Part shown: one piece after another, positions 1 through 64,000 of the stretch | How positions within the stretch are numbered: position 1 is the first letter of the stretch | Layout: each line of letters begins with the position of its first letter | Assembly (NCBI RefSeq): GCF_014518425.1 | Contig: NZ_JACVCU010000007.1 | Coordinates: 62,001 to 126,000, forward strand | Length of the DNA stretch: 64,000 bases | Reading direction: 5' to 3' | From: Terrabacter sp. MAHUQ-38 | GTDB lineage: Bacteria; Actinomycetota; Actinomycetes; Actinomycetales; Dermatophilaceae | Position numbers and translations under genes: made by a program | The notes under the pieces: generated by a model | Told to the model about the DNA's origin: nothing | The model's input: the letters and a program-made list of their open reading frames with translations, nothing else | Database searches by the model: none

Positions 1-856
1 TGATGTCGTCTCCGGCGGCCTCCCGACGCTCGAGGGGCGTGCGCGTCGCGTCCTCGACGCCGATGCGCAGGCCACCCCGGCGCCGGTCCACCACGGCGCG
101 GAAGGGCGAGGCCGCATGGTGCAGGGCGTTCGTCGCGAGCTCGGACACGATGAGGGCCGCGTCGGCGGCGAGCTCGTCGTGCCCCCACGACCGGAGCACG
201 TCGACGACGAAGTGCCGGGCCGCCGGGACCGACTCGGGCGTCGGCAGGTAGACGCGCGAGCAGGCGTGGCCCCCCGCCGCCGCAGCGGTGTCGGTCGTCT
301 CGGGAGAGCCCGTGGACGTCAGGTCGGTGTGCAGGTCGCAGACGCGACGCACGTCGACGAGCTCGGCGCGGTCGAGTGTGTCCGTGGGATAGGCGCAGAG
401 GAGGGAGAACTCGTGCTCGCTGAGGATCTCGTTCCAGAGCAGCTCGAGGTCGATGGCGGCATCGACCTCGCCGTCCTCCCAGAGGATGGCGACCATCTCG
501 CCGAAGGCACGGACGGGGCGGCCCGCGGCCGACGCCTCGGTCAGCACCTCGCCGACCCGTCCCATAAAGTGCTCGGGGTCGATGTGGCCCTCGACGAGCA
601 GCTCACGCAAGGTCTCGTGCGCGTCGAGGACGAGGTAGCGGCCCGCGTCAGCGCGGGCGAGCGGGTCATAGCCCTGGCTCACGAGTCGGTCGTCGACAGC
701 CAAGCGGTGCGCCTGCGTACACACGAGGACGACGCACTCATCGAGGTCCCACCCGGACGCGACGAAGCGCGCGACCGCGTCCATACCCTCACTGTCGAGC
801 TCGTAGAACCCCACTGCATGACCGGGCCCCGACGCAGCCATGCCGCCGTGCGACAT
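1..856 (-). CDS. MEDS-domain / HATPase anti-sigma-like sensor (C-terminus cut by window edge)
   Basis: The reading frame is open from an ATG at 856 to the left edge, about 285 codons with no stop. The N-terminal ~160 residues (HAVGFYELDSEG, then LVLDAHETL and FGEMVAILWEDG) match the MEDS (DcmR-type sensory) pattern. The C-terminal part shows an N-box-like VSELATNALHHA, typical of HATPase_c_2 anti-sigma/serine-kinase folds, with the RRRGGLRIGVEDAT segment following. Such fusions are known in actinobacteria as regulators of stress sigma factors or SpoIIAA-type antagonists; that role is inferred here. An alternative in-frame ATG lies at 841. The rest of the ATPase domain lies outside the window. 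Confidence 0.75.
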   Translation of the reverse strand, partial: MSHGGMAASGPGHAVGFYELDSEGMDAVARFVASGWDLDECVVLVCTQAHRLAVDDRLVSQGYDPLARADAGRYLVLDAHETLRELLVEGHIDPEHFMGRVGEVLTEASAAGRPVRAFGEMVAILWEDGEVDAAIDLELLWNEILSEHEFSLLCAYPTDTLDRAELVDVRRVCDLHTDLTSTGSPETTDTAAAAGGHACSRVYLPTPESVPAARHFVVDVLRSWGHDELAADAALIVSELATNALHHAASPFRAVVDRRRGGLRIGVEDATRTPLERREAAGDDI

Positions 857-974
857 GGCTGTCATCGTACGCCGGCAGCACGGCGCGCGACCGCGACACG
901 ACGTACCGAATCAGCGCCCGTACGGCGCGCAGAACCCGCCCGAACCGGGCCGAACCCGCGCGAAACGGGCTGGC

Positions 975-1775
975 TCAGCGGGCGAGCGGTGCGACAGCGG
1001 ACCAGTCCACGGTGAGCTCGCCGAGTCGCCAGCGAGGTGGTCCGTCGAGCAGCGGCCAGCGCTCGCGCACCTCTCCCGCCATGGCGAGGAAACGCTGCCG
1101 GGCACCCCATGACGACTGCGGCGCGCTCCGCGCCCAGGCGCGGTCGAGGTCCGCAAGAAACGCGTGGACGGGCTCGCCCGGCACGTTGCGGTGGATCAGC
1201 GACTTCGGCAGGCGCTCCGCGACATCGGACGGGCGCTCGAGCCCGCCCATGCGCAGGGAGATCGTCAGACTCACGGGGCCGGTCGCGTCGACGGCGACCC
1301 ATGCAGCGCGGCGCCCGATCTCGTCGCAGGTCCCGTCGACCAGGAGGCCGCCCGGTGCGAGGCGTCCCTGCACCAGGGCCCATGCGGCTGGCACCTCCTC
1401 CTCGGGGTACTGGCGCAGCACGTTGAAGGCGCGCACGACGGTGGGGCGGGCGCCATCGTCCAGAGGGACCTCGAAGCCGCCGAGCCGGAAGGTGAGCCCC
1501 TCGCGCTCGAGCGGGCGTCCGGCGGTGACCCGCTCGGGGTCGATCTCGACGCCGACGACCTGCACGTCCGCGCGCACGCGACGGAGCCGGTCGTGCAGCT
1601 CCACCGCGGTGATGGGCGACGCCCCGTAGCCGAGGTCCACGACGACCGGGGCGGTCGGGCTGCGCCGGAGCCGCCACGCCTCGGGGCCGGCGATCCATCG
1701 GTCGCACCGACGCAGCCGGTTGGGGTTCGTCGTGCCTCGTGTGATGGTCCCGACGGGACGTCCTCGGCCGGCCAC
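975..1775 (-). CDS. class I SAM-dependent methyltransferase
   Basis: A 266-residue protein with a Rossmann-type motif I variant (VVVDLGYGASPITAVEL, residues ~44-60), an acidic motif after strand 2 (VVGVEIDPERV) and a later FNVLRQYPEEEV segment. This pattern fits a small-molecule or protein methyltransferase, but the substrate cannot be read from the sequence. The GTG start at 1775 has TAGGCT six bases upstream on the same strand and no Shine-Dalgarno, so leaderless translation is likely. It is convergent with nothing and divergent from mshA, with about 190 bp between the two starts. Confidence 0.7.
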   Translation of the reverse strand: MAGRGRPVGTITRGTTNPNRLRRCDRWIAGPEAWRLRRSPTAPVVVDLGYGASPITAVELHDRLRRVRADVQVVGVEIDPERVTAGRPLEREGLTFRLGGFEVPLDDGARPTVVRAFNVLRQYPEEEVPAAWALVQGRLAPGGLLVDGTCDEIGRRAAWVAVDATGPVSLTISLRMGGLERPSDVAERLPKSLIHRNVPGEPVHAFLADLDRAWARSAPQSSWGARQRFLAMAGEVRERWPLLDGPPRWRLGELTVDWSAVAPLAR

Positions 1776-1781
1776 GTGGGC

Positions 1782-1787
1782 AGCCTA
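1782..1787 (-). promoter_or_regulatory. -10 element (TAGGCT) of a leaderless promoter for the methyltransferase
   Basis: On the minus strand TAGGCT lies six bases before the GTG start at 1775, with no purine-rich ribosome site between. This spacing is that of TANNNT leaderless promoters in actinobacteria. Confidence 0.5.
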
Positions 1788-1962
1788 CGCGTCGGCCCGT
1801 GACCCTGATGGCAGGTCCGGACGGTCGGTCGAGGGGTGTCGTGGTCCGGTGTGACAGCGTGGCGAGGTCGCGGCGCCCCGCCCCGGGAATCGGCAGGGCG
1901 CGAGACGGGTTGTCGGTTGGAGTGGTCAGGCAGGAGCATGGCCAGATGAAGAGAGGACGTCG

Positions 1963-3276
1963 ATGACGGCGGAGCCGAGACGCGTGGCGATGATCAGCGT
2001 CCACACCTCACCGCTCGAGCAGCCCGGAACGGGCGATGCCGGCGGCCTGAACGTCTACGTCGCAGAGACCGCGAAGGAGCTCGCGGCCCGGGGCGTCGAG
2101 GTCGACATCTTCACGCGCCGCACGACCGGTGAGACGCCCGTCGAGGCCGACCTGGTCCCGGGTGTGCGTGTGCGCCACGTGACCGCCGGCCCCTACGAGG
2201 GCCTCGCCAAGGAGGACCTGCCGGGCCAGCTCTGCGCCTTCTCCGCCGGCATCATGCAGGCGGGCCTCTCGGTCCCCGAGGACCACTACGACCTCGTCCA
2301 CTCGCACTACTGGCTGTCGGGCCAGGTCGGGTGGCTCGCCGCCGACCGCTGGCGCGTCGCGCTCGTCCACACCATGCACACGATGGCCCGGGTCAAGAAC
2401 CTCCACCTGGCCGACGGCGACCGTCCCGAGCCGCGCGGCCGGGAGATCGGAGAGGTGCAGGTCGTCGAGGCGGCGGACCGCCTGGTCGCCAACACGGACG
2501 ACGAGGCGCGTGAGCTCATCGAGCTGTATGCCGCGCCGCCGGCCAAGGTGTCCGTCGTGCCGCCGGGCGTCGACCTCCAGATCTTCACGCCGGGTGACCG
2601 GGCCGGCGCCCGGCGCGAGCTCGGCCTGCCCGTCGAGGGGCAGCTGCTCCTCTTCGTCGGCCGCATCCAGCCGCTCAAGGCGCCGGACGTGCTGCTGCGC
2701 GTCGCCGGTGAGCTCGTGGCGCGCGACCCGGCCCGCCGCGGCCACGTCACGGTTGCCATCGTCGGCGGCCCGAGCGGCAGCGGACTCACCCGGCCGCACG
2801 AGCTCGAGGAGCTCGCCCGCCGTCTCGGCATCGACGACGTCGTGCGCTTCGTCAAGCCTGCACCGCGTCCGGTGCTCGCGCAGTGGTACCGCGCCGCGGA
2901 CCTCGTCCTCGTGCCGAGCTACTCCGAGTCGTTCGGCCTCGTCGCCATCGAGGCCCAGGCGTGCGGCACGCCCGTGGTCGCCGCACACGTCGGCGGCCTG
3001 CCGACGGCTGTCGGTGAGGCCGGCGTCCTCGTCGACGGGCACGCCATCGCCGACTGGACCGACGCGGTCGAGGGGCTGCTCCGCGACGACGCCCGCCGTC
3101 TCGACCTCGGCGCCGCCGCGGTCGAGCACGCCGCGCAGTTCGGGTGGTCCGCCACGACGGACCGCCTCCTCGACGTCTACCGGCAGGCCATCCGCGAGCG
3201 GGCCAACGGTTCCAACGAGTCACCCATCGACGAGGGCCAGAACCTCGTCGGCGTGCCGACGGCGGTCATCCCGTGA
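1963..3276 (+). CDS. mshA: D-inositol-3-phosphate glycosyltransferase (mycothiol step 1)
   Basis: A 437-residue GT-B retaining glycosyltransferase of family GT4. MshA transfers GlcNAc from UDP-GlcNAc to 1L-inositol-1-phosphate, the first step of mycothiol synthesis in the cytoplasm. Visible motifs are [15 protein letters not shown] near the N-terminus, HSHYWLSG, the [15 protein letters not shown] start of the C-terminal domain and the E-x7-E region [18 protein letters not shown]. Length is normal for MshA. The downstream ybjN-gpmA-senX3-regX3 order is the same as in mycobacteria, which strengthens the name. The ATG at 1963 gives the canonical N-terminus ([14 protein letters not shown]). The stop overlaps the next start. 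Confidence 0.95.
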
Positions 3277-3800
3277 CCACTCCCGACCAGGCGGGCTCCC
3301 CGGCGGCGGACGCGGAGGCCCGCCTCACGGCATACCTGGGCTCCGTCGGCCTCGAGTGGGAGCTCGGCGGGCGCTCGGGGGAGTACGTCGTCACGCTGCC
3401 CGGCGAGAAGAAGCTCAAGACGGTGCTCTCCCTGCTCGTGCGCGACCGGACCACGAGCCTCAGCGCCTTCGTCATCCGCAACCCCGACGAGAACCACGAG
3501 GTGTTCTACCGGACCCTGCTGCGCAAGAACCTCCGCCTGCAGGGCCTCGCGTACGCCATCGACACCGACGGCGACGTCTACCTGCGCGGCGAGGTGCCGA
3601 CCGCGGCCCTCGATGCCGAGCACCTCGACCAGCTCTTCGGCGTGGTGCTGGCCGCGAGCGACGACGTCTTCAACGAGCTGCTCGCCCTCGGCTTCCTCGG
3701 ATCGATGAGGAAGGAGTGGGCGTGGCGGGTGTCGCGGGGCGAGTCGACCCGCAACCTCGAGGCGTTCCGTCACCTGCTGGACGACGGCTCGGGCGGCTGA
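3273..3800 (+). CDS. YbjN-domain protein
   Basis: A 175-residue protein of the YbjN (type III secretion chaperone-like fold) family, conserved next to mshA in actinobacteria. The GTG at 3273 overlaps the mshA stop (GTGA), so translational coupling is likely and this start is preferred over longer in-frame extensions that run back into mshA. The sequence has the family's mixed alpha/beta pattern ([45 protein letters not shown]). Its molecular role is unknown; related proteins are linked to stress survival. It is the middle gene of mshA-ybjN-gpmA. Confidence 0.85.
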
Positions 3801-3811
3801 GCGGGCGTCGC

Positions 3812-3817
3812 TAGGCT
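3812..3817 (+). promoter_or_regulatory. -10 element (TAGGCT) for leaderless gpmA
   Basis: TAGGCT ends seven bases before the gpmA ATG at 3825, and no Shine-Dalgarno is present. gpmA may therefore have its own leaderless transcript besides read-through from mshA. Confidence 0.5.
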
Positions 3818-3824
3818 GACCGCC

Positions 3825-4568
3825 ATGACCTACACGCTCGTCCTCGTCCGCCACGGCGAAAGCGACTGGAACGCCAAGAACCTCTTCACCGGCTGGGTCG
3901 ATGTGGACCTCACCGACAAGGGCCGCGCCGAGGCCGTCAAGGCCGGGCAGCAGCTGAAGGAGGCCGGCATCCTGCCCGACATCGTGCACACGTCGGTGCA
4001 GCGCCGGGCCATCAACACGGCCAACCTCTCGCTCGACGCGGCCGACCGGCACTGGATCCCGGTCAAGCGCGACTGGCGCCTCAACGAGCGCCACTACGGC
4101 GCGCTGCAGGGCAAGAACAAGAAGCAGACCCTCGAGGAGTTCGGCGAGGAGCAGTTCATGCTCTGGCGCCGCTCCTACGACGTGCCGCCGCCGCCGATCG
4201 ACCTCGACGACGAGTTCGCGCAGACCGACGACCCGCGCTATGCCGGCCTCGGCGAGGCGATGCCGCGCACCGAGTGCCTCAAAGACGTCGTCAAGCGGAT
4301 GACGCCCTACTGGGAGACCGAGATCCAGACCGACCTCGCCGACGGCCTGACCGTCATGATCGCCGCCCACGGCAACTCGCTGCGGGCCCTGGTCAAGACG
4401 CTCGACGAGATCTCCGACGACGACATCGCCGGCCTCAACATCCCCACGGGTATGCCGCTCGTCTACGAGCTCGACGAGCAGTTCCGTCCCGTGACCCGGG
4501 GCGGGCGCTACCTCGACCCCGAGGCCGCAGCCGAGGCGGCCGCGGCCGTCGCCAACCAGGGCCGCTGA
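3825..4568 (+). CDS. gpmA: 2,3-bisphosphoglycerate-dependent phosphoglycerate mutase
   Basis: A 247-residue cofactor-dependent phosphoglycerate mutase that interconverts 3- and 2-phosphoglycerate in glycolysis and gluconeogenesis. The phosphohistidine motif [10 protein letters not shown] is at residues ~7-16. The second catalytic His is in [14 protein letters not shown], and the family hallmark [14 protein letters not shown] and an [11 protein letters not shown] segment are present. Length matches GpmA (247-250). The ATG sits seven bases after a TANNNT box. A strong hairpin at 4609-4642 follows the gene and is shared with the convergent phoU. Confidence 0.96.
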
Positions 4569-4608
4569 CCACCCGGACCCACCCCGGCCACAGGCCCGAC
4601 CACCCGTC

Positions 4609-4642
4609 GAGAGGCCAGAAGTCCCACGACTCCTGGCCTCTC
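4609..4642. terminator. bidirectional terminator between gpmA and phoU
   Basis: GAGAGGCCAG (4609-4618) pairs with CTGGCCTCTC (4633-4642). After one mismatch the stem continues with AGTC/GACT around a CCAC loop. It lies between two convergent genes, so it can serve both. Confidence 0.75.
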
Positions 4643-4671
4643 TACGGTGGAGGGGTCAGAGGGTGGAGCTG

Positions 4672-5382
4672 TCAGACGGTGGTGCCGCGTTCGAGGTCGG
4701 CCACCGTCTCCTCGTCCTCCTCGTCCTCGTGGTCGACCGTCTGGTCGTACTCACCCGTGACGAGGTAGATGACGCGCCGGGCCACCGACACGGCGTGGTC
4801 GGCGAAGCGCTCGTAGTAGCGGCCGACGAGGGTCAGGTCGAGGATGCTGCTGCGCGACCACGACGTGTTCTCGTCGAGCAGGGCGGCGAAGAGCTGCCGG
4901 TGCAGCTCGTCCATCTGGTCGTCGTCCTTCTCCAGGGCGATGGCCGCGGCGACGTCCTTGCTCGCGATGATCGAGCCGCACTTGGCCACGATGGACTCGG
5001 CGACCTGGCCCATCTGGAGGATGTGCGAGCGCAGCTCGGCGGGCACGGCCGACTCGGGCGTGCGCAGGCGGGCGACCTTGGCGACGTGCCGGGCGAGGTC
5101 GCCCATCCGCTCGAGGTCCGAGCTCATGTGCATGGCAGTGACGACGATGCGCAGGTCGGTGGCGACGGGCTGCTGCCGGGCGAGCAGGTCGATCGACAGC
5201 TCATCGAGCTCGATCCGGATGTCGTCGAGCTTGCGGTCTGCCTCGATGACCGACTCGGCGAGGTGGACGTCCGCGTCGAGGAGCGCGGTCGTGGCGCGGG
5301 AGATGGCGGACCCGGCGAGACGGGTCAGCTCGACGAGCTGGTCCGAGATCGTGTCGAGGTCCTCGTGGAACTGGTCGCGCAT
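4672..5382 (-). CDS. phoU: phosphate signalling protein PhoU
   Basis: A 236-residue PhoU protein with two three-helix repeats. The metal-binding-type motifs are visible as SDLERMGDLARHVAKV and YYERFADHAVSVARRV. PhoU links the Pst phosphate transporter to the SenX3/PhoR-type kinase and represses Pho signalling when phosphate is plentiful. The ATG at 5382 (MRDQFHEDLD) is the canonical start and has an AGGAAG ribosome site a few bases upstream. A longer frame to 5436 lacks family-like sequence. It is divergent from senX3, with a PHO-box-like array in between. Confidence 0.95.
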   Translation of the reverse strand: MRDQFHEDLDTISDQLVELTRLAGSAISRATTALLDADVHLAESVIEADRKLDDIRIELDELSIDLLARQQPVATDLRIVVTAMHMSSDLERMGDLARHVAKVARLRTPESAVPAELRSHILQMGQVAESIVAKCGSIIASKDVAAAIALEKDDDQMDELHRQLFAALLDENTSWSRSSILDLTLVGRYYERFADHAVSVARRVIYLVTGEYDQTVDHEDEEDEETVADLERGTTV

Positions 5383-5530
5383 GGTCTTCCTGTCGGTTGC
5401 CGGTCGTGCCGTGAGGCGCGGTCGTGGCGCCGTCACGGCGCGGTCGTGTCGGAACAGCGTGCCACCGCGAGGTGCGTGGGCGGCATACGTGACGGGGAGA
5501 CACGCCCCCGCTCGTGCCGAGGCTCGCAGG

Positions 5531-5574
5531 GCATCGTGAATGCGTGGGGACCGTCAGGTGAACAGTGGGTTCAC
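5531..5574 (-). promoter_or_regulatory. PHO-box-like array of 11-bp direct repeats upstream of phoU
   Basis: Read on the minus strand, three adjoining 11-mers occur: GTTCACCTGAC (5553-5563), GGTCCCCACGC (5542-5552) and ATTCACGATGC (5531-5541). A GTGAAC half-site lies just before them. Actinobacterial PhoP/RegX3 operators are 11-bp direct repeats resembling GTTCACCnnnn, so this is a probable site in the phoU/senX3 divergent region (5383-5636). Confidence 0.55.
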
Positions 5575-5623
5575 GCTGCGCACGGGCGGGGCGCTCGTGG
5601 TCCGAGCCTCGCCCCCGGATGCG

Positions 5624-5629
5624 TACGCT
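5624..5629 (+). promoter_or_regulatory. -10 element (TACGCT) supporting a GTG start for senX3
   Basis: TACGCT ends seven bases before GTG 5637, matching the leaderless pattern of neighbouring genes. It overlaps the alternative ATG start at 5619, which is why 5637 is preferred. Confidence 0.5.
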
Positions 5630-5636
5630 GAGTGTC

Positions 5637-6941
5637 GTGGATCCGACGACCGCGGCAACGCTCGGTGGAATCGCCGGCCTCGCCCTGGGCGGCCTGGCGA
5701 TGGTGGCCGTGCGCCTGTCGGACCGATCGACCGCAGCCGAGACGCCGACGCTGCCCGACCCGCCGCTCCCACCGGGTGTCGGTGAGGTCATCGCCGTCCT
5801 GCGCTCCAGCGGCATCCTCGTCGACTCGTCGGACCGCGTCGTCAACAACTCGCCGGCCGCCGTCGCCCAGGGGCTGGTCCGCGGGCAGGAGCTCGTCCAC
5901 CCCGAGCTGTTGCACCTCGCGCGCGCCGTACGCCGCGACGGCCTGATCCGCGAGGCCGAGCTGATCCTCCAGAAGGGCATCGGCGAAGGTCGGCTCGTCG
6001 TCGCGGCGCGGGTCGCCCCGCTCGGCGCGCACCACGTGCTCCTCCTCGTCGAGGACCGGTCCAAGGCGGCGCGGGTCGAGGAGATCCGCCGCGACTTCCT
6101 CGCGAACGTCAGCCACGAGCTCAAGACCCCCGTGGGTGGCATCTCGCTGCTGGCCGAGGCCGTGCTCGACGCGCACGACGACCCCGAGGCCGTCGCCCGC
6201 TTCGCCAGGCGGATCAGCGTCGAGTCCACGCGCCTGACCCGGCTCGTCAAGGAGATCGTCGAGCTGTCCCGGCTCCAGGGCGCCGACACCGTCAAGGACC
6301 CGACGATCATCGACGTCGGCGCGTGCGCGCACGATGCGACCGAACGCAGCCGCCTGCTCGCCGACGAGCACCGCATCGAGCTGGTGGCCGCCATCGACGA
6401 GGGCTGCGAGATCTGGGGCGACGCGGAGCTCGTGACGACCGCGGTCAGCAACCTCATCGGCAACGCGATCGCCTACTCCGACGACGACACCCGCGTCGGC
6501 GTCATGGTGCGGCGCGGACGCCCCGGCGTCATCGACGTCTCGGTCACCGACCAGGGACTCGGCATTCCGGCAGAGGAGCAGCAGCGCATCTTCGAGCGCT
6601 TCTACCGCGTCGACACGGCCCGCTCGCGCACGACCGGCGGGACCGGGCTCGGGCTCGCGATCGTCAAGCACGTCGCCGACAACCACGGCGGCAACGTCTC
6701 GGTGTGGTCCGAGCCCGGCCGCGGCTCGACCTTCACGATCGAGCTGCCCGCGGCCAACGCGTCGACCGCGATCGAGCCCGCCTCCGCAGCATCCGCCGGC
6801 TCGAGGCCCGAGCCCTCACTGCCTGACCCGCCACACGCTGACCCCGAACCCTCCGACCCAGAACCCCCCGACCCCGCACCCTCCGACCCGGCGCCGGAGT
6901 CGGCCCGCGGGTCGGGCCCCGCCCCCTCCGTCAACGCCTGA
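5637..6941 (+). CDS. senX3: phosphate-responsive sensor histidine kinase SenX3
   Basis: A sensor kinase of ~434 residues. One N-terminal membrane helix (AATLGGIAGLALGGLAMVAV) is followed by a short PAS-like region, a HisKA domain with phospho-acceptor His in NVSHELKTPVGG, and an HATPase domain with N-box LIGNAIAYS, G1 DQGLGIP and G2 GGTGLGLAIV. The tail is rich in Pro, Asp and Glu (repeats of the SDPEPPDPAPSDP type). SenX3 phosphorylates RegX3 when phosphate is low. The start is uncertain between GTG 5637 (leaderless, chosen) and ATG 5619. The neighbours phoU and regX3 support the assignment. Confidence 0.92.
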   Translation: MDPTTAATLGGIAGLALGGLAMVAVRLSDRSTAAETPTLPDPPLPPGVGEVIAVLRSSGILVDSSDRVVNNSPAAVAQGLVRGQELVHPELLHLARAVRRDGLIREAELILQKGIGEGRLVVAARVAPLGAHHVLLLVEDRSKAARVEEIRRDFLANVSHELKTPVGGISLLAEAVLDAHDDPEAVARFARRISVESTRLTRLVKEIVELSRLQGADTVKDPTIIDVGACAHDATERSRLLADEHRIELVAAIDEGCEIWGDAELVTTAVSNLIGNAIAYSDDDTRVGVMVRRGRPGVIDVSVTDQGLGIPAEEQQRIFERFYRVDTARSRTTGGTGLGLAIVKHVADNHGGNVSVWSEPGRGSTFTIELPAANASTAIEPASAASAGSRPEPSLPDPPHADPEPSDPEPPDPAPSDPAPESARGSGPAPSVNA

Positions 6942-7010
6942 CCGCTTCACCCTGATCACCAGCCCGAGCACCCACCAGCCCCACGTTGCCTGACCCGAGA
7001 GGCCCACACC

Positions 7011-7694
7011 TTGAGTCGCATTCTCATCGTCGAGGACGAGGTGTCGTTCTCCGACCCGCTCTCCTACCTGCTGAAGAAGGAGGGCTACGACGTCGCGGTC
7101 GCCGAGACGGGGCCCGACGGTCTGGCCGAGTTCGACAAGAACGGCGCCGACCTCGTCCTGCTCGACCTCATGCTGCCCGGCCTGTCCGGAGTCGACGTGT
7201 GCCGCGCGCTGCGACAGCGCTCCTCGGTGCCGGTCATCATGCTCACGGCCAAGGACAGCGAGATCGACAAGGTCGTGGGCCTCGAGATCGGTGCCGACGA
7301 CTACGTCACGAAGCCCTACTCGAGCCGCGAGCTGCTCGCGCGCGTCAAGGCCGTGCTGCGCCGGCTGGCCGAGCCGGAGGACCTGCTGCCCTCGACGCTC
7401 GAGGCCGGGCCGGTGCGGATGGACGTCGAACGTCACACCGTCAGCGTCCAGGGCCGGTCGGCGTCCTTGCCGCTCAAGGAGTTCGAGCTGCTCGAGATGC
7501 TGCTGCGCAACTCCGGCCGCGTCCTGACCCGGATGCAGCTCATCGACCGTGTCTGGGGCAGCGACTACGTGGGCGACACGAAGACGCTCGACGTCCACGT
7601 CAAGCGCCTTCGCGCGAAGATCGAGCCCGACCCCGCCAACCCGGTGCACATCGTCACGGTGCGGGGGCTCGGCTACAAGTTCGAGGCCAGCTGA
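7011..7694 (+). CDS. regX3: OmpR-family response regulator RegX3
   Basis: A 227-residue response regulator, the usual RegX3 length. The receiver has the acidic pair in LIVEDEVSFSD, phospho-acceptor Asp in LVLLDLMLPG, Thr in VIMLTAKDSE and Lys in DDYVTKPYS. The C-terminal winged helix has GRVLTRMQLIDRVWGSDY and DVHVKRLRAKIEPDP. It is the output partner of SenX3, controlling phosphate-starvation genes and probably the PHO-box-like array near phoU. The start codon is TTG at 7011; the sequence begins SRILIVEDE. It lies 69 bp downstream of senX3. Confidence 0.95.
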   Translation: MSRILIVEDEVSFSDPLSYLLKKEGYDVAVAETGPDGLAEFDKNGADLVLLDLMLPGLSGVDVCRALRQRSSVPVIMLTAKDSEIDKVVGLEIGADDYVTKPYSSRELLARVKAVLRRLAEPEDLLPSTLEAGPVRMDVERHTVSVQGRSASLPLKEFELLEMLLRNSGRVLTRMQLIDRVWGSDYVGDTKTLDVHVKRLRAKIEPDPANPVHIVTVRGLGYKFEAS

Positions 7695-7714
7695 GCCAGG
7701 AAACCTCGGGAGGG

Positions 7715-8236
7715 TCAGCTGCCGGTCGGCGCGGGGGTGACCGTGGAGTAGTAGCCCTTCGCGGGCAGGACCGGCACCTTGACGACGGTCGTGCCGCCCG
7801 CGCTCGACGTGACGACGACGGGGACGAGGCCGCCCGGCTTGGTCTTGACGTCGCGCAGCTGCAGCCCCTTCGTCGTGAGGTTGACCTGCTCACGCGGGGC
7901 GAGCTCGAGCTCCGAGCCCGACGGGGGCGTCGTCGCGTCGGCCCCGGCCTGCGGCGCGATCTGCACGGTCATGCTGTCGTTGCCGAGGTTGATAGCCGAG
8001 CCGGAGATGACCACCGTGCCGTTGCCGTCACCGACGAGGGCGAGGTCGCGCACCGCGAGCTGGCCCACGGTGGCCGGCACGCCGTCGGCCGGGACGTAGG
8101 TGTTGTCGGTCTGGACGGGCGAGTTGACCTGGCATCCGGTCGTCACGGCGGCGAGGGCCACGCCGGCGAGGATCGCCGACACCCGGCGGGTGGACGGGCG
8201 ACGCGCGGCGGTCAGGGCGGGGAATCGACGGTTCAC
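7715..8236 (-). CDS. putative lipoprotein, DUF-type extracellular protein
   Basis: A 173-residue protein with an N-terminal basic stretch (NRRFPALTAARRP), a hydrophobic segment and a lipobox-like VTTGC around residue 30, consistent with a membrane-anchored lipoprotein. The mature part is beta-rich (VVISGSAINLGNDSMTVQI, LELAPREQVNLTTKGLQL), resembling the copper-chaperone/immunoglobulin-like secreted proteins common beside senX3-regX3 in actinobacteria. Its function is unknown. The GTG at 8236 is chosen because it places the signal sequence at the N-terminus; longer in-frame extension is Arg-rich and unlikely. It is convergent with regX3, 20 bp apart. Confidence 0.7.
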   Translation of the reverse strand: MNRRFPALTAARRPSTRRVSAILAGVALAAVTTGCQVNSPVQTDNTYVPADGVPATVGQLAVRDLALVGDGNGTVVISGSAINLGNDSMTVQIAPQAGADATTPPSGSELELAPREQVNLTTKGLQLRDVKTKPGGLVPVVVTSSAGGTTVVKVPVLPAKGYYSTVTPAPTGS

Positions 8237-8496
8237 GGGCGACAGCCTACCGGCGAGCCGTTGCCGCGAGCCGTGCGCCTCCGCACGGCGGCGAGTCCCG
8301 TCGGCGCGGCCCCCGAGACCGGACCGCAAGGCCACCGCGAAGCCCTCCCGGAGCCGCGCCGGAGGACGTGGACGGCTCGTCCGATGCACGCCGAACGGCG
8401 TTCTGTCAAGACGTCACCAAGCACCTGGTGGACCCTCACAGTGGCTCTGACCTGCGGCGATGCCAAATCCTGAGATCGCGATGTGCACAGCTTCGT

Positions 8497-8502
8497 GATA
8501 AT
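8497..8502 (+). promoter_or_regulatory. -10 element (GATAAT) and ribosome site for carD
   Basis: GATAAT lies 30 bases before the carD ATG at 8532. An AAAGGGG ribosome site (8516-8522) lies between them. No convincing -35 element is visible. Confidence 0.45.
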
Positions 8503-8531
8503 CTGGAGGTCGCGAAAGGGGAAAACAGCAC

Positions 8532-9014
8532 ATGGTTTTCAAGGTCGGCGAGACGGTCGTGTACCCCCACCACGGGGCTGCACTGATCGAAGAGATCAAC
8601 ACACGCACGATCAAGGGAGAGGACAAGCTCTACCTGAAGCTCAAGGTCGCTCAGGGTGACCTGACGATCGAAGTGCCCGCCGAGAACTGCGACCTCGTGG
8701 GCGTCCGCGACGTCGTCGGCCAGGAGGGTCTGGATCGGGTGTTCGAGGTGCTGCGCACCCCGCACACCGAGGAGCCGACCAACTGGTCGCGTCGCTACAA
8801 GGCGAACCTCGAGAAGCTCGCGTCGGGTGACGTCATCAAGGTCGCCGAGGTCGTCCGTGACCTCTGGCGTCGTGACCAGGACCGCGGTCTGTCGGCGGGC
8901 GAGAAGCGGATGCTCGCCAAGGCCCGTCAGATCCTCGTCTCCGAGCTCGCGCTCGCAGAGAAGACCGACGAGGAGAAGGCCGAGACCATCCTCGACGAGG
9001 TCCTCGCGTCCTGA
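8532..9014 (+). CDS. carD: CarD/CdnL-type RNA polymerase-binding transcription factor
   Basis: A 160-residue CarD. The N-terminal RNA-polymerase-interaction domain begins [15 protein letters not shown] and continues to ~residue 60. The C-terminal helical domain binds DNA upstream of the -10 box and includes the conserved Trp region ([16 protein letters not shown]) and [16 protein letters not shown]-like helices. CarD stabilises open complexes at rRNA and many housekeeping promoters. It is immediately followed by ispD, the usual actinobacterial arrangement. The ATG has an AAAGGGG ribosome site. Confidence 0.96.
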
Positions 9015-9027
9015 TTCGAGCAGCACT

Positions 9028-9735
9028 CTGAACAGCGAGACCGGAGCCGGTCGCGTCGGCGTCATCGTCGTCGCGGCCGGCTCCGGTTCACGTCTGGGGG
9101 CGGGAGTCCCCAAGGCGTTCGTTCCCCTCGGGGGCGTGCCCCTTCTCGGGCACGCCCTTCGGGGGGTTCTGTCGTGTGCGGCCGTCGCCGAGGTGGTGGT
9201 GGTCGCCCCGGAGTCCCACCGCTCGGTCGCGCGGTCCATCGCCGAGGACGTATGCCGTGGGGCCGGGTCGACGAGTCGCGTGACCACGGTCGTCGGCGGG
9301 GCGGCCCGCGGCGACTCCGTGGCCGCCGGCCTGCGGGCCCTCGGCGGCGAGATCGACATCGTGCTCGTCCACGACGCCGCGCGCTGCCTGACGCCGGTGG
9401 AGGTCTTCGACCGGGTGGCCGCGGCCGTGGCAGGCGGGGCCGTTGCGGTCGTGCCCGGCACCGCGGTCGTCGACACGATCAAGCAGGTCGACGAGGCCGG
9501 GTTCGTGGTGGGGACGCCCGAGCGTTCGGCTCTGCGGGCCGTGCAGACGCCCCAGGGCTTCCGACGGGACGTTCTCGAGCGGGCGCACGCCGTGTCGAGC
9601 GACGCGACCGACGACGCCGGTCTCGTCGAGCGCCTCGGCGAGCGGGTCCTCGTCGTCGACGGCGACCCGCGCGCGCTCAAGGTGACGACGCCGGCCGACC
9701 TCGACGCCGCCGCTCGCCTTCTCGACTGTCCCTGA
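9028..9735 (+). CDS. ispD: 2-C-methyl-D-erythritol 4-phosphate cytidylyltransferase
   Basis: IspD transfers CMP from CTP to methylerythritol phosphate in the MEP isoprenoid pathway. The CTP-binding loop VVAAGSGSRLGAGVPKAF is at the N-terminus, followed by LVHDAARCL and VVPGTAVVDTIK, and the GDPRALKVTTPADL motif near the end. About 235 residues, normal for the family. No ATG, GTG or TTG lies in frame between the carD stop and the first conserved residues; CTG at 9028 is the nearest plausible start and is used here with low certainty. ispF follows after one inserted gene. Confidence 0.88.
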   Translation: MNSETGAGRVGVIVVAAGSGSRLGAGVPKAFVPLGGVPLLGHALRGVLSCAAVAEVVVVAPESHRSVARSIAEDVCRGAGSTSRVTTVVGGAARGDSVAAGLRALGGEIDIVLVHDAARCLTPVEVFDRVAAAVAGGAVAVVPGTAVVDTIKQVDEAGFVVGTPERSALRAVQTPQGFRRDVLERAHAVSSDATDDAGLVERLGERVLVVDGDPRALKVTTPADLDAAARLLDCP

Positions 9736-9821
9736 CAGCCGAGTCGGACCTCCTGTCCGGCGCGGTCGACGTCTTCGGCGGTCACGCTTGACCACCGCGT
9801 ACATCGACTCGGTGGGCCGCA

Positions 9822-9827
9822 TATCCT
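9822..9827 (+). promoter_or_regulatory. -10 element (TATCCT) of leaderless SDR gene
   Basis: TATCCT ends seven bases before GTG 9835, with no ribosome site. This is the same geometry as at gpmA, senX3 and cysS. Confidence 0.5.
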
Positions 9828-9834
9828 CGGCTGG

Positions 9835-10635
9835 GTGACGAGCGAGCACCCGAGCACCGGCCAGTCCCGACCCACCGCCCTCATCACGGGGGGTGGCACC
9901 GGCATCGGGGCCGCCATCGCGAGACGCCTGTCCCGTGACGGCTTCGACGTCGTCGTCGCCGGACGCCGCCGGGAGAAGCTCGACGAGGTCGTGGCCGCCA
10001 TCGAGGGTGACGGTGGGTCCGCCCGGGCCCTCGTCATGGACGTCACCGAGCCCGAGTCGGTGACCGCTGGAGTCGGCTCACTCGACCGCTGCGACGTCGT
10101 CGTCAACAACGCGGGCGGCGCGCTCGGCGTGACCCGCGTGGAGGACGCCGACCCCGCCGAATGGGAGCAGATGTACGCCACGAACGTCGTCGGTGCGCTT
10201 CGCGTCACCCAGGCCGTCCTGCCGTTGCTGCGGCGTTCGGCCCGGGCCACGATCGTCGACATCAGCTCCATCGCGGGGGAGCGGGTCTATGAGGGTGGGG
10301 CAGGCTACGTCGCGGCCAAGCACGGCACGTCGGTCGTGTCGGAGACGCTGCGCCTCGAGCTCAACGGCGAGAACATCCGCGTCGTCGACATCAGGCCCGG
10401 AATGGTGCGCACCGAGGAGTTCTCCCTGACGCGCCTGCACGGCGACCAAGCAGCGGCCGAGAAGGTCTACGAGGGTGTCGACCGGCCGCTCGTCGCGGAC
10501 GACGTCGCGGAGTGTGTCGGCTTCGCTGTCGGACTGCCGCAGCACGTCAACCTCGACACCATGGTCATCAAGCCCGTCGCCCAGGCCGCGCCGCACAAGG
10601 TGCACCGCGGCCCGATCGACTGGAAGGACGCGTGA
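9835..10635 (+). CDS. SDR-family NAD(P)-dependent oxidoreductase
   Basis: A 266-residue classical short-chain dehydrogenase. The cofactor loop is [15 protein letters not shown] (residues ~18-33) with Arg after strand 2 ([10 protein letters not shown]), favouring NADP(H). NNAGG, the catalytic Ser of [10 protein letters not shown] and YVAAKHG (Tyr-x3-Lys) are all present. It is most like the serine 3-dehydrogenase/YdfG branch, but the substrate is not certain. It is inserted between ispD and ispF, and its stop overlaps the ispF ATG by one base, so the two are probably co-translated. Confidence 0.85.
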
Positions 10636-11129
10636 TGGCCGGGCTCCCACGCGTCGGCGTCGGCCTCGACGTCCACTCCTTCGCACCCGAGGGCTCGGAC
10701 CGGGAGCTCTGGGTGGGTGGACTGCACTGGCCCGGTGAACGAGGCCTCGAGGGCCACTCCGACGCCGACGTCGCGGCGCACGCCGCCTGCGACGCGATCT
10801 TCTCCGCCGCCGGCATCGGCGACCTGGGTGCCCACTTCGGCACGTCGCGACCGGAGCTCGCCGGTGCCTCCGGCGTCACGTTGCTCGCCGAGGCCGCCCG
10901 GCTCGTGCGGGAGGCCGGCTTCGAGATCGGCAACATCGCCGTCCAGGTCGTCGGCAACCGGCCCAAGGTCGGCACCCGCCGCGCCGAGGCCGAGGCCGCG
11001 CTTTCCGGGGCTGCGGGCGCACCCGTGTCGGTGAGCGGCACGACGACCGACGGTCTCGGCCTCACCGGCCGCGGCGAGGGCGTCGCCGCCGTCGCCACCG
11101 CCCTCGTCGTCCGTGGTGCTGCTGCCTGA
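10635..11129 (+). CDS. ispF: 2-C-methyl-D-erythritol 2,4-cyclodiphosphate synthase
   Basis: A 164-residue IspF that cyclises CDP-methylerythritol phosphate to ME-cPP with release of CMP. The signature [13 protein letters not shown] supplies the metal-binding Asp and His. [18 protein letters not shown] carries the third ligand, and GIGDLGAHF and a [15 protein letters not shown] end are conserved. The ATG at 10635 overlaps the SDR stop (TGATG). Together with ispD it supplies two successive MEP pathway reactions flanking one step (IspE) that is not in this window. Confidence 0.95.
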
Positions 11130-11220
11130 CGACCTCCCGGCGCTTGGGCGGCCAGCCTGACGGGTACGCCGACAGGTGGAGCGGCTTGACGTCGCCCGTG
11201 GGCTCTACCAGGAGGACGGC

Positions 11221-11706
11221 ATGCAAACGAGCACCATCATCTGGATCGTCGTGGCCGTGATCGTCGTGATCGCCATCGTCGCGTTGGTGATGGCCCGCAG
11301 CCGGGGGCGGCGGGTGGAGGCCAAGCGGGAGAAGGCAGCCGAGATCAGGGAGCACGCCTCCGAGCACGACCAGGACCTGCGCGAGCAGGAGGCGAGCGCG
11401 ACAGAGGCGCGGGCCCGCTCGGATCTGGCTCGTGCGGAGGCGCAGAAGCGCCAGGTCGAGGCCGAGCGCCTGGCGACAGAGGCGCAGGCGAGGGCTGGTG
11501 AGGCCCAGTCCGTCCGGCGCGAGCGGGACGAGCAGCTGCGCGAGGCGGACCGGCACGACCCCGACGTGCGCACCGACAAGGAGGGCTACCGCGTCGACGA
11601 GCAGGGCAACCGCCTCACCCCCGACGCCGACCGTGATCGTGACGAGCGCGCCACCTTCGACCGGCGCGAGGACGAGTCGACACGCCGCGACGAGCGCGAG
11701 CGGTGA
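11221..11706 (+). CDS. single-pass membrane protein with long charged coiled coil
   Basis: A 161-residue protein. A hydrophobic helix (IIWIVVAVIVVIAIVALVMA, residues ~6-25) is followed by a long Ala/Glu/Arg-rich helix with heptad character (EAEAQKR-type repeats) and a very charged tail (RDRDERATFDRREDESTRR). Proteins of this kind are common in actinobacteria and have no known function. The ATG at 11221 has an excellent AGGAGG ribosome site seven bases upstream. It is followed by a 12-bp hairpin terminator. Confidence 0.75.
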   Translation: MQTSTIIWIVVAVIVVIAIVALVMARSRGRRVEAKREKAAEIREHASEHDQDLREQEASATEARARSDLARAEAQKRQVEAERLATEAQARAGEAQSVRRERDEQLREADRHDPDVRTDKEGYRVDEQGNRLTPDADRDRDERATFDRREDESTRRDERER

Positions 11707-11719
11707 GCCCCGTCCCACG

Positions 11720-11753
11720 ACACGGCATACGACCTCGACGGCGTATGCCGTGT
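11720..11753. terminator. 12-bp stem-loop between convergent membrane-protein genes
   Basis: ACACGGCATACG (11720-11731) pairs perfectly with CGTATGCCGTGT (11742-11753) around a 10-base loop. It lies between genes that converge from 11706 and 11820. Confidence 0.7.
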
Positions 11754-11819
11754 GGCCGAAGGCGTACGACACGACCACTCGAGTGAGGCTCGAGTGTCAA
11801 TCGTGCCGCGGGTGGCCCT

Positions 11820-12569
11820 TCATGTGTGAGGAGTGTCGCGCAGCAGGCTGATCTTCTGCCAGATCTTGCGGCTCATACCGGTCGTGAGGTTCTCGATCTC
11901 GCTGACGGTGTCGAGCACGAGAGCGTCGGTCGACTCCTCGGCGCACAGGGCAGCGGCCTTCGACGTCAGCGACAGCAGCTCAGAGCAGTAGTCGAGGTAG
12001 AGCGCGTAGTCGCGCACAGACATGGTGCGGGGGCTGACGACCTCGGGGCCAAGCGGAGCGGCCGGCTCGGTGTCGGGCAGGAGTGACGCCGGGTCCTTGC
12101 TCATCTGATGCATGTCGATGATGTGCGCGAGCGACCGCAGCCGGTGCAGCCGGCGGATCAGGTCGTTGCGCACGACCCGGTCGGCGAGCGAGAGCAGGAA
12201 CCAGATCGCGATGCCGGCGAAGACGAGGTCGTTGATGAGGCTCTCGATGACGGGCAGCCACTCGAACGCCGCGCGGGAGGCGGCAGTGGCGACGGCGTCG
12301 CGCACCGCCGTGACGACCGCAACGACCGAGACGCCGAGCACGACGAGGATGAGGACGCGCGAGGTCCACTTCAGGGCGGCCCGCTGCACCGGAGCACGAC
12401 GGCGGCGGTCCTGCAGACCATCGACGACCGTGCCGAGTTCATCCGTCGCTGCGCGCAGGCCCGGGTGCCTGGGCAGGTAGCCGTCGATGCGCTCGCCGAG
12501 GTAGGCGATGACCGCGCGCACCTCAGTGCCGTCGAGCCGCTCGTAGCTCGTGAGCCGCGGTTGCGCCAT
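11820..12569 (-). CDS. membrane protein of unknown function
   Basis: A 249-residue protein with two hydrophobic segments near the middle ([18 protein letters not shown] and [19 protein letters not shown]) flanked by a soluble N-terminal helix-rich region and a soluble C-terminal region ending in a helical stretch ([20 protein letters not shown]). No enzymatic motif is visible. The family is unrecognised. Its start lies 70 bp from the divergent cysS start. Confidence 0.6.
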
Positions 12570-12625
12570 GGCGCCGAGCGTAACGGCCGGTTGCTCGTCT
12601 GGTCGGGCGCAGCGTGGCGCGCCGA

Positions 12626-12631
12626 TAGACT
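12626..12631 (+). promoter_or_regulatory. -10 element (TAGACT) of leaderless cysS
   Basis: TAGACT ends seven bases before GTG 12639, and no ribosome site is present. This supports the GTG start over a much longer open frame. Confidence 0.55.
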
Positions 12632-12638
12632 TCGGCGG

Positions 12639-14129
12639 GTGAGCCTACGACTGTTCGACACCGCGACCCGAGAGCTGCGCGACTTCACGCCGCGCGAGGC
12701 GGGCAAGGTCGGCATGTACATCTGTGGGCTCACGACGCAGGGCGCTCCGCACATCGGGCACATCCGCTTCGCCGTCGCGTTCGACGTGCTGCGCCGCTGG
12801 CTCGAGACGGGGCACGGCTACGACGTGACCCTCGTGCGCAACGTCACCGACATCGACGACAAGGTGTTGCGCAAGGCGGCCGAGGCGGGCGAGGAATGGT
12901 TCGCCCTGACCTACCGCAACGAGCGCCTGACGACGGAGGCGCTCGATGCGCTCGGTGTCGAGCCGGCTACCTACGAGCCGCGCGCCACCGGGCACGTGCC
13001 CGACATGGTCACGCTCATGGAGACGCTCATCGAGAAGGGCCACGCGTATGCCGCCCCGGACGGCAGCGGCGACGTGTACTTCGACGTGCGCTCCTGGCCG
13101 GAGTACGGCTCCCTGTCCAACCAGTCGCTCGACGACATGGTGGCCGCCGAGGACGCCGACCCGCGCGGCAAGCGCGACCCGCGGGACTTCGCCCTCTGGA
13201 AGGGCCGCAAGGCCGAGGAGCCCGAGAGCGCCTCGTGGCCGACGCCGTTCGGGGTGGGTCGGCCCGGGTGGCACCTCGAGTGCTCCGCGATGGCGCGCCG
13301 CTGGCTGGGAGACGAGTTCGACATCCACGGCGGCGGCATCGACCTGCGCTTCCCGCACCACGAGAACGAGCAGGCGCAGTCGCGCGCGGCCGGTCTCGGC
13401 TTCGCCCGCTACTGGCTGCACAACGCGTGGGTCACGGTGAAGGGCCAGAAGATGGGCAAGTCGCTCGGCAACTCCCTCGAGGTGCGCCACCTGCTCGAGA
13501 ACACGCGTCCGATCGTGCTGCGCTACTACCTCACGGCCGCGCACTACCGCTCGATGATCGAGTACCACCCCGGCTCGCTCGACGAGGCGGCCGCGGCGGT
13601 CGAGCGCATCGAGGGCTTCCTCGAGAGAGCCGGCCGTCGCGGCACGATCGTGCCTCTGGCCGTGGCCGACCTGCCGGCCGCGTTCGTCGAGTCGATGGAC
13701 GACGACCTCGGGGTCAGCGGTGCGCTCGCCGTCGTCCACGACACGGTCCGCGCCGGCAACAGTGCGCTCGACGAGGACGACGACGAGGCGGCGCTCGCGG
13801 CCGCCGGCTCGGTGGTCGCGATGACCGACGTGCTCGGCGTCAACCCGCTCGCCCCGCACTGGGGCGCCGGCGGCAACGGCGAGGAGGCCGCCGCGACGGT
13901 GGCGCTCGAGGCGCTCGTGCGTGCCCAGCTCGACGCCCGCCAGACGGCCCGTCAGGAGCGCGACTTCGCCCGGGCCGACGAGATCCGCGACACCCTCAGC
14001 GCGGTCGGTATCGAGATCACCGACACCCCGTCCGGGGCCCAGTGGTCGCTCGCGCGCCCTTCGTCGCGCGGCACCACTGACCCCGACTCCACGAACGCGG
14101 CCCCCGGGGCCGAGAAGGCACAGGGCTGA
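12639..14129 (+). CDS. cysS: cysteinyl-tRNA synthetase
   Basis: A 496-residue class Ia synthetase charging tRNA-Cys. The signature regions are [19 protein letters not shown] (zinc Cys plus a HIGH-type motif, residues ~23-41), [25 protein letters not shown] for zinc and substrate binding, and KMGKSLGN for the KMSKS-type loop. Length is as expected for CysS (about 460-500); the mycothiol enzyme MshC is shorter (~410) and normally sits elsewhere. GTG 12639 is preferred because of the leaderless promoter. rlmB follows directly. Confidence 0.95.
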
Positions 14130-14130
14130 C

Positions 14131-15099
14131 ATGCCAGGCAACTCCCAGCGTCGCGGCGCGGTCCGCAAGAGCGGCAAGGGCGCGACCGTCGGCTCGGGTG
14201 GCCAGCGCCGCCGCGGGCTCGAGGGCAAGGGGCCGACGCCCAAGGCCGCCGACCGCGAGTACCACCCCGCGCACAAGCGGGCCAGAGCCGTCGCCAAGCG
14301 CTCCGGGGGACCCGGGGGACCGGGGGCAGCCGGCGGCCGCGGTACGGCGCGGAGGACCAAGGCCTCGAGCGAGATGGTCTACGGCCGCAACTCGGTCGTC
14401 GAGGCCCTGCGCGCCGACGTCCCCGTGGCGACGATGTACATCGCCACGCGCATCGACACCGACGACCGCGTCAGGGAGGCGCTCAAGCTGGCGACCGAGC
14501 GCGGGCTCGCCATCCTCGAGACGCCGCGCGGCGAGCTCGACCGGCTCACAGACGGCGGCGTCCACCAGGGGATGGCCCTGCAGGTGCCGCCCTACGACTA
14601 CGCGCACCCGAACGACCTCATCGACCCCGAGATGCCCGGCATCCCGCTCGTCGTCGCGCTCGACGGCATCACCGACCCGCGCAACCTGGGCGCGATCGTG
14701 CGCTCCGTCGCGGCGTTCGGCGGCCACGGCGTCGTCGTGCCCGAGCGTCGCTCGGTCGGCATGACCGCGTCGGCGTGGAAGACGTCGGCCGGGGCCGCCG
14801 CCCGCATCCCCGTCGCGCGGGCGAGCAACCTGACCCGCGCGCTCGAGGAGTTCAAGAAGGCCGGCTTCTTCATCCTCGGCCTCGACATGGACGGCGACGT
14901 CGAGCTGCCCGACCTGGCCCTCGCGTCCGAGCCGCTCGTCATCGTGACCGGCTCCGAGGGCAAGGGGCTCTCGCGCCTCGTGCGCGAGACGTGCGACCAG
15001 ATCGTCTCGATCCCGATGAGCTCGGCCGTCGAGTCGCTCAACGCCGGGCTAGCGACGGGGGTCACCCTCTACGAGATCGCGCGGCAGAGGCGCGGCTGA
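14131..15099 (+). CDS. rlmB: 23S rRNA (guanosine-2251-2'-O)-methyltransferase RlmB
   Basis: A 322-residue SpoU-family (SPOUT fold) RNA methyltransferase. An Arg/Lys/Gly-rich N-terminal extension (~80 residues) precedes the substrate-binding domain ([14 protein letters not shown]). The catalytic domain has motif 1 [16 protein letters not shown], motif 2 [15 protein letters not shown] and motif 3 [20 protein letters not shown], which forms the trefoil knot. It methylates the peptidyl-transferase region of 23S rRNA. It lies two bases after cysS, as in many actinobacteria; the basic extension is typical of the actinobacterial homologues. Confidence 0.94.
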
Positions 15100-15243
15100 C
15101 GCTCCTACGGCTCACAGGGAACTCCAACCGGGCCTGCGACGCTGGTCAGGGAGTGATCGGTAGAGTTCTACCGAGATCCACTACGACGTGTAGTACCAAG
15201 CGTCGCTGCGAGTGAGCAGCGGGACCGACAGAAGGACGGATAC

Positions 15244-16095
15244 GTGGCGAAGAGCAACCGTGCCGAGACCGCGGCCCGAGCCGCCCAGCTGCGCGCTGAG
15301 GCCGCACGCAAGGACCGTCAACGGACGCAGGTCATCGCGGCCTCGGTCGCGATCGTCGTGGTCGTCATCGCCGTGGTCCTCGGCGTCGTGATCTCGAACC
15401 GCCCACAGGATGCTCCCGCGGCCAGCGGGGGAGCGGCCGCGCTGGCAACGCTCGAGAAGTTGCCCGCCACCGTCTTCGACAAGGCGCCCGCGCCGACCCC
15501 CGCCCAGGCCCCGGCGAAGGTCGAGGGCGGTACGGCCCTGACCCAGGACGGCAAGCCCAAGGTGCTCTACGTCGGCGCCGAGTACTGCCCGTTCTGCGCC
15601 ATGGAGCGCTGGGCCCTCATCGGGGCGCTGTCGCGCTTCGGGACGTTCACCGGCATCACCGAGACGACGAGCTCGAGCACCGACGTCCACCCGGACACCC
15701 CGACGTTCTCGTTCAAGGACGCGACGTACACGAGTGACGTCGTCGCCTTCCAGGCCGTCGAGACCCAGGACCGCGAGGGCAAGCCGCTCCAGAAGCTCGA
15801 CGGCGAGAACCTCGCGCTCTTCCAGAAGTTCAACCCGGGCGGCGGCATCCCGTGGATCACCTACGGCGGCACGCATGCGACGAGCGGCGCGACGGTCGAC
15901 GCCAACGTCTTCGAGGGCAAGACGTACGACCAGGTCATCGCCGGCATCCAGGACCCGACCTCCGACATCGGCAAGACGGTGACCCCGGCGATCAACATGA
16001 TCACGGCCCAGATCTGTGAGCAGACGAAGGGCCAGCCGGCCAACGTGTGCACCAGCCAGGGCGTCATGTCGGCGTCCGTCCTGCTCAAGCGTTGA
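15244..16095 (+). CDS. DUF929-family membrane-anchored thioredoxin-fold protein
   Basis: A 283-residue protein with a cytoplasmic basic N-terminus, one membrane helix (IVVVVIAVVLGVVIS, residues ~36-50) and an extracytoplasmic DUF929 domain. The CPFC redox pair is at residues 115-118 inside YCPFCAMERWALIGAL. It lies next to a VKOR-family gene, so it is probably the thiol-oxidoreductase that VKOR keeps oxidised, aiding disulfide formation in exported proteins; that partnership is inferred from adjacency and known VKOR-thioredoxin pairs. The start is GTG 15244. An imperfect palindrome (CGGTAGAgtTCTACCG, 15158-15173) lies upstream. Confidence 0.8.
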   Translation: MAKSNRAETAARAAQLRAEAARKDRQRTQVIAASVAIVVVVIAVVLGVVISNRPQDAPAASGGAAALATLEKLPATVFDKAPAPTPAQAPAKVEGGTALTQDGKPKVLYVGAEYCPFCAMERWALIGALSRFGTFTGITETTSSSTDVHPDTPTFSFKDATYTSDVVAFQAVETQDREGKPLQKLDGENLALFQKFNPGGGIPWITYGGTHATSGATVDANVFEGKTYDQVIAGIQDPTSDIGKTVTPAINMITAQICEQTKGQPANVCTSQGVMSASVLLKR

Positions 16096-16099
16096 CCCG

Positions 16100-16627
16100 A
16101 TGAGCTCGCTACGCGACGACACCGCGACGGCCGGCGTCGGCCCCCAGCCCGCTGGTCGGGAGCGGCCGGGGTGGCTCGCGCCCGTCTCGCTCGGTCTCGT
16201 GGTGGCCGGCCTGATCGTGTCGGCCTACCTGACGTTCGAGCACTTCACGGCCAACGCCACCCTCGCCTGCAGCATCGGTGGCGTCGTCGACTGCGCGAAG
16301 GTCACCACGTCCGCGTGGAGCACCTTCATGGGGGTGCCCGTGGCGCTGCTCGGCCTCCTCTTCTTCGTGGCGCTGCTCGGCCTCTGCTGGCCGAGCACCT
16401 GGCACCGGCGGGAGCGATGGCTCGACCCGGCGCGCCTCGGCTGGGTCACGATCGGACTGGGCATGGCGCTCTACCTCGTGTGGGCCGAGCTGTACCGCAT
16501 CCACGCGATCTGCCTGTGGTGCACGGCAGTCCACGTCCTCACGTTCCTGCTCTGGATCGTCGTCCTCTTCGGCCAGATCCTCTCCGGGCCCGCCGGTGAG
16601 GTCACCGCCGACGCCAGGTCGGATTGA
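16100..16627 (+). CDS. vitamin K epoxide reductase (VKOR) family protein
   Basis: A 175-residue, four-helix membrane protein. The loop cysteine pair is C57/C65 (CSIGGVVDC) and the active-site pair C138/C141 (CLWC) is in the last helices. Bacterial VKOR homologues reoxidise a partner thiol protein using menaquinone, driving disulfide bond formation outside the membrane. It begins four bases after the DUF929 thioredoxin-fold gene, suggesting a two-gene redox unit. ATG 16100 is used, since the upstream in-frame region falls inside the DUF929 gene. Confidence 0.9.
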   Translation: MSSLRDDTATAGVGPQPAGRERPGWLAPVSLGLVVAGLIVSAYLTFEHFTANATLACSIGGVVDCAKVTTSAWSTFMGVPVALLGLLFFVALLGLCWPSTWHRRERWLDPARLGWVTIGLGMALYLVWAELYRIHAICLWCTAVHVLTFLLWIVVLFGQILSGPAGEVTADARSD

Positions 16628-16653
16628 CGGCGTACGCCGAGGGCCGTTGACGC

Positions 16654-17898
16654 TCAGTCGAGGCGGCTGATGACGGGCATCTCCTCGGTGTCGACCCCGA
16701 GGACGGACTTCTCCTCGGGTTTGGCAGGGAGGACCGTGGCGACGTAGTCACGCAGGGCCTCGTCGATCGGGGTGTCACGCCCGGCCCGCTCGCTCATGTA
16801 CCAGCGGTGCTCGAGGACCTCGTGGAAGATCTCGGCCGGCTCGAGGCGTCCGGTCAGCTCGCGCGGAACGGCCCGCGTGACCGGCTCGTAGACCTTCGCC
16901 AGCCAGTCATGGGCCACGATCTCCTCGTCCTCGCCCTGACGGTCGGTCGCGGCCGTGTAGGCGTCGAGGTCGTTGAGCAGGCGACGAGCCTGGTTCTCTC
17001 CGACGTCGAGGCCGGTGAGGCGCAGCAGGCGGCGCGAGTGGTGACCGGCGTCGACGACCTTGGGGGTGATGACGATCTCGGTGCCGCCGATGTCGGTGGC
17101 GATCGACAGCTCGTCGACGTCGAAGCCGAGCTCGTTGAGGCGGCGGATGCGCTCGTCGACGCGCCACCGGTCGCCGAGCTCGAAGCGCTCGGTGCCGGTG
17201 AGCGTGTCCCAGAGGGTGTGGTAGCGCTCGATGATCGACGCAGACACCTCGAACGGGTCGGCGTGCTGCTCGAGGAAGCCGCCGGCCGAGAGGTCCATGA
17301 GCTCGCCCGCGATGTTGACCCTGGCGATGTCGAGGTCGTGCTCGCGTTGCCCGTTGGACAGGCGCGGGTGGAGCTCTCCTGTCTCTGCGTCGACGAGGTA
17401 GGCGGCGAAGGCGCCCGCGTCACGGCGGAAGAGGGTGTTGGACAGGGACACGTCGCCCCACCAGAACCCCTCGAGGTGCAGGCGCACGAGGAGCAGCGCG
17501 AGCGCGTCCATGAGACGCACTGCGGTGTCGGGCCGCAGGTTCTGGCTGTACAGCGCGCGGTACGGCAACGAGAACTGCAGGTGTCGGGTGATGAGGCAGG
17601 CGTCGAGCGGCTCGCCGTCGGCGGTGGTGCGGCCGTGGACGACGCCGAACGGTTCGACGCTGGGCACGTCGAGGCGGCGCAGGTTGCGCAGCATGGCGTA
17701 CTCACGGTCGGCGATGTCGTCCTTGATCTCCTTGACAGCCAGCACACGCGGGCCCATCTTGACGAAGCGGACGACGTGACGCGAGATGCCCCGAGGCAGG
17801 GCGGCGAGGTAGGACTCGGGCCATTCCTCGAGGGGCGTCGACCAGGGCAGGTCGAGCAGGGCGGACTCGGGTCTTGCGGTGGTGATCTCGAGGGTCAC
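16654..17898 (-). CDS. DUF4032 protein with kinase-like (LPS-kinase fold) domain
   Basis: A 414-residue protein. The N-terminal half has a protein/lipopolysaccharide-kinase-like signature: VLAVKEIKDDIADREYAML suggests the nucleotide-binding lysine and GFWWGDVSLSNTLF the catalytic-loop Asp and Asn, and AYLVDAETGE the metal-binding Asp. The C-terminal half (ELGFDVDELSIATDI, EEIVAHDWLAKVYEPV) is the DUF4032 region conserved across actinobacteria. Its substrate is unknown. GTG 17898 is taken as start. It is convergent with the VKOR gene and in the same direction as the msiK-type gene. Confidence 0.75.
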   Translation of the reverse strand: MTLEITTARPESALLDLPWSTPLEEWPESYLAALPRGISRHVVRFVKMGPRVLAVKEIKDDIADREYAMLRNLRRLDVPSVEPFGVVHGRTTADGEPLDACLITRHLQFSLPYRALYSQNLRPDTAVRLMDALALLLVRLHLEGFWWGDVSLSNTLFRRDAGAFAAYLVDAETGELHPRLSNGQREHDLDIARVNIAGELMDLSAGGFLEQHADPFEVSASIIERYHTLWDTLTGTERFELGDRWRVDERIRRLNELGFDVDELSIATDIGGTEIVITPKVVDAGHHSRRLLRLTGLDVGENQARRLLNDLDAYTAATDRQGEDEEIVAHDWLAKVYEPVTRAVPRELTGRLEPAEIFHEVLEHRWYMSERAGRDTPIDEALRDYVATVLPAKPEEKSVLGVDTEEMPVISRLD

Positions 17899-17982
17899 GC
17901 GCTCATCGTGGCACGCGCGCGCGTCGGGCGTCGATCGGCCCACAGCGCGAGCGCCCCCGTCGCGAGGCAGAGAACTGCAGAC

Positions 17983-18025
17983 GGCACCGGGCCGGCACCC
18001 CGTGGAGGGGTGCCGGCCCGGTGCC
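17983..18025 (-). terminator. 19-bp perfect inverted repeat after the msiK-type gene
   Basis: GGCACCGGGCCGGCACCCC (17983-18001) is perfectly complementary to 18007-18025 across a five-base loop. The hairpin follows the stop of the ABC ATPase gene on the minus strand and separates it from the DUF4032 gene. Confidence 0.85.
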
Positions 18026-18049
18026 GTGTGCCGTCGGCGCGTCGTGCGC

Positions 18050-19153
18050 TCAGTCGCCGATGCGCTCGCCCGACTCCGGGTTGAACAGGTGGACGTGACC
18101 CTGCTTCGGCTTGAGGTGCAGGACCTGGCCCTTCTCCGGGGGACGGCGACCGTCGACGCGGGCGATGAACGGCTTGCCCGTCTCCTCGTCGCCCTCGATG
18201 TCGATCTGGTGCGCCTTGGTCGAGCCGTAGATGTACGCGTCGGCGCCGAGCTCCTCGACGACGTCGACCGTGACGGCCAGGCCGGTGCCGTCCTCGGCCA
18301 CCTCGAGGTCCTCCGGGCGGACACCCATCGTGATGTGCTTGCCGACGCCGCCGAGCAGGCCCCGCTCGATCGGCACCGCGTGGCCACCGAAGTCGGCGCC
18401 CGACTCGGTGAGCGGGACGTCGAGCAGGTTCATGGCCGGAGACCCGATGAAGCCGGCGACGAAGACATTGGACGGGTGGTCGTACATCCGACGCGGGGTG
18501 TCGCACTGCTGGAGCAGGCCGTCCTTGAGGACCGCGACGCGGTCGCCCATCGTCATGGCCTCGATCTGGTCGTGCGTGACGTAGACCGTCGTGACGCCGA
18601 GGCGACGCTGCAGCGAGGCGATCTGCGTGCGTGTCTGCACGCGCAGCTTGGCGTCGAGGTTGGACAGCGGCTCGTCCATGAGGAACACCTGGGGCGAGCG
18701 GACGATGGCGCGGCCCATGGCGACACGCTGACGCTGGCCACCCGAGAGGGCCTTCGGCTTGCGGTCGAGGTACGGCTCGAGGTCGAGGATCTTGGCCGCC
18801 TCCTCGACGCGCTTGCGGATCTCGCTCTTGTCGACACCGGCGATCTTGAGCGCGAAGCCCATGTTGTCGGCGACGGACATGTGCGGGTAGAGCGCGTAGT
18901 TCTGGAACACCATCGCGACGTCGCGGTCCTTGGGGGACAGGTTCGTCACGTCGCGGTCACCGATGAGGATGCGTCCGCCGTTGACCTCCTCGAGGCCGGC
19001 GAGCATGCGCAGGGAGGTGGACTTGCCACATCCGGAGGGACCGACGAGGACGAGGAACTCTCCGTCCGCGATCTCGATGTTGAGCTTGTCGACGGAGGGG
19101 ACCGGGTTTCCCGGGTACTGCCTCGTCGCGTTGTCGAACGTCACTGTTGCCAT
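18050..19153 (-). CDS. msiK: sugar ABC transporter ATP-binding protein, MsiK/UgpC type
   Basis: A 367-residue ATPase of the CUT1 sugar-importer class. Walker A is GPSGCGKST, the ABC signature LSGGQRQRVAMGRA, Walker B VFLMDEPLSNLDAKLR and the H-loop VTHDQIEAMT. The C-terminal ~130 residues form the MalK-like regulatory/TOBE domain. In actinobacteria a single MsiK energises many sugar importers whose operons lack an ATPase. It is divergent from malEFG and is also the likely ATPase for the ATPase-less importer at 56.5-59.7 kb. A GAAGGAAGG ribosome site precedes ATG 19153. Confidence 0.92.
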   Translation of the reverse strand: MATVTFDNATRQYPGNPVPSVDKLNIEIADGEFLVLVGPSGCGKSTSLRMLAGLEEVNGGRILIGDRDVTNLSPKDRDVAMVFQNYALYPHMSVADNMGFALKIAGVDKSEIRKRVEEAAKILDLEPYLDRKPKALSGGQRQRVAMGRAIVRSPQVFLMDEPLSNLDAKLRVQTRTQIASLQRRLGVTTVYVTHDQIEAMTMGDRVAVLKDGLLQQCDTPRRMYDHPSNVFVAGFIGSPAMNLLDVPLTESGADFGGHAVPIERGLLGGVGKHITMGVRPEDLEVAEDGTGLAVTVDVVEELGADAYIYGSTKAHQIDIEGDEETGKPFIARVDGRRPPEKGQVLHLKPKQGHVHLFNPESGERIGD

Positions 19154-19319
19154 GGCTTCTTTGCCTTCCTTCACCGGCAGGAACGTGCCGGACGATCCGT
19201 TGTAAAGGTGCTGCCTGCCCAGGTGAGCAGGCATCGTCATCATGGCCCATGCCGGGCGGCTTGGCCACCCCACGTCCACCCTGTCGCGCCAGGCGCCGAT
19301 CCGGGCTGTGTCCAGAACG

Positions 19320-19374
19320 TTGCAAAAAGTTGCTGCAAGATGACTGGATCATCGTTGCAACTTCTTGCTAGATT
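19320..19374 (+). promoter_or_regulatory. operator-like TTGCAA repeats in the malE promoter region
   Basis: TTGCAAAAAGTTGCTGCAAG (19320-19339) and GTTGCAACTTCTTGC (19354-19368) contain repeated TTGCA/TGCAA half-sites like those of LacI-type MalR operators. A possible -10 (TAGATT, 19369-19374) follows. The LacI regulator at 25260 is the likely binder. Confidence 0.5.
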
Positions 19375-19421
19375 TCGGCAACCGGTGGCGGCGTGTGCCA
19401 CCTGGCTTCAAAGGAGAATCC

Positions 19422-20741
19422 ATGCACAAGCGTGCGCTCGGCGCTGCTGCCGTCACGGGTGTTGCCGCCCTGGCCCTCAGCGCCTGCGGTGGGTCCAGCC
19501 CCACCACCCCGTCCGACACCGGCGGCGCCGGCACGAGCAAGGCGACCAGCAGCGGCGTTCCGGAGACGCCGAGCGGCACCGCTGCTCCCGTCCGCGACGC
19601 CAACGTCGACCTCGTCATCTGGACCGACGCCGACCGCTCCAAGGCCGTCCAGAAGTACGCCGACCAGTTCGCCTCCGAGAACGGCGTGTCGGTCAAGGTC
19701 CAGATCGCCACTGACACCCGCACCCAGTTCAAGGACGCGACCAAGGTCGGCAAGGGTCCCGACGTCATCGTCGGCGCCCACGACTGGCTCGGTGAGCTCG
19801 TCCAGAACTCCACCGTCGCGCCGGTCAACCTCTCGTCCGACGTCGCCGCCAAGTTCCTTCCGAACGCCATCGCGGCCACGAAGTTCAACGGCCAGTCCTA
19901 CGGCGTGCCCTACGCCGTCGAGAACATCGGCCTCATGTACAACAAGGACCTCGTCCCCAACCCGCCGAAGACGATGGACGAGCTGGTCGCCACCGGCGAG
20001 AAGCTCGTCAAGGAGGGCAAGGCCAAGCAGGTCCTCTCGCAGTTCGTCTCCAAGGTCGGCAACGCGTACTTCGCGTACCCGTACCTCTCGGCCTTCCCGG
20101 ACGGTGGCATCTTCGCCACGAAGGACAACGGCGACTACGACCCGAACAAGCTGCTCGTCAACAGCGCCGGCTCCGTCAAGGGTGGTGACATCCTGGCCGA
20201 CCTCGGCAAGAAGAAGGTCCTCTCGACCAACGTCGACGACACGAACCAGGATGCCCTCTTCGACACGAAGAAGGCCCCGTTCATGATCAGCGGCCCGTGG
20301 AGCGTTGCCAAGGCCAAGGAGGCCGGCATCAACTACGGCATCGCCCCGCTGCCCAGCCTCACCGGTGGCGGTGCCATGAAGCCGTTCCTCGGCGTCCAGA
20401 TGTTCTACGTCTCGAGCAAGGCCAAGAACGCCGCGCTCGCGCAGGAGTTCGTCACGAACTACATCCCGCGCAAGGACGTCCAGCTCGCCCTCTTCGAGGT
20501 CGGCAAGCGTCCGCCGGCCCTCAAGGAGGCCTACGACGAGGTCTCGGCGAGCGACCCCGACGTCAAGGCCTGGTACGAGGCCGGCGTCGACGGTAAGCCG
20601 ATGCCGAACATCCCGGCGATGAACTCGGTCTGGGGCCCCTTCGGCCAGGCGACTGCCGACATCATCGCCGGCAAGGCCGGCGCCAAGGAGCGGCTCGACG
20701 CCGCGGCCAAGGAGATCGCGGCCAACATCGCCAAGGGCTGA
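19422..20741 (+). CDS. malE: maltose/maltodextrin ABC substrate-binding lipoprotein
   Basis: A 439-residue extracellular solute-binding protein. The lipobox is LALSAC (Cys ~19), followed by a low-complexity Ser/Thr/Pro linker. The binding domain has VDLVIWTDADRSKAV, VIVGAHDWLGELVQNSTVAP and GVPYAVENIGLMYNKDLVPNP-type motifs of MalE, with FMISGPWSVAKAKEAGINYG near the C-terminal lobe. It captures maltodextrins for the MalF/MalG permease that follows. ATG 19422 has an AAAGGAG ribosome site. The gene is first in malE-malF-malG-GH13-lacI. Confidence 0.92.
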   Translation: MHKRALGAAAVTGVAALALSACGGSSPTTPSDTGGAGTSKATSSGVPETPSGTAAPVRDANVDLVIWTDADRSKAVQKYADQFASENGVSVKVQIATDTRTQFKDATKVGKGPDVIVGAHDWLGELVQNSTVAPVNLSSDVAAKFLPNAIAATKFNGQSYGVPYAVENIGLMYNKDLVPNPPKTMDELVATGEKLVKEGKAKQVLSQFVSKVGNAYFAYPYLSAFPDGGIFATKDNGDYDPNKLLVNSAGSVKGGDILADLGKKKVLSTNVDDTNQDALFDTKKAPFMISGPWSVAKAKEAGINYGIAPLPSLTGGGAMKPFLGVQMFYVSSKAKNAALAQEFVTNYIPRKDVQLALFEVGKRPPALKEAYDEVSASDPDVKAWYEAGVDGKPMPNIPAMNSVWGPFGQATADIIAGKAGAKERLDAAAKEIAANIAKG

Positions 20742-20758
20742 GCCCTCGGTCGGAGAGC

Positions 20759-20795
20759 GGTCCCGGGGTCTGCCGCCGTGGCGGACCCCGGGACC
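20759..20795 (+). terminator. stem-loop between malE and malF (partial terminator)
   Basis: GGTCCCGGGGTC (20759-20770) pairs with GACCCCGGGACC (20784-20795), and the stem can extend inward through TGCC/GGCG. Its place inside the operon suggests attenuation or 3' protection giving more binding-protein than permease message. Confidence 0.6.
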
Positions 20796-20889
20796 CGGCC
20801 CGGACACGGGCCACCGGGGGAGCTCCACGTGGGCTCCCTTCGTGCATCTACGGGTAACGGCGCCGGCTCGGCGCAAAAGGACGTGTCAC

Positions 20890-22434
20890 ATGACCAAGCC
20901 CATCGCGCTCGCGATCAAGTGGGTTCTCATCGCCGCCGCGATGGTCGGCATCCTCTGGATCGCCACCAGGCTCGCCGCGGCAGGCAACACGATGGCCGTC
21001 GTCATCGCCGGACTGGTCGGGATGGGGATCCTCGCCGTCTACGCGACGCGGCGAGCTGTCCCGCTCAAGTACCTCGTGCCGGGTCTGCTCTTCATGACCC
21101 TCTTCCAGGTGTGGCCCGTGCTCTACACCGCGAACCTCTCGCTGACCAACTACGGCGACGGCCACCTCTACAGCAAGGAGGACTCGGTCAAGGACATCAT
21201 CGCCCAGTCCGTGCGAGAGGTCCCGAACACCCCGCGCTACAAGATGTCGATCGCGACGGCGGAGGGCGGCGACGCCACCACCGCGGACCTCGTCCTGCTG
21301 CTGACCAAGCCGGACGGCACGATGTACCTCGGTGACAAGACCGGCCTCAAGCCGCTGGCTGCCACGGGTGTCGAGAAGACGTCGATCGGAAAGATCACCA
21401 AGGCGCCCGGCTACACCGTCCTCAACGCCCGACAGGCCAACGCCCGGAGCAAGGACCTTTCCGCCATCGCCGTGCCGACGTCCGACGGCGGAGGTGTCAA
21501 ACCGGTCGGCCTCTCGGAGGCCTTCGAGGGCAGGGCGACCGTCACCTTCGACGCCGGCGCCGACAAGCTCACCGACACCTCGACGCAACCGCCTTCGGTG
21601 TACGCCCCGAAGGATGCCCGCTGGGTCAACGTCGCCGACACCACCCAGTCGTTCCCGCAGGGCTGGAAAGAGAACGTCGGCCTCGCCAACTACTCGCGCA
21701 TCCTCACCGACGACACGATCCGCAGCGGCTTCCTCAAGATCTTCATCTGGAACGTCGTGTTCGCGATCGTCTCGGTGCTCTCGACCTTCCTGCTCGGCAT
21801 GCTCATCGCCCTGCTCTTCAACGACCCGAAGCTGCGCGGCAAGGGCATCTACCGGTCCTTGCTGATCCTCCCGTACGCGTTGCCCGGCTTCGTCACGGCG
21901 CTGGTGTGGAAGGGCATGTTCAACCAGGACTACGGCATCATCAACCAGACGCTCGGGCTCGGGATCGACTGGCTCGGAACCGATCTCGGCGCCAAGGCCG
22001 CGATCCTCATCACGAACCTCTGGCTCGGCTTCCCGTACATGTTCATCGTCTGCACCGGTGCCCTGCAGTCCATCCCGCAGGACGTCCGCGAGGCCGCCAC
22101 GATCGACGGCGCCAATGCGTTCCGCACGCTGCGCTCGATCATCATGCCGCTGCTGCTCGTGGCTGTCGGGCCGCTGCTGCTCGCGTCGTTCGCCTTCAAC
22201 TTCAACAACTTCGGCCTGATCTACCTGCTCACCAAGGGTGGCCCGTTCAACGGCCAGGACACGAGCATCGGCTCCAGCGACCTGCTCATCACGTACGCGT
22301 ACCGCCTGGCCTTCTCGGGCAGCGCCCCGAACTACGGCTTCGCGGCCGCGGTCTCCGTGGTCATCTTCCTGCTCGTGGCGCTGATGAGCATCCCGGGCTT
22401 CCGTCGCACCAAGGCTCTCGAGGAGGTCAACTGA
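20890..22434 (+). CDS. malF: maltose/maltodextrin ABC permease MalF
   Basis: A 514-residue membrane permease, the same length as E. coli MalF. Two or three N-terminal helices are followed by a large non-membrane insertion (residues ~90-265, including SVREVPNTPRYKMS and GVEKTSIGKITKAPGYTVL) that corresponds to the MalF P2 loop contacting the binding protein. The BPD_transp_1 domain has the EAA loop (REAATIDGANAFRTLRSII). ATG 20890 is preferred over an earlier in-frame ATG that lacks a ribosome site. It overlaps malG by one base. Confidence 0.92.
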   Translation: MTKPIALAIKWVLIAAAMVGILWIATRLAAAGNTMAVVIAGLVGMGILAVYATRRAVPLKYLVPGLLFMTLFQVWPVLYTANLSLTNYGDGHLYSKEDSVKDIIAQSVREVPNTPRYKMSIATAEGGDATTADLVLLLTKPDGTMYLGDKTGLKPLAATGVEKTSIGKITKAPGYTVLNARQANARSKDLSAIAVPTSDGGGVKPVGLSEAFEGRATVTFDAGADKLTDTSTQPPSVYAPKDARWVNVADTTQSFPQGWKENVGLANYSRILTDDTIRSGFLKIFIWNVVFAIVSVLSTFLLGMLIALLFNDPKLRGKGIYRSLLILPYALPGFVTALVWKGMFNQDYGIINQTLGLGIDWLGTDLGAKAAILITNLWLGFPYMFIVCTGALQSIPQDVREAATIDGANAFRTLRSIIMPLLLVAVGPLLLASFAFNFNNFGLIYLLTKGGPFNGQDTSIGSSDLLITYAYRLAFSGSAPNYGFAAAVSVVIFLLVALMSIPGFRRTKALEEVN

Positions 22435-23378
22435 TGTCGACCGTGAACGCTCCCGTCCCGGCCGACCCGCGGATGGAGACTCGTGTGGAGCAGGAGACCG
22501 GCCGCACCTCGCCTGCCTCCCCGAAACGGCGTGGTCTCGGCGGTTCGGTCTGGTGGCGCCACGCACTGGGCATCCTCGCCCTCGTGTGGGCGCTCTTCCC
22601 GATCCTGTTCATCTACTCGGCCGCGACGAATCCCAGCGGCACGCTGAACACTGCCAGCCTGCTGCCCTCGGGCTTCTCGACGAAGAACTTCGTCGACCTC
22701 TTCAACGACAGCTCGCGTCCGTTCTGGAGCTGGTACAAGAACTCGATGACCATCTCGCTCGTCGGTGCGCTCGGGGCGGTCTTCCTCGGCGGCTGTGCCG
22801 CGTTCGCCTTCTCCCGCCTGCGGTTCAAGGGCCGTCGCGGGGGCATGATGGCGCTGCTGCTGACGACGTTCTTCCCGGCGCTGCTCGCGATCGTCGCGAT
22901 GTACATCATCTTCGCGTCCATCGGTGACGCGCTCCCGATGTTCGGGCTCAACACCATCACCGGCCTGATCCTGGCCTACCTCGGTGGGGCGCTCGGCGCC
23001 AACGTGTGGCTGCTCAAGGGGTACTTCGACACGGTGCCCCGCGAGCTCGACGAGGCCGCGATCGTGGACGGCGCCAGCCACGTCCGCATCTTCTTCACGA
23101 TGACGCTCCGCCTCGTCATGCCGATCCTCGTGACGGTCTTCATGCTCGTCTTCGTCGGCCTCTACGGCGAGTTCATGTTGGCGAGCGTCTTCCTCAACGA
23201 CGTCGAGAACCAGACGCTCGGTGTGGGCCTCTACGGCATGACACTCGGCAACGATGCGAACACCCTGTTCGGGCGGTTCACGGCGGCCGCCCTGCTCGGC
23301 TCCATCCCCGTCATCCTGCTCTACCTGGCGTTCCAGAAGCAGCTCGTCGGCGGTCTCACCACGGGATCCGTCAAGTGA
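22434..23378 (+). CDS. malG: maltose/maltodextrin ABC permease MalG
   Basis: A 314-residue permease with about six membrane helices. The EAA motif is DEAAIVDGASHVRIFF, where it docks onto the ATPase. The C-terminus FQKQLVGGLTTGSVK is the classic MalG ending that contacts the MalK subunit. The N-terminal 40 residues are soluble and variable. It overlaps the malF stop (TGATG) and the next gene (GTGA), so the operon is translationally coupled. Confidence 0.93.
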   Translation: MSTVNAPVPADPRMETRVEQETGRTSPASPKRRGLGGSVWWRHALGILALVWALFPILFIYSAATNPSGTLNTASLLPSGFSTKNFVDLFNDSSRPFWSWYKNSMTISLVGALGAVFLGGCAAFAFSRLRFKGRRGGMMALLLTTFFPALLAIVAMYIIFASIGDALPMFGLNTITGLILAYLGGALGANVWLLKGYFDTVPRELDEAAIVDGASHVRIFFTMTLRLVMPILVTVFMLVFVGLYGEFMLASVFLNDVENQTLGVGLYGMTLGNDANTLFGRFTAAALLGSIPVILLYLAFQKQLVGGLTTGSVK

Positions 23379-25258
23379 GTCCCGCCCCGACCCGTCAGCA
23401 GTCGTGGCTGAGCCGGCCGCACCACGACGGGTCGGGACGGTACGTCTCCGACGAGACGCCCCGCCTCGGCGACCGTGTCGACGTCCTCGTCCGGGTCCCG
23501 CTCGAGGCGGGGGTCGACGCGGTCCACGTGCGTACTGCACCCGACGGCGAGGCTGTCTTCTCGGTGGCGAAGAAGGTGCGCACGACGGCGTGCGACGACT
23601 GGTGGCGCGTCACGCTGACGTGCCACAACCCCACGACGAACTACCGGTTCCTGCTGACGGGCGGCCCGACGGCATACGCGTGGCTCAACGGAAGCGGCGT
23701 CCACGAGCGGGACGTGCCGGACGCGAGCGACTTCCGCATCGTCGCCCACGACTCGCCGCCGCCGGGCTGGGCGCTCGGCTCGGTCGTCTACCAGATCTTC
23801 CCGGACCGGTTCGCGCGCTCGAGGGGCGCATACAGGCACGCGACGCCCGACTGGGCGATCGCGGCCGCCTGGTCCGACCCGGTCGACACCAGCCCGAAGG
23901 GGGTCGCCCACCAGCTCTACGGCGGTGACCTCGACGGCATCACCGAGCACCTCGACCACCTGGAGTCGCTCGGCGTCGACGTCGTCTACCTGACGCCGTT
24001 CTTCCCGGCGCGCTCCAACCACCGCTACGACGCGTCGTCCTTCGAGCAGATCGACCCGCTCCTCGGCGGGGCACCTGCGCTGCGCCGGCTCACGAAGGCC
24101 GCGCACGAGCGGGGCATGAAGGTGATGGGCGACTTCACGACGAACCACACGGGCAACGCTCACGAGTGGTTCCTCGCCGCAGCCGGGCCGGACGGCAAGA
24201 GCAGGCCGGAGCGCGACTACTACATCTGGGAGGACGGCACCTACGTCGCCTGGCTCGGCGTGCCGTCGCTGCCGAAGCTCAACCACCTCAACCCGGCTCT
24301 GCGCCAGCGGATCTTCGAGGACCCGCAGGGGGTGGTGCGCAAGTGGCTCGGCCGTGCCGGAGGGCTGGACGGCTGGCGCGTCGACGTCGCCAACATGACC
24401 GGCCGGTGGCGGGCCACCGACGTCAACCACGACGTCGCCCGCCAGATGCGCGACGTCATGGGCCGCGTCGCCCCCGACGCACTGCTCGTCGGGGAGCACT
24501 TCCACGACTACACCGCCGACGTCCCGGGCGACGGCTGGCACGGCGTCATGAACTACGCGGGCTTCGCCAAGCCGACCTGGACCTGGCTGCGCCACGAGCC
24601 GAAGGACCCGCGGTTCCTCGGCGCCCCCCGGCTGCCCCACCTCGAGGCGGGCGCCGTCGCCGAGACGATGCGCGACTTCACCTCGCGCATCCCGTGGCAG
24701 TCGCTCGTGCACTCCTTCAACCTCGTCGGCTCGCACGACGTGCCGCGCATCCGGACCATCGTGGGGGCGGACCTCGTCGAGGCCGCGGCGGGCCTGCTCT
24801 TCACCTTCCCGTCGATGCCGATGCTCACCTACGGCGACGAGATCGGCATGGAGGGCACGTTCGGCGAGGACGGTCGGCGTCCAATGCCCTGGGACGAGAA
24901 CGACTGGGACGCAAACACGCTCGCGACCTACCGGGGCCTCATCGCGGCGCGTCAGCGGTCGGTGGCGCTGCGTCGCGGAGGTCTGCGCTGGGTCCACGCC
25001 GAGGGCGACGCGATCGTCTACCTCCGTGAGGCCCTCGACGAGGTGGCGCTCGTGCACGTCGCTCGCGCCGCCCACGAGCCGATCGCCCTCGACCCGCGCC
25101 ACCTCGCCGGGATCGCCACGGGCGCGTCGGCATACGGACGGGCGCCGAAGGTGGGCAAGCGTGCTGTCACACTGAGCGCCACAGGGCCCGGCGTCTCGAT
25201 CTGGACGTGGCGCCCCACCGACGACGGGCCACGGCACGTCCGACGAAGGCGGAGGTGA
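23375..25258 (+). CDS. GH13 alpha-amylase family enzyme (cyclomaltodextrinase/neopullulanase-like)
   Basis: A 627-residue cytoplasmic glycoside hydrolase; no signal peptide is seen. An N-terminal beta domain (residues ~1-120) precedes the TIM barrel. Catalytic residues are visible: nucleophile Asp337 in DGWRVDVAN, acid/base Glu374 in LLVGEHFHDY and Asp455 in GSHDVPRI, with LGVDVVYLTPFFPARSNHRYD and GMKVMGDFTTNHTGN as regions I-II. The length and N-domain fit maltodextrin-cleaving cyclomaltodextrinase/maltogenic enzymes. It would process sugars imported by MalEFG. GTG 23375 overlaps the malG stop. Confidence 0.9.
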   Translation: MSPAPTRQQSWLSRPHHDGSGRYVSDETPRLGDRVDVLVRVPLEAGVDAVHVRTAPDGEAVFSVAKKVRTTACDDWWRVTLTCHNPTTNYRFLLTGGPTAYAWLNGSGVHERDVPDASDFRIVAHDSPPPGWALGSVVYQIFPDRFARSRGAYRHATPDWAIAAAWSDPVDTSPKGVAHQLYGGDLDGITEHLDHLESLGVDVVYLTPFFPARSNHRYDASSFEQIDPLLGGAPALRRLTKAAHERGMKVMGDFTTNHTGNAHEWFLAAAGPDGKSRPERDYYIWEDGTYVAWLGVPSLPKLNHLNPALRQRIFEDPQGVVRKWLGRAGGLDGWRVDVANMTGRWRATDVNHDVARQMRDVMGRVAPDALLVGEHFHDYTADVPGDGWHGVMNYAGFAKPTWTWLRHEPKDPRFLGAPRLPHLEAGAVAETMRDFTSRIPWQSLVHSFNLVGSHDVPRIRTIVGADLVEAAAGLLFTFPSMPMLTYGDEIGMEGTFGEDGRRPMPWDENDWDANTLATYRGLIAARQRSVALRRGGLRWVHAEGDAIVYLREALDEVALVHVARAAHEPIALDPRHLAGIATGASAYGRAPKVGKRAVTLSATGPGVSIWTWRPTDDGPRHVRRRRR

Positions 25259-25259
25259 G

Positions 25260-26273
25260 ATGAAGGCACGACTGCGCGACATCGCCGACCAGGCGAGCGT
25301 GTCCGAGGCCACCGTCTCACGGGTGCTCAACGGCAAGCCCGGCGTCGCCGAGTCGACCCGGCAGGCCGTGCTGACGGCCCTCGACGTCCTCGGCTACGAC
25401 CGTCCGAGCCGACTGCGCCGCAAGAGCGCCGGTCTCGTCGGGCTCATCGTGCCCGAGCTGACGAACCCGATCTTCCCGGCGTTCGCCCAGATCATCGAGA
25501 ACTCCCTCGCCCAGAACGGCTACACACCCGTCCTCTGCACGCAGGTCGCCGGTGGGGTCCACGAGGACGACTACGTCCAGATGCTCCTCGAGCGCGGCGT
25601 CGCGGGCATCATCTTCATCTCGGGCCTGCACGCCGACACGACCACCGACCCGTCCCGCTACATCGCGCTGCGCGAGCGCAACCTGCCGCTCGTCCTCGTC
25701 AACGGCTTCATCGAGAGCGTCGACGCGCCGTTCATCAGCAACGATGACGTCGCCTCGATGGGCCTCGCTCTCGAGCACCTCGTCAGCCTCGGGCACCGCG
25801 AGATCGGTCTTGCCGTCGGCCCCGACCGCTACGTGCCCGTCATCCGCAAGATCGCCGGCTTCCGCCACTCGATGCAGGAGCTGACCGGACGGCCCGACGT
25901 CGACGACCTCATCGAGCGCTCGCTCTTCACCGTCGAGGGTGGCGCGACCGCCGCGGGCCGACTGCTCGACCGTGGCGCGACGGCCGTCGTGTGCGGGTCT
26001 GACCTCATGGCGCTCGGCGCGGTCCGGGAGGCCCGCAAACGCGGATTCCAGGTGCCGCGAGACTTCTCGGTCGTCGGTTACGACGACTCGACGCTGATCG
26101 CGTTCACCGATCCGCCTCTCACGACGGTGCGCCAGAGCGTCAACGCGATGAGTGCCGCGACGGTGCGCGCCCTGCTCGACGAGATCGCCGGGCAGCCTTC
26201 TCCCCGTGCGGAGTACGTCTTCCGTCCCGAGCTCGTCGTGCGCGGCTCGACGGGTGCCGTCCGCCGCCGCTGA
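25260..26273 (+). CDS. LacI-family transcriptional regulator of the maltodextrin operon
   Basis: A 337-residue LacI-type repressor. The helix-turn-helix and hinge read LRDIADQASVSEATVSRVLN and GVAESTRQAVLTALDVLGY. The periplasmic-binding-like effector domain (VGLIVPELTNPIFPAFAQ onward) spans residues ~60-337. It is the last gene of the malEFG-GH13 cluster and most likely represses the divergent msiK/malE promoters through TTGCAA-type sites. ATG 25260 has GGAGGTGA upstream, only one base past the preceding stop. Confidence 0.9.
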   Translation: MKARLRDIADQASVSEATVSRVLNGKPGVAESTRQAVLTALDVLGYDRPSRLRRKSAGLVGLIVPELTNPIFPAFAQIIENSLAQNGYTPVLCTQVAGGVHEDDYVQMLLERGVAGIIFISGLHADTTTDPSRYIALRERNLPLVLVNGFIESVDAPFISNDDVASMGLALEHLVSLGHREIGLAVGPDRYVPVIRKIAGFRHSMQELTGRPDVDDLIERSLFTVEGGATAAGRLLDRGATAVVCGSDLMALGAVREARKRGFQVPRDFSVVGYDDSTLIAFTDPPLTTVRQSVNAMSAATVRALLDEIAGQPSPRAEYVFRPELVVRGSTGAVRRR

Positions 26274-26354
26274 CAGCCCCTCCCAGCCGCTGACAGCCGC
26301 TGGGGGCATGCCCGGTCAGCCGTGCCCGTATGCCGGGTGGCGCGGGCTCGGGGC

Positions 26355-27158
26355 TCAGCCCGGCACGTGACTGGCGGAACAGAGCTCGCGCAGGCGGGTC
26401 AGCAGCCCGGGCACCTCGGTCTCGTCGTCGACACGGAAGCGGGCGGCCGTCGTGCCGGTGCCGACCTTGACCGTGACGTCCTCAGGGCGCCTCATCCGCA
26501 TGAACGCGTCCTCGTCGGTGACGTCGTCGCCGAGGTAGACGCGCGAGACCGCGCCGATGTGGCGGCCCAGTGCCGTGACGGCAGAGCCCTTGTCGGCGTG
26601 CGAGACCGACAGCTCGAGCACGGCCTTGCCCTTGAGGACCTTGACGCCGGGGTGGTCGAGGGCGAGCTTCCGCGCGTCGGCGATGGCGGCGTCACCGACC
26701 TCGCGTGGCAGGCCGCGGACGTGGACGACGACCGCGGCCGACTTGTACTCGATGCCGGCGTCGGGGTGGTGCTCCTTGACGAGAGTCTCGATGTCGGCGC
26801 GGAGCTCGGCGAGCGTCACCTCGTCGTCCGGCGTCACGGCCGCGGCCTCCATGGCCTCGCGCACGGCCGCGCTGGACGACTCGGCGCCGTGGCTGCCGAT
26901 GAGCACGATCGGCTCGTCGGCGCCGATGCCGGTGAGGGTGCGGAGCGTCTCGAGGTCGCGTCCCGACACGACGGCGACGTGCACGCCGGGCAGGCGCGCC
27001 AGCGCGCGCAGCGTGTCGATGGTGCCCGGCTGGGGGGTCGCCTTCATCGGGTCGGCGTCGAAGCCGGCCAGCACCCCGTCGAAGTCGGTCGCGACGAGCA
27101 GGGTCGGGGCGGCCGCGGCGACGTCGAGCGCCGCCGTGGTCAGCGGGCCGGCGTTCAC
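26355..27158 (-). CDS. otsB: trehalose-6-phosphate phosphatase
   Basis: A 267-residue HAD-superfamily phosphatase. Motif I is DFDGVLAGFDADPM, with the conserved GSHGAE and VVSGRDLETL segments and late HAD motif YLGDDVTDEDAF. It removes phosphate from trehalose-6-phosphate. GTG 27158 overlaps the otsA stop (GTGA), giving coupled translation; longer in-frame extension runs back inside otsA. Trehalose is a compatible solute and precursor of cell-wall lipids in actinobacteria. Confidence 0.92.
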   Translation of the reverse strand: MNAGPLTTAALDVAAAAPTLLVATDFDGVLAGFDADPMKATPQPGTIDTLRALARLPGVHVAVVSGRDLETLRTLTGIGADEPIVLIGSHGAESSSAAVREAMEAAAVTPDDEVTLAELRADIETLVKEHHPDAGIEYKSAAVVVHVRGLPREVGDAAIADARKLALDHPGVKVLKGKAVLELSVSHADKGSAVTALGRHIGAVSRVYLGDDVTDEDAFMRMRRPEDVTVKVGTGTTAARFRVDDETEVPGLLTRLRELCSASHVPG

Positions 27159-28777
27159 GGCCGAACGCCCCCCGCCGTCACTCCGGCCGCGTCGGCGGGC
27201 GCAGGCATGAGCGGGGTCTCCTCCGTGTGCGGCGTCGGGCGGCCGCGTGGCTCGGCGCGGGGCTGCTCGGGCGCGGCGTCGAGGGCCGCGAGGTAGCGGG
27301 CCGCCCAGCGCTGCACGTCGTGGTCGGCGACGCGGCGACGCAGCGCCTTCATGATCCGCTGCTTGTCCTTGGCCGGGGTGTTGACGGCGCGCAGGATGGT
27401 CTGCTTGAGGCCCTCGATGTCGTGCGGGTTGCACGCGAAGGCCTGGTGCAGCTCGTGCCAGGCGCCGGTGAACTCCGACAGCACGAGCGCGCCCCCCAGA
27501 TCGTGCCGGCACGTGACGTACTCCTTGGCGACGAGGTTCATGCCGTCTCGCAGGGGAGTGACGAGCATGACGTCGGCGGCCTGGAAGAGCGCCGCCATCT
27601 CCTCGCGCGGATACGAGTGGTGCATGTAGTGCACTGCCGGTGCGCCGATCTTGCCGAGCTCTCCGTTGATGCGGCCCACGGTCTGCTCGATCTCCGCCCG
27701 GAGGTTGCGGTAGGCGTCGACCCGCTCCCGGCTCGGTGTCGCGACCTGGACGAGGGTGACCTCCGGCGGACCGAGGTGGCGCTCGGAGAGGAGCTCCTCG
27801 TAGGCCTTGAGGCGGTGCCGGATGCCCTTGGTGTAGTCGAGCCGGTCGACGCCCAGCATGAGCACCTCCGGGTCACCGAGGCTCGCCCGGATCTCTCGGG
27901 CCCGTGCCATGACGTCGGGTCGTTGGGCCAGCTCCTCGAGGCCCTGGAAGTCGACCGAGATCGGGATCGCGGCGGCTCGGACCTGCCGGTTCGCGCCCTC
28001 GACCGTGACGCGGTCGCGCTTCGTCGAGGCGCCGAGCAGCTGGCGGCAGGCGCGCACGAAGTTGCGGGCGTCGGCCTGGCGCTGGAAGCCGAGGAAGTCG
28101 GCCCCGAGGAGTCCCTCGAGCAGCTGGGCACGCCACGGCAGCTGGGCGAAGAGCTCGACGGGCGGGAAGGGGATGTGGTTGAACCAGCCGATGCGCACGT
28201 CGGGCCGCAGCTTGCGCACGAGCGCCGGGACGAGCTGGAGCTGGTAGTCCTGCACCCAGACACGGGCGCCCTCGGCGGCGACCTCGGCGACGGCCTCGGC
28301 GAACCGCTCGTTGACGGCCTGGTAGCTCGCCCACCACTCGCGGTGGAACGTCGCCGGCACGATGACGTCGTGGTAGATCGGCCACAGGGTGTCGTTGGAG
28401 AAGCCCTCGTAGTAGTCGCGGACCTCGTCGGTCGACAACGGCACGGGGTGCAGGTGGATGCCGTCCTCGTCGAACGGCTCTGGAGCCTCGCCGGCGTCAC
28501 CGGCCCAGCCGACCCACGCGCCGGGCTGGGTGCGCATCACCGACTCCATCGCCGTCACGAGGCCACCGGGGCTGCGACGCCACTCGACCTGTCCGTCATC
28601 GGCGACGACCTTGTCGACGGGGAGGCGGTTCGCCGCGATGACGAGGTCGTAGGTCGGTCCTGCGGGCGGCACCCAATCAACTCCTGCGGTTCGAGAGGCG
28701 GTCGTCGTGTCTGCGCGGTGTTGCCGGGGTGTTGCCTCGTGGTCCCGGCCGTGGGCCGGGGCGTTGCTGCGCGACAC
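27155..28777 (-). CDS. otsA: trehalose-6-phosphate synthase
   Basis: A GT20 enzyme of about 540 residues making trehalose-6-phosphate from UDP- or GDP/ADP-glucose and glucose-6-phosphate. The family motifs are all visible: AANRLPVDK, WVGWAGDAG, VWVQDYQLQLVP, RIGWFNHIPFPP, VDRLDYTKGIRHRL and TPLRDGMNLVAKEYV. The N-terminal ~45 residues before the conserved core are low-complexity and the start is uncertain; GTG 28777 is used, with GTG 28789 or a TTG/ATG further upstream possible. It is first of an otsA-otsB pair. Confidence 0.9.
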   Translation of the reverse strand: MSRSNAPAHGRDHEATPRQHRADTTTASRTAGVDWVPPAGPTYDLVIAANRLPVDKVVADDGQVEWRRSPGGLVTAMESVMRTQPGAWVGWAGDAGEAPEPFDEDGIHLHPVPLSTDEVRDYYEGFSNDTLWPIYHDVIVPATFHREWWASYQAVNERFAEAVAEVAAEGARVWVQDYQLQLVPALVRKLRPDVRIGWFNHIPFPPVELFAQLPWRAQLLEGLLGADFLGFQRQADARNFVRACRQLLGASTKRDRVTVEGANRQVRAAAIPISVDFQGLEELAQRPDVMARAREIRASLGDPEVLMLGVDRLDYTKGIRHRLKAYEELLSERHLGPPEVTLVQVATPSRERVDAYRNLRAEIEQTVGRINGELGKIGAPAVHYMHHSYPREEMAALFQAADVMLVTPLRDGMNLVAKEYVTCRHDLGGALVLSEFTGAWHELHQAFACNPHDIEGLKQTILRAVNTPAKDKQRIMKALRRRVADHDVQRWAARYLAALDAAPEQPRAEPRGRPTPHTEETPLMPAPADAAGVTAGGVRP

Positions 28778-28899
28778 GAACGGTCTCACTCTAACGAGCG
28801 AACGGTGGCGCCCGGTCCGGTCCCGCTCTAGGGTCGAGTCAGGGCATCTCGGGTACCGGGGACCACTCGAGGGCATCGCGCCGAGGTGAAGGAGTCGCC

Positions 28900-29331
28900 G
28901 TGAAGATTTCGGACGTGCTGCGCAGCAAGGGCAGCGAGGTCATCACCATCAAGCCCGACGAGACCGTCTCGGGGCTACTCGCCCTTCTCGCTGAGCACCG
29001 GATCGGTGCCGTGGTCGTCAGCACGGACGGCAGCCGCGTCGACGGCATAGTGAGCGAGCGCGACATCGTGCGCCACCTGCACAGCAGCGGCACGAGTGTG
29101 CTCGACGCCCCGGTCGCGCAGATCATGACGAGCGACGTGACCACCGGCTCGGCGGACGACAACATCGCCGACCTCGCCGGCACCATGACCGAGATGCGGG
29201 TGCGCCACGTGCCGATCGTCGACGCCGACGGCCGGTTGACGGCCATCGTCAGCATCGGCGACATCGTCAAGCACCGGCTCTCCGAGCTGCAGTCCGAGCG
29301 CGACCAGCTGCGCGACTACATCACCCACTGA
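28900..29331 (+). CDS. CBS-domain pair protein
   Basis: A 143-residue protein consisting of two CBS motifs (SEVITIKPDETVSGLLALL ... GIVSERDIVRHL and TSDVTTGSADDNIADLAG ... AIVSIGDIVKHRL), which together form a Bateman module that usually binds adenosine nucleotides. It ends in a short helical tail (SELQSERDQLRDYI). No catalytic partner is fused, so it is likely a stand-alone energy/redox sensor subunit. The start is GTG 28900 with GAAGGAG upstream. Confidence 0.88.
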   Translation: MKISDVLRSKGSEVITIKPDETVSGLLALLAEHRIGAVVVSTDGSRVDGIVSERDIVRHLHSSGTSVLDAPVAQIMTSDVTTGSADDNIADLAGTMTEMRVRHVPIVDADGRLTAIVSIGDIVKHRLSELQSERDQLRDYITH

Positions 29332-29419
29332 CCGCCGGACACACCCGGACATACCCTTCCGCAACAGGACACACTGCGGCGCGCGGCCACGGGGTTCATC
29401 CGGGAGCCCTCCGGTCGCT

Positions 29420-29425
29420 TACCGT
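29420..29425 (+). promoter_or_regulatory. -10 element (TACCGT) of leaderless kinase gene
   Basis: TACCGT ends six bases before the ATG at 29432, and no ribosome site is present. Confidence 0.5.
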
Positions 29426-29431
29426 AGGGAC

Positions 29432-31246
29432 ATGACCGCGTACGACCGCACCGAGCGGGTGCAGGGCCCGCGCGCGGGCGTGCGCACGGGCGGGGTCCCC
29501 GTGGGCGCGGGAGGCGCTGCCTGGGGCCAGCGCATCGGCCGGTACCGCCTCATCGAGGAGATCGGCGAGGGCGGCATGGGGGTCGTCCACCTGGCGCTCG
29601 ACCCGCGTGGACGCGCCGTCGCGATCAAGGTGCTGCGCGCCCACGTGGCCAACGACGCCGACGCCCGTCAGCGCCTGGCCCGTGAGGTCGAGACGCTCTC
29701 ACGCATCCGTGACGCCCGCGTCGCGAGCGTCATCGACGCCGACGTCATGGCGCCGCGGCCCTACATCGTGACCCGTTACGTGCCGGGCCCGGCGCTCGAC
29801 GAGGTCGTCGAGGACCACGGGCCGATGGCGCCGGCCGAGCTGCTGCGCCTCGCGCGCGGGATCGCCGAGGCGATCCGCAGCATCCACGCGTGCGGCGTCG
29901 TGCACCGCGACATCAAGCCGGGCAACGTCCTCATCGAGGACGGCGAGCCGGTCCTCATCGACTTCGGGATCGCGCACCTGCAGGACGACGTGCGCCACAC
30001 CGTGGGGGGGCTCGTGATGGGCACCCCCGGTTACCTCTCGCCCGAGCTCGTCGAGGGTGCGGCCATCACCGACGCCACCGACTGGTGGGGGTGGGCAGCC
30101 ACCATCACGTACGCCGCCTCGGGACGTCCGCCGTTCGGCCGTGCCCGCATGGACGCCGTCCTCACCCGCGTGCGCGCCGGCGACGTCGACCTCGACGGCG
30201 TCGACCCACGCCTCGTGCCGCTCCTGCGCACGTCGCTGTCACCCGACCCGCGCCGCCGCCCGCACGCCGACGAGGTCATCGCCGCGCTGGAGCTGTATGC
30301 CGTGGGGCGGGCGGCGACCGTGCCGACCCCGAGCGGCGGGCCGTGGGACGACGACCGGCCGACGGTCGTCCCCGGCGACACGCAGGTGCTCCAGAACGGC
30401 GGTACCGCCGTCATGCCTCCCGTCATGCCTTCCGTCATGCCTTCCGTCATGCCTTCCGTCATGCCGACCGCCGTGCAGCCCGTCGTCGACGAGGGCGTGC
30501 GATGGGCGCCGCCACCGCCCGGGCCGCGGGCACCGGAGCCCGGCCACACGGCATACGGCAGCGAGTGGGATGACGAGCCGGAGGCCCCTGTGTCACAGGG
30601 GTACTGGCCCGAGGAGGAGTGGGACGACGACGAGGCGCCCGAGCGTGAGGGCGACCCGCGGATCGGCCTGCCGATGCGTACCGGCCTGCTGGCGGCTCTA
30701 GGGATCGCCTGGATCGGCGCGCTCATGGCCTGGCCCGGCGTCGCGCTGCTCGTGCTCGTCGGGCTGTCGGTCCTCGCCCGCGCCACCGACCGGTCGGTCA
30801 CCGCGCTCGTGCTGCGCCGCTACGACTACGGGCGGCGCCGCAGCGACGTGCCGTACGCGGTCGTGTCGAGCCCTTGGCACCTCGTCGTCGGCGTCATTGC
30901 GACCGCCGTCGGCCTGCTGCTGCCCGTCGCCGTGGCGCTCGCCGGCATCTTCGCCAGCGCGCTCCTGCTCGCCGGCGCGCGAGGCACCGACCTCGGTCCC
31001 GGCGCGCCGGTGACGCTCGCGGTAGGCGGCTTTCTGGGTTTGTTCATGCTGTGGCGGGGGCCCGGGGGAGCATCGCTCCGTCGCGGTTCACGCTCTATGG
31101 CGCGGCGTCTCGTGCCGGCCGGTCTGGTGGCCCAGGCGGCGCCCATGGTCCTCACGGCCTTCGGTCTCGTGGCGGCACTCGTTGCGCTGCAGCGGGGGGC
31201 CAGCCTCACGTGGGACCCGTTCACGGCGAACCCGTTCGGCCCGTGA
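29432..31246 (+). CDS. membrane-associated serine/threonine protein kinase
   Basis: A 604-residue PknB-type Hanks kinase. The N-terminal kinase domain (~residues 35-290) has the glycine loop IGEGGMGVVHLA, invariant Lys in VAIKVL, catalytic loop VVHRDIKPGNVL and DFGIAHL. It is followed by a Pro-rich region with a MPSV repeat, an acidic stretch, and about four to six hydrophobic segments in the last 190 residues. Unlike PknB it has no PASTA repeats; the C-terminal membrane module with an internal kinase is less common. Its targets are unknown. Confidence 0.9.
   Translation: MTAYDRTERVQGPRAGVRTGGVPVGAGGAAWGQRIGRYRLIEEIGEGGMGVVHLALDPRGRAVAIKVLRAHVANDADARQRLAREVETLSRIRDARVASVIDADVMAPRPYIVTRYVPGPALDEVVEDHGPMAPAELLRLARGIAEAIRSIHACGVVHRDIKPGNVLIEDGEPVLIDFGIAHLQDDVRHTVGGLVMGTPGYLSPELVEGAAITDATDWWGWAATITYAASGRPPFGRARMDAVLTRVRAGDVDLDGVDPRLVPLLRTSLSPDPRRRPHADEVIAALELYAVGRAATVPTPSGGPWDDDRPTVVPGDTQVLQNGGTAVMPPVMPSVMPSVMPSVMPTAVQPVVDEGVRWAPPPPGPRAPEPGHTAYGSEWDDEPEAPVSQGYWPEEEWDDDEAPEREGDPRIGLPMRTGLLAALGIAWIGALMAWPGVALLVLVGLSVLARATDRSVTALVLRRYDYGRRRSDVPYAVVSSPWHLVVGVIATAVGLLLPVAVALAGIFASALLLAGARGTDLGPGAPVTLAVGGFLGLFMLWRGPGGASLRRGSRSMARRLVPAGLVAQAAPMVLTAFGLVAALVALQRGASLTWDPFTANPFGP
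30410..30466 (+). repeat. 12-bp tandem repeat coding MPSV in the kinase linker
   Basis: The unit GTCATGCCTTCC occurs in about five tandem copies (one with CTCCC). It encodes Met-Pro-Ser-Val repeats at residues ~327-345, between the kinase and membrane regions. Such units change copy number by slippage. Confidence 0.85.
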
Positions 31247-31315
31247 CCGGCACGCGGCAGGTCGCGTTCTCATCAAGAAAAGATCACGAAAAGATCTCGA
31301 CTTCTGTTGTGTCGT

Positions 31316-31346
31316 GCCGTGAGCGTCGCGTACCGTCGCTCACGGC
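31316..31346 (+). terminator. stem-loop after the kinase gene
   Basis: GCCGTGAGCG (31316-31325) pairs with CGCTCACGGC (31337-31346) around an 11-base loop, 70 bases past the kinase stop. It likely ends that transcript before the rpf leader. Confidence 0.65.
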
Positions 31347-31461
31347 GGCCCCGACTTTCGGGTCGGAACGTGGATCTCACCACTCGATTCCCGGGCCGCT
31401 TCCTGGCGTCCGGCTCCACACGAACGCACCACAATTTCACATGGACACCCAACAATCCGTT

Positions 31462-32349
<888 letters not shown>

Positions 32350-32369
32350 GTTCCTGATAGAACAGACCC

Positions 32370-32413
32370 GGACGGCCTCGCGCGACCAACCCCTGGGTTG
32401 CGCGAGGCCGTCC
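32370..32413 (+). terminator. 14-bp terminator after the Rpf gene
   Basis: GGACGGCCTCGCGC (32370-32383) and GCGCGAGGCCGTCC (32400-32413) are perfect complements, 20 bases past the stop. Confidence 0.8.
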
Positions 32414-32523
32414 ATCTGCGTTGCCGGCGGGGTCCGGTCGAGGGCCGGTCGCACCGTGGTGTGGGCGTATGCCGCCCGGCTCGGTTACGCTTTCGCCCGT
32501 CCGCGCCGTGAGGTTGCGGGCGT

Positions 32524-32596
32524 GCTGGCGTGGCGCAATCGGTAGCGCACCTGTCTTGTAAACAGGTGGTTGAGAGTTCGAGTCTCTTCGCCAGCT
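32524..32596 (+). tRNA. tRNA-Thr, anticodon TGT
   Basis: The acceptor stem GCTGGCG/CGCCAGC (32524-32530 with 32589-32595) is complete. The anticodon arm CTGTCTTGTAAACAG puts TGT in the loop, and GAGAGTTCGAGTCTC is the T-arm. CCA is not encoded. The 3' half is the probable integration target for the island that starts next to it. Confidence 0.93.
32567..32596 (+). other. presumptive attL in the 3' half of tRNA-Thr
   Basis: Islands of this type integrate into the 3' part of tRNAs, regenerating the tRNA. The 3' half GGTTGAGAGTTCGAGTCTCT through the end is the likely crossover region. The matching repeat was not located. Confidence 0.4.
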
Positions 32597-32774
32597 CTGT
32601 GCTTGAGGGGCCGGATAGTGCCCCTGACCTGCGGTTTTGCAGTCATGCGGACAGGTTTGGCTGGTGGTCACGAGTGGACTCCAGATGACTCAAACGTGCA
32701 TCGCTATCGCACGCAGATAGCACGAATCGCACGACGTGGTCGGCGTGCAATGGCGCCCGGCGAGGGCGACTCCC

Positions 32775-33905
32775 ATGGTCGGTAGGGCGAACCGGCGCGG
32801 GTTCGGCTACCTGCGCAAGCTCCCTTCAAAGCGTTGGCAGGCGAGCTACGTCGGGCCAGATCTGGCCCGGTATGGCGCGCCATCGACGTTCGCCGCGAAG
32901 GTCGACGCCGAGGCGTGGCTGGCCTCAGAGCGCGCGCTCATCTCCGCGGGCAACTGGTCGCCGCCGGCTCTGCGCCGGCCAGTCGATGCGGACTCTGTGA
33001 CGTTCGAGGTCTATGCGCGCACCTGGCTGCGCGACAGGAGGCTCAAGCCGCGGACGCGCGAGGGCTACGAGCACTTGTTGCAGCGCTTCCTCTTGGATGA
33101 CTTCGGTGCCGTGCCGCTCGCCAAGATCACGCCGGCCACGGTGCGCGCTTGGTGGGGACAGTTGAACGAAGCCACGCCCACGGCCAACGCGCGCGCCTAT
33201 GCGCTGCTGAAGGCGATCATGAACACGGCGGTGGCCGATGAGGAGATCGTGGCCAACCCATGCCGCATCAGATCCGCGGCGTCGGTTCCGCGGGCCAGGG
33301 AGGTCCGTCCTGCCTCAGTAGAGGAGCTCTCAGTGATCGTGGCAAACCTGCCCGAGAACCGGCGGGCCATCGCGCTGCTGTGCTCCTGGTGCGCCATGCG
33401 CATCGGCGAGGTGCTCGAACTGCGCCGCAAGGACGTCGATCTCGTCAGGAAGGTTGTGCGAGTGCAGCGCTCGGTGGCTTGGGTCGCCGGGAAGCCGGTC
33501 GTGGGGTCTCCGAAGTCGGCAGCAGGACGGCGAACGGTGTCCATCCCCCCACACGTCGTGCCGGCGCTCAAGAGGCATCTGGACGAGTTCGCGTCGCGCG
33601 GCCAGGAGTCGCTTCTGTTCCCAGCGATGGACGGGACGAGCCATCTGCAACCCACGGTGTTCCACGACGCCTTCAGTAAGGCGCGCGCCGCCGCGGGCCG
33701 TCAGGACCTTCGGGTGCACGACCTGCGCCACACGGGCGCGACCCTGGCGGCGATGGCGGGTGCGACACTGGCTGAGCTGCAGCAGCGACCTGGCCACTCA
33801 TCGGTTGGTGCGGCCCTGCGCTACCAGCACGCCGCCGCGGGCCGGGACACCGCCATCGCCGAGGCGCTGAGTCGGATGGCCGAGGACTCATCGAAGGACG
33901 AGTGA
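32775..33905 (+). CDS. tyrosine-type site-specific integrase
   Basis: A recombinase of ~376 residues. The N-terminal arm-binding (AP2-like, RKLPSKRWQASYVG) and SAM-like core-binding domains (FEVYARTWLRDRRLKPRT) precede the catalytic domain. The Arg is in MRIGEVLELRRKD, the His-x-x-Arg is HDLRHTGAT, and the GH-x-Tyr end is PGHSSVGAALRYQH. It would catalyse insertion and excision at the adjoining tRNA-Thr. ATG 32775 is preferred over an upstream in-frame ATG because the conserved domain begins right after it. It converges on the excisionase-like gene. Confidence 0.92.
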   Translation: MVGRANRRGFGYLRKLPSKRWQASYVGPDLARYGAPSTFAAKVDAEAWLASERALISAGNWSPPALRRPVDADSVTFEVYARTWLRDRRLKPRTREGYEHLLQRFLLDDFGAVPLAKITPATVRAWWGQLNEATPTANARAYALLKAIMNTAVADEEIVANPCRIRSAASVPRAREVRPASVEELSVIVANLPENRRAIALLCSWCAMRIGEVLELRRKDVDLVRKVVRVQRSVAWVAGKPVVGSPKSAAGRRTVSIPPHVVPALKRHLDEFASRGQESLLFPAMDGTSHLQPTVFHDAFSKARAAAGRQDLRVHDLRHTGATLAAMAGATLAELQQRPGHSSVGAALRYQHAAAGRDTAIAEALSRMAEDSSKDE

Positions 33906-33916
33906 ACGGACGACGC

Positions 33917-34123
33917 TCAGCGTCCTCGGGCAGTGGAGATGGGTGCGAGCAGAGCGTCGACTTCGTCAACGTCCAGTCGTAGCAGGCGAGGCCCGGTTCG
34001 GTAAGCCTCAAGCCGTCCGGCGGCGATCCACCTACGCAGGGTTCGGGTGTCGACGGCCAGCCGGTCCGCAGCGGACTGCAGCGTCTCGTAGCGCCGTCGG
34101 CGTGGTGCGGTGTCCTGTCTCAT
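33917..34123 (-). CDS. excisionase-like helix-turn-helix protein
   Basis: A 68-residue protein with an HTH_17/MerR-type winged helix: LQSAADRLAVDTRTLRRWIA is the recognition unit, and GRLEAYRTGPRLLRLDVDEV matches the excisionase wing (RLxAYRxGxRxLRxxxxDV). It probably directs the neighbouring integrase toward excision or regulates it. It converges on the integrase with 11 bases between their stops, which is a less usual order than xis-int on one strand. Confidence 0.85.
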   Translation of the reverse strand: MRQDTAPRRRRYETLQSAADRLAVDTRTLRRWIAAGRLEAYRTGPRLLRLDVDEVDALLAPISTARGR

Positions 34124-34251
34124 CGTGTACCTCCATGTCGCTTTGGTGACGGAGGCAAGGGGTCCCTATTCGCGAGGGCCCTGCGCCGGCCAATGTCCTG
34201 GTCTGGTGTTGAGACCGACCAACTCGGTGGACTCGAGGAAACTGTCCGCTT

Positions 34252-34277
34252 GGCGGCGGTAAGACGCGCCTACCGCC
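34252..34277 (+). repeat. dispersed island repeat, copy A
   Basis: Contains the core GCGGCGGTAAGACGCGCCT shared with copies at 45874 and 49985. Here GGCGGTA and TACCGCC form a perfect 7-bp stem around a nine-base loop. Confidence 0.6.
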
Positions 34278-34411
34278 AGAGCTCCAGGTCGGCTTGTTGA
34301 GGTCAGGCTGAGCGCCACCTGAGGCCCATCGGCGCGTGTGGATCAGAGGCAGAACTGGATCCATTGCCCAGGCCATTCATCGGCGAGCATTCACCGGGCA
34401 GCCACAAACGA

Positions 34412-34444
34412 AGGCCCGGACCTCGCTCTACGGGGTCCGGGCCT
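34412..34444 (-). terminator. terminator of the small secreted-protein gene
   Basis: AGGCCCGGACC (34412-34422) pairs perfectly with GGTCCGGGCCT (34434-34444), downstream of the stop at 34473 on the minus strand. Confidence 0.8.
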
Positions 34445-34472
34445 CTGGCGTCAGGGCGGCACGTTGAAGTTG

Positions 34473-34703
34473 TCAGAGTGCTGCCCGGCCGACGTTGTTC
34501 AGCAGGACGATCTCGTTGTGGATGCTGCGCTTGTCCGAAAGCCGCGCGTGGGCATAGGCCTTGGTGAGCTCATCGACGGCCACCTGGACCGTGTCAGTAG
34601 CTCGCCGCGACGGCGGATCCGGCACTGGCGAGGCGGTCGCGGCGGCCGGCACGGCGAACAGGCCGGAGGCGACGACTGCGATGGCGGCGTTGCGAAGGTT
34701 CAT
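34473..34703 (-). CDS. small secreted protein of unknown function
   Basis: A 76-residue protein. An N-terminal signal (NLRNAAIAVVASGLFAVPAA, then ATASPVP) suggests export; the mature part is helical and hydrophilic (QVAVDELTKAYAHARL, KRSIHNEIVLLNNVG). ATG 34703 has a CTGGAG ribosome site and places the signal at the N-terminus; a longer open frame is not coding-like. It has its own terminator, and it is unrelated to any family I recognise. Confidence 0.55.
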   Translation of the reverse strand: MNLRNAAIAVVASGLFAVPAAATASPVPDPPSRRATDTVQVAVDELTKAYAHARLSDKRSIHNEIVLLNNVGRAAL

Positions 34704-34983
34704 GACATTCTCCAGGAAGTACGAATTCGCTTGGGAGCCAAGCGATGTGGTGTTGGATTGGGCTGCGGATGTCCCACTTCCAGAGTCGCGTGAGAGGCCG
34801 CTTCCCACATTCGGACAACCACTCGACCTGCACACCGCCGGCTTGGGGTTTTCCCGCATCCGTGGCGTGGCGAAGGCCCATGAAGAGCGCAACTGAACCG
34901 CAGTCCTCTGCATGCGGTGCGCCGTGGCGGGCGTTCCTTCACCGGAGCCGGCCAGGCCCAGGCGGACCTCCAGCTCCTCCGTG

Positions 34984-35631
34984 TCAGGCGCTCCGGAGAA
35001 AGGTCAGCACTGCCAGGACGCGGCGGTTGCTCTCCGACGACTCGTCGAGGCCCAGCTTCGTGAAGATCTGGCGCACATGCGCCTCGACCGTCCGGTCGGT
35101 GATGAACAACCGTCTGCTGATGCCTTGGTTCGTCAGACCCTCGGCGACAAGAGCAAGGACCTCGCGCTCTCGCTCGCTGAGTGCCTTGATTGGGTCATCG
35201 GTCCGGCGTTTGCGGAGGAGTCGCGCCACGATGGTGGGGTCCACGACGGTCTCGGCCTCGGCCACCCGCCGGAGGCTGTCGATGAGGACGTCGCCCGAGA
35301 AGATCCGCTCCTTGAGGATGTAGCCGATGCCTTCGGGCTGGTCTTGAATGAGACGCAACGCGTAGGCCGACTCGATGTAGTGCGACAGCACCAGCACCCC
35401 GATGTCGGGGAACTCGGACCGGATCGCGGCCGCTGCGACGATGCCCTCGTCGGTGTGCGTCGGAGGCATTCGGATGTCGACGACGCACACATCGGGCCGG
35501 TAGACGCGGACGTGGTTCATGAGCGTGGTGGCGTCGCCTGCCTGGCCCACGACGTCGACTCCACCGGACGTGAGCAGCGCAACGACGCCCTCGCGGGTCA
35601 GCAGCGTGTCGTCGGCTACAACGGCTCGCAT
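34984..35631 (-). CDS. NarL/LuxR-type response regulator
   Basis: A 215-residue regulator. Receiver: acidic pair VVADDTLLTREG, phospho-acceptor Asp in CVVDIRMPPTHTDEG, Ser/Lys residues in VLVLSHYIES and YILKERI. The C-terminal LuxR helix-turn-helix is LSEREREVLALVAEGL followed by SRRLFITDRTVEAHVRQIF. The MPPTHTDEG loop marks the actinobacterial NarL subclass. It is the output partner of the adjacent kinase at 35662-37443, 30 bp upstream in the same direction. Confidence 0.93.
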   Translation of the reverse strand: MRAVVADDTLLTREGVVALLTSGGVDVVGQAGDATTLMNHVRVYRPDVCVVDIRMPPTHTDEGIVAAAAIRSEFPDIGVLVLSHYIESAYALRLIQDQPEGIGYILKERIFSGDVLIDSLRRVAEAETVVDPTIVARLLRKRRTDDPIKALSEREREVLALVAEGLTNQGISRRLFITDRTVEAHVRQIFTKLGLDESSESNRRVLAVLTFLRSA

Positions 35632-35661
35632 GGGGCCTCCCCCCTGGTGAGACGCATTGGC

Positions 35662-37443
35662 TCAGTCGCTTCCTGTGCCCAGGTCACCACGATGCACCGT
35701 CCCCGGGGATGACTCACGGCTGACCGCCGGCGCCGCGAGCGGCAGCTCGAGCTCGATCCGGAGGCGATTGTCGTCGGGCAAGACCTCGAGGCGTCCGCCG
35801 AGCGCGTTGACGCGGTCCTGAAGGCCGGCGAGGCCGACGCCCGCCGCGGCGACGTCCACGCGGACTCGTAGGGCGTCACCGTCGTACACGGCGTACACGG
35901 TGGTGGGTCCCGCGGCCGCCGCCTTCGCCACGAGCAGGTATGCCGTCGTCTCCACCACCGCGGGAAACCGTCGCTCCGGAGCGTCGATGACACGGACGTC
36001 CATGGTCTCGCTCAAGGCTGCGCACGCGCCGGCGAACCCCTCCGTGAGCAGGACGACCGGATGCAGTCCGTTGGCCAGCTCCCTGAGGTCCTCGACCGCG
36101 GCCTGGATCTCCGCCCCCGCGTCGTCGACCTCGGCGTGGTCTTCTCCAGTCGTCGTCCTCAGCAGGCGCAGACCCAGCAGCAGGCCGACGAGGCGCTGTT
36201 GGGCGCCGTCGTGCAGGTCGCGCTCGAGCCGGCGCCGTTCGCGGTCCCCCGCCTCGATGATGCGCACGCGAGAATCGGCCAGAGCGCGCAGCTGGGCGAG
36301 TCCCTCGGCGCGCAGCCGCTCGTTCTCGAGGCCCAACCGGGCCGCTCTGACGACCTCACGCACGGCATCCGGGCTGTCGAACAGGCCGAGGCGGTGCACC
36401 AGGACCGCGATCTCCTGCCCGTCCTCGATGAGCCGGCTCGTCGCTCGCCCGGGCCGGTGCGTCACGTCCACCGACGCGAGGTCGACGTCACGATAGGTTC
36501 CGTCGACGGGATAGGCCACCTGGAGCGACGGGTCGTGCAGCCACTCGGCCAGCGCCTCGCGCATGCCGCCTGCCGCCGCCTCCCGGTGCAGGTCGACGAC
36601 GAGGCCGGTGACGCTGCGCCGCATGGCTCGCGCTCGCAGCAGGCTGAAGGCGACGGCGAGGGCCAGTGCGGCCAGACCCGCGAGCTGCACCCACCACGGG
36701 CCCTGGTCGGTCATCGACCCACCCACGAAGCCGCGGTCGAGGCTCAGGACCAGCTGCGCCGAGACGGCTACCAGGTAGACGAGGCCGATCATCCAGACGG
36801 CGCCGCGAGCCCGGCGAGACGCCGGGCTCATCCGTGCCAGGCCGACGAGGAGGACCAGCATCGTGATGGCGGCCCACGCGAGGGCGGCCGTCATCGCCGG
36901 TCGCGACCACGTCGCCGCCACGTCTGGGTCGTCCCGCGCCAGAAGAAGATTCGTCGGGCAGTCCGAGCACCCCTGGGCCTGATGGTCGGAGAACAGGGCG
37001 GGCACGAGTCCCAGTGCCCCGACGAACACGAGTGCCCCCGCAATGAGCAGATAGCGCTCCACAAGCCCATCGACACGCCCGGATGGGAAGGCAAGGACCA
37101 CCCACGTCGCGGCGACGGGCACGGCAATCGTGAAAAGCAGACCTATGGAAAACACTGCAGCAGACGGGGCTCCAGCGGCTGCGGCCCCTGGGATGTCCCA
37201 CTCGGTGGTGAGCAGGAAGCTGGCGACGAGGATCAGCAGCCAACCGAACCGGTTCGTCGCTCTCGCCAGCCGGTGCACGATCCCGACGCAGGCAAGCAGT
37301 GCCACGGTGCACAGCAGAGCCACCTCCGACAGGATCGACTCGCCCATGTCGGAGAAGCCCGGCGACGCGGCGACAACGCGCATCGTCAGCCAGACGATGC
37401 TCGCCTCGAGAGCCAAGACCACGACAGACCACGTGACCTGCAT
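35662..37443 (-). CDS. NarL-type sensor histidine kinase
   Basis: A membrane sensor kinase of about 593 residues. At least seven hydrophobic segments lie in residues 1-290, with AGLAALALAVAFSLLRAR the last before a GAF-like region. The HisKA_3 dimerisation box has phospho-acceptor His411 in ERRRLERDLHDGAQQRLVG. The ATPase end is degenerate but recognisable (GVGLAGLQDRVNALGGRLEV). It is paired with the LuxR-type regulator downstream. ATG 37443 is chosen since its membrane helix follows at once; ATG 37527 is possible and would overlap a small ORF. Confidence 0.88.
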   Translation of the reverse strand: MQVTWSVVVLALEASIVWLTMRVVAASPGFSDMGESILSEVALLCTVALLACVGIVHRLARATNRFGWLLILVASFLLTTEWDIPGAAAAGAPSAAVFSIGLLFTIAVPVAATWVVLAFPSGRVDGLVERYLLIAGALVFVGALGLVPALFSDHQAQGCSDCPTNLLLARDDPDVAATWSRPAMTAALAWAAITMLVLLVGLARMSPASRRARGAVWMIGLVYLVAVSAQLVLSLDRGFVGGSMTDQGPWWVQLAGLAALALAVAFSLLRARAMRRSVTGLVVDLHREAAAGGMREALAEWLHDPSLQVAYPVDGTYRDVDLASVDVTHRPGRATSRLIEDGQEIAVLVHRLGLFDSPDAVREVVRAARLGLENERLRAEGLAQLRALADSRVRIIEAGDRERRRLERDLHDGAQQRLVGLLLGLRLLRTTTGEDHAEVDDAGAEIQAAVEDLRELANGLHPVVLLTEGFAGACAALSETMDVRVIDAPERRFPAVVETTAYLLVAKAAAAGPTTVYAVYDGDALRVRVDVAAAGVGLAGLQDRVNALGGRLEVLPDDNRLRIELELPLAAPAVSRESSPGTVHRGDLGTGSD

Positions 37444-37481
37444 GGAACGGATCGACACTGCCGAACGTGGGGCACGCCGGC

Positions 37482-37610
37482 CTACTGCCGCACCCACGGC
37501 TTCTTCCCTCCAGAGGCAACGGCACACCCTCCACAGTCCGAGCAGCCCGCGAACGCGTAGCCGTCGAAGGTGAGACTGCTGTCATGCGCGTGATGCTCCG
37601 CGTTGAACAT
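37482..37610 (-). CDS. candidate 42-residue Cys-rich peptide
   Basis: A short open frame, ATG 37610 to TAG, reading MFNAEHHAHDSS then LTFDGYAFAGCSDCGGCAVA and ending in a basic tail (GKKPWVRQ). The Gly/Cys motif GCSDCGGC has three Cys at i, i+3, i+6. It lies immediately upstream of, and co-directional with, the sensor kinase gene. The ribosome site is weak and no homologue is recognised, so it may be a real small protein, a peptide precursor or a chance frame. Confidence 0.35.
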   Translation of the reverse strand: MFNAEHHAHDSSLTFDGYAFAGCSDCGGCAVASGGKKPWVRQ

Positions 37611-37852
37611 CGTGGTGCCCCGCGCCTCGACGCGCCCCCGTATCGCCACGGCAGAGCTCGCAGCCCTTCTGCGCCCAAAGCCTGACGAAAGCACTCGCAC
37701 CCTCTGCCCAGCCCTCATGAGACCCAGAATCCACCCAAGGCGCCTTCCGTGACTCAGTGTTGGCACTGATTCGCTTGACCGATTGGCCGGCGACACTGGC
37801 GTCAAAGCGCGAGACTATTAGAGCCTCGAGGCACCGAAGGGAAGTGCCGGCC
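37611..37852. other. divergent promoter region between the two sensor systems
   Basis: This non-coding stretch separates the minus-strand kinase/regulator pair (and the Cys-rich peptide) from the plus-strand binding-protein operon, and presumably contains promoters of both. No operator motif is certain. Confidence 0.4.
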
Positions 37853-39706
37853 ATGACCCGAAACACGAGGTCGAGCGTGGCGCTCATGGCGGCCGTCGTA
37901 CTGGGCCTGGCCGGTTGCGCCTCCTCAACACCCAACCGGGCCGGAGGCCGAGGCCTCCAAGAGGTCACCGTACTGGAGATCGCTCAGCTCAACGATGTTG
38001 CGCCCACGCAAGTCCGGGCGTACGCCGCAGAGGTGGAGAAGCAGTCGCACGGGTCCCTGAGCCTCGACTTCAACGACAACTGGCACAAGGGCGAGATCGA
38101 TTTCGAGAAGCACACCCTCGAAGACGTGACGAGCGGGCGGATGCCGGGTGCCTGGGTCGGCGTCCGGGCGCTCGACCTGATCGGGGTGACCTCGTTCCAA
38201 CCGCTCGTGGCGCCGCTGCTCGTCGACAGCCAAGCGATGCAGGAGCGCATCTTCTCGGAAGGGATCCCGCTCGAGATGGCCGGCGGCCTCGAAGGGCACG
38301 GCCTGGTGGCGGTCGCCGTCCTGCCGGGTCCCATGCGCAAGGTGCTAGGAGTGCGCAAACCGTTCCGAGAGCGCGCCGACTTCCGCGACAGCGACCTGGG
38401 GATCCAGGGCGGTGAGATACCGGAGGCCACGGCGATTGCCCTCGGGGCGACCTTCACACGGATGCCCTCCGGCGCGAGTCTCGCCGGGGCCGACGCGTAC
38501 GAGCAGCAGGTCGAGAACGTCTTCGGCACCTTCTACGGACTCGAGGCGAAGTACGTCACCGCGAACGTCAACCTCTGGCCGCAAGTCATGGTGGTGGTCC
38601 TCAACGAAGCGTCCTACCGTGCGCTGACCGACGCCCAGCGGGAGGTCCTGCGCACGGCCGCAACGAACTCGGTGCCAGCGGCCCTCGCGGCGACTCGGCG
38701 CCAGGAAGACGCCGCCGTCGCCAAGCTGTGTGAACAGCAGGTCGCCTTTCCGCTCTCTTCGGATCTGCAGCTCGCTGCCCTGCGCCACATCGTCCAAACG
38801 GTCTACGACGAGATCGCCGACAACCCGGACAATGCCCGGATGCTCGACCGGCTCACCGTTCTCAGGGCCGCCGTCGCCGCGCCGCCGGACGTCTCCACTT
38901 GTCCCTCGCCGCGGCCGGATGACGGCCGCGGGTCGTTCCCGGAGGGAACCTACGACATGGTGCTCGCGAACGATCTGAGGTCACAGTGCACGGATGGCTC
39001 GGCGCAGGGCACACCGGGGCGACAGTCCTGGTTCTCGCTCGAGGTGCGTGGCGACCGAGTCACCATGCGTCAACGTATCGACAGCCAGACTGCGCCCGAG
39101 CAGGTCGGACACGACATGGTTTACCGCACCATGCGCGACCAGGTTGAGGTCGGCAACCTCACCGCGAGGTGGTCCTTCGACGGGACCGCCCTGCGGCTCA
39201 GCGACATGAGCGGCGGCTCGTGCGGCGACGCTGTCATCTGGACGACCAACCCGTGGGTCCTGCGCTCGGGCCCGGTTCACCCGGTCGCGTCGGTGGTTCC
39301 GGAAGGCACGTACGAGACGGTGCTCTCGACCGACGACCGGCACCTCTGCGACGGCCAGCCGGAGGAGGTATACCTCAACCCGTGGCCCGAGCCCCCGCCG
39401 ACCTGGTACGTGACGTTCACGCTCGAGGGCGGAGCGGTCAGGGAGTACGAGAGCGAGGTCAGCCCTGCGGCGAGTGGCATCTTGGGATGGGTGGGCAGTT
39501 ACCGGGTGTACGGCAACACGTTCGAGCTGACCGACCTCACGCTCGTACAACACATGCCGCCTGTGCCGGCCCACCGCGACCTCTTGACCGCGACCTTCAC
39601 GTTCGACGGCACGACCCTGACGCTCACACCCGTGGGCTCCTGGCCGTGTGAGAGCCGGGTCCTGTGGACCCTGCATCCGTGGACCTTGACGAGGAAGGCG
39701 CCATGA
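37853..39706 (+). CDS. TRAP-type (DctP-like) binding lipoprotein with two tandem C-terminal domains
   Basis: A 617-residue lipoprotein. The signal ends in lipobox LGLAGC (Cys ~21). Residues ~35-340 follow a TRAP solute-binding (DctP) pattern, including VTSGRMPGAWVGVRALD, GVTSFQPLVAPLLV and NVNLWPQVMVVVLNEASY. Two homologous ~120-residue domains follow at ~361-480 and ~481-615, each with PEGTYxxVL...C...FDGT and a WxxxPW ending. No TRAP permease genes are nearby, so a sensory role is more likely than transport. It overlaps the receiver gene downstream by ATGA. Confidence 0.8.
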   Translation: MTRNTRSSVALMAAVVLGLAGCASSTPNRAGGRGLQEVTVLEIAQLNDVAPTQVRAYAAEVEKQSHGSLSLDFNDNWHKGEIDFEKHTLEDVTSGRMPGAWVGVRALDLIGVTSFQPLVAPLLVDSQAMQERIFSEGIPLEMAGGLEGHGLVAVAVLPGPMRKVLGVRKPFRERADFRDSDLGIQGGEIPEATAIALGATFTRMPSGASLAGADAYEQQVENVFGTFYGLEAKYVTANVNLWPQVMVVVLNEASYRALTDAQREVLRTAATNSVPAALAATRRQEDAAVAKLCEQQVAFPLSSDLQLAALRHIVQTVYDEIADNPDNARMLDRLTVLRAAVAAPPDVSTCPSPRPDDGRGSFPEGTYDMVLANDLRSQCTDGSAQGTPGRQSWFSLEVRGDRVTMRQRIDSQTAPEQVGHDMVYRTMRDQVEVGNLTARWSFDGTALRLSDMSGGSCGDAVIWTTNPWVLRSGPVHPVASVVPEGTYETVLSTDDRHLCDGQPEEVYLNPWPEPPPTWYVTFTLEGGAVREYESEVSPAASGILGWVGSYRVYGNTFELTDLTLVQHMPPVPAHRDLLTATFTFDGTTLTLTPVGSWPCESRVLWTLHPWTLTRKAP

Positions 39707-40056
39707 CACGGACACTGGTGATCATCGACGACCACGCCGGCTTCAGAGCCTTCGCACGAGCGCTTCTCGAGGCGGAGGGCTACGACGTCGTCGGCGAGGC
39801 CGCGGACGGCTCCTCCGGTACCGAGCTGGTATGTCGCCTCCTTCCCGACGTCGTGTTGCTTGACGTCGTCCTGCCCGACGTCGACGGGTTCGCCGTGACC
39901 CAGCGGATCGCGGACAAAGCGCCTCGCTGTGCGGTGGTGCTGACCTCCACTCGCGGTCGCAGTTCCTACGGCGCGCGTATCGCGGCGAGTCCGGCGCGCG
40001 GATTCGTCGCCAAGAGCGAGCTCAGCGGGTCTGCGCTGGGCCGGTTGACCGGGTGA
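39703..40056 (+). CDS. receiver-only response regulator
   Basis: A 117-residue CheY-like protein consisting only of a receiver domain: acidic pair VIIDDHAGFRAF, phospho-acceptor Asp in VVLLDVVLPDV, Thr/Ser in VVLTSTRG and Lys in GFVAKSEL. There is no DNA-binding domain. ATG 39703 overlaps the preceding stop (ATGA), so it is co-translated with the binding lipoprotein, and the degenerate kinase begins three bases after its stop. It may act by binding protein partners. Confidence 0.9.
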   Translation: MTRTLVIIDDHAGFRAFARALLEAEGYDVVGEAADGSSGTELVCRLLPDVVLLDVVLPDVDGFAVTQRIADKAPRCAVVLTSTRGRSSYGARIAASPARGFVAKSELSGSALGRLTG

Positions 40057-40059
40057 CCC

Positions 40060-41598
40060 ATGGTCGTGATCGGGTTGCTCCATGCAATCGACCTGCTGGT
40101 TGGGGTCGTCGTGATCGCTGCCGGCCTCGCGTCGTTGCGTTTCGGCAGGGTCGCCTGGCTGATGCTCCTCGTCGGGGCGACCTGGCTGGTCGGCAGCGTC
40201 CTCACCGCAGCCGTCTTCCTCCACCGTGGTCCGCTCGTGCACCTGCACCTCACCTACCCCACCGGGCACTCCAGGCGCCGCTACGTCACGGTCGTCATCG
40301 GAGCGGCATACCTGTTGGCCGTTTTCGAGGCGTTCGTGCCCACTGCTGCACTCACCCTCGTACTCGCGCTCATGGTCGCCGCAGCGGCGATCGACGTCTT
40401 CGTGCGCACCAGCGGCCCCGCCCGCAAGGCGGGACGGCCGGCCCTGTGGGCCGCCCTCGGGTTCTCCGCCGTGCTCGTGACGAGCGCGCTCAACCAACTG
40501 CTTGCCTGGGACATCGTGGTGCCCATCCTGCTGGCATACGACGCGGTTGTCGCCGGCGCCGCGGTCGTGCTCGCGGCCGACCTGCGGTGGGGTCGCTGGA
40601 CCGAGTCGACGCTCAGTGACCTCGTCACCGACCTCGGGGAAACCTCCGACACGACCGGGCTGACCGGACGGCTGCAGCGAGCCCTGGGCGACCCCAGCCT
40701 CACCGTCGGCTTCTGGATCCCGGAGCGGGCGGCATACGCCGATGATCAGGGCGAGCCGGTCGAGCTTCCGGCGGAAGGCGGTCATCGCACGGCCACCCAC
40801 ATCGACGACGGGGGCCGGCCAATCGCCGTGCTGGTCCACGACCGGGCGCTGCTCGAGGACCCACGGCTGGTGAGCGGAGTCGCGACGGCCGCGAGGCTTG
40901 CGATGACGAACGCGCAGATGCTCACCGACATCCGGTCGCGCGTGGACGAGCTCACTGAGTCGAGGCGACGCATCGTCGCGGCTGTCGGCGATGAGCGGGC
41001 GCGGATCGCTGACGAGCTCGCCGACGGCGCGCAACGACGGCTCACCCGCGTCTCCGACCTTCTAGACCACGTCGCGATGGCAGGCCTCTCGGGTGACCGG
41101 AACCTCACCATGGTGCGAACGGAAGTCGTACGGGCGCAGGAGGACCTCACGACGTTCGTCCATGGAGTCCGCCCGGAGGCCCTCGTGGAGGGTGGCCTCG
41201 GCTCGGCCGTGCGTGACATGGCGGGACACTTCCCGTTCCGGCTGGAGGTGCGCGTCGATGCGGGACGGCTTCCCGACGCGCTCGAAGGGGCGTTGCTCTT
41301 CTTCTGCTCCGAGGCGGTGACCAACGTGGCGAAGCACGCTCACGCCACCCGGTGTCGCGTGACCATCACCAGCGAGCCGCAGCTGATCCTGGCCGTCGTC
41401 GATGATGACGGGGTAGGTGGGGCGGATCCATCCGGTTCAGGCCTGCGCGGCCTGACCGACCGGATCGAGACGATGGGCGGCCGGTTCGTCGTGACGCGCC
41501 CGCGCGAAGGTGGCACACGCCTTGAGGCGAGCATCCCGCGATCCGATCATCCTGTCGTACCGACCAATCGCGACGAGGTTACGAGCGAGTCCACATGA
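40060..41598 (+). CDS. histidine-kinase-like protein with Ala in place of the phospho-acceptor His
   Basis: A 512-residue membrane protein: about six N-terminal helices (residues 1-170), a GAF-like linker, a HisKA_3-like box (ERARIADELADGAQRRL) and an HATPase domain (CSEAVTNVAKHAHATRC, DDDGVGGADPSGSGLRGL, RPREGGTRLEASIP). In kinases of this class the box reads ELHDGxxQRL; here the His position is Ala321. The ATPase motifs remain, so it may act as an ATP-dependent switch, an allosteric partner of the first kinase, or a phosphatase, but not as an ordinary autokinase. Confidence 0.85.
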   Translation: MVVIGLLHAIDLLVGVVVIAAGLASLRFGRVAWLMLLVGATWLVGSVLTAAVFLHRGPLVHLHLTYPTGHSRRRYVTVVIGAAYLLAVFEAFVPTAALTLVLALMVAAAAIDVFVRTSGPARKAGRPALWAALGFSAVLVTSALNQLLAWDIVVPILLAYDAVVAGAAVVLAADLRWGRWTESTLSDLVTDLGETSDTTGLTGRLQRALGDPSLTVGFWIPERAAYADDQGEPVELPAEGGHRTATHIDDGGRPIAVLVHDRALLEDPRLVSGVATAARLAMTNAQMLTDIRSRVDELTESRRRIVAAVGDERARIADELADGAQRRLTRVSDLLDHVAMAGLSGDRNLTMVRTEVVRAQEDLTTFVHGVRPEALVEGGLGSAVRDMAGHFPFRLEVRVDAGRLPDALEGALLFFCSEAVTNVAKHAHATRCRVTITSEPQLILAVVDDDGVGGADPSGSGLRGLTDRIETMGGRFVVTRPREGGTRLEASIPRSDHPVVPTNRDEVTSEST

Positions 41599-41735
41599 GG
41601 TCCCAGATCGCCCTTCGGGCCGGCCGAGATTGATCGGCGTTCACCGGCTCCGTGCATGCTCTGAACTCTTCATTCGAACTATGAATCGCGGCCCAAGGAG
41701 GTCGACCTCGCAGATTTCACAGCGCGAAATGGATT

Positions 41736-41763
41736 AACGCGGCGCAAAGACGCACCTCGCCGA
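41736..41763 (+). repeat. dispersed island repeat, diverged copy D
   Basis: Reads GCGGCGCAAAGACGCACCTCGCCG; about 20 of 24 positions match the core of copies B and C. Confidence 0.45.
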
Positions 41764-41986
41764 AAACGCCCTCCACGAGCGGAGCGCGGTTTCGGCGTAG
41801 GTCCGGGCTACCCCTAGATGAGAATGTTGTGCACGTGCCGTCTCTGGTGTCGCGCCTCCGAGCAGTCGGCGCCTGGATCTTGATGCTTGACCTTCGCGCT
41901 CGTGCTGTGAGACAGCGGGACAAGTGTGGGAGGCGAACGGGCGTCGCTTCGAGGTTGTGATGGCATAGGAGGTCATCCGCGATGGG

Positions 41987-42166
41987 ATGGCCCTGGAACT
42001 CACCGATCTGGATGAGCCGCGTGGGCCGGGGCCTGTACTCGAGGTTTCTGGTCGGACGTGGACCGCACGTTTACGTTCTCAGCACGCCGCGCGGTCGAGC
42101 CTCCCGTGGAGATCCTGTCGCGGTTTCTCGACACCGCGATGCGGAACCTTCCACCGAGCAGCTAGT
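41987..42166 (+). pseudogene. possible frameshifted small gene remnant
   Basis: A frame opens at ATG 41987 (MALELTDLDEPRG) and loses coding look near 42058, where a second frame takes over (DRTFTFSARRAVEPPVEIL) to a stop at 42166. A single frameshift would make one ~60-residue protein. It is a guess from sequence character only. Confidence 0.2.
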
Positions 42167-42278
42167 CGGGCCAGCATGACTCACGCCAGCGGCATGATCG
42201 CACTTCTCGTCGCGGAGCGCCCGTTGCAGGTTCGACGACTTCGCCACCCGAGCCGCTTGATAGCGCGATGCTTGCCGA

Positions 42279-42576
42279 ATGGAAGGGACGTTGGCGAGCG
42301 CTGGCGACGAATACGCGCTCTTCAGCTCGGTGTCAGGAGCTCTGGCTTGGGTGAGTCTGTGCCTCGTCGTTGTCGGCACGTTCCTGTACCACGACGGCTA
42401 TCCGAGCCACGAGCTGTTGGGGCGTGTCGGGGAGGCCCTTGGGGCGGTCGTGTACGTGCTCAACGCTGCTGTGGCTCAACATGTACTCGCGACAAAGCAA
42501 CTGAGCTGTACGCTCTCGGGCCGAGACTGTGAGCCCGTAGAAGACAACGTGCTGCTCGCATTCCTCAACGTTCTGG
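42279..42576 (+). pseudogene. two-helix membrane protein truncated by an IS3 fragment
   Basis: From ATG 42279 the sequence has two hydrophobic segments (ALAWVSLCLVVVGTFLYHD and GAVVYVLNAAVAQHVL) and a soluble stretch ending near LLAFLNVLAEP. After ~42577 the frame runs into the antisense of an IS3 transposase gene, so the natural C-terminus is lost. The ATG has no strong ribosome site but coding character is fair. Function unknown. Confidence 0.5.
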
Positions 42577-42829
42577 CCGAGCCCCGTCGTCGACCTGGGC
42601 CTGACGCACCCACTTGCGGACCGTCTCTGCCGTGCTCACCCCGAGCAGCTGCGCGACCTGACCCATCGCCTCCCAGTCCGTGGCGTGATCCGAACGGATC
42701 TCCTCGAACATCCGCACCGCCCGAGCCTTCAGCTCAGGCGGGTACCTCCTGGACGTGTTCCCCGGCATGACTCCAACCTTCCCAAGGCTTGAAGCCTCCC
42801 GACATCCCGGGGCGGTTCAGAAAGTGGGG
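42577..42829 (-). mobile_element. IS3-family remnant (left end and orfA N-terminus)
   Basis: The minus-strand frame from 42768 encodes MPGNTSRRYPPELKARAV ... VRKWVRQAQVDDGARP, the N-terminal HTH_21/IS3 OrfA helix-turn-helix. It stops at the junction with the membrane gene near 42577. The outer end reads TGAACCGCCCCGGGATGTCG, a typical IS3 terminal repeat, on the minus strand at 42829. The rest of the element is missing, so the insertion was deleted on its inner side. Confidence 0.75.
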
Positions 42830-43091
42830 CCGCAGCTGCTTGACGAAGCATAGGAGCGTCGCGCCGCATCGACCACGGCTCAAACGAGCGGATCGCGGCA
42901 GCAGCGGACTTTTGCTAGGTGAGCGCGGTGCCCCAGGACACGTCTCCGTGTGCGAATACCACCGTGCGCACATCACTGGCCCAGACGTCGATCCACGTAG
43001 GGGCGCCGTGTCGCCCAGTGAATCGGGGCGCCGGCCCCCGTCTCAGGTCGCGTAGCTGATCATCGGGAATCCACTCCGGGGTGCAGTCGCC
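42830..43091. other. intergenic 260-base stretch
   Basis: No gene, repeat or hairpin recognised between the IS3 end and the small Cys-tail protein. Confidence 0.3.
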
Positions 43092-43343
43092 CTAGGAGCC
43101 GCCGCACCCGCATCCTTCGGCAACGACGGCGGCGCCGGCCTCAAGCAGTTTCTGGGCTTCCTCTTCTGTCACGTCCTCCGCCACGCGATGCAGTTTGCTG
43201 CCGTCCACGTCGAAGAACTCGCCGGCGGCGTTGAAGCCGCCGCGTCTGGGCGCGTGCTGACCGCTGCGCGACGCGTCGGTCTGGGACCAGGTCGGCTCTT
43301 TGACGAGGTCGGCGAATGCCTGCCGCCGGCGGCTCTTTCCCAT
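43092..43343 (-). CDS. small protein with Cys-rich tail (GCGCGGS)
   Basis: An 83-residue hydrophilic protein: a basic N-terminus (GKSRRRQAFADLVKEP), a middle region (GGFNAAGEFFDVDGSKLHRV), a helical acidic segment (EDVTEEEAQKLLEAGA) and a C-terminal GCGCGGS. No known family is recognised. The start is ATG 43343, and the frame ends at 43092. It lies upstream of an IS110 leader, on the opposite strand. Confidence 0.5.
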   Translation of the reverse strand: MGKSRRRQAFADLVKEPTWSQTDASRSGQHAPRRGGFNAAGEFFDVDGSKLHRVAEDVTEEEAQKLLEAGAAVVAEGCGCGGS

Positions 43344-43682
43344 GCCTCATCGTGGCACGCACGGCCCCGTCGGCTGGAGTTCGGCGACTCAGGTCCAGAC
43401 CACGGGCAGGCGGGGGCCGCTCGCAAGACCTCACCAGCGGCGCCCGAAGCGCGGCTACTTAGAGACTGGTTGAAGGATCGGTGTCCGGCCAGACTCGGTC
43501 CAGGTGCTCGACGGGACGCTCTCACATCGCGGCTGCCCACCGGCGTCATTGGTGTGGCTCTCTCATGGCATGCGCTCTCGTCGGGCACCGCGCGAGGAGA
43601 GGCTCGAAAGGGGTTTGTTCTGCTCGAAGTAGCAATGCCCTCCCCGCTTCACATCACTGAGTGAACCAGGAGGTGCGCTGCG
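43344..43682. other. IS110 left-end leader region
   Basis: No gene. The first ~100 bases are IS-flanking DNA, and the rest is the noncoding left end of the IS110 element, including the bridge-RNA-like segment listed separately. Confidence 0.6.
43450..43660 (+). ncRNA. bridge-RNA-like noncoding leader of IS110
   Basis: This leader is recognisably homologous to the leader of the decayed IS110 copy (~50110-50310): GGATCGGTGTCCGGC against GGATCGGCGCCCGGC, then GTGTGGCTC, then GGAGAGGCTC, GGGGT and GCTC..AAG.AGC..TGCC. IS110-family leaders encode a structured bridge RNA that guides the transposase to target and donor. Conservation in an already dead copy is consistent with past common function. 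Exact ends are not defined. Confidence 0.5.
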
Positions 43683-44783
43683 ATGGGCGTGATCATCGGG
43701 ATGGACCCGCACAAGCGCTCGGCCACGATCGAGGTCATCGATCAGACCGGTCGAGTGCTCGACGTGCGACGGTTCGACACGGACAAGGCCGGCTACGCGG
43801 AGATGCTGGCCGCTGGCCGTGCCCACGGTCAGGTGGGTGAGCGGGTGTGGGCCGTCGAGGGCTGCAACGGCATCGGCCGGCACATCGCGCACCGGCTCGT
43901 GCACGACGGTGAGCGTGTGGTCGACGTGCCGCCGAAGTTGTCGGCGCAGGTGCGGATCTTCGCCACCGGCATCGGTCGCAAGACCGACCCGGTCGACGCC
44001 CACTCGGTCGCCCTCGCCGCGCTGTACGCCCCGGCCGAGCCCGGCCTGCGGCCCGTGCTGGTAGAGGACGACCTGGTCGTGATGGGATTAATGGTTGACC
44101 GTCGCGACGAGCTAGGCCGGGCGCGCACGCAGACGGTCAACCGGCTGCATCGGCTTCTGCTGGAACTGATTCCGGGCGGCGCGAAGACATTCCTGTCCGC
44201 GCCGCAGGCCCGCGCGCTGGTCGCAACGGTCAAGCCGCGTGACCTCGTGGGCAAGACCAGGCGCCGGTTCGTCGTCGAGCTCATCACCGAGCTTGAGGGC
44301 ATCGACCGCAAGATCAAGACGGCCGACAAAGAGCTCGCCGCCCTCGTCCAGGAGCGCGGCTCGAGTCTGCTGGAGCTGACCGGGATCGGCCCGACCGGTG
44401 CGGCGCGGCTGCTGGCCGACGTCGGGGACATCCACCGGTTCCGCGACAAGGACCGCTTCGCCTCGTGGAACGGGACCGCGCCCCTGGACGCTTCTTCCGG
44501 CGCGCAGCAACGACACAGGCTGTCCCGGGCCGGCAACCGTCGGGTCAACCGGACGCTGCACATCATGGCCGTCGTGCAGCTGCGTAACCCGACACCTGGC
44601 CGGGAGTTCTACAACGCCCGCAAGGCCGGCGGCACGCCCTCGCTGATGGCGATGCGGTCGCTGAAGAGGCGCCTGTCGAACGTCGTGTACGCCCGCATGG
44701 TCGAGGACCAGAACCGTCGCGACCGCGCACGTCAGTCGGGTGAGGTGACGGGACCCGGGAGGGCACGGGGGCAACGACTCTGA
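43683..44783 (+). CDS. IS110-family transposase
   Basis: A 366-residue DEDD transposase. The N-terminal RuvC-like domain begins MGVIIGMDPHKRSATIEV (first Asp), with VWAVEGCNGIGRHIA (Glu) and KTDPVDAHSVALA (DxxD). A helical middle follows, and the C-terminal transposase_20 domain has ELTGIGPTGAARLLADVG and AGNRRVNRTLHIMAVVQLRN. The length and domains are complete, so this copy may still be active. The leader carries a bridge-RNA-like sequence. Confidence 0.93.
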   Translation: MGVIIGMDPHKRSATIEVIDQTGRVLDVRRFDTDKAGYAEMLAAGRAHGQVGERVWAVEGCNGIGRHIAHRLVHDGERVVDVPPKLSAQVRIFATGIGRKTDPVDAHSVALAALYAPAEPGLRPVLVEDDLVVMGLMVDRRDELGRARTQTVNRLHRLLLELIPGGAKTFLSAPQARALVATVKPRDLVGKTRRRFVVELITELEGIDRKIKTADKELAALVQERGSSLLELTGIGPTGAARLLADVGDIHRFRDKDRFASWNGTAPLDASSGAQQRHRLSRAGNRRVNRTLHIMAVVQLRNPTPGREFYNARKAGGTPSLMAMRSLKRRLSNVVYARMVEDQNRRDRARQSGEVTGPGRARGQRL

Positions 44784-45081
44784 CTCCAGCGTGACCGGCT
44801 CACAACCCCACACCGGTTCTTCGGACAAGCCACTTCCCGGACCCGCCACCACCCAGCGTAGAACCCCAGCCCTCGCTAGGTCTTGACCTAAAGGGGTGCC
44901 ACGAGCGGACGATCACCGCCGCACTTCGGAACAAATTGCGCTTTTGGACCATCGCGAACCATACCCGCAAGTAGCGCCAACCGGACTTTGTGGTTCCGCT
45001 GCGCAATCGCCACGAAGGGAGTATGCCGAAACGAGGGCCATCGCCAATTTGGCCCAATAACCACCTTCAGGAGGTGGACTC
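44784..45081. other. IS110 right end and promoter of a secreted protein
   Basis: The first part is the right flank of the IS110 element; the last part holds a strong GGAGGTGG ribosome site for the next gene. No other feature seen. Confidence 0.4.
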
Positions 45082-45675
45082 ATGATCCGATCACGCGGCA
45101 TGGCCCTCGCGGCGGCGCTTGCGGCCGGCTTGACCCTTCCGGCGCTCTCGCTGGCGGCCCCGGCTTCCGCGGCCCCCGCCGGGAACGGCCCATGGCACAC
45201 CGTCTACGACGAACCGTTCACCGACACCATCCAGGACTTCTGTGACGTCCCCGGTCTGACGGTGACTTACACGTTCGGCGGAGTCAACCAGATCCGGACT
45301 ACCCGCACCCTCGGCGTTGACGGTTTCCCTTATGAGACCTACTTCTACACCGCCAAGGAGTTGTATACCAACGTCGCCACCGGGGAGACAGTCACTGATG
45401 ACGGCGGGTACATGAGCCAGGACATCCGCCTCATTGACAACGGGGACGGCACGTTCACCCGTTACGTCTCCAACAAGGGCCAACACGTCCTGTACTCCGA
45501 CGATGGCGTCGTGCTTGCCCGCGCAGCCGGCATATTTAGCTACAACGTGGTCTACAACTACGCAGGCACCCCCTCCGACCCGTCCGACGACTTCAAGGTA
45601 GGACGCCCCTTCAACTTCAAGGACAAGGGCCTCAACATCGACTACTGCGCCGTCATCGTCGGCGCGATCGGCTGA
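45082..45675 (+). CDS. secreted protein of unknown function
   Basis: A 197-residue protein with a clear Sec signal (ALAAALAAGLTLPALSLAAPASA, cut near AAPAGN). The mature part is beta-rich (LTVTYTFGGVNQIRTTRT, GYMSQDIRLIDNGDGTF) with two Cys, at mature-region positions early and near the C-terminus (NIDYCAVIVG), which may form a disulfide. The NGDGTF loop is reminiscent of extracellular Ca-binding or adhesion-type beta proteins. No enzyme family is recognised. ATG 45082 has AGGAGGTGGA upstream. Confidence 0.7.
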   Translation: MIRSRGMALAAALAAGLTLPALSLAAPASAAPAGNGPWHTVYDEPFTDTIQDFCDVPGLTVTYTFGGVNQIRTTRTLGVDGFPYETYFYTAKELYTNVATGETVTDDGGYMSQDIRLIDNGDGTFTRYVSNKGQHVLYSDDGVVLARAAGIFSYNVVYNYAGTPSDPSDDFKVGRPFNFKDKGLNIDYCAVIVGAIG

Positions 45676-45977
45676 CTAGGAGGTCGCTAGGCGTATCGGC
45701 CAGCCCCCATCGGATCATCCGATGCGCGACGGGTACCCGCGAACCTGATCGAGTGCCCGCTCGGAACGGAGGGGCGATGGGGAGCGACGCGAATCCAACA
45801 GGTTGTTGGGCCCACCGGCACGACCTTGAACGCCCTGAATTCGGCATAAGGGTGAAAGTCTGGCGGGTCTGCAAGCGGCGGTAAGACGCGCCTCGTCGGC
45901 CAAGCCCGAACGAGCGGGATCGCGGCGTGATCGGATGCCGCAACAAAGTGCGATGGGATTGGGGGAATACTGCAGGG
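45676..45977. other. 300-base intergenic stretch with repeat copy B
   Basis: Contains dispersed repeat copy B at 45850-45905 and some GC-rich inverted segments. No gene. Confidence 0.4.
45850..45905 (+). repeat. dispersed island repeat, copy B
   Basis: Extended similarity with copy C: GGGTGAAA, then CAAGCGGCGGTAAGACGCGC and CTCGTCGGC. The flanking TCGGCAT is also shared. Confidence 0.65.
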
Positions 45978-46283
45978 ATGGATTTGCCCGAGGAGTTCGA
46001 GTGTGGCCTAAATCGTGTTGGCGACGTCGAGCGGGCCGAACATCACGTCGGTTCCTACATCGCGTTTGGGTTGGCCGCGATGTGTGCCATAGCCGCCGTG
46101 TTCGGTGCCGTTACAGGCCTCATCGACGGCGACTCCGATCCTGAGGGTGTGGTTGCCGCAGCTCTGGGAGCGATCGCCTTCGCTGCGGTTGGTGGATTCA
46201 GCAGGTTCATGACGTCACTGATCGGTCCCCGCGACAGCGAGAAGGTTCGACGATCGGGCGACGATGGGTCGGACTCGGAGTAG
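45978..46283 (+). CDS. small two-helix membrane protein
   Basis: A 101-residue protein with a short acidic N-terminus, two hydrophobic segments (YIAFGLAAMCAIAAVFGAV and GVVAAALGAIAFAAVGGF) separated by a DGDSDPE loop, and a charged tail (PRDSEKVRRSGDDGSDSE). The pattern is that of small integral membrane proteins with no known activity. ATG 45978 is used; a GTG/ATG extension upstream is less likely. Confidence 0.5.
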   Translation: MDLPEEFECGLNRVGDVERAEHHVGSYIAFGLAAMCAIAAVFGAVTGLIDGDSDPEGVVAAALGAIAFAAVGGFSRFMTSLIGPRDSEKVRRSGDDGSDSE

Positions 46284-46307
46284 CGCTCTGCGGCAGATCC
46301 GGACGTT

Positions 46308-46823
46308 CTAGCGCCAACGTCGTGTCCATAGTGCCCCCACGGACTGCGCCTGGCGGGCCTGGTCGAGGTGGGTGACGTCTAGCTCCTCGTCGACCTCCAA
46401 AGCCGCGAGTTGCTGGGCGTGGAGCATGTCGAACTCCGCATCGGTGAGGTGCACGTCTCGGGTTCGGGCGCGTAGCCACGCCGCTTCCAGCGAAATCGCG
46501 AGCCGGACCACGAACACGTCCGGCAAGAGCCGCCGGTACTCCGCGAGTGTGAACGTGTCGACCACGTCCGTGATCGTGACGTTGAATCCTGCGCCCGCGA
46601 AGTTCCGGGCGAGCGCGGCGGCGTTCCGGACCCCCAGCACGTGTTGTGCCTTCCCCTCGGTGCCGTCCCACGGAGCGGCACCGCCGTTCTTGACCAGCTG
46701 ACGGATGTCGTCAACGTCCAGGTAGGCGGTGCGGGGCGTCGTCTCAGCGAGAAACCGGGCCGTGACCGTCTTGCCTGCGGCCGGTCCGCCGGTGAGCAGC
46801 AGCGGGGGAAGGAGGGGAGCCAT
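46308..46823 (-). CDS. P-loop kinase-like (AAA_17/AAA_33) protein
   Basis: A 171-residue P-loop protein. Walker A is LLTGGPAAGKTVTARFLAE, a Walker-B-like acidic strand DVDDIRQLV follows, and late arginines (RLAISLEAAWLRARTRD) suggest the lid of a nucleoside- or sugar-kinase-like fold. Proteins like this are often annotated as zeta-toxin-like or chloramphenicol-phosphotransferase-like; neither can be claimed. ATG 46823 is preceded by a GGAAGGAGG ribosome site. Confidence 0.7.
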   Translation of the reverse strand: MAPLLPPLLLTGGPAAGKTVTARFLAETTPRTAYLDVDDIRQLVKNGGAAPWDGTEGKAQHVLGVRNAAALARNFAGAGFNVTITDVVDTFTLAEYRRLLPDVFVVRLAISLEAAWLRARTRDVHLTDAEFDMLHAQQLAALEVDEELDVTHLDQARQAQSVGALWTRRWR

Positions 46824-46923
46824 GGCTTTGAATGTACGAGCGCCGCAACGCATTTGGGGCCACCGGCGCCGCAGCGCAACCGTCGCGGCCGCACGCGGAC
46901 AGGGTCCAGGGGTCTGTGCTGGG

Positions 46924-47415
46924 TCAGAGGCGGTCGAGGGCTCGTAGATCGTGCAGGTCCACCGGCCTGGGCTCAAAGCCGGTCCGCAGCTCACGCAGTC
47001 GGGCCGCGCAGGCCACGACGACATCCCTGCCGCCGATCACACCCATCGTCCGGTCCCGGGCCGGGTGGATGAAGGCCTGCCCACCCAAACCGCGCTGGAC
47101 GCCGTCACCGTTGTCCTGGATCTCCATGGGATGCACGTCGACGCGGCCGTGCTCGCAGGCCAGCTCCACCCGGACCGGACGCCAGTCCTCGGTGACGTGA
47201 TATCCGCGACCTTGCAGCCACTCCAACAAGGGCGGGACGAAGGTCGAGTCGAGGAAGATGTCCAGGTCTCGGTGCTCTCGTGTTTCCCGAGCGATAAGGG
47301 CGTCGACGGCCCACCCTCCGTTCACCTGGTAGATCGCGCCGGCCGCGACCACCCAGTCGACGACCTCGGCCACCTCCGCCGCCCTCATCCACGTCGCAAC
47401 CGTCATGACCGTCAT
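46924..47415 (-). CDS. AadB/LinB-like nucleotidyltransferase domain protein
   Basis: A 163-residue nucleotidyltransferase-fold protein. The motif NGGWAVDALI...REHRDLDIFLD matches the GGWxxD...DLD pattern of aminoglycoside 2''- and lincosamide nucleotidyltransferases (metal-binding acids in DLDIFLD). Such proteins often occur as single-gene cassettes; whether this one confers resistance is unknown. It is preceded by its own ATG at 47415 and lies between two minus-strand genes. Confidence 0.7.
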   Translation of the reverse strand: MTVMTVATWMRAAEVAEVVDWVVAAGAIYQVNGGWAVDALIARETREHRDLDIFLDSTFVPPLLEWLQGRGYHVTEDWRPVRVELACEHGRVDVHPMEIQDNGDGVQRGLGGQAFIHPARDRTMGVIGGRDVVVACAARLRELRTGFEPRPVDLHDLRALDRL

Positions 47416-47513
47416 CGTGCCGCTGGAGGCGTCCCGCGGCCACCGAGTAACCCGGCCTCACGGCATGGTCGGACGAGCGTCCTACTCGCGTCATGAGAGG
47501 TCGATGCTCTCTC

Positions 47514-47993
47514 TCAGATGTCACCTGCGGAAGGGAAGTCGATGGCCTCCCGACCGGGCCGTCTGCCCCTCAGTCGGGCCTTTATGTATCCGAGTGGGTG
47601 GTGCATCGTGACCCCGAGGGACCGCCGATTGGGACCATCGGGATCGAGCTCAAGACTTGACGTGAGAACGACGCCATCGACGATGGCTCGGGTGATGCGT
47701 GAGGGACCAGTGCTCAGTGCGACCGCATTCCTAACGACGTCTTCGAGTGCCTCCACCTTCTCGTCATCGTCGTAGCCGAAGTCAGGGTGGACTTGCTGCC
47801 CGGCGAAGGACAGGAAGTACACCTCGCCGCCCGGTGTGACCTCGATGCTCGCCACGCGCTCGGGCCAGGCGTTGGCATGCAGTTCGAACACAAGGGGTTG
47901 TCCAGGCGCCCCTGCTGTCACGATCGTCCACGAGCAGTGCGGATACTGAGCCATCAGTCCGGGGAGGAGGGCTGTGAGCTCCGGAGTGTCCAC
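47514..47993 (-). CDS. hypothetical protein
   Basis: A 159-residue soluble protein with alpha/beta character: LPGLMAQYPHCSWTIVT, VASIEVTPGGEVYFLSFAG and a C-terminal basic stretch (GYIKARLRGRRPGREAID). No motif allows a function. It lies in the cargo zone among other single genes. Confidence 0.5.
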   Translation of the reverse strand: MDTPELTALLPGLMAQYPHCSWTIVTAGAPGQPLVFELHANAWPERVASIEVTPGGEVYFLSFAGQQVHPDFGYDDDEKVEALEDVVRNAVALSTGPSRITRAIVDGVVLTSSLELDPDGPNRRSLGVTMHHPLGYIKARLRGRRPGREAIDFPSAGDI

Positions 47994-48184
47994 GCATGCA
48001 ATTCAATCACTAGCGCTGAGCGCGATCGAGAAGGAATCCCTTCCTCCCAGTCGGGGCATGATCGGGCGGCTGGCCTGTGCTGGATCACTGCCGTTGCGCG
48101 TGCCGAGTACAGGCTTGACGCCATGATGTCGAAGGCGCGGTTCCGGGCCCGTGCCACGTCGCCGGCCATTGATACCCGTCTACT

Positions 48185-48580
48185 GTGTCCCTCGTGCAAG
48201 ACCCTGAAGGCCACCGAGCGGCACTGCAAGCACTCTGGTGCCCAGCTGGCATCCCGGCGGTTATGGCCGTCTCTGTGTGGACCTCATTCGCCATGGGGGA
48301 GGGCTGGCCCTTCGCTATCGCTATCGCGTTGGTGGCGCTCTTGGATCGCGCCTCGACCCGGTTCGTTCGGGCGTACGTTGACGAACACGGATCGACGACG
48401 TGGGGGCCGTACGAGGCTGTCAAGCCGTCGTACATGCGCTATTGGGCGCGGCGGGCCGATGTCGATTGGCGTTTTCCGTCGGCCTTGCTTTGGGCGGGCA
48501 TCGCCCTTCTTGCCTGCTTCTTCATCTTCTTGGCCGGTAACGCGGCTTGGGACTTTGCCGCCATGGTGACGTCTGGCTAG
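48185..48580 (+). CDS. small membrane protein
   Basis: A 131-residue protein with three hydrophobic segments (PAVMAVSVWTSFAM, FAIAIALVALL and LLWAGIALLACFFIFLAG) and a soluble loop between the second and third. No family recognised. GTG 48185 opens the frame, and no strong ribosome site is visible. Confidence 0.45.
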   Translation: MSLVQDPEGHRAALQALWCPAGIPAVMAVSVWTSFAMGEGWPFAIAIALVALLDRASTRFVRAYVDEHGSTTWGPYEAVKPSYMRYWARRADVDWRFPSALLWAGIALLACFFIFLAGNAAWDFAAMVTSG

Positions 48581-48646
48581 CCCACAACGCGGCATGTCCG
48601 TGCGTCGGGCTCGTGGGTGACGGCACTCGGTTGACACACTGCTTCG

Positions 48647-49210
48647 GTGGATGACTTGCAGGCACGCCTGATCGCTCAGTTCCGTTGGCGGTCGGATCCT
48701 CCGGTGTGGCCAGAGAGCGCCTCGTCCTACGCAGACGACAGCTCCTGGTGGCGCGACCCAGCGATTCTGAGCGGCCTAGGACCGGCACTCGCGACCGTTG
48801 TTCCAGGACCGGCCCCGACGGTCGTGTTGGGCACCGAGTCGCGAGGCAGTCTCCTCGGGCCGCTGGTTGCTATCCATTTGGGGGTGGGTTTCGCCGAGGT
48901 GCGCAAGGGGGCCGAACGGGCCTCGGATGATGATCGTTGGTGGACTCATCGAACGGCGCCTGACTATCGGGACCGCCACGTTGACCTCGCTGTGCGGCGT
49001 TCGGTGCTGCGGTCGGGCGACCACGTGTTGTTCGTCGACGACTGGGCTGCCACCGGCAGCCAGGCTCTCGCGTGCCGGAGCCTTGTCGGCATGGCTGGCG
49101 CGACATGGGCTGGGGCTGCCGTGATCGTCGACGGTCTGGAGAACTCGTCCCATCGTCGGACTCTGGGACTGCGCGGCGTCATCAACCTCAGAGACTTGCG
49201 ACACCGCTGA
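48647..49210 (+). CDS. phosphoribosyltransferase-fold protein
   Basis: A 187-residue protein of the type I phosphoribosyltransferase fold. The PRPP-binding loop is VLFVDDWAATGSQALAC, with the acidic pair DD and the following small residues; VVLGTESRGSLLGPLVA is the PPi loop. Adenine- or xanthine-type activity is possible, but the specificity hood cannot be identified. The start is GTG 48647. Confidence 0.75.
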   Translation: MDDLQARLIAQFRWRSDPPVWPESASSYADDSSWWRDPAILSGLGPALATVVPGPAPTVVLGTESRGSLLGPLVAIHLGVGFAEVRKGAERASDDDRWWTHRTAPDYRDRHVDLAVRRSVLRSGDHVLFVDDWAATGSQALACRSLVGMAGATWAGAAVIVDGLENSSHRRTLGLRGVINLRDLRHR

Positions 49211-49239
49211 ACGCGCTGGTCGCGGCAGATCCGCTCGAA

Positions 49240-49758
49240 TCAGCCGACGCGGGGCGAGTGGAAGATGAGCCTGTTCCCGAACGGATCAGGAAGGACGAGG
49301 TCATCACCCCAAGCCTGCCGGTCGATGCCCGGCCGCAGGGGATAGACCGCACTCGCTCCCAGCTCGTGCTGCAAGGCGGCAACGTCCGCTACCTCGATGC
49401 GCACCGCAGCGCCGGGGGTGGCATCGCCGTGGTGCTCGCTGAGGTGCAGAACGCAACGGCCGCGGGAGACCTGCCGATAGAGGGGCATCCCGTCGGCGAA
49501 GCGGTGCTCCCAGTCGACCGCGAAGCCGAGGTACTCGACATAGAACCGCTCGGCTTCCTCGCCCGGGAAGGTTCGCAGAATCGGAATCGTGGTTGGGCTG
49601 GCCGAGTCCGCAGCGGCAGCGCAGGTGTTCCAGTCGCGGTAGCCGAGTTGAGCAGCAACGAACTCAAGGGCCTGGCTGTGCCCGATAGCGGTGCCCTGGG
49701 CAGCCAGACCTGTCCGCAGCCGTGATGCCATCGTCTTCGGATCGGGGTGGGAAATCAT
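49240..49758 (-). CDS. glyoxalase/bleomycin-resistance-fold protein
   Basis: A 172-residue protein. An N-terminal helical region (HSQALEFVAAQLGYRDWN) precedes a VOC-type beta-alpha-beta module: ILRTFPGEEAERFYVEYLGFAVDWEHRF, LYRQVSRGRCVLHLSEHHG and LVLPDPFGNRLIFHSP. These are the usual vicinal-oxygen-chelate motifs. Function (drug binding or isomerase) is not determinable. ATG 49758 has an AAGGAG ribosome site at the usual distance. Confidence 0.75.
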   Translation of the reverse strand: MISHPDPKTMASRLRTGLAAQGTAIGHSQALEFVAAQLGYRDWNTCAAAADSASPTTIPILRTFPGEEAERFYVEYLGFAVDWEHRFADGMPLYRQVSRGRCVLHLSEHHGDATPGAAVRIEVADVAALQHELGASAVYPLRPGIDRQAWGDDLVLPDPFGNRLIFHSPRVG

Positions 49759-50342
49759 GACGAGTCTCCTTGACCGGCATGGGTCCGAGCGGGGCTCTCC
49801 GTTGCCCGGGGACCGCCGGCGGATTCCGTCGCTTCGATCACCAGAAGAACTGCGTCGGGACTTCACCGTCTCGGACTGGCCGAGGGAGAGGGCAGGCGCC
49901 CGTCAGCACGAGATCGACAGTACAACGAGCAAACGAGATTGGCGACCGATCATCGGCATGTGGGTGAAACCCGGGCGCGCCGACAAGCGGCGGTAAGACG
50001 CGCCTCGTCGGCTTAAGCTCGCGGCATTTACCGGACATCAGCATGCTGAACGCAGGGACGTGTCAAGTCGCATCGACTCAGTCCGGCGTCGATGCGGGCC
50101 TTCCGTCACCCGCTCATCGGCTGCTTGTTTCAACCCAGGATCGGCGCCCGGCAATGCTCGGTTCAGGCGTCCGGGCTGTCGCCCTCTCATCGGCTGCTCA
50201 CTCGCGGGTGTGGCTCCCTGGCCTCGCAGTCCTGGGCGTCGCCAGGGCGGGGAGAGGCTCAAGAGGGGTGTGCCAAGCTCTAAGCAGCGTTGCCTTCGCA
50301 GCTCGATGACCAGTCCGGTTCGAGCCAGCTAGCGAGAACACC
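49759..50342. other. intergenic stretch: repeat copy C and decayed IS110 leader
   Basis: No intact gene. Repeat copy C lies at 49962-50017, and from about 50110 the sequence is a homologue of the IS110 leader at 43450. Confidence 0.6.
49962..50017 (+). repeat. dispersed island repeat, copy C
   Basis: Shares CAAGCGGCGGTAAGACGCGC, CTCGTCGGC, the upstream GGGTGAAA and TCGGCAT with copy B. GCCGAC and GTCGGC flank the core and can pair. Confidence 0.65.
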
Positions 50343-50740
50343 GTGAGACAGCAGACATCGACTCGCGTTGTGATCGGGATGGACCCGAACAAGCGCTCGG
50401 TGACCGTCGAGGTGATGCGGCCCCGATGAGTCGGTCGCTACCGGTGGTCGATACGAGCCTGACCGGGCGGGCTATGGGGCCATGCTCGAGGTGGCGCGGA
50501 CGTGGCCCGAGCGGGTGTGGGCGGTCGAGGGTGGCAACGGCATCGGTCGTCACGTCGCCTTGCGCCTGCTCGTTGATGGGGAGCAGATCGTCGACGTCCC
50601 ACCTCGGCTGTCCGCCGGGTTCGGATGTTCGCGACCCGGCAGGGCCTAAGTCGGATGCGACGGATGCGCACTCGATCGCGCTGGTCGGGACCAGGATGGC
50701 CGGGTTGCTCCGGTGGTCAACGACGACCAGCTAGCGACGA
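50343..50740 (+). pseudogene. decayed IS110-family transposase
   Basis: GTG 50343 opens VVIGMDPNKRSVTVEVM and hits a stop at 50429. In another frame it resumes VWAVEGGNGIGRHVALRLL and then a DAHSIALVG-like segment, with several stops. The copy covers only about the first 125 of ~366 residues and has at least two frameshifts. Its leader is homologous to that of the intact copy at 43683, so both came from related elements. Confidence 0.75.
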
Positions 50741-50781
50741 CCTTAAGGAGGAGCCAGTCAGATTGCTACAGGATCTGCGAC

Positions 50782-50871
50782 ATGTCCACACCCGATGGTT
50801 ATGCGAACCGCGAGAGCAGTTGCCCTTACTGTGGCGACATGGAGCACCTGCTCAGCGTGCACGCGGGCTGA
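50782..50871 (+). CDS. candidate 29-residue CxxC peptide
   Basis: ATG 50782 starts a 30-codon frame whose middle reads SSCPYCGDMEHLL and which ends just before the convergent hydrolase gene. A single CPYC pair suggests a zinc-ribbon fragment, and the frame may be the remnant of a larger gene. No homologue recognised. Confidence 0.2.
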   Translation: MSTPDGYANRESSCPYCGDMEHLLSVHAG

Positions 50872-50877
50872 GCGGGC

Positions 50878-51840
50878 TCATGCGCGAGTGCGCTCCGTCA
50901 CCGTGGCGACGGTGACGGCGATGAGATCGATGGCGGCACCGACCGGCTCGAGGTTGGCGGGCCGGCCCAAGAAACCGTGCAGCATCGTCTTGACCAGCAC
51001 CTGCCGGACGTTCACTCCCGCGAGGGCCAGCGCCCCGGCAAACGCCTCGCTGGAGGGTCGCAGGTCGTCGTATTCGGCGTTCAGCGCGAGGACCGGGCAC
51101 AAGCCTTCGAGTGTTGCCAGCGCCGGGAACGCGTACCCGTCGGCTGTGCTGATTGGCCCGCCGAGGTAATTCCTGGCGAGGAACTGCCATTCGTCAGGCG
51201 GAAAGCGCAACGGCGGCGGCATGTCCTGCATGAGCGCCGCGAGTGACGCAGATGCTGGCGGAATCACGGCGTGTGCGACGGCGTAGGCAAGGACGAGATG
51301 GGCGGGTGCCCAGTCGTCCTCGTCGCGCAGCCTCAGTGTCGCGCCTGCAGCGAGGTTCCCGCCCGCGCTGGCTCCTCCGATCGAGATTCGGGTGCCGTCC
51401 ACGTCGAGGGACGATGCGTTTTCGCGGACCCAGCGCGCAGCGGCCACCACGTCGTCAAGGGGCACGGGGTAGGTACTCCCACTGGTGCACAGCCTGTAGT
51501 CGACGCTGACAACGACGATCCCGGCCCTGGCGACCAGCTCCCGAGCCACCCAGTCGGCCTCGGGGGTGTCAAGGTCGCCGGCCGAGAATGCCCCGCCGTG
51601 CATCCACACTAGACATGGCGCATGGCCGACTGGATCGGCTGGGTAGATCCGTACCGGCACGGGCCCGTGAGGCCCTGGGACTTGTTCCGTGCGCGTCGCG
51701 ACTGCGGGGGCCTCGTATTCGGGATGGTCCGTGTATGCCCGACGTCGGGCGGCTAGGTCGGGATTCTCGGAGAACTCACGGAACGACGAAATGCCCTCCA
51801 GGAGGGGGAGCCTGCTTGCCAGGGTGGGGTGGATGGGCAT
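50878..51840 (-). CDS. alpha/beta hydrolase (HSL-type esterase)
   Basis: A 320-residue hydrolase of the hormone-sensitive-lipase group. The oxyanion motif HGGAF lies in LVWMHGGAFSAG, the nucleophile elbow is IGGASAGGN, and the acid and His are in the C-terminal part (ALNAEYDDLRP, MLHGFLG). No signal peptide, so it acts inside the cell on small acyl or aryl esters; in this operon it may release acyl groups from a sugar conjugate. It is the most distal gene of the minus-strand catabolic operon. Confidence 0.88.
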   Translation of the reverse strand: MPIHPTLASRLPLLEGISSFREFSENPDLAARRRAYTDHPEYEAPAVATRTEQVPGPHGPVPVRIYPADPVGHAPCLVWMHGGAFSAGDLDTPEADWVARELVARAGIVVVSVDYRLCTSGSTYPVPLDDVVAAARWVRENASSLDVDGTRISIGGASAGGNLAAGATLRLRDEDDWAPAHLVLAYAVAHAVIPPASASLAALMQDMPPPLRFPPDEWQFLARNYLGGPISTADGYAFPALATLEGLCPVLALNAEYDDLRPSSEAFAGALALAGVNVRQVLVKTMLHGFLGRPANLEPVGAAIDLIAVTVATVTERTRA

Positions 51841-51990
51841 GGTCGGTCCTCTCGTTGCACCGGTGTCGCGGCATCTACGGCGGTGCCCCGCCGGCGGGTC
51901 GAGCGGCGGCTTGTCCGGTCGGGGCCTTCCGTCGCTGTCTTGGTTGGCGACGCCTGAAGGGTCGAAGCAGGGCGACGTGGGCAGCATCTG

Positions 51991-53172
51991 TCAGACGGTG
52001 GGTTGGGGCTGCCCATGCCGGTCCGCCAGTTCGTCGAGGTAGCGGCAGATGATGTCGATGCCTTGGCGCAGACTGGCCTTCGACGTAGCGAAGGAGATTC
52101 GAACGGCGTGTTCTCCGTGAGGGCCGTACTCCGCCCCGGCACGCACGAGCACACCTCGGTCGGAGAGGTCGTTGGCGACCGCCTCTGATGGGACGGGGTA
52201 GGGGTAGCGCAGGAACGCGTAGAAGGCGCCTTCAGGGCTACCCAAGCAGATGTCATCGCGACCGGACAGCAGCTGTATGGCGAAGTCGCGACGCTCGGCA
52301 TATGCGGTGACCATCGGCATGAGCTCTGCCTCCGTCAACTCCAGGGCGGCGAGGGCGGCGTGCTGGGTGAACGTGGCGAGCGATCCGTTGATGGTGCGGT
52401 GAATCCGGGCGATGGGCGCCACGAGGTGTTGCGGAGCCACCACATAGCCGATGCGCCACCCTGTCATTGCGTACGTCTTGGAGAAGGTCTGCACGAGCAG
52501 TGCACGTTCAGCCAGTCCAGGAACGTTGAGAACCGAGCTGTAGGTCGCATCGCCGAACACGAGACCGCTGTACGCCTCGTCCGAAATGACGAGGGTGTCG
52601 GTACCGTCAAGCAGGCGTGCGACGAATTGAAGTTCCTCGGCCGTGTGCACGATTCCGGTGGGGTTGCACGGGTTGCAGAAGACGAATGCGTCGGCGCCGG
52701 GCAGGGCAGCGGCCAAGGCGTCGAGGTCCCAGTGCAGATCGTCAGCCAGTGGCACGAGCACTGGTTCGGCGCCCACTAGCGCGACAAGGTCGGCGTACAG
52801 GGAGTACGTGGGTTCTGGCATGACGACCCGCGCGCCGGGATCCACGAGACCGAGGAAGACACAGGAAAGGCCCCCCGTGCCGCCGTGGGTGACGACCACT
52901 TGCTCCGGAGCGTAGGGACGCCCCGTCTGCAGGGTGGTGCGTGCGGCGATAGCCTGCCGCAGCTGTGGCAGCCCGTTCTGATCGGCGTAGTGCGTCTCTC
53001 CCCGTTCGATGGCAGCGATACCGGCGGAGGACACCTGGGCCGGGGTGGGGAAGTCCGGTTCGCCCATCGCCAGTGACACGGTGCCTGCGGCGGCGGGCTT
53101 GAGTGCCGGGCGACGCGAAACCTGCGCTATGTCGTTCGCTCGTTGGGAGGTGTGGGCTGGTGACATGTCCAT
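51991..53172 (-). CDS. PLP-dependent aminotransferase, class I/II
   Basis: A 393-residue fold-type I aminotransferase related to aspartate/aromatic transaminases. Gly-rich pocket THGGTGGL, Asn in FCNPCNPTG, Asp in VISDEAYSG and the PLP lysine K232 in TFSKTYAMTGWRIG are all visible, followed by the carboxylate-binding Arg (AVRISFATSKA). The substrate is unknown. It lies between the esterase and the GH2 glycosidase genes, which implies a nitrogen-containing breakdown product or amino-sugar. Confidence 0.92.
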   Translation of the reverse strand: MDMSPAHTSQRANDIAQVSRRPALKPAAAGTVSLAMGEPDFPTPAQVSSAGIAAIERGETHYADQNGLPQLRQAIAARTTLQTGRPYAPEQVVVTHGGTGGLSCVFLGLVDPGARVVMPEPTYSLYADLVALVGAEPVLVPLADDLHWDLDALAAALPGADAFVFCNPCNPTGIVHTAEELQFVARLLDGTDTLVISDEAYSGLVFGDATYSSVLNVPGLAERALLVQTFSKTYAMTGWRIGYVVAPQHLVAPIARIHRTINGSLATFTQHAALAALELTEAELMPMVTAYAERRDFAIQLLSGRDDICLGSPEGAFYAFLRYPYPVPSEAVANDLSDRGVLVRAGAEYGPHGEHAVRISFATSKASLRQGIDIICRYLDELADRHGQPQPTV

Positions 53173-53224
53173 GCTGCTTTCTTCCCGGTGGCTTGTGTGC
53201 TGATTGGCCTCGCTGTCGGCCGTT

Positions 53225-55651
53225 CTAGGTCACGTTGATCTCGAGGCTGGCCTCAGGTAGGCCGTCAGCGACGGCACGCACGGTGATCTGGCCGGTGTCC
53301 CCGGTCGCACGGATGACGGCAAGCGCCCGCCCTCTGTAGGTCGTGGAGGTGTGGTCGAGAAAGGGCTCAACTGTCGACGGCGCGCCGGTTCCGAAGCCTT
53401 GGAGCACAGCGGGCCCATCGACCTCGATGGTGATCTGCCGGTCCCGGATCGGGTTCACCACGCCGCCATCGTCGACGAGGGACAGTTCGACGTGGACCAG
53501 ATGTTGGTTGTTCGCGGCCAGATCGCTCCGGTCTACCTCGACCGACAGGTGTGCGGGTTCGGCCGCCGTGCGGAGGGCGCATCGTCCGACTTCCTGTCCA
53601 TCGCGGTAGGAGATCGCCTCGAGAACGCCGGGCTGGTACGGGATTTGCGCCTCGGCGACCAGTTCTCTGCAGCTTCCAACGGCGACGGTCGCTACGGTGT
53701 CGCCGTTGAGTCGGAACTCGACGTCGGTTCCGGTGGCGTAGGCCTCGACGTGGACCGGCGACCCGACGGGCGTGTCCCAGGTCCAGCTGGCGGTCGTGTC
53801 CGTCCATGTCCAGGCCTTGGCCTCGACGACGTATCCGTCGACGCGAGGAGGGGCAACGGCGAGGTATGGGGTGTCCGTGAGGCCATACACCAGTTCGCGG
53901 TAGTAGGAGATCGGCAGTCGTTGCCCGGTGATGTCGAGGTCGCCGCAGTCGATGGTGAGCCACGGGTAGGGAGCGCGGTGCACCTCTTCGTCCTCGGGAT
54001 AGACCGGCCGGCCGGTGCCGGCTTCGCCGAGGAAATCCCAGCCGATCCAGGTGAAGTCACCGATCACGTGTGCGTTCTCAGTGACGAGTTTCCAGAGGTG
54101 GGCGATCTTCGTCGGGAAGGTCTCCGAGCCCACGACCACGCGGTTGGGGAAGCGGCCCTTGTCCAGCACGTAGCGGCTGTCGCCGTAGTTGAGCCCGACG
54201 ACGTCCTGTACTGACGCGGGTTCGACGAGCCGCTCGCCGACGACGTCCGAGGCCATCAGCCTGTCGACCAGGTCCGTGAGCCGGGCGAGGTACTCGTTCA
54301 GCCCTTCTGGCTCGTCGTTCGACGTGGCTTCCGTCAGCGAAGCGATCTCGTCGCGTGCGATGTACATGCCCTGAAGGGCGTGGGTGACGAGTCGTGTGGG
54401 ATCGTTCGCGCGGACGCGTTCGGCGAGCTGCCGCCCCAAGCGTGCCCCTTCGGTGGTGCCAGCCTCGATGATCTCGTTCCCGATGGAGTACATGATGACG
54501 CTCGGGTGGTTGACGTCCTTGGCGACCATTGCGTCAATGTCCCGCTCCCACCAGTTCAGGAACTGGTGGGAGTAGTCATCATCCGACTTGGCGAAGGTCC
54601 AGGCGTCGAACGCCTCGTCCATGACGAGCATGCCGAGCCGGTCACACGCCTCCAGCATGCTGACGCTGAGCGGGTTGTGCGCGGACCGGATGGCGTTGAA
54701 TCCGGCTGCTTTCAGCTTGCGGACCCGGCGCTCTGAGGCGTCTGCGAAGTCTGCGGCGCCGAGAACACCATTGTCGTGGTGTACCCCGGCACCGCGAAGC
54801 TTGATCGTCTCGCCGTTGATGCGAAGCCCGCGGATCGGGTCAGCGGTGACCGTCCGGATCCCGAAGGACGATCTCGCTTCGTCGACGTCGCCTCGGTCAT
54901 CATGGAGCCGCACCGTTGCCTCGTATAGGCGGGGCGAATCGACGTTCCACAGCGATGGGTTCCGGATGTAGGCGCGCTGCCTGGCGATCGCGGCCTCGCC
55001 AGCGCGAAGGGTCAGCCGGGACTGGTCCGATGCGACCACGTTTCCGTCGTCGTCTCGAACGAGGAGCTCCATCTGCACGGTGCGGGTGCCCGTGTCTTCG
55101 TTGATCACCCTGGTCGCCACCGCGACGGTCGCCAGGTCCGCGTCGACGTCGGGAGTGGTCACTCGGATGCCGTTGGGAACGATGTGGACCAGCTCGCCGA
55201 TGAGCAGGTGAACTGGTCGGTAGATGCCGCCGCCGGAGTACCAGCGCGAGTCGTCTTGGGCGCGGGCGTCGACGCGGATGGTGTTGGTCTGCCCGTACTT
55301 GAGGTGCGGGTCGGCGCTGATATGGAAGCCGGTGTAGCCGTAAGCCCACTGGCCGGCGAGCACGCCGTTGATGTAGACCATGGCGTTTCGGTAGACGCCT
55401 TCGAACTCGAAGGTGACGCGCTTGAGCGCCCACTCCCGGGGCACGTGGAATGACTTCTCGTAGGTCCAGTTGCCGCCGCGGAAGTATCCGAGCGCTGGGC
55501 CGCCGGAGTGGTCGGCAGACCGGCCCATGGTCAGCATGGCGTCGTGCGGCAGGGTCACCAGGTCCCGGTCTGGCCCGTCGAAGACGATCGCTGCGTGCAC
55601 CGAGGCAAATGGGCCGAAGCGCCAGTCGCCGTTGAACGGTTGACGAAGCAT
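53225..55651 (-). CDS. family GH2 glycoside hydrolase
   Basis: An 808-residue GH2 enzyme. The N-terminal sugar-binding jelly roll (GNWTYEKSFHVPREWA) and Ig-like domain precede the TIM barrel, with acid/base Glu393 in SIGNEIIEAG and nucleophile Glu510 in VVVGSETFPTK. A DUF4982-like domain and an Ig-like (invasin-type) C-terminal domain follow. GH2 enzymes cleave beta-galactosides, beta-mannosides or beta-glucuronides; specificity is not readable. No signal peptide, so it acts on imported glycoside. It follows the RraA-type gene by 17 bases. Confidence 0.93.
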   Translation of the reverse strand: MLRQPFNGDWRFGPFASVHAAIVFDGPDRDLVTLPHDAMLTMGRSADHSGGPALGYFRGGNWTYEKSFHVPREWALKRVTFEFEGVYRNAMVYINGVLAGQWAYGYTGFHISADPHLKYGQTNTIRVDARAQDDSRWYSGGGIYRPVHLLIGELVHIVPNGIRVTTPDVDADLATVAVATRVINEDTGTRTVQMELLVRDDDGNVVASDQSRLTLRAGEAAIARQRAYIRNPSLWNVDSPRLYEATVRLHDDRGDVDEARSSFGIRTVTADPIRGLRINGETIKLRGAGVHHDNGVLGAADFADASERRVRKLKAAGFNAIRSAHNPLSVSMLEACDRLGMLVMDEAFDAWTFAKSDDDYSHQFLNWWERDIDAMVAKDVNHPSVIMYSIGNEIIEAGTTEGARLGRQLAERVRANDPTRLVTHALQGMYIARDEIASLTEATSNDEPEGLNEYLARLTDLVDRLMASDVVGERLVEPASVQDVVGLNYGDSRYVLDKGRFPNRVVVGSETFPTKIAHLWKLVTENAHVIGDFTWIGWDFLGEAGTGRPVYPEDEEVHRAPYPWLTIDCGDLDITGQRLPISYYRELVYGLTDTPYLAVAPPRVDGYVVEAKAWTWTDTTASWTWDTPVGSPVHVEAYATGTDVEFRLNGDTVATVAVGSCRELVAEAQIPYQPGVLEAISYRDGQEVGRCALRTAAEPAHLSVEVDRSDLAANNQHLVHVELSLVDDGGVVNPIRDRQITIEVDGPAVLQGFGTGAPSTVEPFLDHTSTTYRGRALAVIRATGDTGQITVRAVADGLPEASLEINVT

Positions 55652-55668
55652 GTGTCTGCGTTCCCTTC

Positions 55669-56346
55669 TCAGTGGGTCGATGTGGCGGCGACATCGCCGG
55701 CGTGGTTCCGCATCCGGGTCTCCGACTCACGAATGCGGGCGAGTTCGGTGATGACGTTCTGGGTCTTGTATCGGGGTATGGCTGCGATGCCGTCGGAATC
55801 GGCGACCACGAGGTCGCCCGGGTGAATGACCACGCCGCCGATGGCGACCGGCGTGCCGATCGCACCGGGGCCGTTCTTCCAGGGTCCAGCGGGAACGACC
55901 GCGCGTGACCAGATGGGGAAACCTAGTCGTCGAATCTCGTCTCGGTCTCGGATCGCTCCGTCGACAATTGCTCCGACCGCTCCGCGTGATCGGAACATGT
56001 GCGCCAAGATGTCGCCCATGACGGCGCGCCCGAGGTAGCCGAACCCGTTGACGACGATGAAGTCACCGGCCTGCACCTGCCGGACGGCCTCGATGACGGC
56101 CAGGTCGTCCCCGGCGACAGCGAGCACGGTCAAAGCGCTGCCGACCGCCCGGCAACCATCCCAGAGGGCAGTGATGCCTCCGTCCGGCATCCCTAGACGG
56201 CCGAGTGCGTCACCGACGTTCGCGGTGGAGTAGTTGGCCAACTGCTCGAGGGCAGCCCTGTCTGGCCGCTCCCAATCGGGGCCGAGTTCAATGTTGCTGG
56301 GCGCGCCTGATGCGGTGTAGTCGCCGAATGGCATTGTGTCGGTCAC
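55669..56346 (-). CDS. RraA-family protein (HMG/CHA aldolase-like)
   Basis: A 225-residue protein of the RraA fold. Conserved GDIL-x-H region (AVMGDILAHMFRSRGAVG), VIEAVRQVQAGDFIVVNG and VVIHPGDLVVADSDG are typical. Class II pyruvate aldolases such as 4-hydroxy-4-methyl-2-oxoglutarate aldolase share the fold and bind Mg via an Asp in GDIRDRD-like motifs; here the stretch is VDGAIRDRDEIRRLG, containing the D and R expected. A catabolic aldolase for a keto-acid product is likely, but RNase-E-regulator-type function cannot be excluded. Confidence 0.8.
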   Translation of the reverse strand: MTDTMPFGDYTASGAPSNIELGPDWERPDRAALEQLANYSTANVGDALGRLGMPDGGITALWDGCRAVGSALTVLAVAGDDLAVIEAVRQVQAGDFIVVNGFGYLGRAVMGDILAHMFRSRGAVGAIVDGAIRDRDEIRRLGFPIWSRAVVPAGPWKNGPGAIGTPVAIGGVVIHPGDLVVADSDGIAAIPRYKTQNVITELARIRESETRMRNHAGDVAATSTH

Positions 56347-56480
56347 GGGTGGGATCTCCAGTGTCGTAGCTCTGGGACCGTCGTCAGATGCTGTCCCTTG
56401 GGTGCGTGTGCGTGTGCGTGGGTGCTTTGGGTCTGCGAGTCATTGCCGGTCGAGCTGACGGGGGGGCCGCCGGGAATGGG

Positions 56481-57365
56481 CTACTTCACGCTGCCCGCGG
56501 CGAGTCCGGTGCGCCAATACCGTTGCAAGATCAGGAAGGCGACGATCAGTGGCAGCACCGAAACAAACGAGCCGGTGATGGTGACGCTGTACGGGATACC
56601 GCCGTTGACTTGTTCCCGCCAGTTTGCGAGTCCAACGGTGACCGGCTGCAGTGTGTCGCTGTTGAGCATGAGCACTGGCAGCAGGTAGTTGCTCCAGATG
56701 GCGACGAACTGATAGAGGAAGACGGTGACCAGCCCGGGCGCCAGGATCGGCAGGACGACCTGCCAGAAGATGCGGGCCTCGCTGCTGCCATCGATCCGTC
56801 CCGCCTCAAGCAGCTCGTCGGGAACTGAGGCCTCCACGTAGACCCGGCACAGGTACACGCCGAATGGGCTCACCAGCGCGGGCAGCAGCACCGCCCAGTA
56901 GGTGTTGACCAGATGGGCTCCGCTAGCCATCAGGTACAGCGGCACCGCGAACATCACCGGCGGCACGAGCACGGCGCCCAGGATGATGTTGGCGACCAGG
57001 TTGCGCCCTCGGAACGGATACTTGGCCAGCGAGTATCCCGCCATCGCCGACAGGATGGTGCTGCCGGTGGCGCCGACGACGCAGTAGATGACGCTGTTCA
57101 ACATCCATCTGGCGAAGATGCCGTCCTGCTGCTTGAAGACATCAACGAGGTTGTCGAAGAAGTTGAGGCTCGCGAACCACAGTCCGTTGGTGGTGAACAG
57201 GTCGTTGCTGCTCTTCGTGGAGGACACCAGGAGCCACCAGACCGGTACCAGGGTGTACAGCCCGAACAGGGCCATCACGATGAACGCGCCAGTCCTGCCG
57301 GCGGGTGTCCCCTGCCGGCCCCGGGGCGGCGAGTTGGGCGCCGTGGCTCTCGTGACAGCGGTCAT
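56481..57365 (-). CDS. carbohydrate ABC permease (MalG type)
   Basis: A 294-residue permease with about six helices. The EAA loop is LLEAGRIDGSSEARIFWQVVL, and the ending GLAAGSVK is characteristic of MalG-type subunits. It overlaps the upstream permease by four bases (ATGA), so both are co-translated. Its ATPase partner is absent from the operon. Confidence 0.93.
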   Translation of the reverse strand: MTAVTRATAPNSPPRGRQGTPAGRTGAFIVMALFGLYTLVPVWWLLVSSTKSSNDLFTTNGLWFASLNFFDNLVDVFKQQDGIFARWMLNSVIYCVVGATGSTILSAMAGYSLAKYPFRGRNLVANIILGAVLVPPVMFAVPLYLMASGAHLVNTYWAVLLPALVSPFGVYLCRVYVEASVPDELLEAGRIDGSSEARIFWQVVLPILAPGLVTVFLYQFVAIWSNYLLPVLMLNSDTLQPVTVGLANWREQVNGGIPYSVTITGSFVSVLPLIVAFLILQRYWRTGLAAGSVK

Positions 57366-58324
57366 GACTGACGCTCCTTCCGCTGGGACAGCTTGAGGGC
57401 TCCGAACGACAACACGAAGGTCAGCGCCGCCAAGAGGATCGACTGGGCTGCTGCAGCGTTGTAGTTGTTCGTCGCCGTGGACTCCTGGACGGCCATGATG
57501 GGTGTGAACGAGGAACTAATTGCCGGCGACACCTGGTGCAGGATCTCCGGGTCGTTGTAGAGCTGGGCGGTGCCGATCATGGAGAAGATGGTGGTCAGAA
57601 CGAGTGCGGGACGTACCGCGGGGATCTTGATGTGCCAGGCCACCCGCCACTCTCCGCAGCCGTCCACACGGCCAGCCTCGCCGAGCTCAGTCGGGATGGC
57701 TTGGAGCGCGGAGTAGATGACGAGCATGTTGAAGCCGGTGTACGACCAGGTCATCATGTTGGCGATCGCGACGTAGACGAGGTTGCCGGACAAGAGGTCC
57801 ACATCGAGCCCGACGCGGCTGAGTGCAGCCGTGATCGGACTGATGCTCGGCTGGTACAGGAAGGACCACATGATCGCAGCGCTCACCCCTGGCAGGGCGT
57901 AGGGAAGGAAGTAGATCAGCCGGAACGTTCGCTTCAGCCGGGCAACCGCCGAGTCCAGGAGCAGCGCCAGGACCAGGGCGAGGCCCATCATCAAGGGCAC
58001 CTGCACGAGGCCGATCAACACAACCCGAAGCAGGGACGCCGTGAACGCGGAGTCCTGGAGGGCAGCCAGGTAGTTCGAGAAGCCCACGAAGGCGTTCTTG
58101 GGCGCGCCCAGCCCGAGTCCGCTTCGCTCGACCCGAAACAGGCTCTGCGCCAGCGCATAGCCGATCGGCGCCAGCATCAGCGCACAGAACAGGATCCCGA
58201 ACGGAGTCAGAAAGAGCAGGGCCGAGCGGGTTCTCCGGTGGCCTGCCGACCGGCGGCGCGCTCGGCGTGCCATGACAACGTGGCTGTCCTGCTGTGGCGC
58301 GATCGTTGTCGCCATGCCTGCCAC
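57362..58324 (-). CDS. carbohydrate ABC permease (MalF type)
   Basis: A 320-residue permease with a basic N-terminus and six helices; the EAA loop is LGEAGRVDGCGEWRVAWHI. It is smaller than true MalF (no P2 loop). It pairs with the downstream MalG-type subunit and the binding protein upstream to import a glycoside. Confidence 0.93.
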   Translation of the reverse strand: MAGMATTIAPQQDSHVVMARRARRRSAGHRRTRSALLFLTPFGILFCALMLAPIGYALAQSLFRVERSGLGLGAPKNAFVGFSNYLAALQDSAFTASLLRVVLIGLVQVPLMMGLALVLALLLDSAVARLKRTFRLIYFLPYALPGVSAAIMWSFLYQPSISPITAALSRVGLDVDLLSGNLVYVAIANMMTWSYTGFNMLVIYSALQAIPTELGEAGRVDGCGEWRVAWHIKIPAVRPALVLTTIFSMIGTAQLYNDPEILHQVSPAISSSFTPIMAVQESTATNNYNAAAAQSILLAALTFVLSFGALKLSQRKERQS

Positions 58325-58360
58325 TTCCTTTCGCCCTGATGGGGGAGTCTGCAGCGCCGG

Positions 58361-59671
58361 TCAGTCCGAGACGCTCAGCCCCTGGCCCTTCATGCCGGAG
58401 ACGGTCTTGGCCTGCACCTTGGTGACGAGCTCGGGGATGGTGCCCTCACCCGCACCGACCTTCTTAAGGCCGTCCTTGAAGTCGGGCTGGACCGCCGTCA
58501 TGGTCGGTCCCCACACCCAGCCCTCCGGGATGTTGGCGGCGGCTTCCCTGAAGACCGCGTAGATGTTCTTGCCGCCGAAGTACTCTGACGGCTGGTTCGC
58601 GGTCGGTAGCTGCTGTCCGGCCTTTGCGGCCGGGTAGATGCCGGTGTTCTGGATGAGGCTCGTGACACTGCCGTTGTCGGTGCTCAGCCACACCGCGGCC
58701 TCGGTCGCCTCCTTGAGGTTCTTGCAACCCTTGAGCACCGCAGTGGCGGAGCCGCCGCGGTTGCCGGACGCCTTTTCTCCGGCAGTCCACTGCGGCATCG
58801 GTGCCACCGACCACTTGCCAGACGCGCCCGGCGCGTTCTCCTCGATCAGCGCCGACGCCCACACGGCGCCCACATAAGACAGCACCCGGCCGTCTTGGAT
58901 GTCCTTGTACCACGCGGTGTCGAACGTCGGCTCGCTGACAACGAGCTTCTTGTCCAGCAGGCCCTGCCAGTACTGCGCCACCTTCTGAGTCTGCGCGTTG
59001 TCGATCGTCACCTGCCACGCGTTGTTCTTCGTGCCGAACCATTTGCTGCCGGTCTGCCACGTCAGCGCGCCCAGGTCATAGGCACTCTCTGGCAGGGTTG
59101 TCAGGTAGGCCTTCGCGTCCGCGGCATGAACCTTCTGCGCGGCGGCCGCGAACTCGTCCCACGTGGTCGGAGCCGTGATCCCATACTTCTTGAAGAGGTC
59201 CGACCGGTAAAACAGGGCCTCCGGCCCTAGATCGACGGGGATGCCGAAGAGCTGGCCACCGATGCCGGACAGGCCCCAAGCCCATGGGACGAACTTGTCC
59301 TTGCTCGGGTTCGCGTACTCCGATACGTCTTCGACGGCGTCTGCGGCCGCGAAGCTGGGCAAGGTGTCGTAGCCGACCTGCCCCAGGCACGGAGCGTTGC
59401 CGGCCTTGACGGCGTTCAGCATCTTGGCGTACCCGCCGGCGCTGCCCGGGGAGATCTGGCTGTAGTTGATCTTGACGTCCTTGTGGGACTGGTTGAACAG
59501 GGCCACTGCCTTGTCCAGACCGATCGCCGAACCCCAGAACTCCACCGTCACCGGACCAGCGCCTCCAGGTCCCTGAGCGCCCTCCTGGCCGGACGAGCTG
59601 CACGCCCCGAGAGCCGTGAGCGATGCCGCGGCGACTACCGCGCCAACCCGCTTGGTAAGTGGCAAAGCCAT
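58361..59671 (-). CDS. extracellular sugar-binding lipoprotein
   Basis: A 436-residue solute-binding protein. Lipobox LTALGAC, then a Gly-rich linker and a binding fold with VTVEFWGSAIGLDKAVALF and WALSTDNGSV-like motifs of the cluster B (carbohydrate) class. ATG 59671 follows GGAGTTTCG and is chosen over ATG 59686. First gene of the operon, so it is likely the most strongly expressed. The specific sugar is unknown. Confidence 0.92.
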   Translation of the reverse strand: MALPLTKRVGAVVAAASLTALGACSSSGQEGAQGPGGAGPVTVEFWGSAIGLDKAVALFNQSHKDVKINYSQISPGSAGGYAKMLNAVKAGNAPCLGQVGYDTLPSFAAADAVEDVSEYANPSKDKFVPWAWGLSGIGGQLFGIPVDLGPEALFYRSDLFKKYGITAPTTWDEFAAAAQKVHAADAKAYLTTLPESAYDLGALTWQTGSKWFGTKNNAWQVTIDNAQTQKVAQYWQGLLDKKLVVSEPTFDTAWYKDIQDGRVLSYVGAVWASALIEENAPGASGKWSVAPMPQWTAGEKASGNRGGSATAVLKGCKNLKEATEAAVWLSTDNGSVTSLIQNTGIYPAAKAGQQLPTANQPSEYFGGKNIYAVFREAAANIPEGWVWGPTMTAVQPDFKDGLKKVGAGEGTIPELVTKVQAKTVSGMKGQGLSVSD

Positions 59672-60013
59672 CGAAACTCCTTCCATCGCCCCGCCCAGCG
59701 GGACTCGCCGATTACACCCAGGAGAGCCATCGCCGTTGTACGACGATCACCTGCCTAGTTTGAGAACTGGGTCTCACTTCATCGTTGTTGAGTTGCGTTC
59801 GAGCGGCCTGAGGCCTTCGGCCCCGGATCCCGGAGGTGTGTCATCGAGGGCTGGACACCCGGTGAAACTGCGACAGCGCTCTTACTTAGGTGATGACTAT
59901 GCCGCTGCTCGGGCATGCTGTCAAGGGTCCGCCTGTACAGGCCGGGAGCTTGCGTCTGCTATCTTTGCGCCGTGCAACCGAGAGACGACTATCTGTTTGG
60001 TCTTGGATGAACC
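59672..60013. promoter_or_regulatory. divergent promoter region between sugar-binding protein and TetR gene
   Basis: About 340 bases. A 10-base perfect palindrome CCTGTACAGG (59932-59941) is the best operator candidate for the TetR-type regulator. No intact gene. Other inverted segments are weak. Confidence 0.45.
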
Positions 60014-60712
60014 ATGACGACTGGTGAGGTCCAGGGTCCAGCAAGGAGGCCGCGCACATCCCGCGGCCCACGCAGCGACGCCCTCCGCAACCGGCGGAAG
60101 CTGCTCGAGGCCGTGAGCAAGATCCTGCGGACGAACCCCGAAGCGCTCGGCATGCCAACCGTTGCCGAGGCGGCCGGCCTGTCGGTGGCCACCGCCTACC
60201 GCTACTTCACGTCACTCGAGGAACTACTCACCAGCTACATGCGCGGGGTCGTCGTCGAGCTCCGGGACTACAGCCACGACTGCCCAGAAGCCGGCACGGC
60301 GCTCTTCGAGAAGGTCGTTGTCCACTGGGTCGGGCAGCTCAAGGTTCATGGCCCCGCCATGATCCAACTGCGTTCTCGCATAGGGTTCCTCCGCCGCCTG
60401 TCGGAGAACGACGACCTCCTGCTGGGCGTGCGGGACGCCTGGGAAAGGCCCATCCGCGGAGTGATGCGGCAACTCGGCATCCCCGACGAACACTTCAACC
60501 AAGCCTTGTTCCTGCACAACGTGTTGTTCGACCCACGTGACGTCCTCGACCTCCTCGACACCGGCATGGCAGAAGACGAGGCCATCGACCGACTCGTCGG
60601 CGCCTTCTACGGCGCGCTCCAAGGATGGACCGAACCCAAGACCGGCCAGGCGCGAGGACGCGCCGCTCGAGGCAACTCCAGCGGGCGACGTTCCGGCACC
60701 ACAGCGTCCTGA
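60014..60712 (+). CDS. TetR-family regulator of the glycoside operon
   Basis: A 232-residue regulator. The HTH is TVAEAAGLSVATAYRYF (residues ~50-66) preceded by LRNRRKLLEAVSKILR; the C-terminal helical ligand domain spans ~80-215, with a low-complexity Arg/Gly/Ser tail. Its divergent position next to the ABC operon indicates that it controls that operon, probably by sensing the glycoside or a product. Start ATG 60014. Confidence 0.85.
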   Translation: MTTGEVQGPARRPRTSRGPRSDALRNRRKLLEAVSKILRTNPEALGMPTVAEAAGLSVATAYRYFTSLEELLTSYMRGVVVELRDYSHDCPEAGTALFEKVVVHWVGQLKVHGPAMIQLRSRIGFLRRLSENDDLLLGVRDAWERPIRGVMRQLGIPDEHFNQALFLHNVLFDPRDVLDLLDTGMAEDEAIDRLVGAFYGALQGWTEPKTGQARGRAARGNSSGRRSGTTAS

Positions 60713-61309
60713 AACAGGACGCGCCCGCTCTGGCCGGGTTGGCCCTCGACACACAGGCGAGCCGCGCCCAATCGTGCCCGAGACAAGCCTCGCCCTCGGC
60801 ATGCCGCGCTATGTAACATCAACGCGACAAGCGCCGCGCCCCCATAACTACACGCCCTGCTTTACCTCGCAGGCGGCGATGTGACGCACGTCCCGACGGC
60901 TCGCCGCCCCTTCGTATGCCGCGCACGTGGTTTACCGGGACTGTCGAAGTGCGGATGCGGCGATCGCCTGTCCGAGCGTGCGGGGCGAGTGAGGCTGGTT
61001 ATGGACGTCGATCGGCCGATCACGGCGCAGGCCTGGGTCGATTCCCGGTACCTGAGCCCCGTTCAGCCCGCCTGACTCCCTCGCGCCCAGTGCGCCACCC
61101 CAACCGGCCTCGCCGCCAACCGACCCCCGCACCACGCTGCCTCCCCGCCACCCCGCCACCGCCACCCATCGGCCCGGCCCCGTCGCCCGCCGGAGCCCTC
61201 GTCCCCGTCCTCCTAGCCCAACTGGGCCATCTTTTGCTCCACACGTCTGGCACCAAAGGTGGGGCTCCCGCCGATGGTGACCCGCCGACGGGGTGGTTCG
61301 GGGGTGACG
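60713..61309. other. 600-base region upstream of relaxase, possible oriT
   Basis: No intact gene recognised. A perfect 12-bp palindrome GATCGGCCGATC (61010-61021) lies near the middle. A long C-rich stretch (about 61075-61210) follows, and GCCCA-ac-TGGGC (61216-61227) forms a small hairpin 80 bases before the relaxase. Such a strand-biased area with inverted repeats before a MobF gene is a plausible oriT; the nick site is not defined. Confidence 0.35.
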
Positions 61310-64000
61310 ATGTCGATCAGGCGGATGACCCTTGGGTCGGGTTACCGGTACCTGATGTCATCGGTGGCCCGCGGCGACTCCGGTGGCCCGACGACCTCCC
61401 CGCTGACCGGCTACTACGCGCAGGCGGGTACGCCGCCGGGCCGGTTCCTGGGCCGGGGCCTGGCGGGTCTGGACGCTGGGCGAGGGGTCGAACCGGGCTC
61501 TGTCGTGACGGTGGAGCAGCTGTGGCGGATGCTCGGGATGCTGCAGGACCCGGTCACGGGGCAGCCGCTGGGCCGGTCCCCGGGAGTCAGCGGAACGGCA
61601 TGCGTGGACGGTCTTGGCCGCGGGCGGAAGGCTGCGAAGACGGTGGCCGGGTTCGATCTCACGTTCAGCGCACCGAAGTCGGTCTCGACGGTCTGGGCGC
61701 TCGCGGACGAGGCGACCCGGGAGCGGATCCGGGCCGCGCATCAGGAGGCGTTGGGGTTCGTCCTCTCGTATGCGGAGGAGCAGGTGTTCGCGACCCGGAC
61801 CGGCCGTGGCGGGGTGGTGTCGGAGGACGTGCGGGGTGTTGTGGCGGCGGCGTTCGAGCACTGGGACTCACGCGCGGGGGACCCGCAGCTGCACACGCAC
61901 GTGGTGGTGCTGAACCGTGCGCAGGCGGCCTCGGACGGCGGCTGGCGCACCCTTGACAGCAAGGCGCTCTTCCGGTCGGCCGTCGGTCTGTCCGAGCTGT
62001 ACAACGGGGTGCTGGCCGACCTGGTCACCGCCGACCTCGGGGTCGGCTGGACCCCGGAAGGGCGCCGCCATTCGGCCGTGGAGAAGTGGGAGGTCACCGG
62101 CGTCAGCGAGGCGCTGCGGGCCGAGTTCTCCCAGCGCACCAGCGAGATCGAGCAGGCCAAGGACGTCCTCGTGGAGCGGTTCGTGAGCGGCCACGGGCGG
62201 CAGCCGACGGCGCGGGAGGTGCTCCAGATGCGGCAGCAGGCGACCCTGGAGACCCGCCCCGACAAGGAGCTCAAGCCCCTGGCGGACCTCCTCAAGGGCT
62301 GGCGGCGCCGCGCGGAGCCGTTCGTCGGGGAGGACCCGCAGGCGTGGGTCGCTTCCCTCGCCGGCCGGAACGACCTGCCGCTGCTGAGGGCGTCGGACCT
62401 GTCCGTGGGGATGCTCGAGGAGGCGGCGCGGGTCGCGGTCGAGGTGGTCTCCAGCAAGCGGGCGACGTTCACCCGCGCGAACGTTCTCGCGGAGGTCCTG
62501 CGGCAGATCGCCGGGGTCCGGTTCACCGACCCGGGCGAGCGTGTCGCCGTCGCCGAGCGGGTCACGGACCTGGCCCTCGAACGGTCGGTGGCGCTCACGC
62601 CCCAGGAGACCGGGGTCGTGCCCGAGGCTCTGCGCCGGCCGGACGGGTCCTCCCGGTTCCGTCCCCGCAACTCCGAGCTGTTCACCACCGGCGCCCTCAT
62701 GGACGCGGAAGAGCGGCTCCTCGCTGCCGGTCGCGCGACCGACGCGCCTGTTGTCGAGGAGGCCGTCGCAGTGTCGGTCACCGCGCGGGATCTGCCCGGG
62801 CGTGACCATCCCCTGTCGGGCGAGCAGGCCGCGGCGGTGTGCCAGGTGCTTGGCTCGGGGCGGGTGTTGGACGTGCTCGTCGGGCCGGCCGGGACGGGAA
62901 AGTCGACCGCGATGGCGGGGGTCCGGGCCGGGTGGGAGGCCGCGTTCGGGCCGGGATCGGTGGTTGGGTTGGCGCCGTCGGCGGCCGCGGCGGAGGTGTT
63001 GGCGGAGGCGGTGGGGGTGCCGACCGAGAACACGACGAAGTGGCTGACTGAGGCCGCCCGGCAGCCCGCCCGGTTGGAGGAGCTGGACCGGCTGGCGGCA
63101 CGGTTGGACCGGGTCAGCCCCTCGCTTCGAACCCGTGCACTGGTTGGCCGGGCGAGGGCGGTGGCAGCGGACGTGGACCGGTGGCGGCTCAAGCCGGGGC
63201 AGCTGGTGATCGTCGACGAGGCGTCGATGGCCGGCACGTTCGAGCTCGACACCCTCACCGCGCACGCCCGGGCGGCGGGCGCGAAGGTGCTGCTCGTGGG
63301 GGACTGGGCCCAGCTGTCGCCCGTGTCTGCTGGGGGCGCGTTCAAGCTTGTCGCGACCGACCGCGAGGATGCCGCGCAGTTGACGGATGTGCGTCGGTTC
63401 CGGCACGAGTGGGAATGCGACGCCTCACTGGGGCTGCGGGCCGGACGCGTGACCGCCGCCGAGAAGTACGTGAAGCAGGGTCGGGTGGAGGGCGGCGACC
63501 GGGAGTCGATGCTCGACCTGCTCTACGAGGCGTGGCGAGCAGACACCAAGGCCGGGAAGCGGTCGATCATGGTCGCGTCCGACGCGCAGACCGTGGCCGA
63601 CCTCAACGCCCGCGCCCGCGCCGATCGGGTCGCTGTCTCCGAGGTCACCGATGATGGGGCGGCCATCGCCGGCGGCGCGACGATCGGTGTCGGGGACGTG
63701 GTCGTCACCCGCCTGAACCAGCGCGACCTGGCCACCTCCGGCGCGTGGGTGAAGAACGGCGACATCTGGACGGTGACCGACATCAACGGCGACGGATCAG
63801 TGCGGGTGCGGCGCCCGGGCGGCGGGGGAGCCGCCGTCCTACCGGCCGGCTACGTGCGTGAGCACCTCGAGCTCGGCTACGCGACCACCGCACACCGGGC
63901 CCAGGGCCGGACCGTCGACACCGCCCACGCGTACGTCACCGCCACGACCGTGCGCGAACCGCTCTACGTGATGGCCACCCGCGGCCGAGAGAGCAACCGG
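61310..64000 (+). CDS. MobF-type conjugative relaxase/helicase (TrwC/TraA), cut by window edge
   Basis: Open from ATG 61310 to the right edge, 897 codons visible. N-terminal TrwC relaxase: TGYYAQAGTPPGRFLGRGLA, with tandem Tyr candidate nucleophiles, and the metal-binding His set in HWDSRAGDPQLHTHVVVLNR. C-terminal RecD-like helicase: Walker A VGPAGTGKSTAM, Walker B LVIVDEASMAG, VLLVGDWAQLSPV and, near the edge, YATTAHRAQGRTVD. It nicks oriT and unwinds the strand for transfer. Earlier GTG 61304 (VTM) is also possible. Confidence 0.9.
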   Translation, partial: MSIRRMTLGSGYRYLMSSVARGDSGGPTTSPLTGYYAQAGTPPGRFLGRGLAGLDAGRGVEPGSVVTVEQLWRMLGMLQDPVTGQPLGRSPGVSGTACVDGLGRGRKAAKTVAGFDLTFSAPKSVSTVWALADEATRERIRAAHQEALGFVLSYAEEQVFATRTGRGGVVSEDVRGVVAAAFEHWDSRAGDPQLHTHVVVLNRAQAASDGGWRTLDSKALFRSAVGLSELYNGVLADLVTADLGVGWTPEGRRHSAVEKWEVTGVSEALRAEFSQRTSEIEQAKDVLVERFVSGHGRQPTAREVLQMRQQATLETRPDKELKPLADLLKGWRRRAEPFVGEDPQAWVASLAGRNDLPLLRASDLSVGMLEEAARVAVEVVSSKRATFTRANVLAEVLRQIAGVRFTDPGERVAVAERVTDLALERSVALTPQETGVVPEALRRPDGSSRFRPRNSELFTTGALMDAEERLLAAGRATDAPVVEEAVAVSVTARDLPGRDHPLSGEQAAAVCQVLGSGRVLDVLVGPAGTGKSTAMAGVRAGWEAAFGPGSVVGLAPSAAAAEVLAEAVGVPTENTTKWLTEAARQPARLEELDRLAARLDRVSPSLRTRALVGRARAVAADVDRWRLKPGQLVIVDEASMAGTFELDTLTAHARAAGAKVLLVGDWAQLSPVSAGGAFKLVATDREDAAQLTDVRRFRHEWECDASLGLRAGRVTAAEKYVKQGRVEGGDRESMLDLLYEAWRADTKAGKRSIMVASDAQTVADLNARARADRVAVSEVTDDGAAIAGGATIGVGDVVVTRLNQRDLATSGAWVKNGDIWTVTDINGDGSVRVRRPGGGGAAVLPAGYVREHLELGYATTAHRAQGRTVDTAHAYVTATTVREPLYVMATRGRESNR

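Follow-up and report, generated by a model that had tools for sequence, protein, structure and literature searches.

Complementary losses in two linked membrane kinases suggest a split histidine kinase associated with a TRAP-type binding lipoprotein in Actinomycetota

What can a ligand-binding lipoprotein without a transporter, a receiver without an output domain and a histidine kinase without its histidine achieve together, and how do they relate to the kinase/regulator pair transcribed away from them? These genes lie in a 64,000-nucleotide stretch of Terrabacter sp. MAHUQ-38 (the window), and the original prediction took them for a dedicated sensing module in which the His-less kinase modulates an intact one next door. 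The first gene (P0001, 37853-39706, forward strand), the proposed ligand receptor, encodes a lipoprotein with the lipobox LAGC (Cys22) and a domain that places it in the DctP family (Pfam PF03480, E 1.6e-17, 64.2 bits against a curated cut-off of 23.4; NCBIfam TRAP_S1, E 9.7e-18). Overlapping it by an ATGA at 39703-39706, P0002 (39703-40056, forward strand; ATG at 39703, stop codon 40054-40056) consists of a receiver domain alone (E 4.1e-20), displays the acidic pair, Asp, Thr and Lys of receivers, and has a dN/dS of 0.09-0.17. After a 3-base gap (40057-40059) follows P0003 (40060-41598, forward strand), a kinase-like protein with five hydrophobic segments, in which Ala321 (codon 41020-41022, forward strand) is aligned where the phospho-acceptor His would stand. 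Gene coupling and the character of all three products are thus as first described. The divergent pair comprises P0004 (34984-35631, reverse strand), a LuxR/NarL-type regulator with Response_reg and GerE domains and the probable output, and P0005 (35662-37443, reverse strand), a kinase with seven hydrophobic segments. With P0003 as bait, five Terrabacter/Humibacillus loci were found to contain all five genes, the three-gene order and the divergent pair recurring together, and P0004 is 87-95% identical across the five close loci. Because the gene order is the same in five loci and dN/dS stays below 0.51 for all five module genes in every pair computed, the operon is more than a chance arrangement.

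The neighbouring kinase had been regarded as complete, and this our analysis contradicts. P0005 has a HisKA_3 domain with the proposed phospho-acceptor His411 (codon 36211-36213, reverse strand), which is invariant in alignment A1. The N and G1 boxes are absent from its alignment, Pfam HATPase gives no match in it at E up to 1, and its CA remnant (residues 469-570; 35734-36039, reverse strand) lacks both the N box and the ATP lid. P0003 retains the CA motifs: an N box in the SEAVTNVAKHA region (residues 416-427; 41305-41340, forward strand) with E418, N422, K425 and H426 invariant in alignment A3, and a G1 box, VDDDGVGGA (residues 447-455; 41398-41424, forward strand), with D449, D450, G451, G453 and G454 likewise invariant. 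Since P0005 is without ATP-binding motifs and P0003 without the His, neither kinase is complete, and neither combines on a single protein the His box and N/G boxes of a canonical HisKA_3 sensor kinase. The proposal that a His-less kinase modulates an intact one therefore loses its intact partner; judging from the motifs, the relation of the two proteins is likely to be complementation.

The rest of the genome sets the pair apart. Of its 12 HisKA_3 matches, one below cut-off, all carry the His, as may be expected of a model biased toward His carriers, and 11 have an N box, P0005 being the sole exception. A profile of the P0003 type matched 12 places, and P0003 alone lacked the His.

To our two baits, P0003 and DctP, we owe 21 loci with both kinases in 16 actinobacterial genomes; because loci were found by one bait or the other, pairs without DctP are uncounted. 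All 21 A-kinases (P0003 type) have the N-box Asn and the G1 Asp, and only two have the His. The B-kinases (P0005 type) have the His in 23 of 23 cases and the N-box Asn in none of the 22 scorable, and alignment shows deletions running through the N box and lid. Partial loci (L066, L068, L097, L098, L105) are excluded from the 21, but two of them, L068 and L098, contribute their B-kinases to the 23; the broken B of L096 was counted for its His and excluded from the tree and the N-box count. In 21 reference kinases, ten picked by similarity to P0003 and eleven from the window's own genome, His and Asn are both present throughout. The complementary pattern, CA motifs on one protein and His on the other, thus holds for the window pair and for 19/21 loci. 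In the A-kinases the His is replaced by Ala (7), Arg (5), Gln (3), Gly (2), Asp (1) or Thr (1), a variety that fits a freed site rather than a new acceptor. Two breaks that look like frameshifts, one in the A gene of L013 and one in that of L015 (two copies in one strain, Terrabacter sp. Root181), both fall at an N of the assembly; they were read as gaps, leaving only the open frame downstream for the analysis.

Both kinases are under purifying selection, with dN/dS of 0.23-0.30 for A (3 pairs) and 0.26-0.34 for B (5 pairs). Tree distances of A and B correlate (r 0.96 over 20 loci, with 0/5000 permutations as high), although this may stem merely from inheritance as one locus. The LuxR regulator is present in 19 of the 21 loci, L065 and L095 ending at a contig end, and the lone receiver in 15; outside the five P0003-baited loci, the presence of DctP is partly by construction, DctP being a bait. 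Gene order is reshuffled in L035, L036, L069, L070 and L093, where the components are still linked.

We therefore favour, with a probability of roughly 0.72, a conserved membrane split histidine kinase in which A phosphorylates B, B feeds the LuxR regulator and the DctP lipoprotein senses. The two kinase proteins can probably work only together. A would contribute the ATP-binding catalytic domain and B the phospho-acceptor His; as both retain a DHp-like region, we propose that they form a membrane heterodimer in which A would phosphorylate His411 of B in trans. B would then pass the phosphate to the LuxR regulator, which the window's B may also dephosphorylate, since it keeps a D-x-x-x-Q motif that presumably has this role. 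The receiver-only protein is perhaps phosphorylated from the same His, as a sink, feedback or connector, and the lipoprotein, a putatively repurposed TRAP binding protein, would bind a signal outside and govern what state the A/B pair adopts. The CA domain of P0003 matches the solved CA domains of DosT and DesK; it lies just below the Pfam cut-offs (HATPase_c, 23.8 bits vs 26.4; HATPase_c_2, 24.1 vs 27.4), which counts against the split-kinase reading.

The strongest competitor, in our view unlikely, makes A an allosteric pseudokinase resembling DivL that would do the sensing and steering, with B either receiving phosphate from another, complete kinase or acting mainly as a regulator phosphatase. 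DivL/CckA and ChrS, whose regulator is described as phosphorylated by the paralogue HrrS, are precedents (PMC9491836), and the window's genome has further HisKA_3 kinases that could serve. A DivL-type pseudokinase would have its acceptor His replaced and no need of catalytic ATP motifs; in the A-kinases the His is replaced in 19/21, but the ATP motifs, needless for a purely allosteric partner, are kept in 21/21, and A and B share one locus even in distant genomes.

Somewhat less probable still is that the lipoprotein is no sensor and instead belongs to a TRAP transporter that the kinases regulate and that has its membrane subunits encoded elsewhere. TRAP binding proteins normally serve transport, and the genome of the window has DctM matches on contigs C11 and C12, two in all. 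However, a DctM search over 16 carrier genomes (G869, G810, G1016 and G1043 lay outside it) gave no match in 13; in the other three, DctM was always on other contigs than the module. No DctM thus adjoins the binding protein and no TRAP pair lies nearby in these 16 carriers. At the place of the ligand-site Arg, read from the alignment with 4mhf and which we take to be the conserved ligand contact of transport-type DctP proteins, P0001 has Gly, and 16 of the 21 module DctPs examined have a residue other than Arg. The Arg is kept in all six DctPs whose fetched stretches carry no kinases (L099-L104, not counted as module loci); in L101 a DctQ-DctM fusion adjoins DctP, among ten proteins scanned from four of these loci. 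Of the sensing module originally envisaged, the dedicated unit and the lipoprotein without a transporter hold up, borne out by the five-gene loci and the lack of a DctM nearby, and only the relation between the kinases needs replacing.

That a diverged CA domain still lets B bind ATP and autophosphorylate, which would vindicate the reading of an intact pair with a modulator, seems improbable. The structure model does still show the remnant as a small alpha/beta sandwich, with blocks between residues 471 and 570 at pLDDT 72-89. An Asp occupies the G1 column in 5/23 B remnants, and those of L094, L095 and L098 read DDG, so residual nucleotide binding may be possible in them. Against autophosphorylation stand the loss of the N box and lid, the absent HATPase match and a remnant pN above that of the DHp part in 5/5 pairs. 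Least credible is a decaying module of two paralogous kinases whose function was lost by drift, which both degenerate kinases and the broken DctP and B frames of draft locus L096 might suggest but which the dN/dS of 0.23-0.34 and the recurrence of the complementary pattern contradict.

Split kinases as such are already known. In Mycobacterium tuberculosis, Rv0600c and Rv0601c divide ATP binding and the phospho-acceptor His between them, and we know of no DctP lipoprotein with them. As we propose for our module, two actinobacterial kinase genes cooperate there with one regulator, TcrA (PMC9274095). In Rhodobacter sphaeroides, CheA3 and CheA4 likewise place catalytic domain and phospho-acceptor on separate proteins; as described, neither autophosphorylates alone, and the mixture phosphorylates CheA3, which feeds a regulator (PMC3591291). 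By analogy, our module may work in the same way. That system, however, belongs to a cytoplasmic chemotaxis cluster and is split by whole missing domains (PMC3591291), whereas ours is a membrane HisKA_3-type pair that keeps the general layout, has lost motifs complementarily and has a lipoprotein beside it; P0003 and P0005 matched HisKA_3/HATPase-type models and no CheA model, and are not CheA-type members. Hik36-Hik43 of Synechocystis is also a kinase split over two genes, and two-hybrid assays found its halves in contact with each other and with the regulator; unlike in the module, the split protein is a CheA homologue that carries an HPt domain and has its genes apart in the genome, and the sections consulted mention no binding protein (PMC7656254). 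Caulobacter ChpT may be similar to the proposed B in joining a four-helix His bundle to a Bergerat-like domain with a replaced ATP lid, no ATP being bound in the crystals described; it is a phosphotransferase of a multi-step relay, whereas B is a membrane protein and the proposed substrate of a CA domain (PMC3433190). The fold matches of B include ChpT chains; the remnant without a lid is modelled well, but residues 17-467 lie below pLDDT 50, which makes these matches weak. DivL and ChrS are pseudokinases that lack catalytic function and act on a second kinase; that partner is complete (for ChrS, PMC9491836), whereas here neither protein looks complete.

The lipoprotein has a counterpart of its own. 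DctB of Bacillus subtilis is a DctP-type protein. In the DctB/DctS/DctA system a binding protein is the co-receptor of a sensor kinase, as we propose here; unlike the module, that system as described has one kinase, a transporter as sensor part and no split kinase (PMC6978683). Among the matches listed in the open-licence papers searched, no description of a HisKA_3 split kinase with a TRAP-type receptor was found, and this form is what appears new.

How might such a pair arise? The only A-kinases retaining the His belong to L095 and L096, two loci of the draft genome G810, for which contamination is 5%. They count against the split-kinase reading as exceptions, and they look like intermediates in which B lost ATP binding first and A would lose its His later. 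At even odds, we would extend this to an obligate heterodimeric receptor kinase family of Actinomycetota: a homodimeric kinase was duplicated, stepwise complementary loss left each copy able to signal only with the other, and DctP-type lipoproteins, multiplied in tandem in places, became exchangeable detectors. The B-kinases form one clade with modest support (61/87); the A-kinases do not in the best tree, a single clade not being rejected (AU p 0.418), and loss of their His was perhaps repeated several times. If this family reading is true, the intermediate loci would allow a direct test of how a homodimer became an obligate heterodimer. Kinase halves of EnvZ were separated in the laboratory with activity kept (cited in PMC3591291), and nature seems to have fixed such a design in a conserved receptor family. 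Loci resembling steps toward the split offer a natural setting in which to ask why split kinases evolve, candidate drivers being a switch-like response, two-input logic and a neutral ratchet; the module likewise lends itself to studying the trans reaction of HisKA_3 kinases and the turning of a transport protein into a receptor. It also carries a warning, for complementary pairs are easily misread as an intact kinase next to a dead one.

Several minor observations concern the lipoprotein and the surroundings. P0001 has two C-terminal repeats of predicted beta strands (residues 365-472 and 485-613; 38945-39691, forward strand), mostly at pLDDT 50-77 in a poor structure prediction (mean 42.4), and a fold search gave no match at E 0.001. 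P0003 had no match on plasmids at E 1e-30; one plasmid record, from Miltoncostaea oceani, has a DctP whose neighbours are F420 genes and an annotated TRAP permease, and the two stretches viewed contain no kinase. In the window an integrase and a tRNA-Thr lie ahead of the module, but they do not establish a genomic island carrying it: no tRNA direct repeat was found in 32400-64000 (seed 14, length 20), and 5/7 relatives scanned have no tRNA there, L013 and L014 having tRNA-Ser. Flanking genes are common to L012 and L015, and likewise to L013 and L014; as a guide to target genes, recurrent neighbours yielded only one secreted protein in 3/6 loci (the window, L011, L013), too thin a lead. Within the divergent intergenic region, the element CTCAGNGTTNGCACTGATTCG (37753-37773, forward strand) is conserved in 6/6 close loci, and its 15-base core occurs a single time in the window's own genome.

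The module consists of five genes around a 409-base divergent intergenic region. Its three plus-strand genes, for a lipoprotein with a DctP domain (P0001, 37853-39706), a receiver without an output domain (P0002, 39703-40056) and a membrane kinase-like protein (P0003, 40060-41598), have the coordinates, overlap, gap and identities originally predicted. Divergent to them lie the genes for a HisKA_3 membrane protein (P0005, 35662-37443) and a LuxR-type regulator (P0004, 34984-35631). P0003 does lack the phospho-acceptor His, as the original prediction held: Ala321 takes its place in the alignment, and the N box SEAVTNVAKHA and the G1 box DDDGVGG are intact. Its ATP-binding catalytic (CA) domain aligns with those of DosT and DesK, and the Pfam match is weak (23.8 bits against a cut-off of 26.4). 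P0005 had been regarded as a complete kinase, a view that failed. The protein contains ERDLHDGAQQRL with the His; Pfam found no HATPase domain in it at E up to 1, and in the alignment its N box is deleted and its G1 box missing. Judged by their motifs, P0003 and P0005 are mirror images, each without what its partner has; we call the two types A-kinase and B-kinase.

The predicted gene order recurs elsewhere. With P0003 as the query, a scan of genome contigs returned five loci, each with all five genes in identical order; the closest named loci belong to Terrabacter and Humibacillus (family Intrasporangiaceae). At the family level and E 1e-30, P0003 matched in 15/149 genomes, many of these matches being ordinary kinases. 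P0001 matched in 3/248 genomes of the order, and a DctP alignment in 11/186 genomes at the family, 5/394 at the class and 10/396 at the phylum level, with 3/27 and 1/3 in two further classes; these overlapping samples, several of whose genomes are drafts, take in the strain's own genome where sampled. Genome regions around the matches were read for neighbouring genes. Beyond the own genome, two of nine phylum matches have both kinases (genomes G869 and G810), two are partial (G1016 and G1043) and five show no kinase on the stretch.

Altogether, A-kinase, B-kinase and DctP genes occur together at 21 loci in 16 genomes, the DctP linkage being by construction at loci found with the DctP bait. A LuxR-type regulator is present at 19 of the 21, the other two (L065 and L095) stopping at a contig end. 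A lone receiver accompanies 15; none turned up in L067 or L071-L075, although the contig end of L073 carries a receiver-bearing frame of no assigned class. Gene order varies: the regulator lies behind A in L035, and in L036, L069 and L093 the lipoprotein gene opposes both kinases. Terrabacter sp. Root181 carries two copies of the module (L013 and L015), each with its A gene interrupted where the assembly has an N. In the draft locus L096 the DctP and B frames are broken, by decay or sequencing error, and A is complete with its His.

The complementary loss holds across these loci. A-kinases retain the N-box Asn and the G1 Asp in 21/21 cases and the His in 2/21 (L095 and L096, both from draft genome G810). 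B-kinases have the His in 23/23, the N-box Asn in 0/22 scorable cases and an Asp in the G1 column in 5/23. All 21 reference kinases possess both His and Asn. The own genome has HisKA_3 matches at 12 places (one under the cut-off), with the His in 12/12 and the N box in 11/12; among its 12 A-profile matches, only P0003 is without the His. According to a published count, 1556 of 42417 HisKA proteins (3.66%) have no HATPase domain (PMC3591291). Our loci, 19/21 of which include a partner without the His, are far from that yardstick, though their shared descent makes them non-independent.

In a kinase tree built with the trait columns removed, a branch with support 61/87 sets B apart and A falls into two parts, A as a single clade being compatible with the data (AU p 0.418). 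Distances among A and among B agree closely (r 0.96 over 20 loci; 0/5000 permutations as high), which shows joint inheritance and is no proof of contact. Because the His is still there in L095 but gone from the sister row L094 (99/97), and because the replacing residue differs among loci, we suggest that A lost its His late and repeatedly, after B had lost ATP binding, with one draft genome as the intermediate; under unordered parsimony two changes suffice. Against the window genes, dN/dS was 0.23-0.30 for A (three pairs) and 0.26-0.34 for B; it was 0.42-0.50 for the lipoprotein, 0.09-0.17 for the receiver and 0.09-0.20 for the regulator (five pairs each for these and B). Within B, pN of the CA remnant exceeded that of the His-bearing DHp part in 5/5 pairs.

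A structural model of P0005 was built from six sequences and averages pLDDT 44.5; it can be trusted only over residues ~471-570 (block means 72-89), where a small alpha/beta sandwich without a lid is predicted. Its fold matches are histidine kinases (CpxA and DesK), phytochromes and ChpT, the last occupying ranks 10, 16 and 39; no ATP was bound by the CA-like domain of ChpT in crystals (PMC3433190). Since residues 17-467 fall under pLDDT 50 and TM scores are low, such likeness is a hint only.

Given complementary motifs, one locus and one regulator, we infer that in the simplest working circuit the A-kinase would use ATP to phosphorylate the B-kinase inside a heterodimer, and B would hand the phosphate to P0004 and perhaps also to P0002. 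P0005 keeps a D-x-x-x-Q motif, presumably tied to a phosphatase role, and may act as a phosphatase. M. tuberculosis has a kinase pair of the split type. Split kinases are already known among CheA-type proteins (PMC3591291, PMC7656254), a switch-like output has been predicted for those with phosphatase activity (PMC3591291), and binding proteins are known as co-receptors (PMC6978683). No paper listed in our searches of the open-licence literature described the present combination of a DctP lipoprotein with two membrane HisKA_3 proteins that have lost complementary motifs.

P0001 matches solved DctP chains. The KIRVQ stretch contains an Arg that we take to bind the ligand in TRAP binding proteins; P0001 has Gly at this position, and 16/21 module DctPs examined have a residue other than Arg (L066, a partial locus, included; L096 and tandem arrays left out). 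The Arg is kept in L036, L067, L070, L071 and L072, and in 6/6 DctPs found without kinases. That the lipoprotein has no transporter gained support: DctM occurs in 3/16 carrier genomes, always on other contigs (G869 and G810, which have both kinases, lie outside this sample). With the ligand Arg mostly lost and DctM rare and unlinked, the module lipoprotein probably no longer serves transport. Tandem DctP frames occur in some distant genomes, five in L097, four in L098 and two in L105, perhaps a multiplied receptor set; a regulator accompanies them in L097 and L098, the latter also with a B-kinase, and L105 lacks both. Beside A in L014 (11633-12748) lies a 371-residue frame with ~27% identity to the lipoprotein beta repeat and no Pfam match.

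The divergent region contains an element conserved in 6/6 close loci, whose 15-base core occurs once in the own genome (18 contigs, 5.16 Mb); it would fit self-control of the module locus. Just before the module, a tRNA-Thr (TGT) and a phage-type integrase gene (32736-33905) span 32524-33905, possibly a remnant of an integrated element. An IS110-family transposase gene lies at 43683-44783, with a partial, diverged second copy in direct repeat at about 50365-50615 (72-83% identity). A 197-residue protein encoded at 45082-45675 begins like a signal peptide and matches nothing in Pfam; with relatives close to the regulator gene in L011 (4074-4958) and in L013 (3711-4490), this protein is a possible module target.
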